DNA of 33,753 nt from Desulfovibrio aminophilus DSM 12254 (GTDB taxonomy: Bacteria > Desulfobacterota > Desulfovibrionia > Desulfovibrionales > Desulfovibrionaceae). A model generated the notes under the pieces. It saw only the letters and a list, made by a program, of their open reading frames with translations. It was not told where the DNA came from and did not search any database. A program made the position numbers and the translations under genes. Of the stretch, positions 1-33,753 are shown in pieces. Every line of letters begins with the position of its first letter. The stretch's first letter is position 1. The DNA is taken from positions 1-33,753 of the forward strand of contig NZ_KE383876.1 of the NCBI RefSeq assembly GCF_000422565.1, given 5' to 3'.

Positions 1-98
1 TGGTCCACCAGGCTGTTGAGCGCGTCCGGACGAAGGAACACGCCGCCCAGCACGGCCTGCTCGGCCTCCAGGGCCTGGGGGGTGAGGCGCGCGGTCAT
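1..98 (-). CDS. dnaB: Replicative DNA helicase DnaB, N-terminal fragment (runs off window)
   Basis: The minus strand from the ATG at 96-98 reads MTARLTPQALEAEQAVLGG followed by VFLRPDALNSLVD. This is the classic start of DnaB-type hexameric helicases (PQ-LEAEQ-VLGG), the N-terminal domain that mediates hexamer packing and primase or loader contact. Only 32 codons are visible, so the RecA-like motor domain cannot be checked. A GGAG sits upstream and the start overlaps the stop of the preceding zinc-protein gene as ATGA, so it is translated as part of a phage early operon. A phage-encoded copy is more likely than the host gene because the upstream neighbours are phage accessory genes. Confidence 0.8.
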   Translation of the reverse strand, partial: MTARLTPQALEAEQAVLGGVFLRPDALNSLVD

Positions 99-445
99 AC
101 AGCACTCCCATGATCCCAGGCAGCCCACGCGGACTCCCTAGAGGAGTAGGCTCCTGCACTCGCCCCGCACCCCCCACACGCCACCCAATACATGACAGGG
201 CGGCCAAATTGCGTGGACTCCAGACAGCCGCATCCACCACAAAAAGGACACATCCGATGCTCTCCCCCCAGCACGGCCTGCGCGGCGCGGCGGCGCTCAT
301 CCTCCATACGCTCAGACTCCCATGCCTCCTCCCACAGTCTGCGGCTGACAGGGCTCCGCATCGGATTGGCCTCCAGAGGGATGCCGGAGAGATACGCCCG
401 GCGGCCCTTAGCCCTGGCGTTGGCCCAGGTGGCGCGTTCGCTCAT
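95..445 (-). CDS. RMF-like/Lar-like zinc-ribbon phage protein
   Basis: 116 residues from the ATG at 443-445, chosen because GGAGG precedes it and because it overlaps the upstream ASCH stop as ATGA; the frame stays open further upstream without support. The N-terminal half (GRRAYLSGIPLEANPM, then R-LW-EAW) resembles ribosome modulation factor/CrpP-type small proteins: a basic A--G----G----NP motif followed by an R--W--W helix. The C-terminal half has CPFCGG, then VACGGCGA and AW-AWD, the zinc-ribbon pattern of Lar-type restriction-alleviation proteins. The two halves look like a fusion of two common small phage families. It probably modulates host restriction or translation early in infection; that is inference from family resemblance. 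It sits between ASCH and dnaB. Confidence 0.65.
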   Translation of the reverse strand: MSERATWANARAKGRRAYLSGIPLEANPMRSPVSRRLWEEAWESERMEDERRRAAQAVLGGEHRMCPFCGGCGCLESTQFGRPVMYWVACGGCGASAGAYSSRESAWAAWDHGSAV

Positions 446-918
446 GCGGCCTCCTGGAGTGGATAGGGATAATCCACCTGAAAGAACCCCAATCGACCAG
501 GGCAGGGCCAGAATCGCAACGGCAGTGCATTGCTCACCTTCCACCACCACTTCCCCGGCTCACACCACGGGGAAATTCTCACGTCAGGGTCTGTTGCCCT
601 CATGAAGAATGAAATGGTGGCCACGCCCACGATGCCGCCCAGGTCCAGGGCCTGGGACATGGGGTTGAGGGTGTGCCAGGGCAGCAGCTGGCCCGTGGTC
701 CGGTTGTAGGCGAGCTGGGCGGCCTGCCAGACGGGCATGGACGAGCCTCGCCGCGAATAGTCCGGCTCCCAGGGGCACGGCTGCTTGCTGGCATGGAGCA
801 ACACCTGGTGGCCGATGTGCTTGTTCGGACAGCACCAGGAGCGGTTTTCGATGTCCTTGAGTCCTAGGGCGATCAGCGCGGCCCACGGCTGGCGGATGGA
901 GAGGGCGGGGAGGATCAT
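442..918 (-). CDS. ASCH-domain protein
   Basis: 158 residues from the ATG at 916-918, which overlaps the stop of the upstream chimeric gene as ATGA and is preceded by GGAGG. The start LPALSIRQPWAALIALGLK followed by DIENRSW is the signature of ASCH domains, a PUA-like beta-barrel family thought to bind RNA or modified nucleotides. Later blocks (GHQVLLHASKQ, GGIVGVATI, PGKWWWKV, PCPGRLGFF) fit the complete fold, so the domain looks intact. ASCH genes are frequent phage early genes, often beside methyltransferases, as here. The exact substrate is unknown. A second, longer ASCH protein of different sequence occurs at 20345. Confidence 0.8.
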   Translation of the reverse strand: MILPALSIRQPWAALIALGLKDIENRSWCCPNKHIGHQVLLHASKQPCPWEPDYSRRGSSMPVWQAAQLAYNRTTGQLLPWHTLNPMSQALDLGGIVGVATISFFMRATDPDVRISPWCEPGKWWWKVSNALPLRFWPCPGRLGFFQVDYPYPLQEAA

Positions 919-1358
919 GCGGCCTCCTGCTGGGCGGCCAGGATGGCGCGCCCGATGATTTCCACGATGCCCGGGATCACGGTGTTTCCATAGGCTTTCG
1001 CCTGGCCCACCCGGTCGGGAACCCCATGAGCCAGCAAAGGAACTCCGGGTGCAACGGCCCGGACCCGGCCGTCCCGGCACAGGACCCATTCCGCCCCGGC
1101 CCAAGGTGAGCCACCTCGTTGACCAGCTGCTGGCCACGCGCCTTGCCCGCATTCCTCCGGGCCTGGCTCTCCGGGCTGTTGGGAAACCGGAAGTCCCGCG
1201 GCGTCCACGATGACCCCGGTGTGGGACCAGCGGGCCCAGGTCCGGCCGCCGGAGAGCACGGTCTGGAACCACTGGATCAGGTTGTCGAACCAGCCGCCCC
1301 CGTCCACCACGAAGATGTCCCCGGGCTTGAGCCAAAGCCGGTTGGACAGCCTGGCCAC
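915..1358 (-). pseudogene. Chimeric ORF: YiiX-like hydrolase N-terminus joined to C5-methyltransferase C-terminus
   Basis: A 147-codon frame starting at a GTG at 1356-1358. The first ~55 residues (LKPGDIFVVDGGGWFDN, then WARWSHTGVIVDAAG) match YiiX/NlpC-like permuted papain hydrolases that close many contractile-tail gene clusters. The last ~55 (LLAHGVPDRVGQAKAYGN, then TVIPGIVEIIGRAIL) are the carboxy end of a DNA cytosine-5 methyltransferase, including its YGN-V-P motif. The ~35 residues between match neither, and another frame of this stretch looks more methyltransferase-like. The breakpoint lies near 1190-1215. The hydrolase lacks most of its fold and the methyltransferase lacks its catalytic domain, so neither activity is expected. 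It is still translationally coupled to the ASCH gene by ATGA. Confidence 0.75.
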
Positions 1359-1361
1359 CGC

Positions 1362-1748
1362 CTACGCCCCCAGCCCGGCCAGCTCGGCGCGCAGGTCCAG
1401 GGCCTGGGCCTCCAGGTCGGCCAGCCGGTCCACGTCGTCCTGGTCCGGGGTCTGCCCGGCGGTCTGGGCGGCCAGGATCGCGCGCAGCGGCCTGGCGCTG
1501 GCCGCATCGATGGCGGTCAGCTCGGAGCGGATCGCGGCAGCGCGGATCACGGCCAGCTCTTCAGCGGTGGGCGCGGGCGGGTCCACGGCCACGGGGCGGC
1601 CACTGGCGTCGGGCACGATCACCTTGCCCAGGCCCTGGGCCTCCAGAAGCGCGGCGTATTCGGTGTCCGTGATTTCTACGGCGTCTGTGGGCATGGAGTC
1701 GTGTATCCTCGGATCATAGAATCCATGCGCGCTCGGGGAGTAGTACAT
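1362..1748 (-). CDS. Tail fibre assembly-like protein (Mu-like module)
   Basis: 128 residues. The N-terminal part (YYSPSAHGFYDPRIH, then MPTDAVEITDTEYAALLEAQ) is typical of Tfa-family chaperones encoded directly after tail fibres. The rest is a helical region rich in Ala, Leu and Asp (AQTAGQTPDQDDVDRLADLEAQ). It follows the tail fibre gene by a 15-base gap in the same direction, the expected place for a fibre chaperone, and AGGAGG precedes its start. It differs from the DUF4376-type accessory protein at 11070 of the siphophage tail, so the window has two unrelated fibre/chaperone pairs. Confidence 0.75.
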   Translation of the reverse strand: MYYSPSAHGFYDPRIHDSMPTDAVEITDTEYAALLEAQGLGKVIVPDASGRPVAVDPPAPTAEELAVIRAAAIRSELTAIDAASARPLRAILAAQTAGQTPDQDDVDRLADLEAQALDLRAELAGLGA

Positions 1749-1763
1749 ATATCCTCCTGGGGC

Positions 1764-2717
1764 TTAAAAGCCGATGGCGATGTAGCAAATGTTGCGGATA
1801 TTTGGGCCGTTGTGCCGCAACCGGATTTGAGACAGGCTGGGCCTGCCGATATCAGCTCCGGCGTAAGAGCCAAAGCCGCCGGCAGGCCATCCCTGCGTGG
1901 CGGTGGCCACGGAGAACTGAGTGGGGAACGCGACAGGCAGGGTAAACGGCTGCTCCTCGCCCGCCTCCACCGCCACATTGCCCCACTGGATGATGAGGCC
2001 GCTGGGTAGCCGCTGATAGCCGCTACCGCCGAGACTGTACCTCATCGGGCCGGTCGGCATCTGCAGAAGTGCGGAGCCGCCGCTGTAATACCAAGTAGAG
2101 CCGCCGCCAGCGCCGACGATGGACAGCGTTTCGCCGGGGCAGAGGGTAATTTGCGTGACCCCTCCGGCGGCTGAAGGCCAGGCAAACTTGTCTGTGCCGG
2201 AGCAGGCGATGATTACGTTTTTTTGGGAATCGTTGTAAAAATGGTATCCACCTCCGATTCTGATGGTGGCGATTTGCGGTAGGGTCATCGTGATGACCTC
2301 GGTCCCACCGACGACAACGAGCTTCCCGAGGTCCGCGACGGTCAGCACTTGCGACGTGGTGTAGCCGATGAGGCCTCTCAAATTGCCCAACGCCATCTGC
2401 ACGAAGGCCGTGGTGGACACACTCGTGTCGTTGTCGAACTGGGGCGGCGTCGGCGCGGTGGGATTGCCGCTGAACACGGGGCTGGCCAGCGGGGCCTTGA
2501 GCGCCAGGGAGCCGAGCAGACTGGTGATGATGGAGCCCAACTGGCCGTCATTGGTCGGCGAGAGCGAGAGTCCGCCCGCGAGGACGGCCTTAACCAGTTC
2601 CTCCTGGACGACGTTCAGCCAGGCGGCCGTCACCACGGTCGCGGGCACGGCGGCGGCCGGGCTGCCCTCGGTGAACTTCTTGTCGGCCGTGGCCGTGGAA
2701 TGGTCGATCCGGTTCAT
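1764..2717 (-). CDS. Phage tail fibre protein with gp53-like C-terminal domain
   Basis: 317 residues beginning MNRIDHSTATADKKFTEGSP, the usual start of tail fibres that attach to Mu/P2-like baseplates. A virion-binding region with APLASPVFSGNPTAPTPP follows (a common fibre repeat), then a middle knob and a C-terminal domain with GYQRLPSGLIIQWGN, then TLPVAFPTQFS and CYIAIGF at the end. That C-terminal pattern is the receptor-binding fold found at the tip of many fibres. The gene starts right after the gp48-like stop. Base composition falls in the C-terminal half compared with the baseplate genes, a usual sign of exchange of fibre tips between phages. Confidence 0.85.
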   Translation of the reverse strand: MNRIDHSTATADKKFTEGSPAAAVPATVVTAAWLNVVQEELVKAVLAGGLSLSPTNDGQLGSIITSLLGSLALKAPLASPVFSGNPTAPTPPQFDNDTSVSTTAFVQMALGNLRGLIGYTTSQVLTVADLGKLVVVGGTEVITMTLPQIATIRIGGGYHFYNDSQKNVIIACSGTDKFAWPSAAGGVTQITLCPGETLSIVGAGGGSTWYYSGGSALLQMPTGPMRYSLGGSGYQRLPSGLIIQWGNVAVEAGEEQPFTLPVAFPTQFSVATATQGWPAGGFGSYAGADIGRPSLSQIRLRHNGPNIRNICYIAIGF

Positions 2718-3323
2718 TTATTCCTCCTTTGGTCCGTAGGCGAAGAGCACGATGAGATGGGCCTGGGCGCGGCGGCGCAGTTCGCATTCGAGCAACGCGT
2801 CGCCCCATTCGGCCAGGGGCTCGGCGGCGCAGGAGCCTCCGGCGGTGAACGGGCGGATGGTGACGACGTCGGCCGTGCGCAGCAGGAAGGCGTGGGCCCA
2901 GTCCCCGTTAGACAGGGGGTCGCCCGCCCGGGATAGCCCGGCGCGGAACGGCCGGAACTCCTCCACCCTGGCCCCGACGTAGCCCAGGGCCTCGGCCAGG
3001 GCCTCATGATCCGCCGGACGCTGGCCGTAGCGGGCCGTCAGGTGGGTGTGAACGGCCCGCCGCCGGGCCGCGAGCGTGGTCGGGGCGGCGGCCACGCAGG
3101 GACCAGGCAGGCCGCATATCCGCTCCCAATCCGGAAGCAGCTCCGTGGCCGTGCGCGGGTCCGCCTCGGTCCACAGGTCGGCGGCCCGGGCGTCCACGCG
3201 GGCCAGCTCCTCGGCCTCGGCCGCGAGGAGCGCGCCCCAGACCGTGCCGGGGTCCCGCGGCAGGGCCGCGCCGGGCGGCTGCAGGGCCATGAGCAAGTCC
3301 AGATACCTTTCAGCGTCGAGCAT
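2718..3323 (-). CDS. Mu gp48-like baseplate/tail-end protein (DUF2313)
   Basis: 201 residues beginning MLDAERYLDLLMALQPPGAA. The block LLPDWERICGLPGPC, the RR--V--HL----GQ region and the downstream LLRTADVVTIRPFTAGGSC with LECELRRRAQAHL are characteristic of the DUF2313 family (Mu gp48/YmfQ), which links the baseplate wedge to tail fibres in contractile tails. The start overlaps the baseplate J stop by one base. It lies in the canonical gp46-gp47-gp48-fibre order. Length is normal and no internal defect is visible. Confidence 0.88.
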   Translation of the reverse strand: MLDAERYLDLLMALQPPGAALPRDPGTVWGALLAAEAEELARVDARAADLWTEADPRTATELLPDWERICGLPGPCVAAAPTTLAARRRAVHTHLTARYGQRPADHEALAEALGYVGARVEEFRPFRAGLSRAGDPLSNGDWAHAFLLRTADVVTIRPFTAGGSCAAEPLAEWGDALLECELRRRAQAHLIVLFAYGPKEE

Positions 3324-4378
3324 CAGGCCCCCCAGTCGATTGTCCCGAGCACGGCCAGTTCACCGGGCCCGCAGGCGAAGTCGGCGGCGGGCGACAGCAG
3401 GACGTGGTCCGCCTCGCCCACGGAGATGCTGACGGCCTCGGTGAGGTGCGAGCGCAGGATCGCGTCGCCGGGCACCGCCTCGCGGAAGAGCAGGTCGGCC
3501 AACTCGGCCAGGACCGCCGCGCGCACGGAGGCCGTGTCCGGGGTCAGGCGGATGCTCGGGTTGATGGGCTTGGCCAGGGGCGCGACCACGAAGACGTCCG
3601 CCTGGGTGGGGCGCTGCGCGTCGATGTGCGCCTGGACGGCGGCCACGTCCCCGGCCAGGGGAATGCCGTCGGGGTAGGCGCCGTCCATGAGGACGCGCAC
3701 CGTGACCGTGCCCGGGCCCAGCTCCTTGCCCTTCGCCCAGGCCCTGGTCACGCCGGGCACCTCCAGGGCCCACGCCTCGTAGTCCGCGTCGGTCCCGGCC
3801 TGGGGCAGGTGCTGGATGCGGGTCATGAGCCTGGCGCACAGGGGCTCGTCGGCCTCTTCGTCGGCCCCGCCGGTGAGCCCGCCCGTGGCCGCGCCCCGGG
3901 ACTGCACGCCGGACAGGGGCGAAACCAGGGACAGCAGGACGCCCGGGTCGGCGTTGCCGCCAGCGCCGGTCAGGCGCGCGGCCACGGGGACCAGGGCCGC
4001 GCCGTCGCCCACGATGGCCTCGGCCGTGGAGAGGTACTCCACGCCGTCGGCGCGTTGGAAGACGGTTCCGGCTGGGATCGCGGACCCGTTGGAGCCCTCC
4101 AGGCGGAGCACGCCGGAGGCCGCCTGCGCGGGCTTGCGGCGCACGGACCATATCCCGGCCCAGCGCTCCATGAATTCAGCCTCGGCCGTGTCCGGGAAGA
4201 GCTGGCGGCTCAGCCAGTCAAGGTAGCCGTACAGGCCATGCACGGCCCCGGCGCGCACGGTCGAGAGCACGCCCACCAGGGAACGCCGCAGGGCCGGGTC
4301 GGTGTCGGCCAGGCGCGCGGCAGTGTCCGCGCGGTCGCGTTCGATGAGTTCGGGCAGGGTCGGGCGCTTGAAGCTCAC
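3323..4378 (-). CDS. Baseplate assembly protein J-like (Mu gp47)
   Basis: 351 residues from a GTG at 4376-4378 that overlaps the gp46 stop as GTGA. Features are SFKRPTLPELIERDRADT at the start, FMERWAGIWSVRRKPAQAA, GTVFQRADGVEYLSTA, GGLTGGADEEADEPLCARL (the conserved G--GG-D-E-DE---R segment), PGVTRAWAKGKELGPGTVTV and IPAGTVF-type strands. This is the baseplate J/gp47 family, the wedge protein that forms the iris of contractile baseplates and responds to receptor binding. Length and motifs look complete. Neighbours on both sides are its normal partners gp46 and gp48. Confidence 0.92.
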   Translation of the reverse strand: MSFKRPTLPELIERDRADTAARLADTDPALRRSLVGVLSTVRAGAVHGLYGYLDWLSRQLFPDTAEAEFMERWAGIWSVRRKPAQAASGVLRLEGSNGSAIPAGTVFQRADGVEYLSTAEAIVGDGAALVPVAARLTGAGGNADPGVLLSLVSPLSGVQSRGAATGGLTGGADEEADEPLCARLMTRIQHLPQAGTDADYEAWALEVPGVTRAWAKGKELGPGTVTVRVLMDGAYPDGIPLAGDVAAVQAHIDAQRPTQADVFVVAPLAKPINPSIRLTPDTASVRAAVLAELADLLFREAVPGDAILRSHLTEAVSISVGEADHVLLSPAADFACGPGELAVLGTIDWGA

Positions 4379-4815
4379 AGGTTCCTCCAGATGCTGTCGA
4401 AACGGTAGCGCAGGCGCGAGCCGTCGGGCTTGCGGATCTCCACCAGCAGGCCGAGCATGCCGGGCCGGGTCCATTCGGCGCTCACGGCCACGGATTGAGC
4501 CACGCCGTCCTCCACGAGCCAGGCCAGGGCCTCGGCGGCATATTCCCGGGCCCGCTCGCGGACCTCGGGGAGCTGCTTCTCGCGGTCCAGGAGCCAGAGC
4601 CGGGAACCGACGCGGTCACCGGCGAGCCCGTAGGCGTCCGCCCACCAGCCCCGGCGATCGTCGGAGCCGTCGGGCAGCCGGTCGTCGGCCTCGGCCTCGC
4701 GGTCCAGGAACAGGGACAGGAGCACGGCGGTTTCCAGGCCCATGTCGCGGGCCAGGTCGCCGCCGGACACGGTCAGGTCGCCGGAGAGGTCCAGGAAGGC
4801 CAGCGCGGCGTCCAT
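4375..4815 (-). CDS. Mu gp46-like baseplate protein (GP46 family)
   Basis: 146 residues from the ATG at 4813-4815, preceded by GGAGGTGCCCTG; longer versions of the frame would run into the unrelated plus-strand L gene. The RRGWWADAYG segment with GSRLWLLDREKQLPEV is the hallmark of the GP46/W-like family, a small lysozyme-free baseplate wedge component of Mu-type tails. The start overlaps TGATG with a preceding stop codon that probably belonged to gp45 (see 4815-4860). This is the first intact gene of the Mu-like module, immediately beside the breakpoint with the lambda-like tail. Confidence 0.9.
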   Translation of the reverse strand: MDAALAFLDLSGDLTVSGGDLARDMGLETAVLLSLFLDREAEADDRLPDGSDDRRGWWADAYGLAGDRVGSRLWLLDREKQLPEVRERAREYAAEALAWLVEDGVAQSVAVSAEWTRPGMLGLLVEIRKPDGSRLRYRFDSIWRNL

Positions 4816-4860
4816 CAGGGCACCTCCGGAGGCGTGATCCCGTGCTCGGTGGAGGTCAGG
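4815..4860 (-). pseudogene. C-terminal stub of gp45-like baseplate spike gene
   Basis: On the minus strand the frame immediately upstream of gp46 ends LTSTEHGITPPEVP-stop. Its TGA (4815-4817) overlaps the gp46 ATG as TGATG, the translational coupling expected of the gp45 spike/assembly V gene that always precedes gp46 in Mu-like phages. Only about 14 codons look native. Upstream of them the DNA codes for gpL on the other strand. The assignment rests on position and overlap rather than on a recognisable domain. Confidence 0.4.
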
Positions 4861-5433
4861 GGCGCGGCCCCGGTGGACTTCAAGGGCGACGGCTGGTCCG
4901 TCTCGTCCGAGGGCGCGCTGCCCCGGCCAACCGTGAGCGTGGACAACACGCGGATGGTCCTGCTGGACATGGTCTTGAGCTGCAACGACCTGCGCGGGGC
5001 CAAGGTCACGCGCTGGAAGATCCTGTCCAAGTGGCTGGACGACGGCGCCGAGCCGGACCCGGAGGCCTGGCTGAACAAGGACGTCTTCTACGTGGACCAG
5101 AAGACGAGCCACGACAAGCGCGTCATGGAGTTCGAGCTGCGCTCGCCCCTGGACCTGGCCGAACGGCAGCTCCCGGCCCGGCAGATCCTGCGCGACTGGT
5201 GCCCCCGCCGCTACCGGTACTGGAACGCGGCCTCGGGCGCGTTCGTCTACGCCCACGCGGACGTGGCCTGTCCCTATTCCGGCTCGGCCTGCTGGGACGC
5301 CGACGGCCACCCGGCGTCCCCGGCGGACGACGTCTGCGCCAAGACCCGTGCGGCATGCCTGCTGCGCTTCGGCCGTTCCGCAACCCTGCCGACCTGGGCC
5401 TTCTACGGCGTGGCCGCGAACAGGAGTTCCTGA
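4834..5433 (+). pseudogene. Minor tail protein L (lambda-like), N-terminally truncated
   Basis: Similarity to lambda-family gpL begins at about 4865 (PVDFKGDGWSVSSEGALPRP, then TVSVDN) and runs intact to the stop at 5431-5433, ending FGRSATLPTWAFYGVAANRSS. The cysteines that ligate the gpL iron-sulfur cluster are visible (DWCPRRYRYW, VACPYSGSACW, DVCAKTRAACLLRFG). Family members normally start about 45-60 residues earlier with an oxidised strand region leading to PIEAEGF; that part is missing. The only in-frame start is a GTG at 4834 just one base after GGAGG, and its first ten codons are gp46-side DNA read backwards. gpL closes the tail tube against the tip, so loss of its N-terminus probably breaks tail-tip assembly. 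Confidence 0.8.
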
Positions 5434-6152
5434 TGTTCGATCCCGACGTGATCCGCGCGATCCGGGCCCACGCCGAGGCCGAGTTCCCGAGGGAGTCCTG
5501 CGGGCTCGTGGTCGGCGGGGCCTATCTGCCCATGGACAACCTGGCCCAGGATCCTGAGTCGGAATTCGCCATGCCCCCGGAGGCCCTGCTCCGGCCGGGA
5601 ATCCAGGCCGTGGTCCACTCCCACCCGGCCGGTCCGGACTGCCCCAGCGAGGCGGACATGGCCCAGCAGATCGCGTCCGGCCTGCCCTGGGGCATCGTGA
5701 CCGTGTGCCCGGACGGCGAGGCCGAGGGCCCGGCCGCCCGGGAGCCGTTCTTCTGGGGCGACGGGGTTCCGCGCCCGCCGCTCAAGGGCCGGGAGTTCCG
5801 CCACGGCGTGACCGACTGCTACGCCCTGTGCCGGGACTGGCACTTCCAGGAGACCGGCGAGCTGCTGCCGGACTTCCCCCGTCCGGACGAATGGTGGGCC
5901 CACGGCGGCAACCTCCTGCTGGAGCGCTTCCGCGAGGCCGGATTCGAGACCGTGCCCCTGTCCGAGGCCCGGCGCGGCGACGGCCTGCTCTTCTCCATCC
6001 GCCTGGGCCGCCGGGACGACGTGGTGAACCACTGCGCGGTCCTTCTGGACCACGGCATGATCCTCCACCATCTGGCCGGGCGGCTGTCCAGGCAGGAACA
6101 TCTGGGCGGCTGGCGGCGGTTCCTGCGCCTGGCCATCCGGAGGCGTCCGTGA
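5433..6152 (+). CDS. Tail tip assembly peptidase, JAMM + NlpC/P60 (lambda gpK-like)
   Basis: 239 residues from an ATG overlapping the gpL stop as TGATG, with AGGAG upstream. The N-terminal Mov34/JAMM domain (1-110) carries E21, the H62-S-H64-P motif and S72/D75 zinc-site residues (VHSHPAGPDCPSEADM). The C-terminal NlpC/P60 domain has GVTDCYALCRDW with catalytic Cys129 and NHCAVLLD with His200. Lambda-type gpK is this two-domain protein, needed for tail-tip maturation with possible peptidoglycan cleavage. All catalytic residues are present, so the gene looks functional although its upstream partner L is cut. Confidence 0.92.
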   Translation: MFDPDVIRAIRAHAEAEFPRESCGLVVGGAYLPMDNLAQDPESEFAMPPEALLRPGIQAVVHSHPAGPDCPSEADMAQQIASGLPWGIVTVCPDGEAEGPAAREPFFWGDGVPRPPLKGREFRHGVTDCYALCRDWHFQETGELLPDFPRPDEWWAHGGNLLLERFREAGFETVPLSEARRGDGLLFSIRLGRRDDVVNHCAVLLDHGMILHHLAGRLSRQEHLGGWRRFLRLAIRRRP

Positions 6153-9100
6153 GACGGGTCATCCTCTACGGCCACCTGGGGCGGACCTTCGGCCGCGTGC
6201 ACCACCTGGAGGTGGAGACCCCGGCCGAGGCCGTGCGGGCGCTGTCCGCCGCGTTCGGCGAGCGCTTCCGGGGCGTCCTGCGCCGGGGCTCCTGGCACGT
6301 GCTCGTGGGCGGAGCCGGTCTTTCGAGCGCCACGGAATGCGGCGAGGACGTCCTGTCCATGCACCTGGGCCGCCAGGACATCCGCTTCGTGCCCAAGGCC
6401 GTGGGAGCCAAGAACGGTTTTTTCCAGGCCATCCTCGGGGCGACGCTCCTGGTGGCGGCCATCTACTTCGCGCCGCCGGCGGCGACCCTTTATGGTCCGG
6501 GCATGGCCGATGTCGCAGTCAGCGGCATGGGCGCCACGGCCTTCAGCGTGGGCTCCTGGTCCGTGTCCTACGGCTCCATCGCCCTCACCGGCGGCATGAT
6601 GGCCCTGTCCGGCATCTCCTCCCTGCTGACCACCACGCCCAAACTGGGGCACTGGTCCTCGCTGGAGGATTCCGACTCCAGGAACAGCCTGCTCTACAAC
6701 GGGGCCATCCTGACCACCAACCAGGGCGGGCCCGTGCCGATGGTCTACGGCCGCCAGTGGGTGTCCGGCTCGCTGGTCTACTCCGGAACGGAGATCGAGC
6801 AGATGGAGGGCGGCGCCAACACCACGCTGCGCTCCAAGGCCGTGGCGCGGATGATCATCGCGGTTTCCGAGGGCGAGGTGGGCGGGCTCGTGAACGGAGC
6901 CAAGTCCATCAAGTTCGGCGACACGCCGCTCATGGCCGACGACGGCACGTACAATTTCGAGGGGGTGAACTGGACCTTCCGCACGGGAACGCCGTCTCAG
7001 GCCCATGTGCCGGGTTTCGCCGACGTGCAGAACGAGTACACGGTGAACACCGACGTGACCCATTCCGCCCCGGTGATCCGGCGCGTCGCCGACACCGACG
7101 CGGACGCGGCCCGGGTCATCGTGACCCTGCGCAGCCTGTACCAGGTCTCCGGGTCGTCGATCGTCTCCCGCAGCGTGGACATCGCCATCGACGGCCGCCT
7201 GGACGGCGGGGAGTGGGTCGAGCTGCGGACCGACACCATCACGGGCAAGACCACCAGCCAGTACCAGCGGGCCTACCGCGTGGAGCGGCCCGGGGCCGGG
7301 GACTGGGATCTGCGCGTGCGCCGCGTGTCCGAGGACTCGGACTCGGACCAGGTCGGCGACCTGGTGCAGTGGGCCTCCTACGTGGAGATCGAGGACGTCA
7401 AGGTCTCCTACGCGAACACCGCGATCCTGGCCCTGGAGCTGGACAGCGAGCTGTTCGGCACGAACATCCCGACCCCGAGCGTGGAGATATACGGCATCAA
7501 GGTCCGCGTCCCGTCCAACTACAACCCGGCGACGCGGGTCTCCACCGGGATCTGGAACGGAACCTGGGCCGCCTCCCGGGCCTGGACCGACAACCCGGTC
7601 TGGTGCCTGTACGACCTGCTGACCAGCAGGCGCTACGGCTGCGGGGCCTACGGCCTGGAGGACGGCAACGTGGACAAGTGGAGCGCCTCCACGGTGGCCG
7701 CGTACTGCGACGGGCTGGTGCCGGACGGCTACGGCGGGACCGAGCCGCGTTTCCGCGTGGGCTGCGTCATCAACAGCCGCGAACCGGTCTACAACGTCCT
7801 GGCCGTCTTCGCCTCGGTGTTCCGGGGCGCGCTCTGCTGGTCCTCGGACCTGGTCATGTTCGCGGCCGACATGCCGGCGGAGCCCGGGCACATCGTGAAC
7901 CAGACCACCGTGGTGGACGGCGTGCACACGGCCGGTGGCGCGAGCCTGTCCACCCTGAACTCCGTGTTCGTCGGGCTGTGGAACGATCCCGACGACGGGT
8001 GCAGGCAGACCCCGGAGACGTTCGAGTCCCCGGCGGCCCTGGCCAAGGTCGGCTGGAAGAGCGACGAGCGCGTGCTTTGGGGAGTTCCCAGCCGGGGACA
8101 GGCGCGGCGGGCCCTGCGCTGGATCTACTACACCGACTGGTTCGAGTCCGAGCGGATCACCTTCACCGGCGGGCTGCACTATTTCGACTTCGGGCCCTAC
8201 ATGACGGCCCTGGACCACGACCCGGACGCCGTGGGAATCCGGCTCGGCGGCAGGATCGTCGCGGCGACGGCCGGAAGCGTGACCCTGGATTCCACGGTGA
8301 GCCTGGAGGAGGCCGACTCCGGCCCGCTGTCCGTGCTGCTGCCGGACCTGACGCTCCAGGCCGTGGAGGTGGCCTCCGTGGCCTCCACGGAATACCGGGG
8401 CCGGAGCGTGAGCGTCCTGACCCTGGCCGAGGAGCTTTCCGCCGCGCCCATCCCGGGCGCTCCCTGGGTGCTGGAGACGCGAAACGTCGCGCCGCGCGTG
8501 CTGCGCTGCGTCTCGCGCGAGGAGGTCGAGCCGCACCTCTACGAAATCAAGGGTTTCATCCACGACCCCGGGAAATACGACTGGGTGGAGCAGGGCCTCA
8601 AGCTCGAACCCCGGGAGACGAGCGCCCTGCCGCGCGGTCCCCTGCCGGTCCCGAGAAACCTCTCGGTCACGGAGCACATGCGCCGGGACGGATCGGCGGT
8701 GGCCCCCACGGCCATCGTGTCCTGGTCCCCGCCGGCTGGTGATCCGCGCGCGGTCTATGCCCAGGTGCAGGTGAAGCGTCCCGGCCTGGACTGGGAGAAC
8801 GTGGGCGTCACCTCGGGCGTGTCCAGCGACGTGCCCGTCTCCTCCGGAGACCACGGCTTCCGGGTGCGGTTCCTCACCGGCGCGGGGGTGTCCGGCCCCT
8901 GGTCCACGGTGGCCACGCAGGCCATGCTCGGCATGTACGCGGCCCTGCCGGACGTGCGGGGGCTGACCATGAGCTACGTCTACAACACCCCGCGCCTCTC
9001 CTGGCTGCCGGTGGATGATCCGCGCCAGGTCCTGTACGAGGCGCGCAAGGGCGAATCCTGGGCCAAGGGGGCGCGCGCGGCCCTGACCTCGGAGACGTCC

Positions 9101-9871
9101 ATGCCCACGGCAGGTCCCGGAACGTACTGGCTCAAGGCCAAGTCCGGAGTGGCCTACAGCGCGTCGGCGGCGTCCATCGTGATCAGCGGCGACGACCTGC
9201 CCGTGAACGTGGTGGACGGACGCGACGAGGCGGCCGAGGGCTGGGACGGAACCAGGGGCGGCGGCATCGTTCTTTCCGGCGGCGACCTGGTCCTGCCCGG
9301 AGGTTCGGCGGACGCGGCCTACGTCATCGCGGAGGCGAACCGCGTGACCCTGGCGGCCAAGGCCCTTTGCGCCGTGTCCGTGACCGTCGGCGGCTACGCC
9401 CTGACCGACGGCGAGGACTTCTATTCCGTGGCGGACGTCTATTCCCTCGCCGACGTCTACGGCGGGGATTCCGGATACGTCTCCATCACCCCGCAGATGC
9501 GGCTGCGCTCCGGAACGGCCTGGGGCGACTGGTCCGACTTCGTTCCCGGCCAGTATTTCGCGGACGGGTTCGACTTCCGCGTGCTGCTCTCCACCTCGCG
9601 GTCGGACGTTTCCGTGGTGCTGGACGCCTTCGACTGGCGCGTGGACGCCCCGGACCGGACCTGGTCCGCCCAGGGTTTGTCCGTTCCGGCGGCCGGACTG
9701 CGCGTGGACTACGCCCAGGCCTTCGCCACGACTCCGGCCCTGGTGGTCCAGACCCAGGCCGGACAGGTGGCCCACATCTCCAACGAGTCGTCCTCGGGTT
9801 TCGACCTGGTCATCACCGAGGGCGGAACCGCCGTGACCACCACGGCCAACGCCATCGCCAAGGGGTACTGA
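6149..9871 (+). CDS. Fused tail assembly protein I and host-specificity protein J
   Basis: 1240 residues from a GTG that overlaps the gpK stop as GTGA. Residues 1-220 match gpI (VILYGHLGRTFGRVHHLEV, a ubiquitin-like region, then VGAKNGFFQAILGATLLVAA with a Gly/Ala hydrophobic stretch, then NGAILTTNQGGPVPMVYGR). From about 230 gpJ begins (ARMIIAVSEGEVGGLVNGAK, FGDTPLMADDGTYNF), continuing with the hub domains (CLYDLLTSRRYGCGAYG), fibronectin-like segments (about 855-1010) and a receptor-facing C-terminus (QGLSVPAAGLRVDYAQAF). Lambda-type phages keep I and J as separate genes; no stop or restart is visible between them here. The J part forms the central tail fibre/hub that binds the host receptor. 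Confidence 0.88.
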   Translation: MRRVILYGHLGRTFGRVHHLEVETPAEAVRALSAAFGERFRGVLRRGSWHVLVGGAGLSSATECGEDVLSMHLGRQDIRFVPKAVGAKNGFFQAILGATLLVAAIYFAPPAATLYGPGMADVAVSGMGATAFSVGSWSVSYGSIALTGGMMALSGISSLLTTTPKLGHWSSLEDSDSRNSLLYNGAILTTNQGGPVPMVYGRQWVSGSLVYSGTEIEQMEGGANTTLRSKAVARMIIAVSEGEVGGLVNGAKSIKFGDTPLMADDGTYNFEGVNWTFRTGTPSQAHVPGFADVQNEYTVNTDVTHSAPVIRRVADTDADAARVIVTLRSLYQVSGSSIVSRSVDIAIDGRLDGGEWVELRTDTITGKTTSQYQRAYRVERPGAGDWDLRVRRVSEDSDSDQVGDLVQWASYVEIEDVKVSYANTAILALELDSELFGTNIPTPSVEIYGIKVRVPSNYNPATRVSTGIWNGTWAASRAWTDNPVWCLYDLLTSRRYGCGAYGLEDGNVDKWSASTVAAYCDGLVPDGYGGTEPRFRVGCVINSREPVYNVLAVFASVFRGALCWSSDLVMFAADMPAEPGHIVNQTTVVDGVHTAGGASLSTLNSVFVGLWNDPDDGCRQTPETFESPAALAKVGWKSDERVLWGVPSRGQARRALRWIYYTDWFESERITFTGGLHYFDFGPYMTALDHDPDAVGIRLGGRIVAATAGSVTLDSTVSLEEADSGPLSVLLPDLTLQAVEVASVASTEYRGRSVSVLTLAEELSAAPIPGAPWVLETRNVAPRVLRCVSREEVEPHLYEIKGFIHDPGKYDWVEQGLKLEPRETSALPRGPLPVPRNLSVTEHMRRDGSAVAPTAIVSWSPPAGDPRAVYAQVQVKRPGLDWENVGVTSGVSSDVPVSSGDHGFRVRFLTGAGVSGPWSTVATQAMLGMYAALPDVRGLTMSYVYNTPRLSWLPVDDPRQVLYEARKGESWAKGARAALTSETSMPTAGPGTYWLKAKSGVAYSASAASIVISGDDLPVNVVDGRDEAAEGWDGTRGGGIVLSGGDLVLPGGSADAAYVIAEANRVTLAAKALCAVSVTVGGYALTDGEDFYSVADVYSLADVYGGDSGYVSITPQMRLRSGTAWGDWSDFVPGQYFADGFDFRVLLSTSRSDVSVVLDAFDWRVDAPDRTWSAQGLSVPAAGLRVDYAQAFATTPALVVQTQAGQVAHISNESSSGFDLVITEGGTAVTTTANAIAKGY

Positions 9872-9872
9872 C

Positions 9873-11060
9873 ATGACCTTCGCCTACAGTCCGCCGCCGG
9901 GAGGCGGGATCATGCCCGGAGAGCAACTGGCCGTGCAGACCGTCGCCATGCTCAAGTCCGTGGCCGCGCAGCGCAAGGGCTCGGCGCGGCCGTCGGACGT
10001 GCAGACCGGCGAGGCCTGGCTCGACGACGCGGTCTCGCCCTGGGTGCTCAAGCTCTGGGACGGGACCAGCGACATTCCCATGCTGACCGTGGACCCGTCG
10101 GCGCACGCCCTGGCTTTCGCCGGTCTGGGCATCGGCGACACGGTGCAGGCCCATTCCAGCGTGCTCGACCTGATCGCCGCGGTGACGCCGGTGAGCGGCA
10201 AGGTGCCGTACTTCACCGGCTCGCCCGTGTCGGTGGCCCTGGCCTCGCTGGGGGCCTTCGGCCTGACCATGCTGGGCAAGGCCTCGGCCTCGGAGGCCCT
10301 GGACGCGCTCGGCGTGTCCGCCTTCGTCAAGCTCTTGCTGGACGACGCGGACGCGGCCACGGCCAGGGCGACTCTGGCGGCGAACATCATGCGCTGCGGC
10401 GCGGTCGCCAACAGTATCACAAGCAGAACGCTCGGAGCTTTAGACCTTGGGAGGCATCACCACACATACGGCACCTCGACGCTGACGCTCCCTCCGTTTT
10501 CCGCGTGCGAAAACGGTTCAATGCTGCTCATCTCGTGCTACTCCGGGGTCACAACCATATCGCGCAACGGAACGGAGGCGTTGTACACGACGTCGTCCGT
10601 CACGTCGTTCACGTTGAACCCAGGAGACTTCGCAATACTTACGACGAATGGCACGAACTCATGGCTCGCAATGATCTGCCGCGCCACCGTCGCCCAAGTG
10701 TCGCCGAAGATCATTTCCGCGACCCGCGCGATGGACGCCGCGTCCGGCAACGTCGACTACACGGGACTCGGATTCCAGCCGAGCGTCGTGCTGGCTATCT
10801 GCGGAGAGTCACCGGCTAGTTGGCTCAGTTACGGCTCCATCGGATTTGATGACGGCACGAACCGGATGTGTCTGTTGCGTGGGTACAACTCCATGATCAT
10901 GAATTTCAACACGTCATACAGCCTGTATATGTTGTCCACCGCGTCCGCCGGTCAGGCAGGGACGATGACCATGTTGTCCGACGGGGTGCGGATAGCCTGG
11001 GAAAAGATCGGCAGCCCGGCCTCGGCCACGCCCCCGTTGAAACTTCTCTGCTGGAAATAG
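9873..11060 (+). CDS. Side tail fibre protein (siphophage tail)
   Basis: 395 residues starting one base after the I-J stop. The N-terminal virion-attachment part (KGSARPSDVQTGEAWLDDAV, SPWVLKLWDGTSDIPML) is a motif found in many fibre stems: add a column of parameters, then WDGTS. A helical Ala-rich region follows (ASEALDALGVSAFVK), then a beta-rich tip. GC content drops clearly after about 10,410 and the tip has shorter, less biased codons, suggesting recent replacement of the receptor-binding half. It is followed after 9 bases by a fibre accessory protein. Receptor specificity cannot be read from sequence. Confidence 0.8.
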   Translation: MTFAYSPPPGGGIMPGEQLAVQTVAMLKSVAAQRKGSARPSDVQTGEAWLDDAVSPWVLKLWDGTSDIPMLTVDPSAHALAFAGLGIGDTVQAHSSVLDLIAAVTPVSGKVPYFTGSPVSVALASLGAFGLTMLGKASASEALDALGVSAFVKLLLDDADAATARATLAANIMRCGAVANSITSRTLGALDLGRHHHTYGTSTLTLPPFSACENGSMLLISCYSGVTTISRNGTEALYTTSSVTSFTLNPGDFAILTTNGTNSWLAMICRATVAQVSPKIISATRAMDAASGNVDYTGLGFQPSVVLAICGESPASWLSYGSIGFDDGTNRMCLLRGYNSMIMNFNTSYSLYMLSTASAGQAGTMTMLSDGVRIAWEKIGSPASATPPLKLLCWK

Positions 11061-11069
11061 GAGATACCC

Positions 11070-11627
11070 ATGATCCGCGTCAGCCGACACACGACAACCG
11101 GGCGCATCCTCTGCTCCCAGGGCGGGGCGCTGCCTGACGAGGCGACCATGAAGGCCAACGCGCTCTCCGCATTCCCGGACGTGCCGGGGGAAGAAATCGA
11201 GGTCGTGGACCTGACCGATGAAGAGTTCGCGGCGGCCCTGGCCGCGCAGAACGCGCCGACCCTGGAGCAGGCCAGGGCCGCCAAGCTGGCAGCGATCCAG
11301 GCGGAAAAGAACCGCGCGCGGGACGGCGGCGTTGTGGTCGACGGGGTGCGCTACGACACCGACGCCGGGGCGATCCTCATGTACGTGAGCTTCCTGGCCC
11401 AGATCGACGCTGACCCGGCGTACTCCACGGCCTGGAAGGCCAGCACCGGAGCGGACGGGCTCGGCGTCTGGGTCGATATGGACGCGGCCCTGTTCGCGCT
11501 GGTGCGCCCGGCCGTCGACGCGCACATCTCGGCCTGCTTCGCGTGGCAGGCCGCGCGCGAGGCCGAGGTGGCCGCAGCCCAGACCATCGCCGAGGTCGAG
11601 GCCGTGAGCGCGGAGTACGGGGGCTAG
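11070..11627 (+). CDS. DUF4376-type tail fibre accessory protein
   Basis: 185 residues, SD GGAGA upstream. The C-terminal ~110 residues (LAAIQAEKNRARDGGVVVDG, VRYDTDAGAILMYVSFLAQI, TADGLGVWVDMDAALFALV-like, FAWQAAREAEVAAA) are the DUF4376 domain found after phage tail fibres and on their chaperones. The N-terminal ~65 residues (TGRILCSQGGALPDEATM, EEIEVVDLTDEEF) form a small separate domain. It is the last gene of the tail cluster. Its stop TAG at 11625-11627 interlocks with the stop of the convergent protease gene through a shared CTAG. A chaperone or trimerisation role is inferred from position. Confidence 0.8.
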   Translation: MIRVSRHTTTGRILCSQGGALPDEATMKANALSAFPDVPGEEIEVVDLTDEEFAAALAAQNAPTLEQARAAKLAAIQAEKNRARDGGVVVDGVRYDTDAGAILMYVSFLAQIDADPAYSTAWKASTGADGLGVWVDMDAALFALVRPAVDAHISACFAWQAAREAEVAAAQTIAEVEAVSAEYGG

Positions 11628-12691
11628 TTCCTCATCTCCGGAACGAGGTCCGCTCCGGCGGCCCTCTTCTTTTCGATCTCGGCCCGGGTGGCGGCCAGGG
11701 CCGTGAAGCGTTCGGCGGAACCAGGGTGGGTGGAGCCGCCGCTCATGGCCTGGGGCGAGTCGGCGGCCATGCGCCGCCAGATCTCCGGCCCGGTTTCGAT
11801 GTCCGCCCCGGCGTTGGCCGCGAAGTACATGCCCACGTAGTCGGCCTCCATCTCGTATTCCTTGGAGTAGGCCAGCCCGCCGGCGTTCATGGCCATGCCG
11901 CCGGTGTTCACGCCCGTGGCCAGGGCGATGAGCAGGTCCAGGGCCGCGCCGAACCCGCGCCGCATCTTCATGGCGTCCACGTGGCCCATGACGTTGTGGG
12001 CCATCTCGTGGCCCAGGATCAGGGCCAGTTCGTCGTCGGTTTTGGCGTAGTCCATCATGCCCTGGAAGACGTACACCGCGCGGCCGTCGGCAAAGGCGTT
12101 CACGGTGTTGGAGTGGGCCAGAAAAAAAATGCTCGCGCAGACTTCGTCAGGATGGAGAACGGCGTCGAATTCCTTCCCGTCCCGGCGGACACGCAGGGTC
12201 ACGTCGCCTTTCTGGGCTTCCTTGTAAGGGATACCCCAGGAACGCATCACATCCTTTCGGGAGTGCATATCCAACGCTTGGCCGTTGACGGCCAGCACGG
12301 CATCCCCGCGCCGCAATCCGGCCTTGTCCGCAGACCCGCCGGGGGCCACGGTGACGATGGTCAACGCGTCGGGCTGGGTGCCCATGATCTTGGCGTAGGC
12401 TGCCGCCCAGTGTTCACCATCGGGGAGATACCCGTAGTGCATGAAGAAGACGCCGATGGAGTACGTGGTCTTCTGCATCTTCCGGCAGAAAGGGGCGTTT
12501 GTCTTGGCGAGCTGTTCGGACACGGGGACGAGCCGCGTCAGCTGCTTGTCCATCTTGTCCGCGAACATCTCCCGTTGCAGCTCCTGCTCCTGGGCCGTGG
12601 CGGTTGGGTCCACGCCCGGGGCCAGGGTCTTGCGGCCGCAGGCTGCCAGGGCCACGGTCAGGACGAGCAGGACGACGAGCGCGCGGGGCAT
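11624..12691 (-). CDS. PDZ-containing M48 metalloprotease lipoprotein
   Basis: 355 residues with a lipoprotein signal peptide (MPRALVVLLVLTVALAAC, lipid-modified Cys18), so it is predicted in the cell envelope. A PDZ domain spans about 103-176 (VTVAPGGSADKAGLRRGDAV). The M48 zinc protease follows with HEMAH at 228-232, the third ligand in EYEMEADYVGMY (Glu282) and the family THPGSAERF block near 321. The catalytic set is complete. It probably trims envelope or outer-membrane proteins, like other periplasmic M48 enzymes. It is the last gene of a minus-strand run that begins with the prophage repressor, so it should be made in lysogens. GGAGG precedes the start. It could instead be captured host DNA. 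Confidence 0.88.
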   Translation of the reverse strand: MPRALVVLLVLTVALAACGRKTLAPGVDPTATAQEQELQREMFADKMDKQLTRLVPVSEQLAKTNAPFCRKMQKTTYSIGVFFMHYGYLPDGEHWAAAYAKIMGTQPDALTIVTVAPGGSADKAGLRRGDAVLAVNGQALDMHSRKDVMRSWGIPYKEAQKGDVTLRVRRDGKEFDAVLHPDEVCASIFFLAHSNTVNAFADGRAVYVFQGMMDYAKTDDELALILGHEMAHNVMGHVDAMKMRRGFGAALDLLIALATGVNTGGMAMNAGGLAYSKEYEMEADYVGMYFAANAGADIETGPEIWRRMAADSPQAMSGGSTHPGSAERFTALAATRAEIEKKRAAGADLVPEMRN

Positions 12692-12694
12692 GGG

Positions 12695-13072
12695 CTATTT
12701 CCTCCATTGCTCGGCCGGAACCCAGCCGCGCCGCAGATAGGACGTGCGCACGACGGACCCGGCGAAGAAGGGATATACGAGCCAGGAAGCGCCGCAGGTG
12801 GGGATGGCCAGGGCGAACGAGATCAGCGCGTGGGACCAGGCCCCCTTGAAGGCCAGGTAGAAGCTGCCGAAGAGCAGGCACCAGAGAAAGGGTTTGTCCA
12901 CGGCTTCGGTATATCCGTTGGCCGGGTTCACGAAGCGGTATCCGGTCTTCGGCGGGGAAAGGCGTTTCCCCGACTCGGCGTCCATCCATCCCTTCTTGGA
13001 CAGGACGCCGCCGGAGGCGTGTTTCTGCCAGTTCTTGATCTGCCACGGCTCGAGCTGGCGCGGATCGCTCAT
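12695..13072 (-). CDS. Small membrane protein, DUF2628-like
   Basis: 125 residues. After a soluble N-terminus (LEPWQIKNWQKHASGGVLSK, GWMDAESGKRLSPP) come two or three hydrophobic helices (PFLWCLLFGSFYLAFKGAW, HALISFALAIPTCGASWLVY) and the tail VRTSYLRRGWVPAEQW. That closing pattern, helices ending in R-YLR-GW-P, is common to the DUF2628 inner-membrane family of unknown function. It lies 3 bases upstream of the M48 lipoprotein and shares its direction, so the two are probably co-translated. No enzyme motif is visible. Confidence 0.6.
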   Translation of the reverse strand: MSDPRQLEPWQIKNWQKHASGGVLSKKGWMDAESGKRLSPPKTGYRFVNPANGYTEAVDKPFLWCLLFGSFYLAFKGAWSHALISFALAIPTCGASWLVYPFFAGSVVRTSYLRRGWVPAEQWRK

Positions 13073-13123
13073 GTTCCACCTCTTCCGGTATGCGCCATTC
13101 GATACGACAGGGCCGGGTCCGGG

Positions 13124-13585
13124 TCAAGGCCAGGGCGTGGAGTCGTAGACCCGCAGAACCTCGGCGCAGGAGTCCGGACGTTCGCCCCGGTGCTGGGCCT
13201 CCGCCTCCCTGGCCATGCCGGTCATGACCACGGCGAAATAGGCCGCGCGCGACTCCTCCGGGAAGCGTCTCTCGATCCACCGCCCCACGCGTTCGGCCTC
13301 ACGCGTGGTGTCCCGGCCGCAGCCCCCGGCGCGTCCGAGAATGACCGCGTAGCTCGTGAGCCGGTCGACGTCGTCGGGCGACGGCGCGGCGGCCGTCCCC
13401 GGACCATTCATGGCCGGTTTCCCCAGCGCTCCGATCAGGGCGAACACCGCCAGGAGGAAGGCCAGACACGCGACCACGGCCCCGAGCAGGACCCAGGGGT
13501 TGTTCAGCGCGCCGGGCGGTCGTTTGGGCGCGCGGGATCGCTTGAGTTGGTCCCAGTCCCGCTGCATCCTCTGGCGTTCGTTCAT
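13124..13585 (-). CDS. Single-pass membrane protein of the lysogeny operon
   Basis: 153 residues from the ATG at 13583-13585, which overlaps the repressor stop by one base. A basic cytoplasmic N-terminus (MNERQRMQRDWDQLKRSRAP) precedes one clear transmembrane helix (NPWVLLGAVVACLAFLLAVF) and then a periplasmic domain with two cysteines (GGCGRD, DSCAEVL), possibly a disulfide. I do not recognise the family. Direct coupling to the repressor gene suggests expression during lysogeny. Superinfection exclusion or lysogenic conversion is a reasonable guess but not shown by sequence. Confidence 0.65.
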   Translation of the reverse strand: MNERQRMQRDWDQLKRSRAPKRPPGALNNPWVLLGAVVACLAFLLAVFALIGALGKPAMNGPGTAAAPSPDDVDRLTSYAVILGRAGGCGRDTTREAERVGRWIERRFPEESRAAYFAVVMTGMAREAEAQHRGERPDSCAEVLRVYDSTPWP

Positions 13586-14307
13586 CACAGCTTCTGCATG
13601 ACCCAGACCGCGCGGCCCACGATGAGGTCGTCGCGGCCGTCGAAGGGCAGGCGCACGTCCGGGTGCGAGGGGTTGACGCTCTTCAGCACCAGGGACGGCC
13701 CGCCCGGGTCCACGAACACGCGCTTGATGGTCAGCCCCTCGTAGGGCACGCGCACGCCGTAGGACTCGCCCGCGATGATCCTGGTCTGGGCCGTGTCCAG
13801 GCCCACGAAGGCCCCCTTGCGGATGTCCGGCTCCATGCTGGAGCCCTCCACCTGCACGATGAGGACGCTCTCGCGGTAGTAGGTGAGCGGGATGCAGACC
13901 CGGGCGATGGGCTCCGGCTCCCAGCGCTCCACGGCCGGTCCGGCCCCGCTGGCGGAATGCACCTCCACCACCCGGCCCACGGGGCCCTCCCCGCCGGGCC
14001 CGACCACGCAGGCCGGGTCCGTGGGCGCGTTGGCGCCCAGCCTCCTGATGCCCATCCGTTCCGGTTCGCCTTCGCCCATGAGCAGCCACTCCGGTGAGAG
14101 ATTGAGGATGCGCGACATCTTTTCCAGGTCGTCCGCATGAGGCCGCTGGCCACGCTCCCAGGCCTGAACCTTGCCGTAACTGACGTCAAGGAAGCTGGCG
14201 AAAGAGCGTTGAGTAAACTCCTTGCCCTGCGAATTCAAAATATTCGCAGATTTTTTCTTAATATATTCAATCTGTTGAGCCCAAATTGGGGAAGGTTTGT
14301 TCTGCAT
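13585..14307 (-). CDS. Prophage repressor, HTH + S24 LexA-like peptidase
   Basis: 240 residues. An XRE-type helix-turn-helix fills about 30-75 (FTQRSFASFLDVSYGKVQAW, ERGQRP, NLSPEWLLMGEGEP). The C-terminal S24 domain has catalytic Ser157 (VEGSSMEPDIRKG) and Lys195 (YEGLTIKRVF). An Ala122-Gly123 pair lies 34 residues before Ser157, the same spacing as the LexA cleavage site, so RecA-stimulated self-cleavage on DNA damage is likely. The gene heads the minus-strand lysogeny operon and faces the early genes across the 14308-14399 control region. No Shine-Dalgarno is visible, which fits a short leader from the promoter described there. Confidence 0.92.
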   Translation of the reverse strand: MQNKPSPIWAQQIEYIKKKSANILNSQGKEFTQRSFASFLDVSYGKVQAWERGQRPHADDLEKMSRILNLSPEWLLMGEGEPERMGIRRLGANAPTDPACVVGPGGEGPVGRVVEVHSASGAGPAVERWEPEPIARVCIPLTYYRESVLIVQVEGSSMEPDIRKGAFVGLDTAQTRIIAGESYGVRVPYEGLTIKRVFVDPGGPSLVLKSVNPSHPDVRLPFDGRDDLIVGRAVWVMQKL

Positions 14308-14399
14308 TTGAATTATTTTTGTTGACTGATTTTTAATTCAAGCCTATTTCTTTCTCAACACGTCCCGCGAGAATCCCGGCGGGAACGGGGGAGGAAAGA
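14308..14399. promoter_or_regulatory. Divergent lysogeny/early promoter region with operator-like inverted repeats
   Basis: This AT-rich gap separates the repressor from the early genes. An inverted repeat TTGAATT (14308-14314) / AATTCAA (14335-14341) brackets it, and a second, TCCCGC (14363-14368) / GCGGGA (14379-14384), lies in the early leader. Rightward, TTGACT (14322-14327) with 17 bases to a weak TATTTC (14345-14350) could be the early promoter. Leftward, TTGAGA (14353-14358 read backwards) with 17 bases to TAAAAA (14330-14335) could drive the repressor. The two overlap, as expected for mutually exclusive switches. GGGGGAGGAAA just before 14400 is a strong ribosome site. All assignments are by eye. 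Confidence 0.5.
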
Positions 14400-14606
14400 A
14401 TGAACGGACGCACCACGACACGCACGGGCCCCTGGCGGAAATTCGTCGACGAGGTCTATACCCCGGAATTCGCCCACAGCGCCCAGGCCGTCCTTGGCAC
14501 GGCCATCGTCACTGCTCTCGCGGGGAGGACGTCCGATGCGCACGATTCCACCCTTCAAGAAGCCATCGACGAACGCCGCCGAGATCGGAACGGAGGTCGG
14601 TCATGA
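14400..14606 (+). CDS. Small hypothetical first early gene
   Basis: 68 residues (MNGRTTTRTGPWRKFVDEVY, then TPEFAHSAQAVLGTAIVTAL). A very strong GGGGGAGGAAAGA ribosome site precedes the ATG and it is the first frame after the presumed early promoter, the position of Cro-like or antirepressor genes. No helix-turn-helix is evident; a short hydrophobic helix (AVLGTAIVTALAG) is the main feature. Its last third overlaps an opposing gene at 14509-14757. Function unknown. Confidence 0.5.
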   Translation: MNGRTTTRTGPWRKFVDEVYTPEFAHSAQAVLGTAIVTALAGRTSDAHDSTLQEAIDERRRDRNGGRS

Positions 14607-14757
14607 TCCGCTCGGCCCTGTCGTCCGGGATCTCCTCCTCGTGGCGCTGTTTCACGAGCGGGTTTCGCTCGGCCTCCAGGACCACGCTCTCGATCTCTCC
14701 CCTCGGCAGCCCGGTCGCCTCCATGAGTATCCCGATGAAGATGTCGCGATAGGTCAT
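14509..14757 (-). CDS. Hypothetical phage protein on the opposite strand
   Basis: 82 residues from the ATG at 14755-14757 (MTYRDIFIGILMEATGLPRG, then EIESVVLEAERNPLVKQRHE), preceded by GGGGAAGTG. The sequence is well balanced, helical and charged and looks like a real protein, unlike the plus-strand alternatives over 14600-14760. It runs against the early operon and its 3' end overlaps the plus gene at 14400-14606 by about 100 bases. Family not recognised. An antisense effect on the first early gene is possible. Confidence 0.5.
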   Translation of the reverse strand: MTYRDIFIGILMEATGLPRGEIESVVLEAERNPLVKQRHEEEIPDDRAERIMTDLRSDLGGVRRWLLEGWNRAHRTSSPREQ

Positions 14758-14782
14758 CACTTCCCCAAGGTTGGTGAAAAAT

Positions 14783-15082
14783 ATGAACACGATAAACAGA
14801 AAAAAACCCACCCGTCAACAGTTGTTCCGCGCCTGGATGCTCCAGAACGGCCTGGACCTGTCCGACCTGGCCGGGCAGCTCGGCGTGACCAAGCAGCGCC
14901 TGTCCGCGCTCATGGGCCAGAAGCAGGCCTGCAAACGAATTCGCGAACGCCTGCTCCAGATCGGCATCCCGGAGGAACTCATTCCGGAGCCGGTGGTCAC
15001 CAAGCGGCAGGCCCTGGCCGAGAACCGCGCCCTGCGCGCCCGGCTGGCCGAGCTGGAGCCCGGTTCCGGCACCGCCGCCTAG
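14783..15082 (+). CDS. Helix-turn-helix regulator
   Basis: 99 residues from the ATG at 14783; a TTG four codons earlier is an alternative. QQLFRAWMLQNGLDLSDLAG, QLGVTKQRLSALMGQKQACK is a lambda-repressor-like helix-turn-helix (about 12-50), followed by a short helical tail (RQALAENRALRARLAELE) that looks like a coiled coil for dimerisation. Likely a small DNA-binding regulator of the early operon (Cro- or CII-like role). The first residues use a stretch of A-rich codons unlike the rest, which could ease translation initiation. Confidence 0.7.
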   Translation: MNTINRKKPTRQQLFRAWMLQNGLDLSDLAGQLGVTKQRLSALMGQKQACKRIRERLLQIGIPEELIPEPVVTKRQALAENRALRARLAELEPGSGTAA

Positions 15083-15143
15083 GTCGGCGATTTTTCATAA
15101 CACGGTGATGAAATTTCAGCCAAGAACATGAGGAGATGACTGT

Positions 15144-15614
15144 ATGCGCCACGCCGACCTGCTCACGCTCAACGCCAAGGACGTGCTCAACCTCATGGTG
15201 GCCCAGTCCGGCCGGACCTGGGAGGACGTGGCCGCCGTCGTGGGCTGGAGCCCCACGGTCCTCAGCCGCGTCCGCTGCGCCACGGACGACTATTTCCCCA
15301 AGCTCACGGTGCTGCCGCGCTTCTGCGTGGCCAGCAAGTCCACCATGATCCTGGACTGGGTCGAGGCCCAGGTGGACGCGGCGGCCGTGCGTCTGGACGT
15401 CGACGCCCTGGACGCCAAGGGCTTGCTGCTCTCCATGTCCGGACTCCTGGAAGGGCTGGCCTCGGCGGCCAAGGCCGCGTCCGAGGCCATCAGCGACGAC
15501 AGGATCGGCCAGAGCGAGGCCAGGGACATCATCCGCAAGCTGCGGTCCCTGTCCGCCGCCGCCGTGCGCACTATTTCCGGACTGCGGCCCATCGCCGGGA
15601 CGGTGGAGGACTAG
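15144..15614 (+). CDS. Phage regulatory protein, CII/Rha-like helical
   Basis: 156 residues with GAGGAGATGACTGT before the ATG. The N-terminal ~60 residues (DVLNLMVAQSGRTWEDVAAV, VGWSPTVLSRVR) look like the DNA-binding part of the phage CII-type regulatory family (a W-DVA--VGW----LSR pattern). The rest is a long helical domain (LLSMSGLLEGLASAAKAASE, ARDIIRKLRSLSAAAVRTIS) suited to oligomerisation. Sits second or third in the early operon where such regulators are normally found. Target unknown. Confidence 0.6.
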   Translation: MRHADLLTLNAKDVLNLMVAQSGRTWEDVAAVVGWSPTVLSRVRCATDDYFPKLTVLPRFCVASKSTMILDWVEAQVDAAAVRLDVDALDAKGLLLSMSGLLEGLASAAKAASEAISDDRIGQSEARDIIRKLRSLSAAAVRTISGLRPIAGTVED

Positions 15615-15616
15615 CC

Positions 15617-15718
15617 GTGGACGGGCCGGGCATGGTTTCCGAGGTCGTTGGGCTGGTCTTCGTGGCCCTCATGGTCACGGGCATCGTCTGGGTCGGACGC
15701 ATGATCGGGAGGAGGTAG
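15617..15718 (+). CDS. 33-residue single-helix membrane peptide
   Basis: GTG start at 15617, two bases after the preceding stop, giving MDGPGMVSEVVGLVFVALMV, TGIVWVGRMIGRR. One transmembrane helix with a basic C-terminus, so it would insert with the tail in the cytoplasm. Its stop is followed two bases later by the next gene, and its last codons supply that gene's GGGAGGAGG ribosome site, a packed arrangement that supports a real gene. Function unknown. Confidence 0.5.
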   Translation: MDGPGMVSEVVGLVFVALMVTGIVWVGRMIGRR

Positions 15719-15720
15719 TC

Positions 15721-16143
15721 ATGGGCAGAGTGAGAGGAATGTTCCTGCACGGCAAGCCGTGCCTCGTGGTGGAGATCGGGACTCCAGGCATCCGGGAGGC
15801 CTACGAGCAGCTCGTCAGGGCCGGGACCGGCGGGCCGGGGCTCATGGAGTTCATGGAGCGCGAACTGCCAGGCAGGAGCCTCCAGGGGCAGGACTTCGCC
15901 GGGATCATGGCCCGCGTGCACGAGGCCGCGGGCACCCGCACGCAGGTGGAGCTGGCCGACGCCCTGGGCGTGCGCCAATCGACCATTTCCGACGCCAAGC
16001 GCCGGGGAGGAGGCGTCCCGGCGTCCTGGATACTGACCCTGGCCCGGCGGGGCTTCAACCCCGACTGGCTGCTCACCGGCAGCGGCCCGCGCCACATCAT
16101 GCCCACGGATCAGGCCCCGGGCCAGACCCGGGCGGCGGCCTAG
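15721..16143 (+). CDS. Phage CI-repressor-type helix-turn-helix protein
   Basis: 140 residues, strong GGGAGGAGG ribosome site. Residues about 60-125 (FAGIMARVHEAAGTRTQVEL, ADALGVRQSTISDAKRRGG, FNPDWLLTGSGP) match the Phage_CI_repr domain, whose WILTLARRGFNPDWLLTG ending is diagnostic. No S24 peptidase follows, so this is not the SOS-inducible repressor at 14307. The N-terminal 55 residues (FLHGKPCLVVEIGTPGIREA) are not recognised. Probably a second transcription regulator within the early operon. Confidence 0.8.
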   Translation: MGRVRGMFLHGKPCLVVEIGTPGIREAYEQLVRAGTGGPGLMEFMERELPGRSLQGQDFAGIMARVHEAAGTRTQVELADALGVRQSTISDAKRRGGGVPASWILTLARRGFNPDWLLTGSGPRHIMPTDQAPGQTRAAA

Positions 16144-16152
16144 GAGGAGCAC

Positions 16153-17097
16153 ATGAACCTCACCCCGAACGACGCCGACATCCGCGCCCGCATGGCCGAC
16201 CTGGAAGTCCAGGTCACGCGCCACGACCGGCTCTATCACGAGGTCGGCGCGCCCGAGATCACCGACGCGGACTACGACCGCCTGCGCGTCGAGCTGGAGC
16301 GCCTGGAGGCGCTGCATCCGCATCTGGCGTCGGACCTCTCGCCCACGCGCCGCGTGGGCGGGGCCCCGGCCCGCTGGCTCTCGCACCGGAGGCTGGCCGA
16401 GCCCATGCGCTCCCTGCGCAAGGTCCGCTCCACGGTGGAGTGGGAGGAATACGCCTCCTGGGTGGCGGACCGGCTGGACCTCCCGGATTACGAGCTGGCC
16501 TGGAGCCTGGAGCCCAAGCTGGACGGCGTCGCCCTGGAGGCGGTCTACGAGGGCGGGCGGCTCGTGTCCGCCTGCACGCGCGGGGACGGCTGCCTGGGCG
16601 AGGACGTGACCCGCAACGCGCGGCTCATGCTGCCCGAGCGGCTCTCCAACGAGCGGAGGCTCGTGATCCACGGCGAGGTCGTCATTCCCTGGAACGAGTT
16701 CCAGGCCCTGAACGAGCGGCGCGCGAAGTCGTTCGACTCCCCGCGCACGGCGGTCCAGGGAGCGCTGCGCGGCAACGCGCGGGACGAGGTTCATGAGCGC
16801 GGGCTGCGCTTTCTGGCCTGGGAGAACCACACCCATGTCGAGCAGGCCCACTTCGACCGCATGAACGCCTTGAGCGTGGCCGGGATCGACGTGGTGCGGT
16901 CCAGAACGATTCGTCTCCGGAATCCCCGTGAGGTTCTGGCGGAGGCCCGGGACCACTGGGTGATGCGCTGGAGCGATCCCGAGGGCTGCAACCTGGCCTG
17001 CGACGGCATGGTGCTCAAGCTCGACTCCATGCACCATCGCCGGGCCCTGGGCTCCACCTCCACCGCGCCGCGCTGGGCAGTGGCGCTCAAGCTCTAG
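16153..17097 (+). CDS. Stand-alone NAD+-dependent DNA ligase adenylation domain
   Basis: 314 residues with AGGAGCAC upstream. Domain Ia (HDRLYHEVGAPEITDADYDR) supplies the NMN-binding residues. The nucleotidyltransferase motifs all follow: EPKLDG with lysine 122 for AMP attachment, TRGDGCLGEDVTRN, IHGEV with Glu175, DGMVLKLD with Lys289 and PRWAVALK with Lys313 as last-but-one residue. Bacterial LigA is about 670 residues; this protein ends exactly after motif V and lacks the OB fold, zinc finger, HhH and BRCT domains needed for nick binding. It should be able to form ligase-AMP but may not seal nicks alone. It sits among early replication-accessory genes. Confidence 0.88.
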   Translation: MNLTPNDADIRARMADLEVQVTRHDRLYHEVGAPEITDADYDRLRVELERLEALHPHLASDLSPTRRVGGAPARWLSHRRLAEPMRSLRKVRSTVEWEEYASWVADRLDLPDYELAWSLEPKLDGVALEAVYEGGRLVSACTRGDGCLGEDVTRNARLMLPERLSNERRLVIHGEVVIPWNEFQALNERRAKSFDSPRTAVQGALRGNARDEVHERGLRFLAWENHTHVEQAHFDRMNALSVAGIDVVRSRTIRLRNPREVLAEARDHWVMRWSDPEGCNLACDGMVLKLDSMHHRRALGSTSTAPRWAVALKL

Positions 17098-17106
17098 GAG
17101 GACGAC

Positions 17107-17412
17107 GTGGCTGGACAGAAGGATATTTCGCCGCTCGGAACCGCCCTGGGCCAGATGGACAAGGCCGTGCTGGGCTGCCTGGGCCGCGTCGCGGACCCCA
17201 GGCCCGTGGACCAGCACGCGGCCATCGACGAGGCCCTGTCCCGGGTGGAGGCCCTGCGCTCCCTGCCGGACCTGCGCGCCGGGTCCGAGGCCCGGATATT
17301 TTTCGCCGAACGGGCGCTCAAGAGGCTGCGGCTCCTGACGCCCCGCTATCCTGGCCATCCCGCCGAGAGCGCGGACCGCGAGTGCCACCGCGGCTGCTAC
17401 CTGGAGGACTGA
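17107..17412 (+). CDS. Hypothetical early phage protein
   Basis: 101 residues from a GTG at 17107 with AGGAGGACGAC before it. Helical (LGTALGQMDKAVLGCLGRVA, AIDEALSRVEALRSLPDLRA) with a C-terminal RECHRGCYLED that has two cysteines and a histidine. It follows the ligase-like gene by 9 bases and precedes the zinc-ribbon gene by 1 base, so all three are one translational unit. No family recognised. Confidence 0.6.
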   Translation: MAGQKDISPLGTALGQMDKAVLGCLGRVADPRPVDQHAAIDEALSRVEALRSLPDLRAGSEARIFFAERALKRLRLLTPRYPGHPAESADRECHRGCYLED

Positions 17413-17413
17413 C

Positions 17414-18868
17414 ATGCGGCTCTCCATCGGAACCTGCCCCTGCTGCCGACGGCCGGACATGGTCCTGTCCTCGGACGGGATTTGTTTCGTCTGCCGTGGC
17501 CTGGAGCGGGCCGGGCACGTGACGCGCGGCGACGACGGCCGCTGGACCCACGGCCCGGAGGGACGGGAGACGATCAACGGCCTGCGCCGGGATATGGGCC
17601 TTCCGCCGCTCGGCGACGCGGAGATGATCGACGAGGCCCTGGCGGACATCGAAGCCGACGGCGCCATGCCGTTGGAGACGATCGAGGAGGAGATCATGGG
17701 CAAGAGCAAGAACAAGACCACGACCAAGAAGGCCAAGGGAACCTGCCGGTTCTGCGGACGCGGCGACATGGCGCTCCCGGCGCACGGGGCCTGCGGCATG
17801 TGCTACGGCCTGATCCGGTCCAAGGAGATCGACACGGAGACCGGCGAGCTGTCCGCCGTCGCCCTGGACCGCATCGACGCGGCCCGCGTCCTGGCCGGTC
17901 TGACGCCCCTGAACGCGGTCGCGCAGAAGGATCAGATTGCCGGACAGGCGTTTAAATTCTGTGGCGGCTGGTCCGGGGACAACATCTGCGGTGATCCCGC
18001 CCCCGGAAGCGCCACCCTTGCCGCCGCGAACTTGACGTTCAGCGCCGAGCCCACGGCCGTGAGCCCGGAGGAGCGGGAGTTTCTGGCCTCCGGAGCGGGC
18101 GCGGCCGTGGAGGATCTCCGTGGATGGGAGTTGGTGGGGCACTCCGTCCTGGACCAGTTCTTTCTGGAGTGGTGCGAACGGGGAGAACAGTTCCGCGAGA
18201 ATGAGGTCGATCTCTACGAGCGGTTCATGTTCTGGTGGAAGGACATCGGATGGAATTCCTGTCCGAGCCGGGAGCGTTTCGCCGAGTGGATGCGCTACAG
18301 CGGATTCACGACCGAGAAGAAGGACGCCTGCTATTATCTCGGCCTGCGTTTGCTGGACTCCAGAAATGACGCGGCGGCGGTCGAGCAGATCGAGGCCACG
18401 CTCCGTGTCCAGAAGGCCCGGGCCGTGGCCGCCGTGCACCGGGCGCGGGCCAGGGTGGCGGAGGCCAGGGAGATGTCCCTTCTCCTGGTCCAGGACGGCG
18501 CGTTCCTCAACCTGGACGGGCAGCGGCTGCCCCTCGTGCGCCGGGCTCGCGGCTCCGAGAATCCCTATCTCCTGGTCACCAGCTCGCTGCGCGAGATGGT
18601 CCTGCCCCAGGCCCTGAACGGGATGGTCCCGGCCGAGGCCAGGAACGTGCTCGTCTACGGCCAGGCCGGGGCCGGAGTCCTGGCCCTGCTGCCCATCGCC
18701 CACGACGACAAGGACGCCCTTCCCCTGCGGACCAAGAAGGACCGGCCCTCGGGCCGCACCATCTACGCCGAGGCCATGCTGCGCGACCTGAAGCTCAAGC
18801 CCGGCCGCTACCCGGCTCGTGTCCTGGAAACCGGCATCATCGCCGTGGACCTCACGAGCGCGGCGTGA
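17414..18868 (+). CDS. Duplicated zinc-ribbon phage protein with internal restart
   Basis: 484 residues. Two similar treble-clef/ribbon units occur: CPCCRRPDMVLSSDGICFVC at 8-27 and CRFCGRGDMALPAHGACGMC about 100 residues later, each C-x2-C-x12-C-x2-C. Between them an in-frame ATG at 17696 (MGKSKNKTTTKKAKGTC) has its own GAGGAGGAG ribosome site, so a shorter 390-residue product is likely. The middle region (FRENEVDLYERFMFWWKDIG) and the C-terminal domain (RTKKDRPSGRTIYAEAMLRD, KPGRYPARVLETGIIAVDL) are not recognised. Zinc-ribbon proteins of this sort in phage early regions often bind nucleic acid, but no specific function can be assigned. Confidence 0.7.
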   Translation: MRLSIGTCPCCRRPDMVLSSDGICFVCRGLERAGHVTRGDDGRWTHGPEGRETINGLRRDMGLPPLGDAEMIDEALADIEADGAMPLETIEEEIMGKSKNKTTTKKAKGTCRFCGRGDMALPAHGACGMCYGLIRSKEIDTETGELSAVALDRIDAARVLAGLTPLNAVAQKDQIAGQAFKFCGGWSGDNICGDPAPGSATLAAANLTFSAEPTAVSPEEREFLASGAGAAVEDLRGWELVGHSVLDQFFLEWCERGEQFRENEVDLYERFMFWWKDIGWNSCPSRERFAEWMRYSGFTTEKKDACYYLGLRLLDSRNDAAAVEQIEATLRVQKARAVAAVHRARARVAEAREMSLLLVQDGAFLNLDGQRLPLVRRARGSENPYLLVTSSLREMVLPQALNGMVPAEARNVLVYGQAGAGVLALLPIAHDDKDALPLRTKKDRPSGRTIYAEAMLRDLKLKPGRYPARVLETGIIAVDLTSAA

Positions 18869-18999
18869 ACGGGCCGGTGGTCATCATCCGGCTTCCGGCC
18901 GGGGCCTGGGAAGAGTTCAAGGCCGAGGCCCTGGCCGTGTTCCGGTTGGTTCTGGCCCTGGCCGCCTGCGGCATCGGGCTGATTCTGGCGACGACGTAA
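18865..18999 (+). CDS. 44-residue membrane peptide
   Basis: GTG start overlapping the previous stop as GTGA, giving MNGPVVIIRLPAGAWEEFKA followed by EALAVFRLVLALAACGIGLI and LATT. One hydrophobic helix near the C-terminus. The overlapping start and good codon use support expression. It resembles the 33-residue peptide at 15617 only in being a tiny single-helix protein. Function unknown. Confidence 0.5.
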   Translation: MNGPVVIIRLPAGAWEEFKAEALAVFRLVLALAACGIGLILATT

Positions 19000-19017
19000 C
19001 GCTTCCGGCTCCCTGCC

Positions 19018-19085
19018 CATGCCGCGGTTGCCGTCGCGGCATGGTGGAGTCTCTTTGAAGGCCCGGGGGGATGGGCTCCCCGGGC
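19018..19085 (+). terminator. Two successive GC-rich hairpins, possible attenuator or processing site
   Basis: CATGCCGCG (19018-19026) pairs with CGCGGCATG (19035-19043) across an 8-base loop, and GCCCGGGG (19061-19068) pairs with CCCCGGGC (19078-19085) across 9 bases. They fill the only sizeable non-coding gap in the early operon between the 44-residue peptide and the next gene. Neither is followed by a T-run, so a simple intrinsic terminator is unlikely; mRNA stabilisation, pausing or Rho-linked attenuation are alternatives. Confidence 0.4.
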
Positions 19086-19121
19086 CGGGCAGGGGGCCGG
19101 AGGATCAGGAGGGAGGAGATC

Positions 19122-19436
19122 ATGTCCGTCATCACCGCCGTCAACGGGCGTCAAACGCGCATCGTGGACATGCCGGTCAGGGCCATGACCGTGGCCGAGC
19201 TGATCGAGCATCTGGGACGGTTCCCCGAATGGATGCCGGTGCGCATCACCCTGGAGCGGGACGATTTCAGCGAGACCGAACCGCTGACCAGGGAGAACCT
19301 CGTCATCGGGAACGCAGAGATGACGGACGGGCCGTTCGTCGCGATTCGGCCCTACACGCTGGAAAACGAGGATGCGCCGAACCTCTCCGGCCGCTGCACG
19401 CACGCCTATCGCTGCATGCACTTCGAGGAGGAGTAG
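19122..19436 (+). CDS. Hypothetical phage protein
   Basis: 104 residues from the ATG at 19122, chosen for the AGGAGGGAGGAGATC ribosome site; an upstream extension would cover the hairpin. MTVAELIEHLGRFPEWMPVR followed by ITLERDDFSETEPL is a pattern seen in small phage proteins of the type T-AELI--L-k-P-d-pV (regulating a value or ratio is often annotated, with no known function). The tail contains a CTHAYRCMHFEEE segment that could bind metal. Next gene follows after 4 bases. Confidence 0.55.
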   Translation: MSVITAVNGRQTRIVDMPVRAMTVAELIEHLGRFPEWMPVRITLERDDFSETEPLTRENLVIGNAEMTDGPFVAIRPYTLENEDAPNLSGRCTHAYRCMHFEEE

Positions 19437-19440
19437 GGTC

Positions 19441-20283
19441 ATGGGATTGTTCGGCAGACGCCCGAATTGCGATGAATGCAGGAGCGCCGTTGACCTGGTG
19501 CGGGCGGAGATCGACCGGCTCTACTCCGGCTTCGCCCGCTTCCCTCGCGGTGAGATCAACTATTTCCGCTGCGGGATCTGCGGCCAGGCGTGCTTCAACG
19601 TGGAGCCGGTCCTGGACGACGAGTCCGGGGAATGCTGCCCGCAATGCTTTGCCGCGGCGTGCCGTGACGAAAAAGTCTGGTCCAGCGAATGCCCGGGCAT
19701 CCCGGGTTGGTACTGGTTCAAGCGCGATGACGGCAGGGGGATGGTCATCATCCGGCTCGTGGAGAGCCTCGATGGAATGGGGGCGTGGTCCGCGACCATC
19801 CCCGGCGTCCTGGACCCCGAGACGATGCGCGGGCAGTGGTGGGGCCCCATCCCCGCCCCGGAGGAGTCGGCCATGAAGCCCAAATCGAGAACCAGCGGCA
19901 GTTCCCTGCATGGGTTGAAAAAGCAGATGCTTCAGGACGAGAACGTCCGCCTCACTGCCGAGCGCGACCGCCTCCAGGCCCAGGTGCGGGAGTTGGAGAA
20001 TTCGTTCTTCTGCCCGCACTGTAACGCAAAATTCCCGACTACCCCCGACGGTGCCATAGAGGCCCTTGAACACGAGCAGACATGCAAGCAGAGCCCGATT
20101 GTGCAAGAGCGCGACAGGCTGCGGGAGGCGCTGACTGATCTTGCTGCGGCAGAAATGGGCTACAGGATCAGGCACGACGTGCATGGGGACGGGTCGCTCC
20201 ACACGGGCAGAGCATGGGACCGCATGCGCTGGGCTGGCGACAAGGCCCGCGCCGCCCTCCAGCCCGCCGGAGGTGAATCGTGA
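19441..20283 (+). CDS. Two-part phage protein: zinc ribbon plus coiled coil, with internal start
   Basis: 280 residues. The N-terminal half has CDEC, CGICGQACF and CCPQC clusters and ends with WYWFKRDDGRGMVIIRLVES and GQWWGPIPAPEE, a common last line of small phage proteins. An in-frame ATG at 19873 (MKPKSRTSGSSLHG), preceded by GGAGGAG, starts the second half: a coiled coil (LKKQMLQDENVRLTAERDRL), a C2H2-like finger (FCPHCNAKFPTTPDGAIEAL, EHEQTC) and a C-terminal helical part. The two halves look like formerly separate genes fused by loss of a stop; a separate short product is likely. Function unknown. Confidence 0.65.
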   Translation: MGLFGRRPNCDECRSAVDLVRAEIDRLYSGFARFPRGEINYFRCGICGQACFNVEPVLDDESGECCPQCFAAACRDEKVWSSECPGIPGWYWFKRDDGRGMVIIRLVESLDGMGAWSATIPGVLDPETMRGQWWGPIPAPEESAMKPKSRTSGSSLHGLKKQMLQDENVRLTAERDRLQAQVRELENSFFCPHCNAKFPTTPDGAIEALEHEQTCKQSPIVQERDRLREALTDLAAAEMGYRIRHDVHGDGSLHTGRAWDRMRWAGDKARAALQPAGGES

Positions 20284-20348
20284 GCACGTCACGCATCGAG
20301 TGGACCGACGGCCGGACCTGGGAGCAGTTCCCGGAGGTGGGGAGATGA
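20280..20348 (+). pseudogene. Internally deleted remnant of DUF5131 (Gp37/Gp68) gene
   Basis: A 22-codon frame from a GTG overlapping the previous stop, reading MSTSRIEWTDGRTWEQFPEV then GR-stop. The first part copies the fixed start of DUF5131 phage proteins (S-IEWTDATWNP). The second part copies their far C-terminal LDGRTWDEMPE-like segment. The roughly 200 residues that normally separate them, including the radical-SAM-like core, are missing and the join is in frame. The stop overlaps the next ATG as ATGA, so the peptide may survive only as a leader for translating the ASCH gene. Confidence 0.55.
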
Positions 20349-20995
20349 TCCGCCCTATCCTTTTCTCCGGCGACATGGTTCGCGCCATCCTGGACGGCAG
20401 GAAGACCGAGACGCGGCGGCCGGTGAAGCCCTGCAAGGACGTTAATTTCGGCTGTGAGCTGTCTCCTGGTGAAATAGCCGGTGAGGTCAATCAAGGGAAC
20501 GACTACCAGAATTGCCCCTACGGCCGCCCCGGCGACCTTCTCTGGGTGAGGGAGACGTGTTGGGTGTCTGGGGCATGGAGGCCGACAAAAAACAGCGACT
20601 CGGGGCGGTTCGTTCCGCTTGGTCCTGTTGCCTATCACGCGAATCAACAGCGTCCGGATGATAAGCTGATCCTGTTCCATGAGTGGCGCGTTACCCCCTC
20701 CATCCACATGCCGCGTTGGGCCTGCCGCCTCGTGCTGGAGGTGGTGAGCGTCCGCGTTGAGTGGGTGCAGGAGATCACCGAGGAGGGGGCGAAGGCGGAA
20801 GGCGTCTTGCTCACGAACACGCTCCCCGACGGTATGGAAGGGTTGTTCCGCCCTCGCTTCGCCGGACTCTGGGACAGCATCTACGCCACCAAGGGCCTGT
20901 CCTGGAACGCCAACCCCTGGGTTTGGGTGGTCGGGTTCAAGGTGGCGGCCGTCGGGAACGAGGCAGCGCAAGCCGTGATGAGGGCCGCCGCATGA
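20345..20995 (+). CDS. ASCH-domain phage protein
   Basis: 216 residues beginning MIRPILFSGDMVRAILDGRK, TETRRPVKP, the unmistakable start of phage ASCH proteins (LF---MV-AIL-G-KT-TRR). Later blocks PYGRPGDLLWVRETCW, HMPRWACRLVLEVVSVRVEW and GLWDSIYATKGLSWNANPWV, WVVGF are also canonical. Probably an RNA- or modified-nucleotide-binding protein of the early region; true ligand unknown. Start overlaps the DUF5131 remnant stop and its stop overlaps the Dcm start as ATGA. GAGGTGGGGAG lies before the ATG. Confidence 0.9.
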   Translation: MIRPILFSGDMVRAILDGRKTETRRPVKPCKDVNFGCELSPGEIAGEVNQGNDYQNCPYGRPGDLLWVRETCWVSGAWRPTKNSDSGRFVPLGPVAYHANQQRPDDKLILFHEWRVTPSIHMPRWACRLVLEVVSVRVEWVQEITEEGAKAEGVLLTNTLPDGMEGLFRPRFAGLWDSIYATKGLSWNANPWVWVVGFKVAAVGNEAAQAVMRAAA

Positions 20996-22737
20996 CCTCC
21001 CTCGTCATCGACCTGTTCGCCGGAGGAGGCGGGGCGTCCGAGGGCATCCGCATGGCCCTGGGGCGCGACCCGGACGCAGCGGTCAACCACGACCACCTGG
21101 CCGTGGCCATGCACAAGGCCAACCACCCCGGGACCACGCACTACCGGCAGGACGTGTGGGAGGTGTCCCCGTCCTGGGTCACGCGCGGCCGGAGGGTGGG
21201 CCTGCTGTGGGCCTCGCCGGACTGCACGCACTTCTCCAAGGCCAAGGGCGGGGCCCCGCGCCGGGACCAGAAGCGCCGCGATTTGGCCTGGGTGGTGGAG
21301 AAGTGGGCCCGCGAGGTCCGGCCGAATCTCATCCTCCTGGAGAACGTGGAGGAGTTCCGCACCTGGGGCCCGCTGGACCATGAGGGCAGGCCCATCAAGG
21401 CGGCCGAGGGCGAGACGTTCCGGGCCTGGGTGCGCAGCCTGCGCCGCCTGGGCTACGCCGTGCAGTTCCGCGAACTGCGGGCCTGCGACTACGGCGCGCC
21501 CACGATCCGCAAGCGCCTGTTCATGGTCGCGCGCCGCGACGGGCTGCCCATCGTCTGGCCCGAGCCCACGCACGGCGACCCCAAGAGCGCGGCCGTGCTG
21601 TCCGGCACGCTCCTCCCCTGGCGCACGGCGGCCGAGTGCATCGACTGGTCCATCCCGTGCCCGAGCATCTTCGAGCGCAAGCGGCCCCTGGCCGAGAACA
21701 CCCTGCGCCGCATCGCGGAGGGCATCCGGCGCTACGTGCTGGGCAAGGCCGAGCCGTTCATCGTCGGGATCGACAACGCCGGGGCCTGGAATGCCGTCTG
21801 GCCGTCAGAGGCCCCGCTCTCCACGGTCATCACCAAGGCGAAGCATTGCCTCGTTGTCCCCACGCTTGTGACCAACACCACGGGCCATGCCCCGAGCCCG
21901 GCGGACGCTCCTGTTTCGACCTTGACCACGGGGCAGCAGCAGATGCTCGCCTCGGCCTGCCTCGTGGGCGCTGGCGGCCCGAGCTACGGCGGCAAGCCTG
22001 CGGACGCGGACAAGCCCTTCAACACGCTCATGACCGAGAACCACACGGCGCTCGTGTCGGCCTTCCTGGCCGGTTGCGGCGGCCGGGCCGGGCAGAGCCG
22101 CCCGCGCGGGTCGGATGAGCCGATGGCCACCGTCACGGCCAAGGGCGACACGGCCGTGGTGGCGGCGCACCTGCAACGCGACTTCGGGAACAGCGTAGGC
22201 CAGGATGCGCGCGCTCCGCTCGGCACGATCACGGCCGGAGGGGGCGGGAAGGCCAGTGTCGTGACCTCCCATCTGGTCAAGCTGCGCGGCACCTGCAAAG
22301 CGGGCCAGCCCGTGCGCGAGCCCATGCCCACGGTCACGGCCGGCGGCCTGCACGTGGGCGAGGTCCGGGCCTTCCTGGTGAAGTACTACGGCGAGGGAGG
22401 CCAGTGGCAGAGCCCGGGCGATCCCATGCACACCATCCCCACCAAGGACCGCATGGGACTGGTCACGGTCATGGTCCAGGGGCAGCCCTACGTCATCGCG
22501 GACATCGGCATGAGGATGCTCCAGCCGCGCGAGCTGTACCGCGCCCAGGGGTTCCCGGACTCCTACGTCATCGACCTGGAGCACGAGGGCCGGGCCTTGT
22601 CCAAGAGCGACCAGGTGCGGCTCTGCGGCAATTCGGTCTGCCCGCCCATGGCCGCCGCGCTGGTGCGGGCGAACTACGCCGAGGCCATCCATGAGTCCCG
22701 CGACCCGCTGCCCCTGCTGGCGATGGGGGGCGAGTGA
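20992..22737 (+). CDS. Phage DNA cytosine-5 methyltransferase with repeated target-recognition region
   Basis: 581 residues. Motif I is DLFAGGGGASEG (7-18) for SAM, motif IV ASPDCTHFSKAKGG with catalytic Cys78 (the phage SPDC variant of PPC), motif VI ENVEEF (117-122), motif VIII near RKRLFMVARR, then motifs IX/X RMLQPRELYRAQGFPDSYV and CGNSVCPP near 509-553. Between 275 and 490 seven degenerate repeats begin at residues 275, 307, 342, 377, 409, 444 and 478, each P-(L/V/M)-x-T-(V/I/L)-x-T followed by an L-V strand. The gene overlaps both neighbours by start-stop. It probably protects phage DNA against restriction. The core motifs are complete. Confidence 0.92.
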   Translation: MTSLVIDLFAGGGGASEGIRMALGRDPDAAVNHDHLAVAMHKANHPGTTHYRQDVWEVSPSWVTRGRRVGLLWASPDCTHFSKAKGGAPRRDQKRRDLAWVVEKWAREVRPNLILLENVEEFRTWGPLDHEGRPIKAAEGETFRAWVRSLRRLGYAVQFRELRACDYGAPTIRKRLFMVARRDGLPIVWPEPTHGDPKSAAVLSGTLLPWRTAAECIDWSIPCPSIFERKRPLAENTLRRIAEGIRRYVLGKAEPFIVGIDNAGAWNAVWPSEAPLSTVITKAKHCLVVPTLVTNTTGHAPSPADAPVSTLTTGQQQMLASACLVGAGGPSYGGKPADADKPFNTLMTENHTALVSAFLAGCGGRAGQSRPRGSDEPMATVTAKGDTAVVAAHLQRDFGNSVGQDARAPLGTITAGGGGKASVVTSHLVKLRGTCKAGQPVREPMPTVTAGGLHVGEVRAFLVKYYGEGGQWQSPGDPMHTIPTKDRMGLVTVMVQGQPYVIADIGMRMLQPRELYRAQGFPDSYVIDLEHEGRALSKSDQVRLCGNSVCPPMAAALVRANYAEAIHESRDPLPLLAMGGE

Positions 22738-25226
22738 TGCAGACCTACCGCGAATTCCTGGAGCGTAAAATCCGCTTGGCCCACGCCCGGGGCTTCGACG
22801 TGGACGCCTCCAGGGTCAACCCCATGCTCAAGCCCCACCAGCGCGACATCGTGCTCTGGGCCCTGGCCGGCGGCCGCCGGGCGATCTTCGCCGCCTTCGG
22901 CCTGGGCAAGAGCTTCATGCAGCTGGAGGTCTTGCGCCTGATCCAGGAGCGGGAAGGAGGTCGACAGCTCATCGTCGCGCCCCTGGGCGTGCGGCCGGAC
23001 ATGCTGGCGGACGCCGCCAAGCTCGGCATTCCCGTGGCCTTCATCCGCCGCACGGAGGATGCCGTCGGGCCCGGTCTGTACATGACCAACTATGAGAGCG
23101 TGCGCGACGGCAAGCTGGACGTAAACCTGTTCAACGCCGTGAGCCTGGACGAGGCGAGCGTGCTCCGCTCCTACGGCTCGCTCACCTTCCAGACGTTCCT
23201 GACCCTGTTCACCGGGGTCAAGTACCGCTTCGTGGCCACGGCCACGCCCAGCCCGAACCGCTACAAGGAGCTGATCCACTACGCCGGGTTCCTGGGCGTC
23301 ATGGACACCGGCCAGGCCCTGACCCGCTTCTTCCAGCGCGACAGCCAGAAGGCCAACAACCTGACCCTGTACCCGCACAAGGAGCGCGAGTTCTGGCTCT
23401 GGGTCAACTCCTGGGCGATCTTCCTGCAAAAGCCCTCGGACCTGGGATACTCGGACGAAGGGTACGACCTGCCCGAGCTGCACGTGCACTTCCACCAGGT
23501 CGCCGCGGACTCCGGGCCGGTGATGGACCGCGATGGCCAGCTCAAGCTCGTGGGAGACGCGGCCCTGTCCCTGCGGGACGCAAGCCGCGAAAAGCGGGCC
23601 AGCCTCCCGGCGCGCATCGCCAAGATGCTGGAGATCGTCCATGCCGAGCCGGAAGAGCATTGCATCATCTGGCACGACCAGGAGGCCGAGCGCCACGCCA
23701 TCAAGGCGGCCCTGCCCGAGGCCGTGGAAGTTTACGGCGCCCAGGACCTGGAGGCCCGCGAGGGCCACGTCGTGGACTTCATGGAGGGCAAGATCCAGTA
23801 CCTGGCCAGCAAGCCCATCCTGTCCGGGTCCGGGTGCAACTTCCAGCGGCATTGCCGCATGGCCGTGTTCCTGGGCATCGGCTTCAAGTTCAACGACTTC
23901 ATTCAGGCCGTGCACCGCATTCACCGCTTCCTCCAGGAGCGGGAGTGCCACGTGCACATCATCTACGCGGACACCGAGGCGCGGGTGCTGGAAGTGCTCA
24001 AGCGCAAGTGGCGTCAGCACGAGGACATGGTGGAGCGCATGACCGAGATCATCCGCAAGTACGGCCTGTCCCACGCGGACATGGCCGAGGAGCTGCGCCG
24101 GTCCATCGGCGTGGAGCGCATCGAGGTCCGGGGCAAGCTGTTCCTGGCCGCCAACAACGACTGCGTCGAGGAATGCCGGGGCATGGAGCCCGACAGCGTG
24201 GACCTGATCCACACGTCCATCCCGTTCGCCAACCACTACGAATACACCCCGAGCTACAACGACTTCGGCCACACGGACGGCAACGGCCACTTCTGGGAGC
24301 AGATGGGCTACCTGACGCCCGAGCTGCTGCGCATCCTCAAGCCGGGGCGCATCTACGCCTGCCACGTCAAGGACAGGATCCTGTTCGGCAACGTCACGGG
24401 CAAGGGCGCGCCCACGGTGAGCCCGTTCCATGCCGAGGCGATCTTTCACGCCCAGGATCACGGTTTCGACTACCTGGGCATGATCACGGTGGTCACGGAC
24501 GTGGTGCGCGAAAACAATCAGACCTATCGCCTGGGCTGGTCCGAGCAGTGCAAGGACGGCACCAAGATGGGCGTGGGCTCCCCGGAGTACATCCTGATCT
24601 TCCGCAAGCCGCAGTCCGACAGGACCAAGGGCTATGCCGACGTGCCGGTGGTCAAGGACAAGACCGGGTACAGCCTGGCCCGCTGGCAGGTCGACGCGCA
24701 CGCGTTCTGGCGCAGCTCGGGCGACCGCCTGCTGACCGCCGACGAGATGGCGGGCATGGGCCCGGACGTGCTGGCCAGGGCCTTCAGCGAGCGCAGCCTT
24801 CAGGCCGTGTACGACTACGAGGAGCACGTGCGCGTGGGGGAGGCCCTGGACCTGCGCGGGGCGTTGCCATACACGTTCATGGCCCTGGCCCCGGGCTCCC
24901 ATGACCCGGACGTGTGGCACGACGTGGTGCGGATGCGCACCCTGAACGGCGAGCAGAGCCAGAAGGGCCTGTCCAACCACGTCTGCCCGCTCCAGTTCGA
25001 CATCGTTGACCGGATCATCAATCGCTACAGCAACCCGGGTGATCTGGTCTTCGATCCTTTCGCCGGGCTCATGACCGTGCCCTACCGGGCCGTCAAGCTG
25101 GGCCGCCTGGGTCGCGGGGTGGAGCTCAACCCGGAATACTTCCTGGACGGGGTGAAGTATCTGCGCTGCGCCGAACAGGAAGTGACCGCCCCGAGCCTCC
25201 TGGACTTCTGCCGGAGCGCGGCGTGA
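22737..25226 (+). CDS. SF2 helicase fused to N6/N4 DNA methyltransferase
   Basis: 829 residues from an ATG overlapping the Dcm stop as TGATG. The N-terminal half is a Snf2-like SF2 motor: GLGKSF (54-60, Walker A), SLDEAS (136-141, Walker B), VATATPSPN (motif III) and FIQAVHRIHRF (motif VI, about 388-398). The C-terminal half (about 460-820) has the amino-methyltransferase motif IV as TSIPF at 493-497, then YEYTPSYNDFG, and motif I as DPFAGLMTVPYRAV near 773 in permuted order (beta class). It may methylate as it translocates, protecting injected phage DNA. DarB of P1 is a larger analogue by domain logic only. No missing core motif except the less common TSIPF for DPPY/TSPPY. Confidence 0.88.
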   Translation: MQTYREFLERKIRLAHARGFDVDASRVNPMLKPHQRDIVLWALAGGRRAIFAAFGLGKSFMQLEVLRLIQEREGGRQLIVAPLGVRPDMLADAAKLGIPVAFIRRTEDAVGPGLYMTNYESVRDGKLDVNLFNAVSLDEASVLRSYGSLTFQTFLTLFTGVKYRFVATATPSPNRYKELIHYAGFLGVMDTGQALTRFFQRDSQKANNLTLYPHKEREFWLWVNSWAIFLQKPSDLGYSDEGYDLPELHVHFHQVAADSGPVMDRDGQLKLVGDAALSLRDASREKRASLPARIAKMLEIVHAEPEEHCIIWHDQEAERHAIKAALPEAVEVYGAQDLEAREGHVVDFMEGKIQYLASKPILSGSGCNFQRHCRMAVFLGIGFKFNDFIQAVHRIHRFLQERECHVHIIYADTEARVLEVLKRKWRQHEDMVERMTEIIRKYGLSHADMAEELRRSIGVERIEVRGKLFLAANNDCVEECRGMEPDSVDLIHTSIPFANHYEYTPSYNDFGHTDGNGHFWEQMGYLTPELLRILKPGRIYACHVKDRILFGNVTGKGAPTVSPFHAEAIFHAQDHGFDYLGMITVVTDVVRENNQTYRLGWSEQCKDGTKMGVGSPEYILIFRKPQSDRTKGYADVPVVKDKTGYSLARWQVDAHAFWRSSGDRLLTADEMAGMGPDVLARAFSERSLQAVYDYEEHVRVGEALDLRGALPYTFMALAPGSHDPDVWHDVVRMRTLNGEQSQKGLSNHVCPLQFDIVDRIINRYSNPGDLVFDPFAGLMTVPYRAVKLGRLGRGVELNPEYFLDGVKYLRCAEQEVTAPSLLDFCRSAA

Positions 25227-25314
25227 TCGCCGGGCTGTGGGCGACAAGGAGGAAGGGGTGACGTCGCGGGTGGGGGACATGAGACATCAAACCGAACACA
25301 GTGGAGGAACCGAC

Positions 25315-25521
25315 ATGGCGGAGAACGGACAGAATCCCGGGGTTGAGGCCGGTATCGGCGTGGCCCGGACGGCGCTGCGCGTCGGGCAGGATCGGGCTAG
25401 GCGGCTCCGGGACATGCGCTCAGCCTTCGAGCGCGGGGACGAACGGCAGGCCTTGAGCCTGGCCAGGGAACTGTGCGGCCTGCCCGGCGGGGAACATGTC
25501 GACGCGCATCCCGGTTGTTGA
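25315..25521 (+). CDS. Small basic helical protein, possible excision factor
   Basis: 68 residues from the ATG at 25315 with GGAGGAAC before it. Highly helical and basic (ARTALRVGQDRARRLRDMRS, AFERGDERQALSLARELCGL). It overlaps the integrase start by 26 bases, so the two are translationally coupled. Small basic genes just before large serine integrases are sometimes recombination directionality factors; that role is inferred from position alone. The C-terminal codons from 25496 are shared with the integrase in another frame. Confidence 0.55.
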   Translation: MAENGQNPGVEAGIGVARTALRVGQDRARRLRDMRSAFERGDERQALSLARELCGLPGGEHVDAHPGC

Positions 25522-27046
25522 GGTGATCCGCGTCTCCACGGCCGAGCAGGCCAAGGAGGGGCGCGCGGGCATCGCCAGGCAGGAGGCGGCCTGCCGACGA
25601 GCCGTGGAGAACCACGGGCTGGAGGTTGTCCGCGCCGTGCGCTTGATCGACGTGTCTGGAACCTGTGTGCAAAACGCCCCGGAGATGGACGAGATCATGG
25701 GCCTCATTCGGGCCGGGCGCGCCCGGGGCATCGTGGCCGCCGACTTCGACAGGCTGCTGAGGCCTGACGATTTCCGGTCCTTGGCCGTGCTCCAGGACAT
25801 CAAGGAGACCGGGGCGCTCATCTACCTGCCCGACCAGGCCGTGGACCTGAATACTCAGGGCGGGTGGCTCATCAGCGGCATGCAGTCCATGATCGCGGGC
25901 AACGAGCTGGCCCAGATCAAGAAGCGGCTCAACGGGGCCAAGGAGGCCATGCGCCGGCGCGGGGAGCACCCAGGCGCCGACAATCTCCTACCCCTGGGCG
26001 TGAGCTACGACCGCAAGGCTAAGCGCTACTACTACAACGACGACGCGCCGCTCGTGGCCAGGATTTTCGAGGCGTTTTACCGCGGGGAGCAGAACATCTC
26101 CGAGCTGGGGCGCATGTTCGGGATCGAGCGAGCGCGGGCTGGGAAACTGCTCCGGAACCAGCTCTACATCGGCTGGCGGGTCTATGACCGGCGGCGTGGC
26201 GGGGATCGCTACGCCCGGATGGACGGGCGTATGGGCGAGATGCGCAAGGTGCCGCGGCCGCCGGACGAGGTGTTCAGGGTGCACGTCATTGAGGAGCCGC
26301 TGGTTCCGGAGGTCCTGTTTTGGGCCGTGCAGGACATCCTCGACGGGCGCAGCCGCAGGACCATCCAGGCCCGCATGAAGGGCCGCAGCGAGGCTCTGTT
26401 CGCCGGGTTTGTGCGCTGCGGGATATGCGGAGAGCGGATATACACCTCTGGCCGGGGGGAGGTGCGACGTGGGGCGAGGTATTACGTCTGCCGGCGGCTG
26501 AGTTCCTGGTGTAAGAAGCGGGGCATGAGCTGCACCCTGCCCCGGCTGCAAGTGCCCAAGGTCGACGCCATGCTGGTGGAGTTTGTGGCCAGTAGGCTGG
26601 CGGACGAGGAGTATGTGCTGGCCCAGGCCGAGGGGCTCGTGAGCCGGGCGGAGTCTGCGGCGCGGGCGCAAGAGATTGAGCAGGGTGAGCGGCAGATCGC
26701 CGCCATAAAGCGGAAGCGGGCCAGGCTGCTGGACGTCTACCTGAACGGCGACATCGAGCGCGAGGACCTGGACAGGAAGGCGGAGGATCTGCGGCGCGAG
26801 CAGGAGCGCACGGAGGCCCGGGTGGCGCGACTCAGGACTGAGGCGAGCGAGACGGACAGTGCGCAGTACGCGGACGCCGTGCGCCAGCTCGCCGAGGCCT
26901 TCGCCGAGTTCCCATTCTGGACGCGCAAGGAGCAGCGCGCGCTCCTCGAGGACATCCGCCCCGAATTCTGGATCACCCCGGACGGCGTCACCAAGGCATC
27001 CATCCCCATTCGGACCATTCCCTCATCCACCACCAAGATAACCTGA
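25496..27046 (+). CDS. Large serine recombinase (phage integrase)
   Basis: 516 residues. The catalytic domain begins VVEVIRVSTAEQAKEG with nucleophile Ser14, continues with DFDRLLRPDDFRSLAVLQDI and IKKRLNGAKEAMRRRGEHPG. The recombinase domain (about 160-280) carries PLGVSYDRKAKRYYYNDD and the DNA-binding SELGRMFGIERARAGKLL. A zinc ribbon (CGICGERIY, then YYVCRRLSSWC, MSC) and a coiled coil (about 375-445) complete the architecture of large serine integrases. Such enzymes integrate phage DNA at a short att core, usually next to their own gene. The gene ends only about 20 bases before a truncated capsid gene. Confidence 0.93.
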   Translation: MSTRIPVVEVIRVSTAEQAKEGRAGIARQEAACRRAVENHGLEVVRAVRLIDVSGTCVQNAPEMDEIMGLIRAGRARGIVAADFDRLLRPDDFRSLAVLQDIKETGALIYLPDQAVDLNTQGGWLISGMQSMIAGNELAQIKKRLNGAKEAMRRRGEHPGADNLLPLGVSYDRKAKRYYYNDDAPLVARIFEAFYRGEQNISELGRMFGIERARAGKLLRNQLYIGWRVYDRRRGGDRYARMDGRMGEMRKVPRPPDEVFRVHVIEEPLVPEVLFWAVQDILDGRSRRTIQARMKGRSEALFAGFVRCGICGERIYTSGRGEVRRGARYYVCRRLSSWCKKRGMSCTLPRLQVPKVDAMLVEFVASRLADEEYVLAQAEGLVSRAESAARAQEIEQGERQIAAIKRKRARLLDVYLNGDIEREDLDRKAEDLRREQERTEARVARLRTEASETDSAQYADAVRQLAEAFAEFPFWTRKEQRALLEDIRPEFWITPDGVTKASIPIRTIPSSTTKIT

Positions 27047-27066
27047 CAAAACGCGGGGGCCGCTGA
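27047..27066. other. Predicted prophage end/att junction
   Basis: Between the integrase stop at 27044-27046 and the broken capsid gene. The capsid frame stays open backwards through this gap and reads KTRGPL before MNVEHASVPC, the expected sequence of the intact protein, so the crossover probably lies within or just before this 20-base stretch. The matching left end of the phage is not recognised inside the window, so the core repeat cannot be defined. Confidence 0.5.
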
Positions 27067-27704
27067 TGAACGTGGAGCACGCGTCCGTGCCCTGCCTCCT
27101 GGAGGACTGGTACGGCGCGGACTACGTGGACAAGCTCGACGAGCTGAAGTTCAAGCAGGACGAGCGGGCCGTGGTGGCCAACGCCGGAGCCTGGGCCCTG
27201 GGCCGCAAGATCGACGAGCTGGTCCTGGCCCGCATGGCCTTGAGCGACAACGCCCTGGCCCTGGCCGACAGCGGCCTGACCAAGGCCAAGATCCTGGAGG
27301 CCTTCGGGCGGCTGAACACGGCCGACGTGCCGGACGACGGCTCGCGCTTCGCGGCCGTGGGCGCGCGCCAGTGGAACGAGCTGCTGGACATCTCGGAGTT
27401 CAAGAGCGCGGACTACGCGGGCGACCGCTACCCCTGGCTCAAGGGCACCGAGTCCCGCGTCTGGCTCGGCATCACCTGGCTGTTCCATTCCGGCCTGCCG
27501 CTCTCGGGCGGCGCGCGGACCTGCTTCGTCTGGCACAAGAGCGCCGTGGGCCTGGCCGAGGGCCAGGACATCAAGTGCTTCATCGACTGGGTGCCGGAGA
27601 AGGCCGCCCACCTGGTGGACCACATGCTCTCGGCCGGGGCCTGCCTCATCGACACGAGCGGCGTGGTGGCCGTGCCCTGCAAGGACGACAGCCCGGCTGC
27701 CTAG
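27066..27704 (+). pseudogene. Major capsid protein, N-terminal third missing
   Basis: 212 residues from MNVEHASVPCLLEDWYGADY. Conserved blocks of the podovirus/Mu-like capsid family are present: YVDKLDELKFKQDERAVVAN, AYWALGRKIDEL-like helix, TKAKILEAFGRLNTADVPDD, RQWNELLDISEFKSADYAGD, YPWLKG and the ending VPEKAAHLVDHMLSAGACLI. Family members start about 70-80 residues earlier, with the N-arm and scaffold-contact region that is absent here. The gap before it has no good ribosome site. The simplest explanation is disruption by the integrase-bearing element to its left. Confidence 0.75.
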
Positions 27705-27729
27705 CCGGTTTCAGCGAAGGAGACGAACA

Positions 27730-27972
27730 ATGGCTTACGACGGCAAGCAGATGCGCCTCATGGGCGGTGTTCCGGGCCAGCAGCTCTTCCTCTACGGCGG
27801 CGCGGACGGCGCCACCGAGATGACGGCCGCCGGGTACTTCACCCCGGCCGTGGAGGACTACAACCTGAGCACCGGCGACCTGATCCTCTGCGTGGGCGGC
27901 AAGCCCGCCGCGCCCAAGCCCCTGGTCTACGCGGCCAAGGTCGCGGACGGCGCGGCCTCGGTGAGCGCCTAG
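27730..27972 (+). CDS. Small capsid-associated phage protein
   Basis: 80 residues, GAAGGAGACGAACA before the ATG. MAYDGKQMRLMGGVPGQQLF, LYGGADGATEMTAAGYFTPA and VEDYNLSTGDLILCVGG show the pattern of the short beta-rich proteins that follow this type of capsid gene (a GYF------GD-I block), likely a capsid decoration or fibre-like subunit. It belongs to the older interrupted prophage. Confidence 0.65.
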   Translation: MAYDGKQMRLMGGVPGQQLFLYGGADGATEMTAAGYFTPAVEDYNLSTGDLILCVGGKPAAPKPLVYAAKVADGAASVSA

Positions 27973-27995
27973 GGGACCGACGACGAACCACGAAC

Positions 27996-28024
27996 CGGGG
28001 CCGGGCGACCGGCCCCGCGTTTTT
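27996..28024 (+). terminator. Rho-independent terminator
   Basis: Stem CGGGGCCGG (27996-28004), loop GCGA, then CCGGCCCCG (28009-28017) and TTTTT (28020-28024). It follows the small capsid-associated gene and precedes the tail tubular gene, so it would separate capsid and tail transcripts in the older phage. Confidence 0.75.
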
Positions 28025-28037
28025 CCGGGAGGCGGCC

Positions 28038-28622
28038 ATGGCCGTGAGCGTCATCGAAATCTGCAACAACGCCCTGCTGGACCTGGGCGAGGAAACCATC
28101 ATGAGTCTGTCCGACGACTCCAAACCCGCCAGACTCTGCAACCAGCGCTGGCCCGGGGTGCGCGACGCCGTGCTGCGGGCCCATCCCTGGAACTGCTGCA
28201 CGGCGCAGGCCGTGCTGGCGGCGGACGCCGCGCCCCCGGCGTGGAGGCGGAGCTTCGCCTATCCGCTGCCGCCGGACTGCCTGCGGCTGGTGCGGGTGGC
28301 CGGGCCGGACGGGCGGCTGCTGGAGGACTGGGAGGTGCGGGGCCGGGCGTTGTCCTGCGACTCGCCCGCGCCGCTACTCGTGGACTACGTGCGCCGGGAA
28401 ACCGACCCGGCGGCCTTCGACGCGCTGCTGAGCGAGACGCTTTCGGCGCGGCTCTCGGCGGTGCTGGCCTATCCGCTGACGGCCTCGACCTCGCTGGCCC
28501 AGGCGCTCTGGAAGGTCTACGAGGACAAGCTGACCGAGGCGCGCGGGGCCGACGCCCGCGAGGCGGGCAGCCCGCCCCCGAGCCCGGCGGCCTGGCTCTC
28601 GGCCAAGCTGGGCGGGAGGTGA
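28038..28622 (+). CDS. Tail tubular protein A-like head-tail adaptor (T7 gp11-like)
   Basis: 194 residues with GGGAGGCGGCC before the ATG. VSVIEICNNALLDLGEETIM, SLSDDSKPARLCNQRWPGVR, DAVLRAHPWNCCTAQAVLA, then YPLPPDCLRLVRVAG and RLSAVLAYPLTASTSLAQAL are the defining blocks of the gp11/tail tubular A family that forms the gatekeeper ring between portal and short tail. Length is normal. It is the last recognisable gene of the podovirus-like prophage; the tubular B and internal-core genes that should follow are absent, so this prophage is cut again on its right. Confidence 0.88.
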   Translation: MAVSVIEICNNALLDLGEETIMSLSDDSKPARLCNQRWPGVRDAVLRAHPWNCCTAQAVLAADAAPPAWRRSFAYPLPPDCLRLVRVAGPDGRLLEDWEVRGRALSCDSPAPLLVDYVRRETDPAAFDALLSETLSARLSAVLAYPLTASTSLAQALWKVYEDKLTEARGADAREAGSPPPSPAAWLSAKLGGR

Positions 28623-28626
28623 CAAA

Positions 28627-28646
28627 GGGGCGGCGCAAGCCGCCCC
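28627..28646 (+). terminator. Strong hairpin after the tail tubular gene
   Basis: GGGGCGGC (28627-28634), a GCAA tetraloop, then GCCGCCCC (28639-28646). It lies 4 bases past the stop but is followed by CTCACG rather than a T-run, so it may end transcripts only with Rho or act as a 3' stabiliser. The following DNA changes abruptly to AT-rich sequence. Confidence 0.5.
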
Positions 28647-28686
28647 CTCACGTTCAGGCGAGGGAACGATATATTGTTATAACTTA

Positions 28687-29436
28687 TTATTTATGTTGCC
28701 ATTTTTCAATATTCTTCCGATAGTTGTCATAATTTTCTCCGGCGCCAGTGCATAATTTTTCAACCGCCATTTGTATTATTGCCGGAAGGTAATTGTTTAT
28801 TCCTTGAAGTGCACTCAGAGAAGCGTTCATTTCACGCTGCCACATTGGTAGGATCTCTTTTCTTTCATCTACAGCAGGACCAGATGCCATTATTCGTATT
28901 GACTCAATGTGCCTTGAAATAGCGAGTATTCTTGAAAAATTAGAATAAATACGATGCACTAATTGAGCTGCATTCGCGTCCAAAAAAACTAGCTCGTGTG
29001 CAATTTTATTAAATATTATTGGTTCACCAATTGGACAAGGAGGGAATGGAGCTATTCCTGGCCTGTCCGGGTGATAATCAATCCCAATAAGATACTTATT
29101 GGTTTCTTCTTTAAATTGAGAATATGTAGCTATAATGTCATTTATAATAAGCATACTTATCTCTTTTTGCCGTTCATTTTTTATTTTAATATCTTTACCA
29201 TTTTCTTTAATCGATATTAAACAATATGATAATAATGATATAAACAATGCAACTATAGCAGCTATTGATGCTGACCTTGTTTGGACATCAGAAAATGCTA
29301 GCAATAAAAAAATGAAAAAAATAATCGCAGGAGCAAAAAAAGCGAGTGCAATTGAAAAATGTGGGATATAGCTTCCAATTTTTTCATACTTTCTAAACAT
29401 AATTAATTTTATATTTTCAAAATTCATGTTTTCCAT
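28687..29436 (-). CDS. AT-rich two-helix membrane protein (cargo gene)
   Basis: 249 residues with GGGAGGGAAGG before the ATG. Two transmembrane helices occur near the N-terminus (HFSIALAFFAPAIIFFIFLL, ASIAAIVALFISLLSYCLIS), followed by a long cytosolic helical domain (KEISMLIINDIIATYSQFKE, LVFLDANAAQLVHRIYSNFS). Its base and codon use (Ile, Asn, Lys, AT-rich codons) differ sharply from everything around it, marking it as recently acquired. I do not recognise the family. Proteins of this layout in prophages are often superinfection-exclusion or abortive-infection factors, but nothing in the sequence proves that. Confidence 0.75.
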   Translation of the reverse strand: MENMNFENIKLIMFRKYEKIGSYIPHFSIALAFFAPAIIFFIFLLLAFSDVQTRSASIAAIVALFISLLSYCLISIKENGKDIKIKNERQKEISMLIINDIIATYSQFKEETNKYLIGIDYHPDRPGIAPFPPCPIGEPIIFNKIAHELVFLDANAAQLVHRIYSNFSRILAISRHIESIRIMASGPAVDERKEILPMWQREMNASLSALQGINNYLPAIIQMAVEKLCTGAGENYDNYRKNIEKWQHK

Positions 29437-29482
29437 ATCCTTCCCTCCCTACAAATAAAATTAACAATTCTAGTCAAGAAAT

Positions 29483-29511
29483 AGAATACAGCATCTCAAA
29501 TTTAGCTGCAA
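29483..29511 (-). promoter_or_regulatory. Candidate promoter of the AT-rich membrane gene
   Basis: On the minus strand TTGCAG (29506-29511) and TATTCT (29483-29488) are separated by 17 bases, about 47 bases upstream of the start at 29436, in AT-rich DNA that fits an independently expressed cargo gene. Matches to consensus are only moderate, and a TTGACT further downstream is an alternative -35. Confidence 0.35.
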
Positions 29512-29532
29512 GAAAGACAAATAAAGGTTGGC

Positions 29533-30075
29533 TTGACCGGACTCAGAGCCAAGCGGCTCATGGGTTCCACGGAGTACTCCACATTCCGGGCCGGCGACTT
29601 CCTTCGCCGCAACCCGGGCAAGGAGCCGCCGTCCTACTACATGGATTACGGCGACAAGTACGCCCGGCGGTTCACCAACGAGACCTTCCCCGACCTCTCG
29701 AACAAGGGCAAGGCGTGGCTCCTGCGCTCCCGGCGCACGCTTCAGGAGAAGATGGAGGGCATGCTTCAGGACCCGGCCGACGCGGGCCTGGAACACCGGG
29801 CCGACGAACTGCGCGATCGGGCCTTTGACCAGCACTCGGACGCCTACCTGGAGGCGGGGCTGTACGATGCGCTTCTTGGACGTGAAAACCTAAAGAATAT
29901 TAGAATCCTATCGGTTCCAGATCTTGAAGACTGGCTTTCCGAGCAGACCGCGCGCGAGGTCTGGCAAACCGGAGGGAGTCTAATCTCCCAGGGCGCTACG
30001 GACTTAAAGGAAGCTGCCTCTCAACGGCTCAAGAAGTGGAACGACATGATCTTCCCCGCCACTCGCGGGAAGTGA
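29533..30075 (+). CDS. Phage/toxin-associated C-terminal domain protein
   Basis: Up to 180 residues from a TTG at 29533, or 171 from the ATG at 29560. YMDYGDKYARRFTNETFPDL, SNKGKAWLLRSRRTLQEKME, RAFDQHSDAYLEAGLYDALL and ILSVPDLEDWL follow the pattern of a helical domain known at the C-terminus of large phage or polymorphic-toxin-region proteins (Y-DYGdKY--rF, then L---G--WL--t---LQ, then AF--H--AYL-aGL). No good ribosome site precedes either start, and the start abuts AT-rich DNA, so it may be the C-terminal end of a larger interrupted gene. Function unknown. Confidence 0.5.
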   Translation: MTGLRAKRLMGSTEYSTFRAGDFLRRNPGKEPPSYYMDYGDKYARRFTNETFPDLSNKGKAWLLRSRRTLQEKMEGMLQDPADAGLEHRADELRDRAFDQHSDAYLEAGLYDALLGRENLKNIRILSVPDLEDWLSEQTAREVWQTGGSLISQGATDLKEAASQRLKKWNDMIFPATRGK

Positions 30076-30102
30076 CGCTACGAGAACCCCGGGGATGTCG
30101 GC

Positions 30103-30555
30103 TCAGCATCGTGAACTGGCGGCAATCCCTGGGGCCTTTTTCTTCCACACGAACAGCAGGGTGCCGAGCAGCACACCGAAAAAAACCGTCTGCACCCCGT
30201 ACAGGGCGAGGCTCCCCGCCAAAACCAGAACCAGATAAACGAAGAACTTCGCAACCACGGGCAGCAGTCCTTCCCTGGGCAGGGTCAATAGCCCAACTAC
30301 GAACAGATAGAACGTCAGGTGCCCGAGCAGGCCCGCGACGATGGCCGCGGCCACGCAGCCCGGCCAGGTGAAGCGCATCCGGCCCCGCAGCACGACCCGC
30401 CACCAGACCAGGAGCATGGACGCGAACCAGCTCAACGCGACGAGGGCCACGAATGTCGCGTCCACGCTGAAGGGGCCGAGCTGGGCCACGATGCTCCCCA
30501 CCAGGGCGTTGCACAGGCTGAGCACCAGGGTTTCGTACAGGGCGACGCGGGGCAT
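30103..30555 (-). CDS. Four-helix inner-membrane protein
   Basis: 150 residues from the ATG at 30553-30555, chosen for the GCGAGGATTC ribosome site; an upstream start would add 12 basic residues without support. Four hydrophobic helices are clear (LVLSLCNALVGSIVAQLGPF, ATFVALVALSWFASMLLVWW, VAAAIVAGLLGHLTFYLFVV, VLVLAGSLALYGVQTVFFGV), ending in KKKAPG. Family not recognised. It probably marks the start of normal chromosome to the right of the prophage remnants. Confidence 0.6.
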   Translation of the reverse strand: MPRVALYETLVLSLCNALVGSIVAQLGPFSVDATFVALVALSWFASMLLVWWRVVLRGRMRFTWPGCVAAAIVAGLLGHLTFYLFVVGLLTLPREGLLPVVAKFFVYLVLVLAGSLALYGVQTVFFGVLLGTLLFVWKKKAPGIAASSRC

Positions 30556-30608
30556 GAATCCTCGCTTAGCGCACCGCGCACCGGGCGGCAAGGCGGGATG
30601 CGGGGGAA

Positions 30609-30623
30609 CCCGGCCGCGCCGGG
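30609..30623. terminator. Short hairpin between mdtI and the membrane gene
   Basis: CCCGGC (30609-30614), CGC, GCCGGG (30618-30623), in the short space after the mdtI stop. No T-run follows on either strand, so termination is uncertain. Confidence 0.35.
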
Positions 30624-30643
30624 CTTCCCGGACCGGCCCCGCG

Positions 30644-30976
30644 CTAGGCCAGGCGCAGCAAGGCCATGCCGCCGATGAGCAGGACCATGCCCGCCCACGC
30701 GCTGGGCTTCAGCCGTTGCCCGTGCAGCCGCCAGCCGCCCAGCGACGTGCCGAGGATGCCGAAGCCGCCCCACAGGGCGTAGGCCACGGCGAGATCCATG
30801 CCGCGCACCGCGTAGGCCAGGCAGGTGAAGGCCAGGGCCACCAGTCCCAGGGCGCAGGCCGAGAGCCCCAGCCGCCGAAAGCCGTCCGAACGCGAGAGCA
30901 ACAGGTTGGCCGCCACCTCCAACGCGGCGGCCAGCAGCACCGCGAGCACGAAGCGCCATTCCATGAACGTGTTCAC
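30644..30976 (-). CDS. mdtI: Spermidine export SMR subunit MdtI
   Basis: 110 residues from a GTG at 30974-30976 that overlaps the mdtJ stop as GTGA and has GGGAGGG before it; an ATG 12 bases later is an alternative. FVLAVLLAAALEVAANLLLS, RSDGFRRLGLSACALGLVAL, GMDLAVAYALWGGFGILGT and SAWAGMVLLIGGMALLRLA match MdtI closely. It carries the SMR glutamate in the first helix (LEVAAN) and the VAYALWGGFG signature. SMR proteins of the MdtJI pair work as an antiparallel heterodimer that exports spermidine using proton motive force; both partners are present. Confidence 0.9.
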   Translation of the reverse strand: MNTFMEWRFVLAVLLAAALEVAANLLLSRSDGFRRLGLSACALGLVALAFTCLAYAVRGMDLAVAYALWGGFGILGTSLGGWRLHGQRLKPSAWAGMVLLIGGMALLRLA

Positions 30977-31356
30977 GAGCGCCCTCCCTCGCCGGGCGGC
31001 GTCCCGGCCGGGTCGTCGACATCGCCGCGCCCGGTGCCGTGATGCACGAGCAGCGTGCCCGCCAGGACCATGCCCAGGGCCGTGAGCCGGGTGGCGTCGA
31101 ACCGTTCGCCCAGCAGGGTGACGCTGACGATGGTGATGAGCGTGAGCCCCAGCCCCTCCCAGACGGCGTAGGCCACGCCCACGGGCAGTTTCACCACCGC
31201 TCGGGCGAGGAAGAAGTACGAAAGGCCCAGCAGCAGGTACATGCAGCCCATGCCGAGCACGGGCCACGTCTCCCGCGAGAGTTTCATGACGCTGGTCCCC
31301 GCCACCTCCAGGATGATGGCGACCAGCAGGCTGAGCCGGCAGCAGTTCGTGGACAT
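30973..31356 (-). CDS. mdtJ: Spermidine export SMR subunit MdtJ
   Basis: 127 residues. LSLLVAIILEVAGTSVMKLS carries the conserved transport glutamate; GLSYFFLARAVVKLPVGVAY, AVWEGLGLTLITIVSVTLLG, ERFDATRLTALGMVLAGTLL are classic SMR helices with the VAYAVWEG signature typical of MdtJ. A 20-residue hydrophilic tail (DDPAGTPPGEGGRS) matches the longer MdtJ subunit. Start ATG at 31354-31356 has GAGG upstream. It is translated first and its stop overlaps mdtI, ensuring equal amounts of both partners. Confidence 0.9.
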   Translation of the reverse strand: MSTNCCRLSLLVAIILEVAGTSVMKLSRETWPVLGMGCMYLLLGLSYFFLARAVVKLPVGVAYAVWEGLGLTLITIVSVTLLGERFDATRLTALGMVLAGTLLVHHGTGRGDVDDPAGTPPGEGGRS

Positions 31357-31685
31357 ATGGAAACCTCAGAACGCGCGGGGCGCGCGCCGACAGACCGCCC
31401 GAAGGCGGCGTTGATTCCGCGAGGCCGTCCCCGCTTCACGCGGAGCGGGCGAAGGGACGGCGGCCGGGGACCGGGACACGGCGGCGTGTGTGCGCCGCCC
31501 GCTGGTCGCGGCCTAGAGCGCGGTGCGCCAGTAATGTTCCCTGGCGGAGAGGACGGGCAGGGAGGAATTCGTCGGTATGGTGCGGACGTTGGACATGATG
31601 GCCCAGGATAGCAGGACGCCCCCGAAGGCGCAAACGGCGCGATCCGGGGGCCTCGGCGGGCGGAGGGATCGGCGCGGCCGGGCGC
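31357..31685. other. GC-rich intergenic region upstream of mdtJ
   Basis: No convincing gene. A minus-strand CCGCC-TTCG-GGCGG hairpin (31395-31408) lies about 40 bases before mdtJ in what would be its leader. SMR exporters are sometimes controlled by guanidine riboswitches; the paired ACGA/ACGG loops of the mini-ykkC class are not evident here. A 27-codon frame on the minus strand (31513-31596, MSNVRTIPTNSSLPVLSARE) has no ribosome site. Confidence 0.4.
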
Positions 31686-32558
31686 TCAGAATCCGGGATT
31701 GCAGGCCGCGACGGCCGGGACCGGCCCGGCGTCCGGGCCCAGGCACTCCGGGAAGTCCATGAGCAGCGCGCCCAGGCGCGGCTTGACCGGGCGGGCGCTC
31801 CACTCGGGCGACCGCAGCAGCCGGACCAGGCGCTCGTTGAGGCTCTCGGCCATGCCCCGAGGCGTCGTGGGGAAGAGGTTGGCGCTCAGGTAGTTGATGT
31901 ACATCACGTCCGCCGGACTTCCGGCGGCCTCGCACAGGAGCGCCTGGACCAGCCCCCACTTGTTGTCCCGGTCGTGGCGCGCGTAGCTGTCCTGGACCCG
32001 GATCGTGTGCGGCTCCCCGCCGCCGGACCGCGCCGGGCGCATGGTGAAGATGGTGTCGTTCCGCCAGTCCGCCAGGCAGACGCCGGGATGCCCGGAGGCG
32101 AAACGCCGGGCCAGGACGATCCGGCCCCTGGCCTCGCCCAGGGTCGGGAACCAGCTCCCCGGGTGGCGGAACGTCTCGAAGCCCTCCCAGGCCGCGTCGA
32201 ACAGCTGGAGGAACGTGGCGTCGGCCGAGGCTCCCTCGCAGGAGACCTGCATGACGACCGTCTCCGAGGGGTTGCGGCGGAGGAACTCCACGGTCACGGC
32301 CAGCACGTCCCGCAGCCCCACGCCCTGGTCCACGTCCTTGTGCGCGGCGCGCAGATCCTTGCCCTGGGGCCGCACGCGGATGTCCACCCAGCGCACACCC
32401 AGGGCGTACTGGCCGGCGAGGTCGAGGGTCTGGCACTGGGTGAACGGGCCGGTGAAGAGATTGTCGCCACGCAGACGGGCGCAGGAGTTGTGCGTTCCGG
32501 GAATGCTCATGGCCGTCAGCGGGGTTTCGTCGGGAACACGGTCCATCCAGGCCTGCAT
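31686..32558 (-). CDS. Phosphatidylinositol-specific phospholipase C-like protein
   Basis: 290 residues with GAAGGAGACC before the ATG. SIPGTHNSCARL holds the general-base His23; RWVDIRVRPQGKDLRAAHKD gives Asp59, Arg61 and the second catalytic His73; FLRRNPSETVVMQV is the conserved X-box helix-strand; LLMDFPE near 263 supplies the C-terminal aspartate. The bacterial PI-PLC X-domain catalytic set is thus complete. Secreted family members have signal peptides; none is visible here, so it would stay in the cytoplasm or exit by another route. The substrate could be phosphatidylinositol or another phosphodiester lipid. Confidence 0.88.
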   Translation of the reverse strand: MQAWMDRVPDETPLTAMSIPGTHNSCARLRGDNLFTGPFTQCQTLDLAGQYALGVRWVDIRVRPQGKDLRAAHKDVDQGVGLRDVLAVTVEFLRRNPSETVVMQVSCEGASADATFLQLFDAAWEGFETFRHPGSWFPTLGEARGRIVLARRFASGHPGVCLADWRNDTIFTMRPARSGGGEPHTIRVQDSYARHDRDNKWGLVQALLCEAAGSPADVMYINYLSANLFPTTPRGMAESLNERLVRLLRSPEWSARPVKPRLGALLMDFPECLGPDAGPVPAVAACNPGF

Positions 32559-32881
32559 GCGGTCTCCTTCGGCGGGAACCTCGCCGGGTCGCGGGTGTGC
32601 GGGTGGGGCCCACCATATAAAAAGAAGAATACCGGCGCAACGATGCCGCGCCCGGCACGGAGGCCGCCCTTCGCGACGACAGAAATTCCGCTATCAACCG
32701 GGCGATCGCCCGGCCACGCGCGCCGAACGGAGGAATGCGCTCCGCCTCCGTCGGTCTGGACGCGAAGCCGCCGAACAGGTTATGATTGAAGCGTATCGGC
32801 CGCCCGAGCCCGGGCCGTCCCGCCCGACCGTCCGGGAGGGACATGAGGAGCGGCCGATCTTCGGCCCGGGCGACGAGAGAG
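32559..32881. other. Divergent intergenic region
   Basis: Lies between the PI-PLC gene (leftward) and the solute-binding gene (rightward). A short AT-rich patch (CCATATAAAAAGAAGAATACC, 32611-32631) is the only promoter-like stretch. Open frames over 32600-32840 have no ribosome site or family resemblance. GGGAGGG at 32834-32840 lies next to an alternative ATG (32843) of the binding protein. Confidence 0.35.
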
Positions 32882-33592
32882 ATGATGCGCCTCCTGGCGG
32901 CCCTGACCACGTTCCTGTTCCTCTGCGCCTGGGCCGGACCGGCTCCGGCGGGCGACGTCTGGACCGTGACCGCCCTGGACTGGCCGCCCTACTCCGGCCC
33001 GGACCTGCCGGACCAGGGCACGGCCATCGCGGCCCTGCGCCGGACCCTGGCCGCCGGGGACATCGAGCTGCGGGTGATCTTCCTGCCCTGGGCGCGGGCC
33101 AAGATGGAGGCCGCGGAACACGATTACGCGGGCTACTGCCCGGCCTGGCCCGAGGAGGTGGCGCCCGGCTTCACGGCCTCGCCGCCCATCGGCTTCTCGC
33201 GGATCGCGGTGGTGGCCCGCGACCGCTCCCCGTCCTTCTCGGACCTCGACGATCTCTTCGCCCGGCACAGCGTGGGCCTGGTCAAGACCTACGTCTATCC
33301 CGAACCCATCGCCAGGTCGGCCGCCGCGCACCCGGGCCAGGCGGTCTGGGTTCCCGACGAACGCGCCCTGGCCCGAATGCTCTTCAACGCCCGTTTCGAT
33401 GCGGCCATCACCGACCCCGAGGTCATGCGCCACACCGCGCGCGAGGAAGGCCTGGGAACGGTCGCCGTGCTGCTGGAGATGGACGTGAAGCCCCTGGTCC
33501 TGGCCCTGCGCGACAACGAGCTGGGCCGTGAGCGGCTGGAACTGCTGCGCCGCCTGCTGAGCGGCGACGTGGACCCCGCGCCGGAACCCTAG
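32882..33592 (+). CDS. Periplasmic solute-binding protein, family 3-like
   Basis: 236 residues from the first of two ATGs at 32882; a start at 32843 would add 13 basic residues. A signal peptide (MMRLLAALTTFLFLCAWAGP, APAGD) precedes the mature start DVWTVTALDWPPYSGPDLPD, the W-PY strand typical of extracellular amino-acid/polar solute receptors (SBP_bac_3). Further family blocks are FLPWARAKMEAAEHDYAGYC, GFSRIAVVARDRSPSFSDLD and VWVPDERALARMLFNARFDA. No permease genes adjoin, so it is an orphan receptor, possibly a sensor partner rather than a transporter subunit. Confidence 0.85.
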   Translation: MMRLLAALTTFLFLCAWAGPAPAGDVWTVTALDWPPYSGPDLPDQGTAIAALRRTLAAGDIELRVIFLPWARAKMEAAEHDYAGYCPAWPEEVAPGFTASPPIGFSRIAVVARDRSPSFSDLDDLFARHSVGLVKTYVYPEPIARSAAAHPGQAVWVPDERALARMLFNARFDAAITDPEVMRHTAREEGLGTVAVLLEMDVKPLVLALRDNELGRERLELLRRLLSGDVDPAPEP

Positions 33593-33640
33593 GCCGACCC
33601 GGCCGCCCGCGCCGACGGCCGCCCATTGATCCGCCTCCCG

Positions 33641-33667
33641 CTCCGGCCCGCGCCGGGGCGTTTTTTT
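33641..33667 (+). terminator. Rho-independent terminator after the solute-binding gene
   Basis: Stem CTCCGGC (33641-33647), loop CCGC, GCCGGGG (33652-33658), then TTTTTTT (33661-33667), 49 bases past the stop. Confidence 0.85.
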
Positions 33668-33730
33668 CGGCCTCAGCCCCGCCAAGGCCCGGACCACGGA
33701 CTCTTCCGGCCCCATCCAAGGGGCGGGCGC

Positions 33731-33753
33731 TCACTGCTTGACTTCGCGCGGGG
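33731..33753 (-). CDS. Possible C-terminal end of a minus-strand gene (runs off window)
   Basis: The minus strand enters the window reading PREVKQ followed by TGA at 33731-33733. A gene ending here would converge on the solute-binding gene and share the terminator between them. Only six codons are visible, so this is a suggestion. Confidence 0.25.

Follow-up and report, generated by a model that had tools for sequence, protein, structure and literature searches.

A gene in the regulatory/early region of a temperate phage in Desulfovibrio aminophilus DSM 12254 encodes a 314-aa protein that consists of the adenylation half of an NAD+-dependent DNA ligase, domain Ia and the NTase domain, and ends one residue after the lysine of motif V. 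A distantly related virus keeps the same gene with the same end point, and the short form therefore looks like a working gene and not a broken one. Judging from sequence, we see about an even chance that the protein uses NAD+ to form enzyme-AMP and works on the ends of nucleic acids, while another factor provides DNA binding in trans.

A ligase that ends at motif V

The stretch of DNA analysed here, referred to as the window, is 33,753 nucleotides long and represents one entire contig of a 25-contig genome. The full host LigA is encoded on another contig (C2). Positions of the features are listed in Table 1. The open reading frame on the window ends in APRWAVALKL-stop. In Pfam, DNA_ligase_aden (PF01653) matched residues 82-313 with an E-value of 6e-43, and Nlig-Ia (PF22745) matched residues 15-60 with an E-value of 1e-5, its score of 26.6 bits being just under the cut-off of 27. 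The closest solved sequences are LigA chains, those from H. influenzae and E. coli displaying 34-37% identity in the fold search, and the alignment reaches E. coli residue 314. The AlphaFold2 model (mean pLDDT 90.4, pTM 0.79) had LigA adenylation domains as its top PDB matches, with a TM of about 0.7 and a large rmsd. In common with bacterial LigA, the protein possesses domain Ia with counterparts of the NMN-contact residues (Y, H, D, Y, D), as well as an NTase domain with KxDG and all motifs to V. In contrast to LigA, it ends at residue 314, after motif V, and the OB domain, zinc finger, HhH and BRCT are absent. As a DNA pattern, motif V with its stop occurred once in the window and in none of 100 shuffled sequences. 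The preliminary description had stated that the nucleotidyltransferase motifs are kept through PRWAVALK with a stop one residue later; the reading frame and the alignment agree with this, and the active-site residues are kept except for Y225, which is replaced by W.

Table 1. Features of the window and short forms found in other viral records
Feature	Length	Positions	Strand	Remarks	Basis
CI-type repressor (HTH + S24 peptidase)		13585..14307	-		family match
CII-like transcriptional activator		15144..15614	+		family match, synteny with L163
Helix-turn-helix regulator, upstream of ligase gene		15721..16143	+		family match
TAGGAGG		16141..16147	+	upstream gene's stop codon and apparent ribosome site of ligase gene	sequence
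Stand-alone NAD+-dependent ligase adenylation protein (Ia + NTase)	314 aa	16153..17097	+		ORF, Pfam, fold matches, AlphaFold2
Domain Ia (NMN-binding)		16153..16377	+	approximate boundary	Pfam, alignment
NTase domain, motifs I-V		16378..17094	+	approximate boundary	Pfam, alignment
Nucleophilic lysine K122 codon		16516..16518	+	E. coli K115, KxDG motif	alignment; position counted from ORF start
Motif V lysine K313 codon		17089..17091	+	E. coli K314	alignment; position counted from ORF start
TAGGAGG		17095..17101	+	ligase stop codon (TAG at 17095) and apparent ribosome site of next gene	sequence, also so arranged in L163
101-aa protein, no family	101 aa	17107..17412	+	L083 homologue in same place, 56% identity	family search, comparison
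484-aa protein, paired CxxC motifs, no family	484 aa	17414..18868	+	L083 homologue in same place, 38% identity	family search, comparison
L176/L178	250 aa			Ia + NTase only	pattern scan
L187/L195	273-277 aa			Ia + NTase only	pattern scan
L179, L182, L185, L190, L192, L197	266-267 aa			L185 cut at its start	pattern scan
L102	304 aa			ends 7 residues past motif V lysine	alignment scan

Missing domains and the stop codon

Concerning the domains that usually follow motif V, their absence was confirmed by two kinds of search. A tblastn search with 24 LigA C-terminal parts detected no remnant of OB, zinc, HhH or BRCT domains in the six frames of the window or of L163, a stretch of the related viral contig described below (best E-value 0.028). 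This included the region after 17097, where the rest of the ligase would continue in another frame if the stop were an error. The profile for the OB domain (PF03120) matched once in the host genome, inside the full-length host LigA on contig C2. It had also been proposed that a separate OB protein might assist the enzyme; none was recognised in the window, in the host besides its LigA, or in the related virus records. A diverged OB partner is possible, since the AlphaFold2 model of the 484-aa neighbour was of low confidence (pLDDT 45) and was left out of the interpretation.

The ligase stop codon makes up the first three bases of the TAGGAGG that precedes the next gene, and does so in both phages. 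Given an identical junction in the homologous phage, the sequences make a sequencing error or a fresh nonsense mutation very unlikely as the origin of the stop. An artefactual frameshift is ruled out by the identical junction in an independent viral record and by the lack of a C-terminal remnant in any frame.

The same short form in a second phage

The homologue was identified by an alignment query in IMG/VR, a scan in which the best 80 of 520 relatives were kept. Among these, 73 continue for at least 300 aa past the match, 3 run off their contigs, 2 continue for 262 and 292 aa, and 2 are short. The homologue, L083, is encoded on a 42-kb contig (IMGVR_UViG_3300002821_000006), of which L163 is a longer stretch. 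Two later alignment scans gave this contig alone, and single-protein queries for close relatives resulted in one distant match each in genome contigs and viral contigs and none in two other searches. The L083 protein has 319 aa, is 59% identical to the window protein by MAFFT and 56% by BLAST, and ends in APRWAVALKF-stop.

The two phages have a gene order in common that comprises tail assembly, tail tip, M48 peptidase, a small protein (with a weak DUF2628 match in the window copy), CI, CII, the ligase, and the 101-aa and 484-aa homologues. The second helix-turn-helix gene of the window is missing between CII and the ligase gene in L083. The M48 peptidase, which carries a PDZ domain, lies on the opposite strand at 11624-12691 between the tail genes and the repressor, and is 68% identical to that in L163. 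Among 347 other genomes of the order, 10 gave weak matches to part of the 484-aa protein, as did 8 of 346 in a second search.

Lambda-like tail genes lie upstream of the ligase region, and a cytosine methylase, a helicase-methylase and a serine recombinase are found farther along the window. The methylase at 20992-22737 adjoins a phrog_16-type helicase fused to an N4/N6 DNA methylase (22734-25226). On the minus strand, Mu-like genes for baseplate and tail (1764-4474) stand beside the plus-strand lambda-like tail genes, indicating a mosaic or two prophages. A major head protein gene (27066-27704) directly after the serine recombinase gene has a family match only from about position 60 and no second match in the genome, and may mark an insertion site or a deletion scar. 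We also found an AT-rich island in this GC-rich contig (28687-29436), with a 249-aa, apparently membrane-bound protein that belongs to no Pfam family.

Conservation of the active site

Among 58 full-length ligases, 73 columns were at least 93% conserved, one of which (T322) lies past the stop of the window protein. The set was made without host LigA (L002 and L003; its match is split), L004, L023, L030, L051, L052 and near-identical copies. The window protein keeps 57 of the 73 columns and L083 keeps 56. Of the 57 kept by the former, 54 are also kept by the latter, compared with identity at 115 of the 237 other aligned columns (Fisher p 7e-12). At the active-site positions chosen, the window protein is identical to E. 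coli LigA in 20 of 21 cases and L083 in 19 of 21. Counterparts of E. coli Y22, H23, D32, Y35, D36, S81, L82, E113, K115, D117, G118, R136, E173, R200, R208, D285, K290, R308 and K314 are present in both family members. Y225 is W, also aromatic, in both, and the counterpart of R277 is S in L083 and doubtfully aligned in the window protein. Positions other than K115, D117, G118, E113, E173, Y225 and K290 were included as ones that we take to be important. For those seven, roles are described in PMC5052709.

Fourteen conserved columns are changed in both proteins, ten of them alike, namely the missing T322 and the nine substitutions D26G, F70L, H75L, N84K, R171H, N198S, N201T, A203V and Q297R. 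The same replacement is found at positions 26 and 84 in the T5-type A subunit, and likewise at 297 in L102, so that not all nine are special to this family. In the segment corresponding to E. coli 198-211, 7 of 12 conserved columns are changed in the window protein. Together with the nine common substitutions, this suggests that the DNA step may have been given up.

In a neutral simulation at the observed DNA divergence, amino-acid identity reached a maximum of 50% in 2000 runs, while the observed value is 59%; only 22 of the 2000 runs were free of stops, while the observed frames are open in both phages. Taking into account this result and the retention of conserved columns, a simple pseudogene is unlikely. 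The pN/pS of the ligase pair, 0.84, is above those of seven of nine other gene pairs (0.50-0.78, with tail genes at 0.76 and 0.78) and is exceeded solely by those of the CII-like gene (0.91) and the 484-aa gene (0.99), but the ratio is a weak measure and of little use here, since almost every third position is G/C and synonymous substitutions have little room left to increase. Over the final 107 codons of the ligase pair, pN is 0.44 and pS 0.43.

Short forms in other viruses

Viral records were scanned for a DNA pattern consisting of motif V, any residue and a stop. Of the 23 loci found, 12 carried ligase-type frames and the other 11 were due to chance. The 12 include a 77-aa fragment (L193) and a locus on the same contig as L083 (L183). 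L179, L182, L185, L190, L192 and L197 were caught because the stop in the pattern allowed TGG, and end 5-6 residues past the motif V lysine. With L102 from the alignment scan included, these stand-alone viral forms end 1-7 residues after this lysine. Identity to the window protein was 26-28% where BLAST aligned them, and 31% for L102. The lysines of motifs I and V, D117, E173, R208, D285 and K290 are kept in all 11 short viral rows aligned, a set that omits L185. Nine rows make up a distant clade, with Q at R200 in seven, and R at H23 and loss of R277 in all nine. In the distant mini-proteins of 250-277 aa, the TRGDGxxGED region is shortened.

The genes adjoining these short forms differ from those in the window. 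The mini-protein genes of L192 and L195 adjoin a minor-tail-like gene, and the stretches of L192 and L178 also hold helicase, primase-like and endonuclease/resolvase-like genes. Exonuclease-like genes likewise occur on stretches of this clade. PF03120 was detected in none of the 12 virus records with short forms, records of 15-52 kb that may be fragments. The controls for this search (host LigA, a full-length phage ligase and the T5-like A subunit) were all positive. Of the two things that a survey of phages had been proposed to look for, the same short form was found, in L083 and in the distant viral forms, and a neighbouring OB protein was not recognised.

As for named phages, four of the best matches and a fifth, unannotated match carry full-length ligases (5 of 833 matching records). 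BFVD holds short viral proteins of similar predicted fold, B3FJJ2 from Pseudomonas phage 201phi2-1 (308 aa), A0A2L1GHN0 (322 aa) and A0A1L7N0Y9 from Ralstonia phage RP12 (235 aa), and judging from these models, named phages may hold further short forms. A stand-alone Ia + NTase phage ligase was not found in the open-licence literature searched, among the titles and opening lines of abstracts listed.

Host survey and phylogeny

A further clear short form was found in none of 98 related genomes besides the window's own, in none of 347 other genomes of the order, among the matches listed and the per-genome match counts, and in none of 246 other genomes sampled from the phylum, among the matches listed. 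The search of the order covered 348 genomes including the window's own and gave at least 150 matches with frame lengths. The second ligase copies in G032 and G089 are long. Ten genomes of the order were unclear and contain pieces of broken, inserted or contig-cut ligases. G118 has two overlapping ligase frames of 241 and 172 aa, and a short frame of 288 aa in G029 (contig C177) covers residues 8-105 only and lies 55 bases from the contig start. The matches listed for the phylum sample include two frames, of 375 and 412 aa.

In the phylogenetic tree, from which the host's own LigA was left out, the window protein pairs with L083 with full support, and a long stem (3.65) leads to the pair. Around it is a group of 28 rows (support 83/99), in which all 25 cellular rows are from the host's order. 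L102 has two full-length ligases of phages as its companions (100/98), and a single clade unites the nine other short rows (99/97). These positions suggest several independent truncations but do not prove them; a common clade for all 12 short forms was not rejected (AU p 0.092), and the long branches make placements in the tree uncertain.

Comparison with split and inactive ligases

The T5-like split NAD+ ligase, composed of subunits A and B, is also phage-encoded and has a short catalytic polypeptide of about 320 aa with Ia and NTase. However, OB is retained in the T5-type A subunit (L051), with an internal PF03120 match and 79 residues past motif V, whereas the window protein has none. The split in T5-like phages comes after OB, and the B gene adjoins the A gene, whereas no recognisable B lies beside the window ligase gene, where a search with LigA C-terminal parts as queries gave no match. 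A split ligase of the T5 type was rejected on the lack of OB and on the two downstream neighbours, which belong to no family. A "phage heterodimeric DNA ligase" of PR1 is present in the PDB (entry titles 9hu3 and 9i5i).

In Pseudomonas phage Phabio (L199:6001-8992), PHABIO_331 and the beginning of a full-length NAD+ ligase gene overlap. This 332-aa protein also consists of Ia and NTase, and ends 20 residues past the motif V position, too short for OB. Its counterparts of K115, D117, E173 and the motif V lysine are R, T, V and I, and it is apparently a dead adenylation-type protein beside an apparently live ligase. The window protein, in contrast, keeps K122 and K313, and was therefore not assigned to non-catalytic paralogues of this kind.

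Possible functions of the protein

NAD+ ligases are usually pictured as complete clamps that enclose DNA. An isolated Ia + NTase fragment of the B. stearothermophilus ligase reportedly self-adenylates. Domain Ia of NAD+ ligases binds NMN and is needed for adenylation, but not when the enzyme is pre-adenylated and acts on DNA, according to PMC5052709. LigN without ZnF, HhH and BRCT but with OB forms enzyme-AMP at about the level of the full enzyme, as described in PMC1684257. The role of Ia in the first step of LigA, the LigN deletion and the fragment together make self-adenylation of the 314-aa protein likely. The gene was probably captured from a LigA of the host's order, to judge from its position in the tree, and would have been cut down to Ia and NTase before the two known phages diverged, as the tree and the common junction suggest. 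With the residues it keeps, and by analogy to known LigA chemistry, the protein would bind NAD+ and attach AMP to K122, with NMN as the leaving group. The AMP would most likely be passed to the 5'-phosphate end of a nucleic acid during phage replication or repair. Another protein would supply the grip on DNA, the first candidate being the conserved zinc-motif 484-aa protein two genes downstream.

We favour such work on nucleic-acid ends with help in trans because of the position of the gene beside phage regulators, the kept R200 and R208, and the replication-type genes near the distant-clade forms. Counting against it, all 12 records with short forms are without a recognised OB, hence no partner is in sight; the pN/pS of the ligase pair is high, and Q replaces R200 in most rows of the distant clade. 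The substitutions common to both family members also leave room for another acceptor. NAD+ depletion, with which the protein had been tentatively linked, is unlikely by itself, as one enzyme would take one AMP unless it is handed on. AMP transfer to another target and a role at modified nucleic-acid ends, which the preliminary description also raised, are conjectural.

An NAD+-powered transfer of AMP to a target other than a nick, such as a protein, an RNA end or a small molecule, strikes us as a doubtful but serious alternative. It would explain why adenylation residues are kept while near-fixed ligase positions have changed alike in both family members, and it agrees with the loss of OB, zinc and HhH and with the absence of a recognised partner. 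However, both family members retain counterparts of R200, R208 and motif V, which might be dispensable to an enzyme that does not handle nucleic acid; two of the distant short forms lie on stretches with replication-type genes, and there is no candidate target.

A protein that completes no reaction and instead controls or blocks host LigA or senses NAD+, as a decoy or regulator, is unlikely. The Phabio short copy, which has lost its catalytic residues beside a full ligase, indicates that non-catalytic copies exist, and the title of PDB entry 8jyd (312 residues) names a bacterial ligase as the basis of a genetically encoded sensor. The catalytic set, however, is intact in both family members and would be superfluous in a decoy.

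We consider a decaying fragment of a captured ligase highly improbable. The apparently truncated head protein gene in the window, the mosaic nature of the region and the rather high pN/pS would be in line with decay, but the end point is identical in a phage that is 41% divergent at the ligase protein, the gene junction is clean with an overlapping ribosome site, the frames are open and the catalytic columns are conserved. An erroneous stop beyond which the ligase domains continue, for which no supporting point was found, is next to inconceivable given the junction and the frames described above.

Returning to the favoured reading, in which the protein adenylates itself and works on nucleic-acid ends, the exact cut, the kept catalytic residues, the missing domains and the same short form in a divergent phage fit the selection for an adenylation core that the preliminary description had suggested. 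Only tentatively do we extend this to a conserved phage enzyme in which the NAD+-dependent adenylation half of a ligase may have turned into an independent module that transfers AMP to an acceptor of its own, an arrangement at which more than one phage lineage would have arrived separately. A lineage that keeps just the adenylating half, with a conserved active site, offers a direct test of that half alone in a cell. It bears on whether, outside the T5 case, ligases can function with DNA binding provided in trans, and on whether phages put NAD+-derived AMP to uses besides nick sealing.
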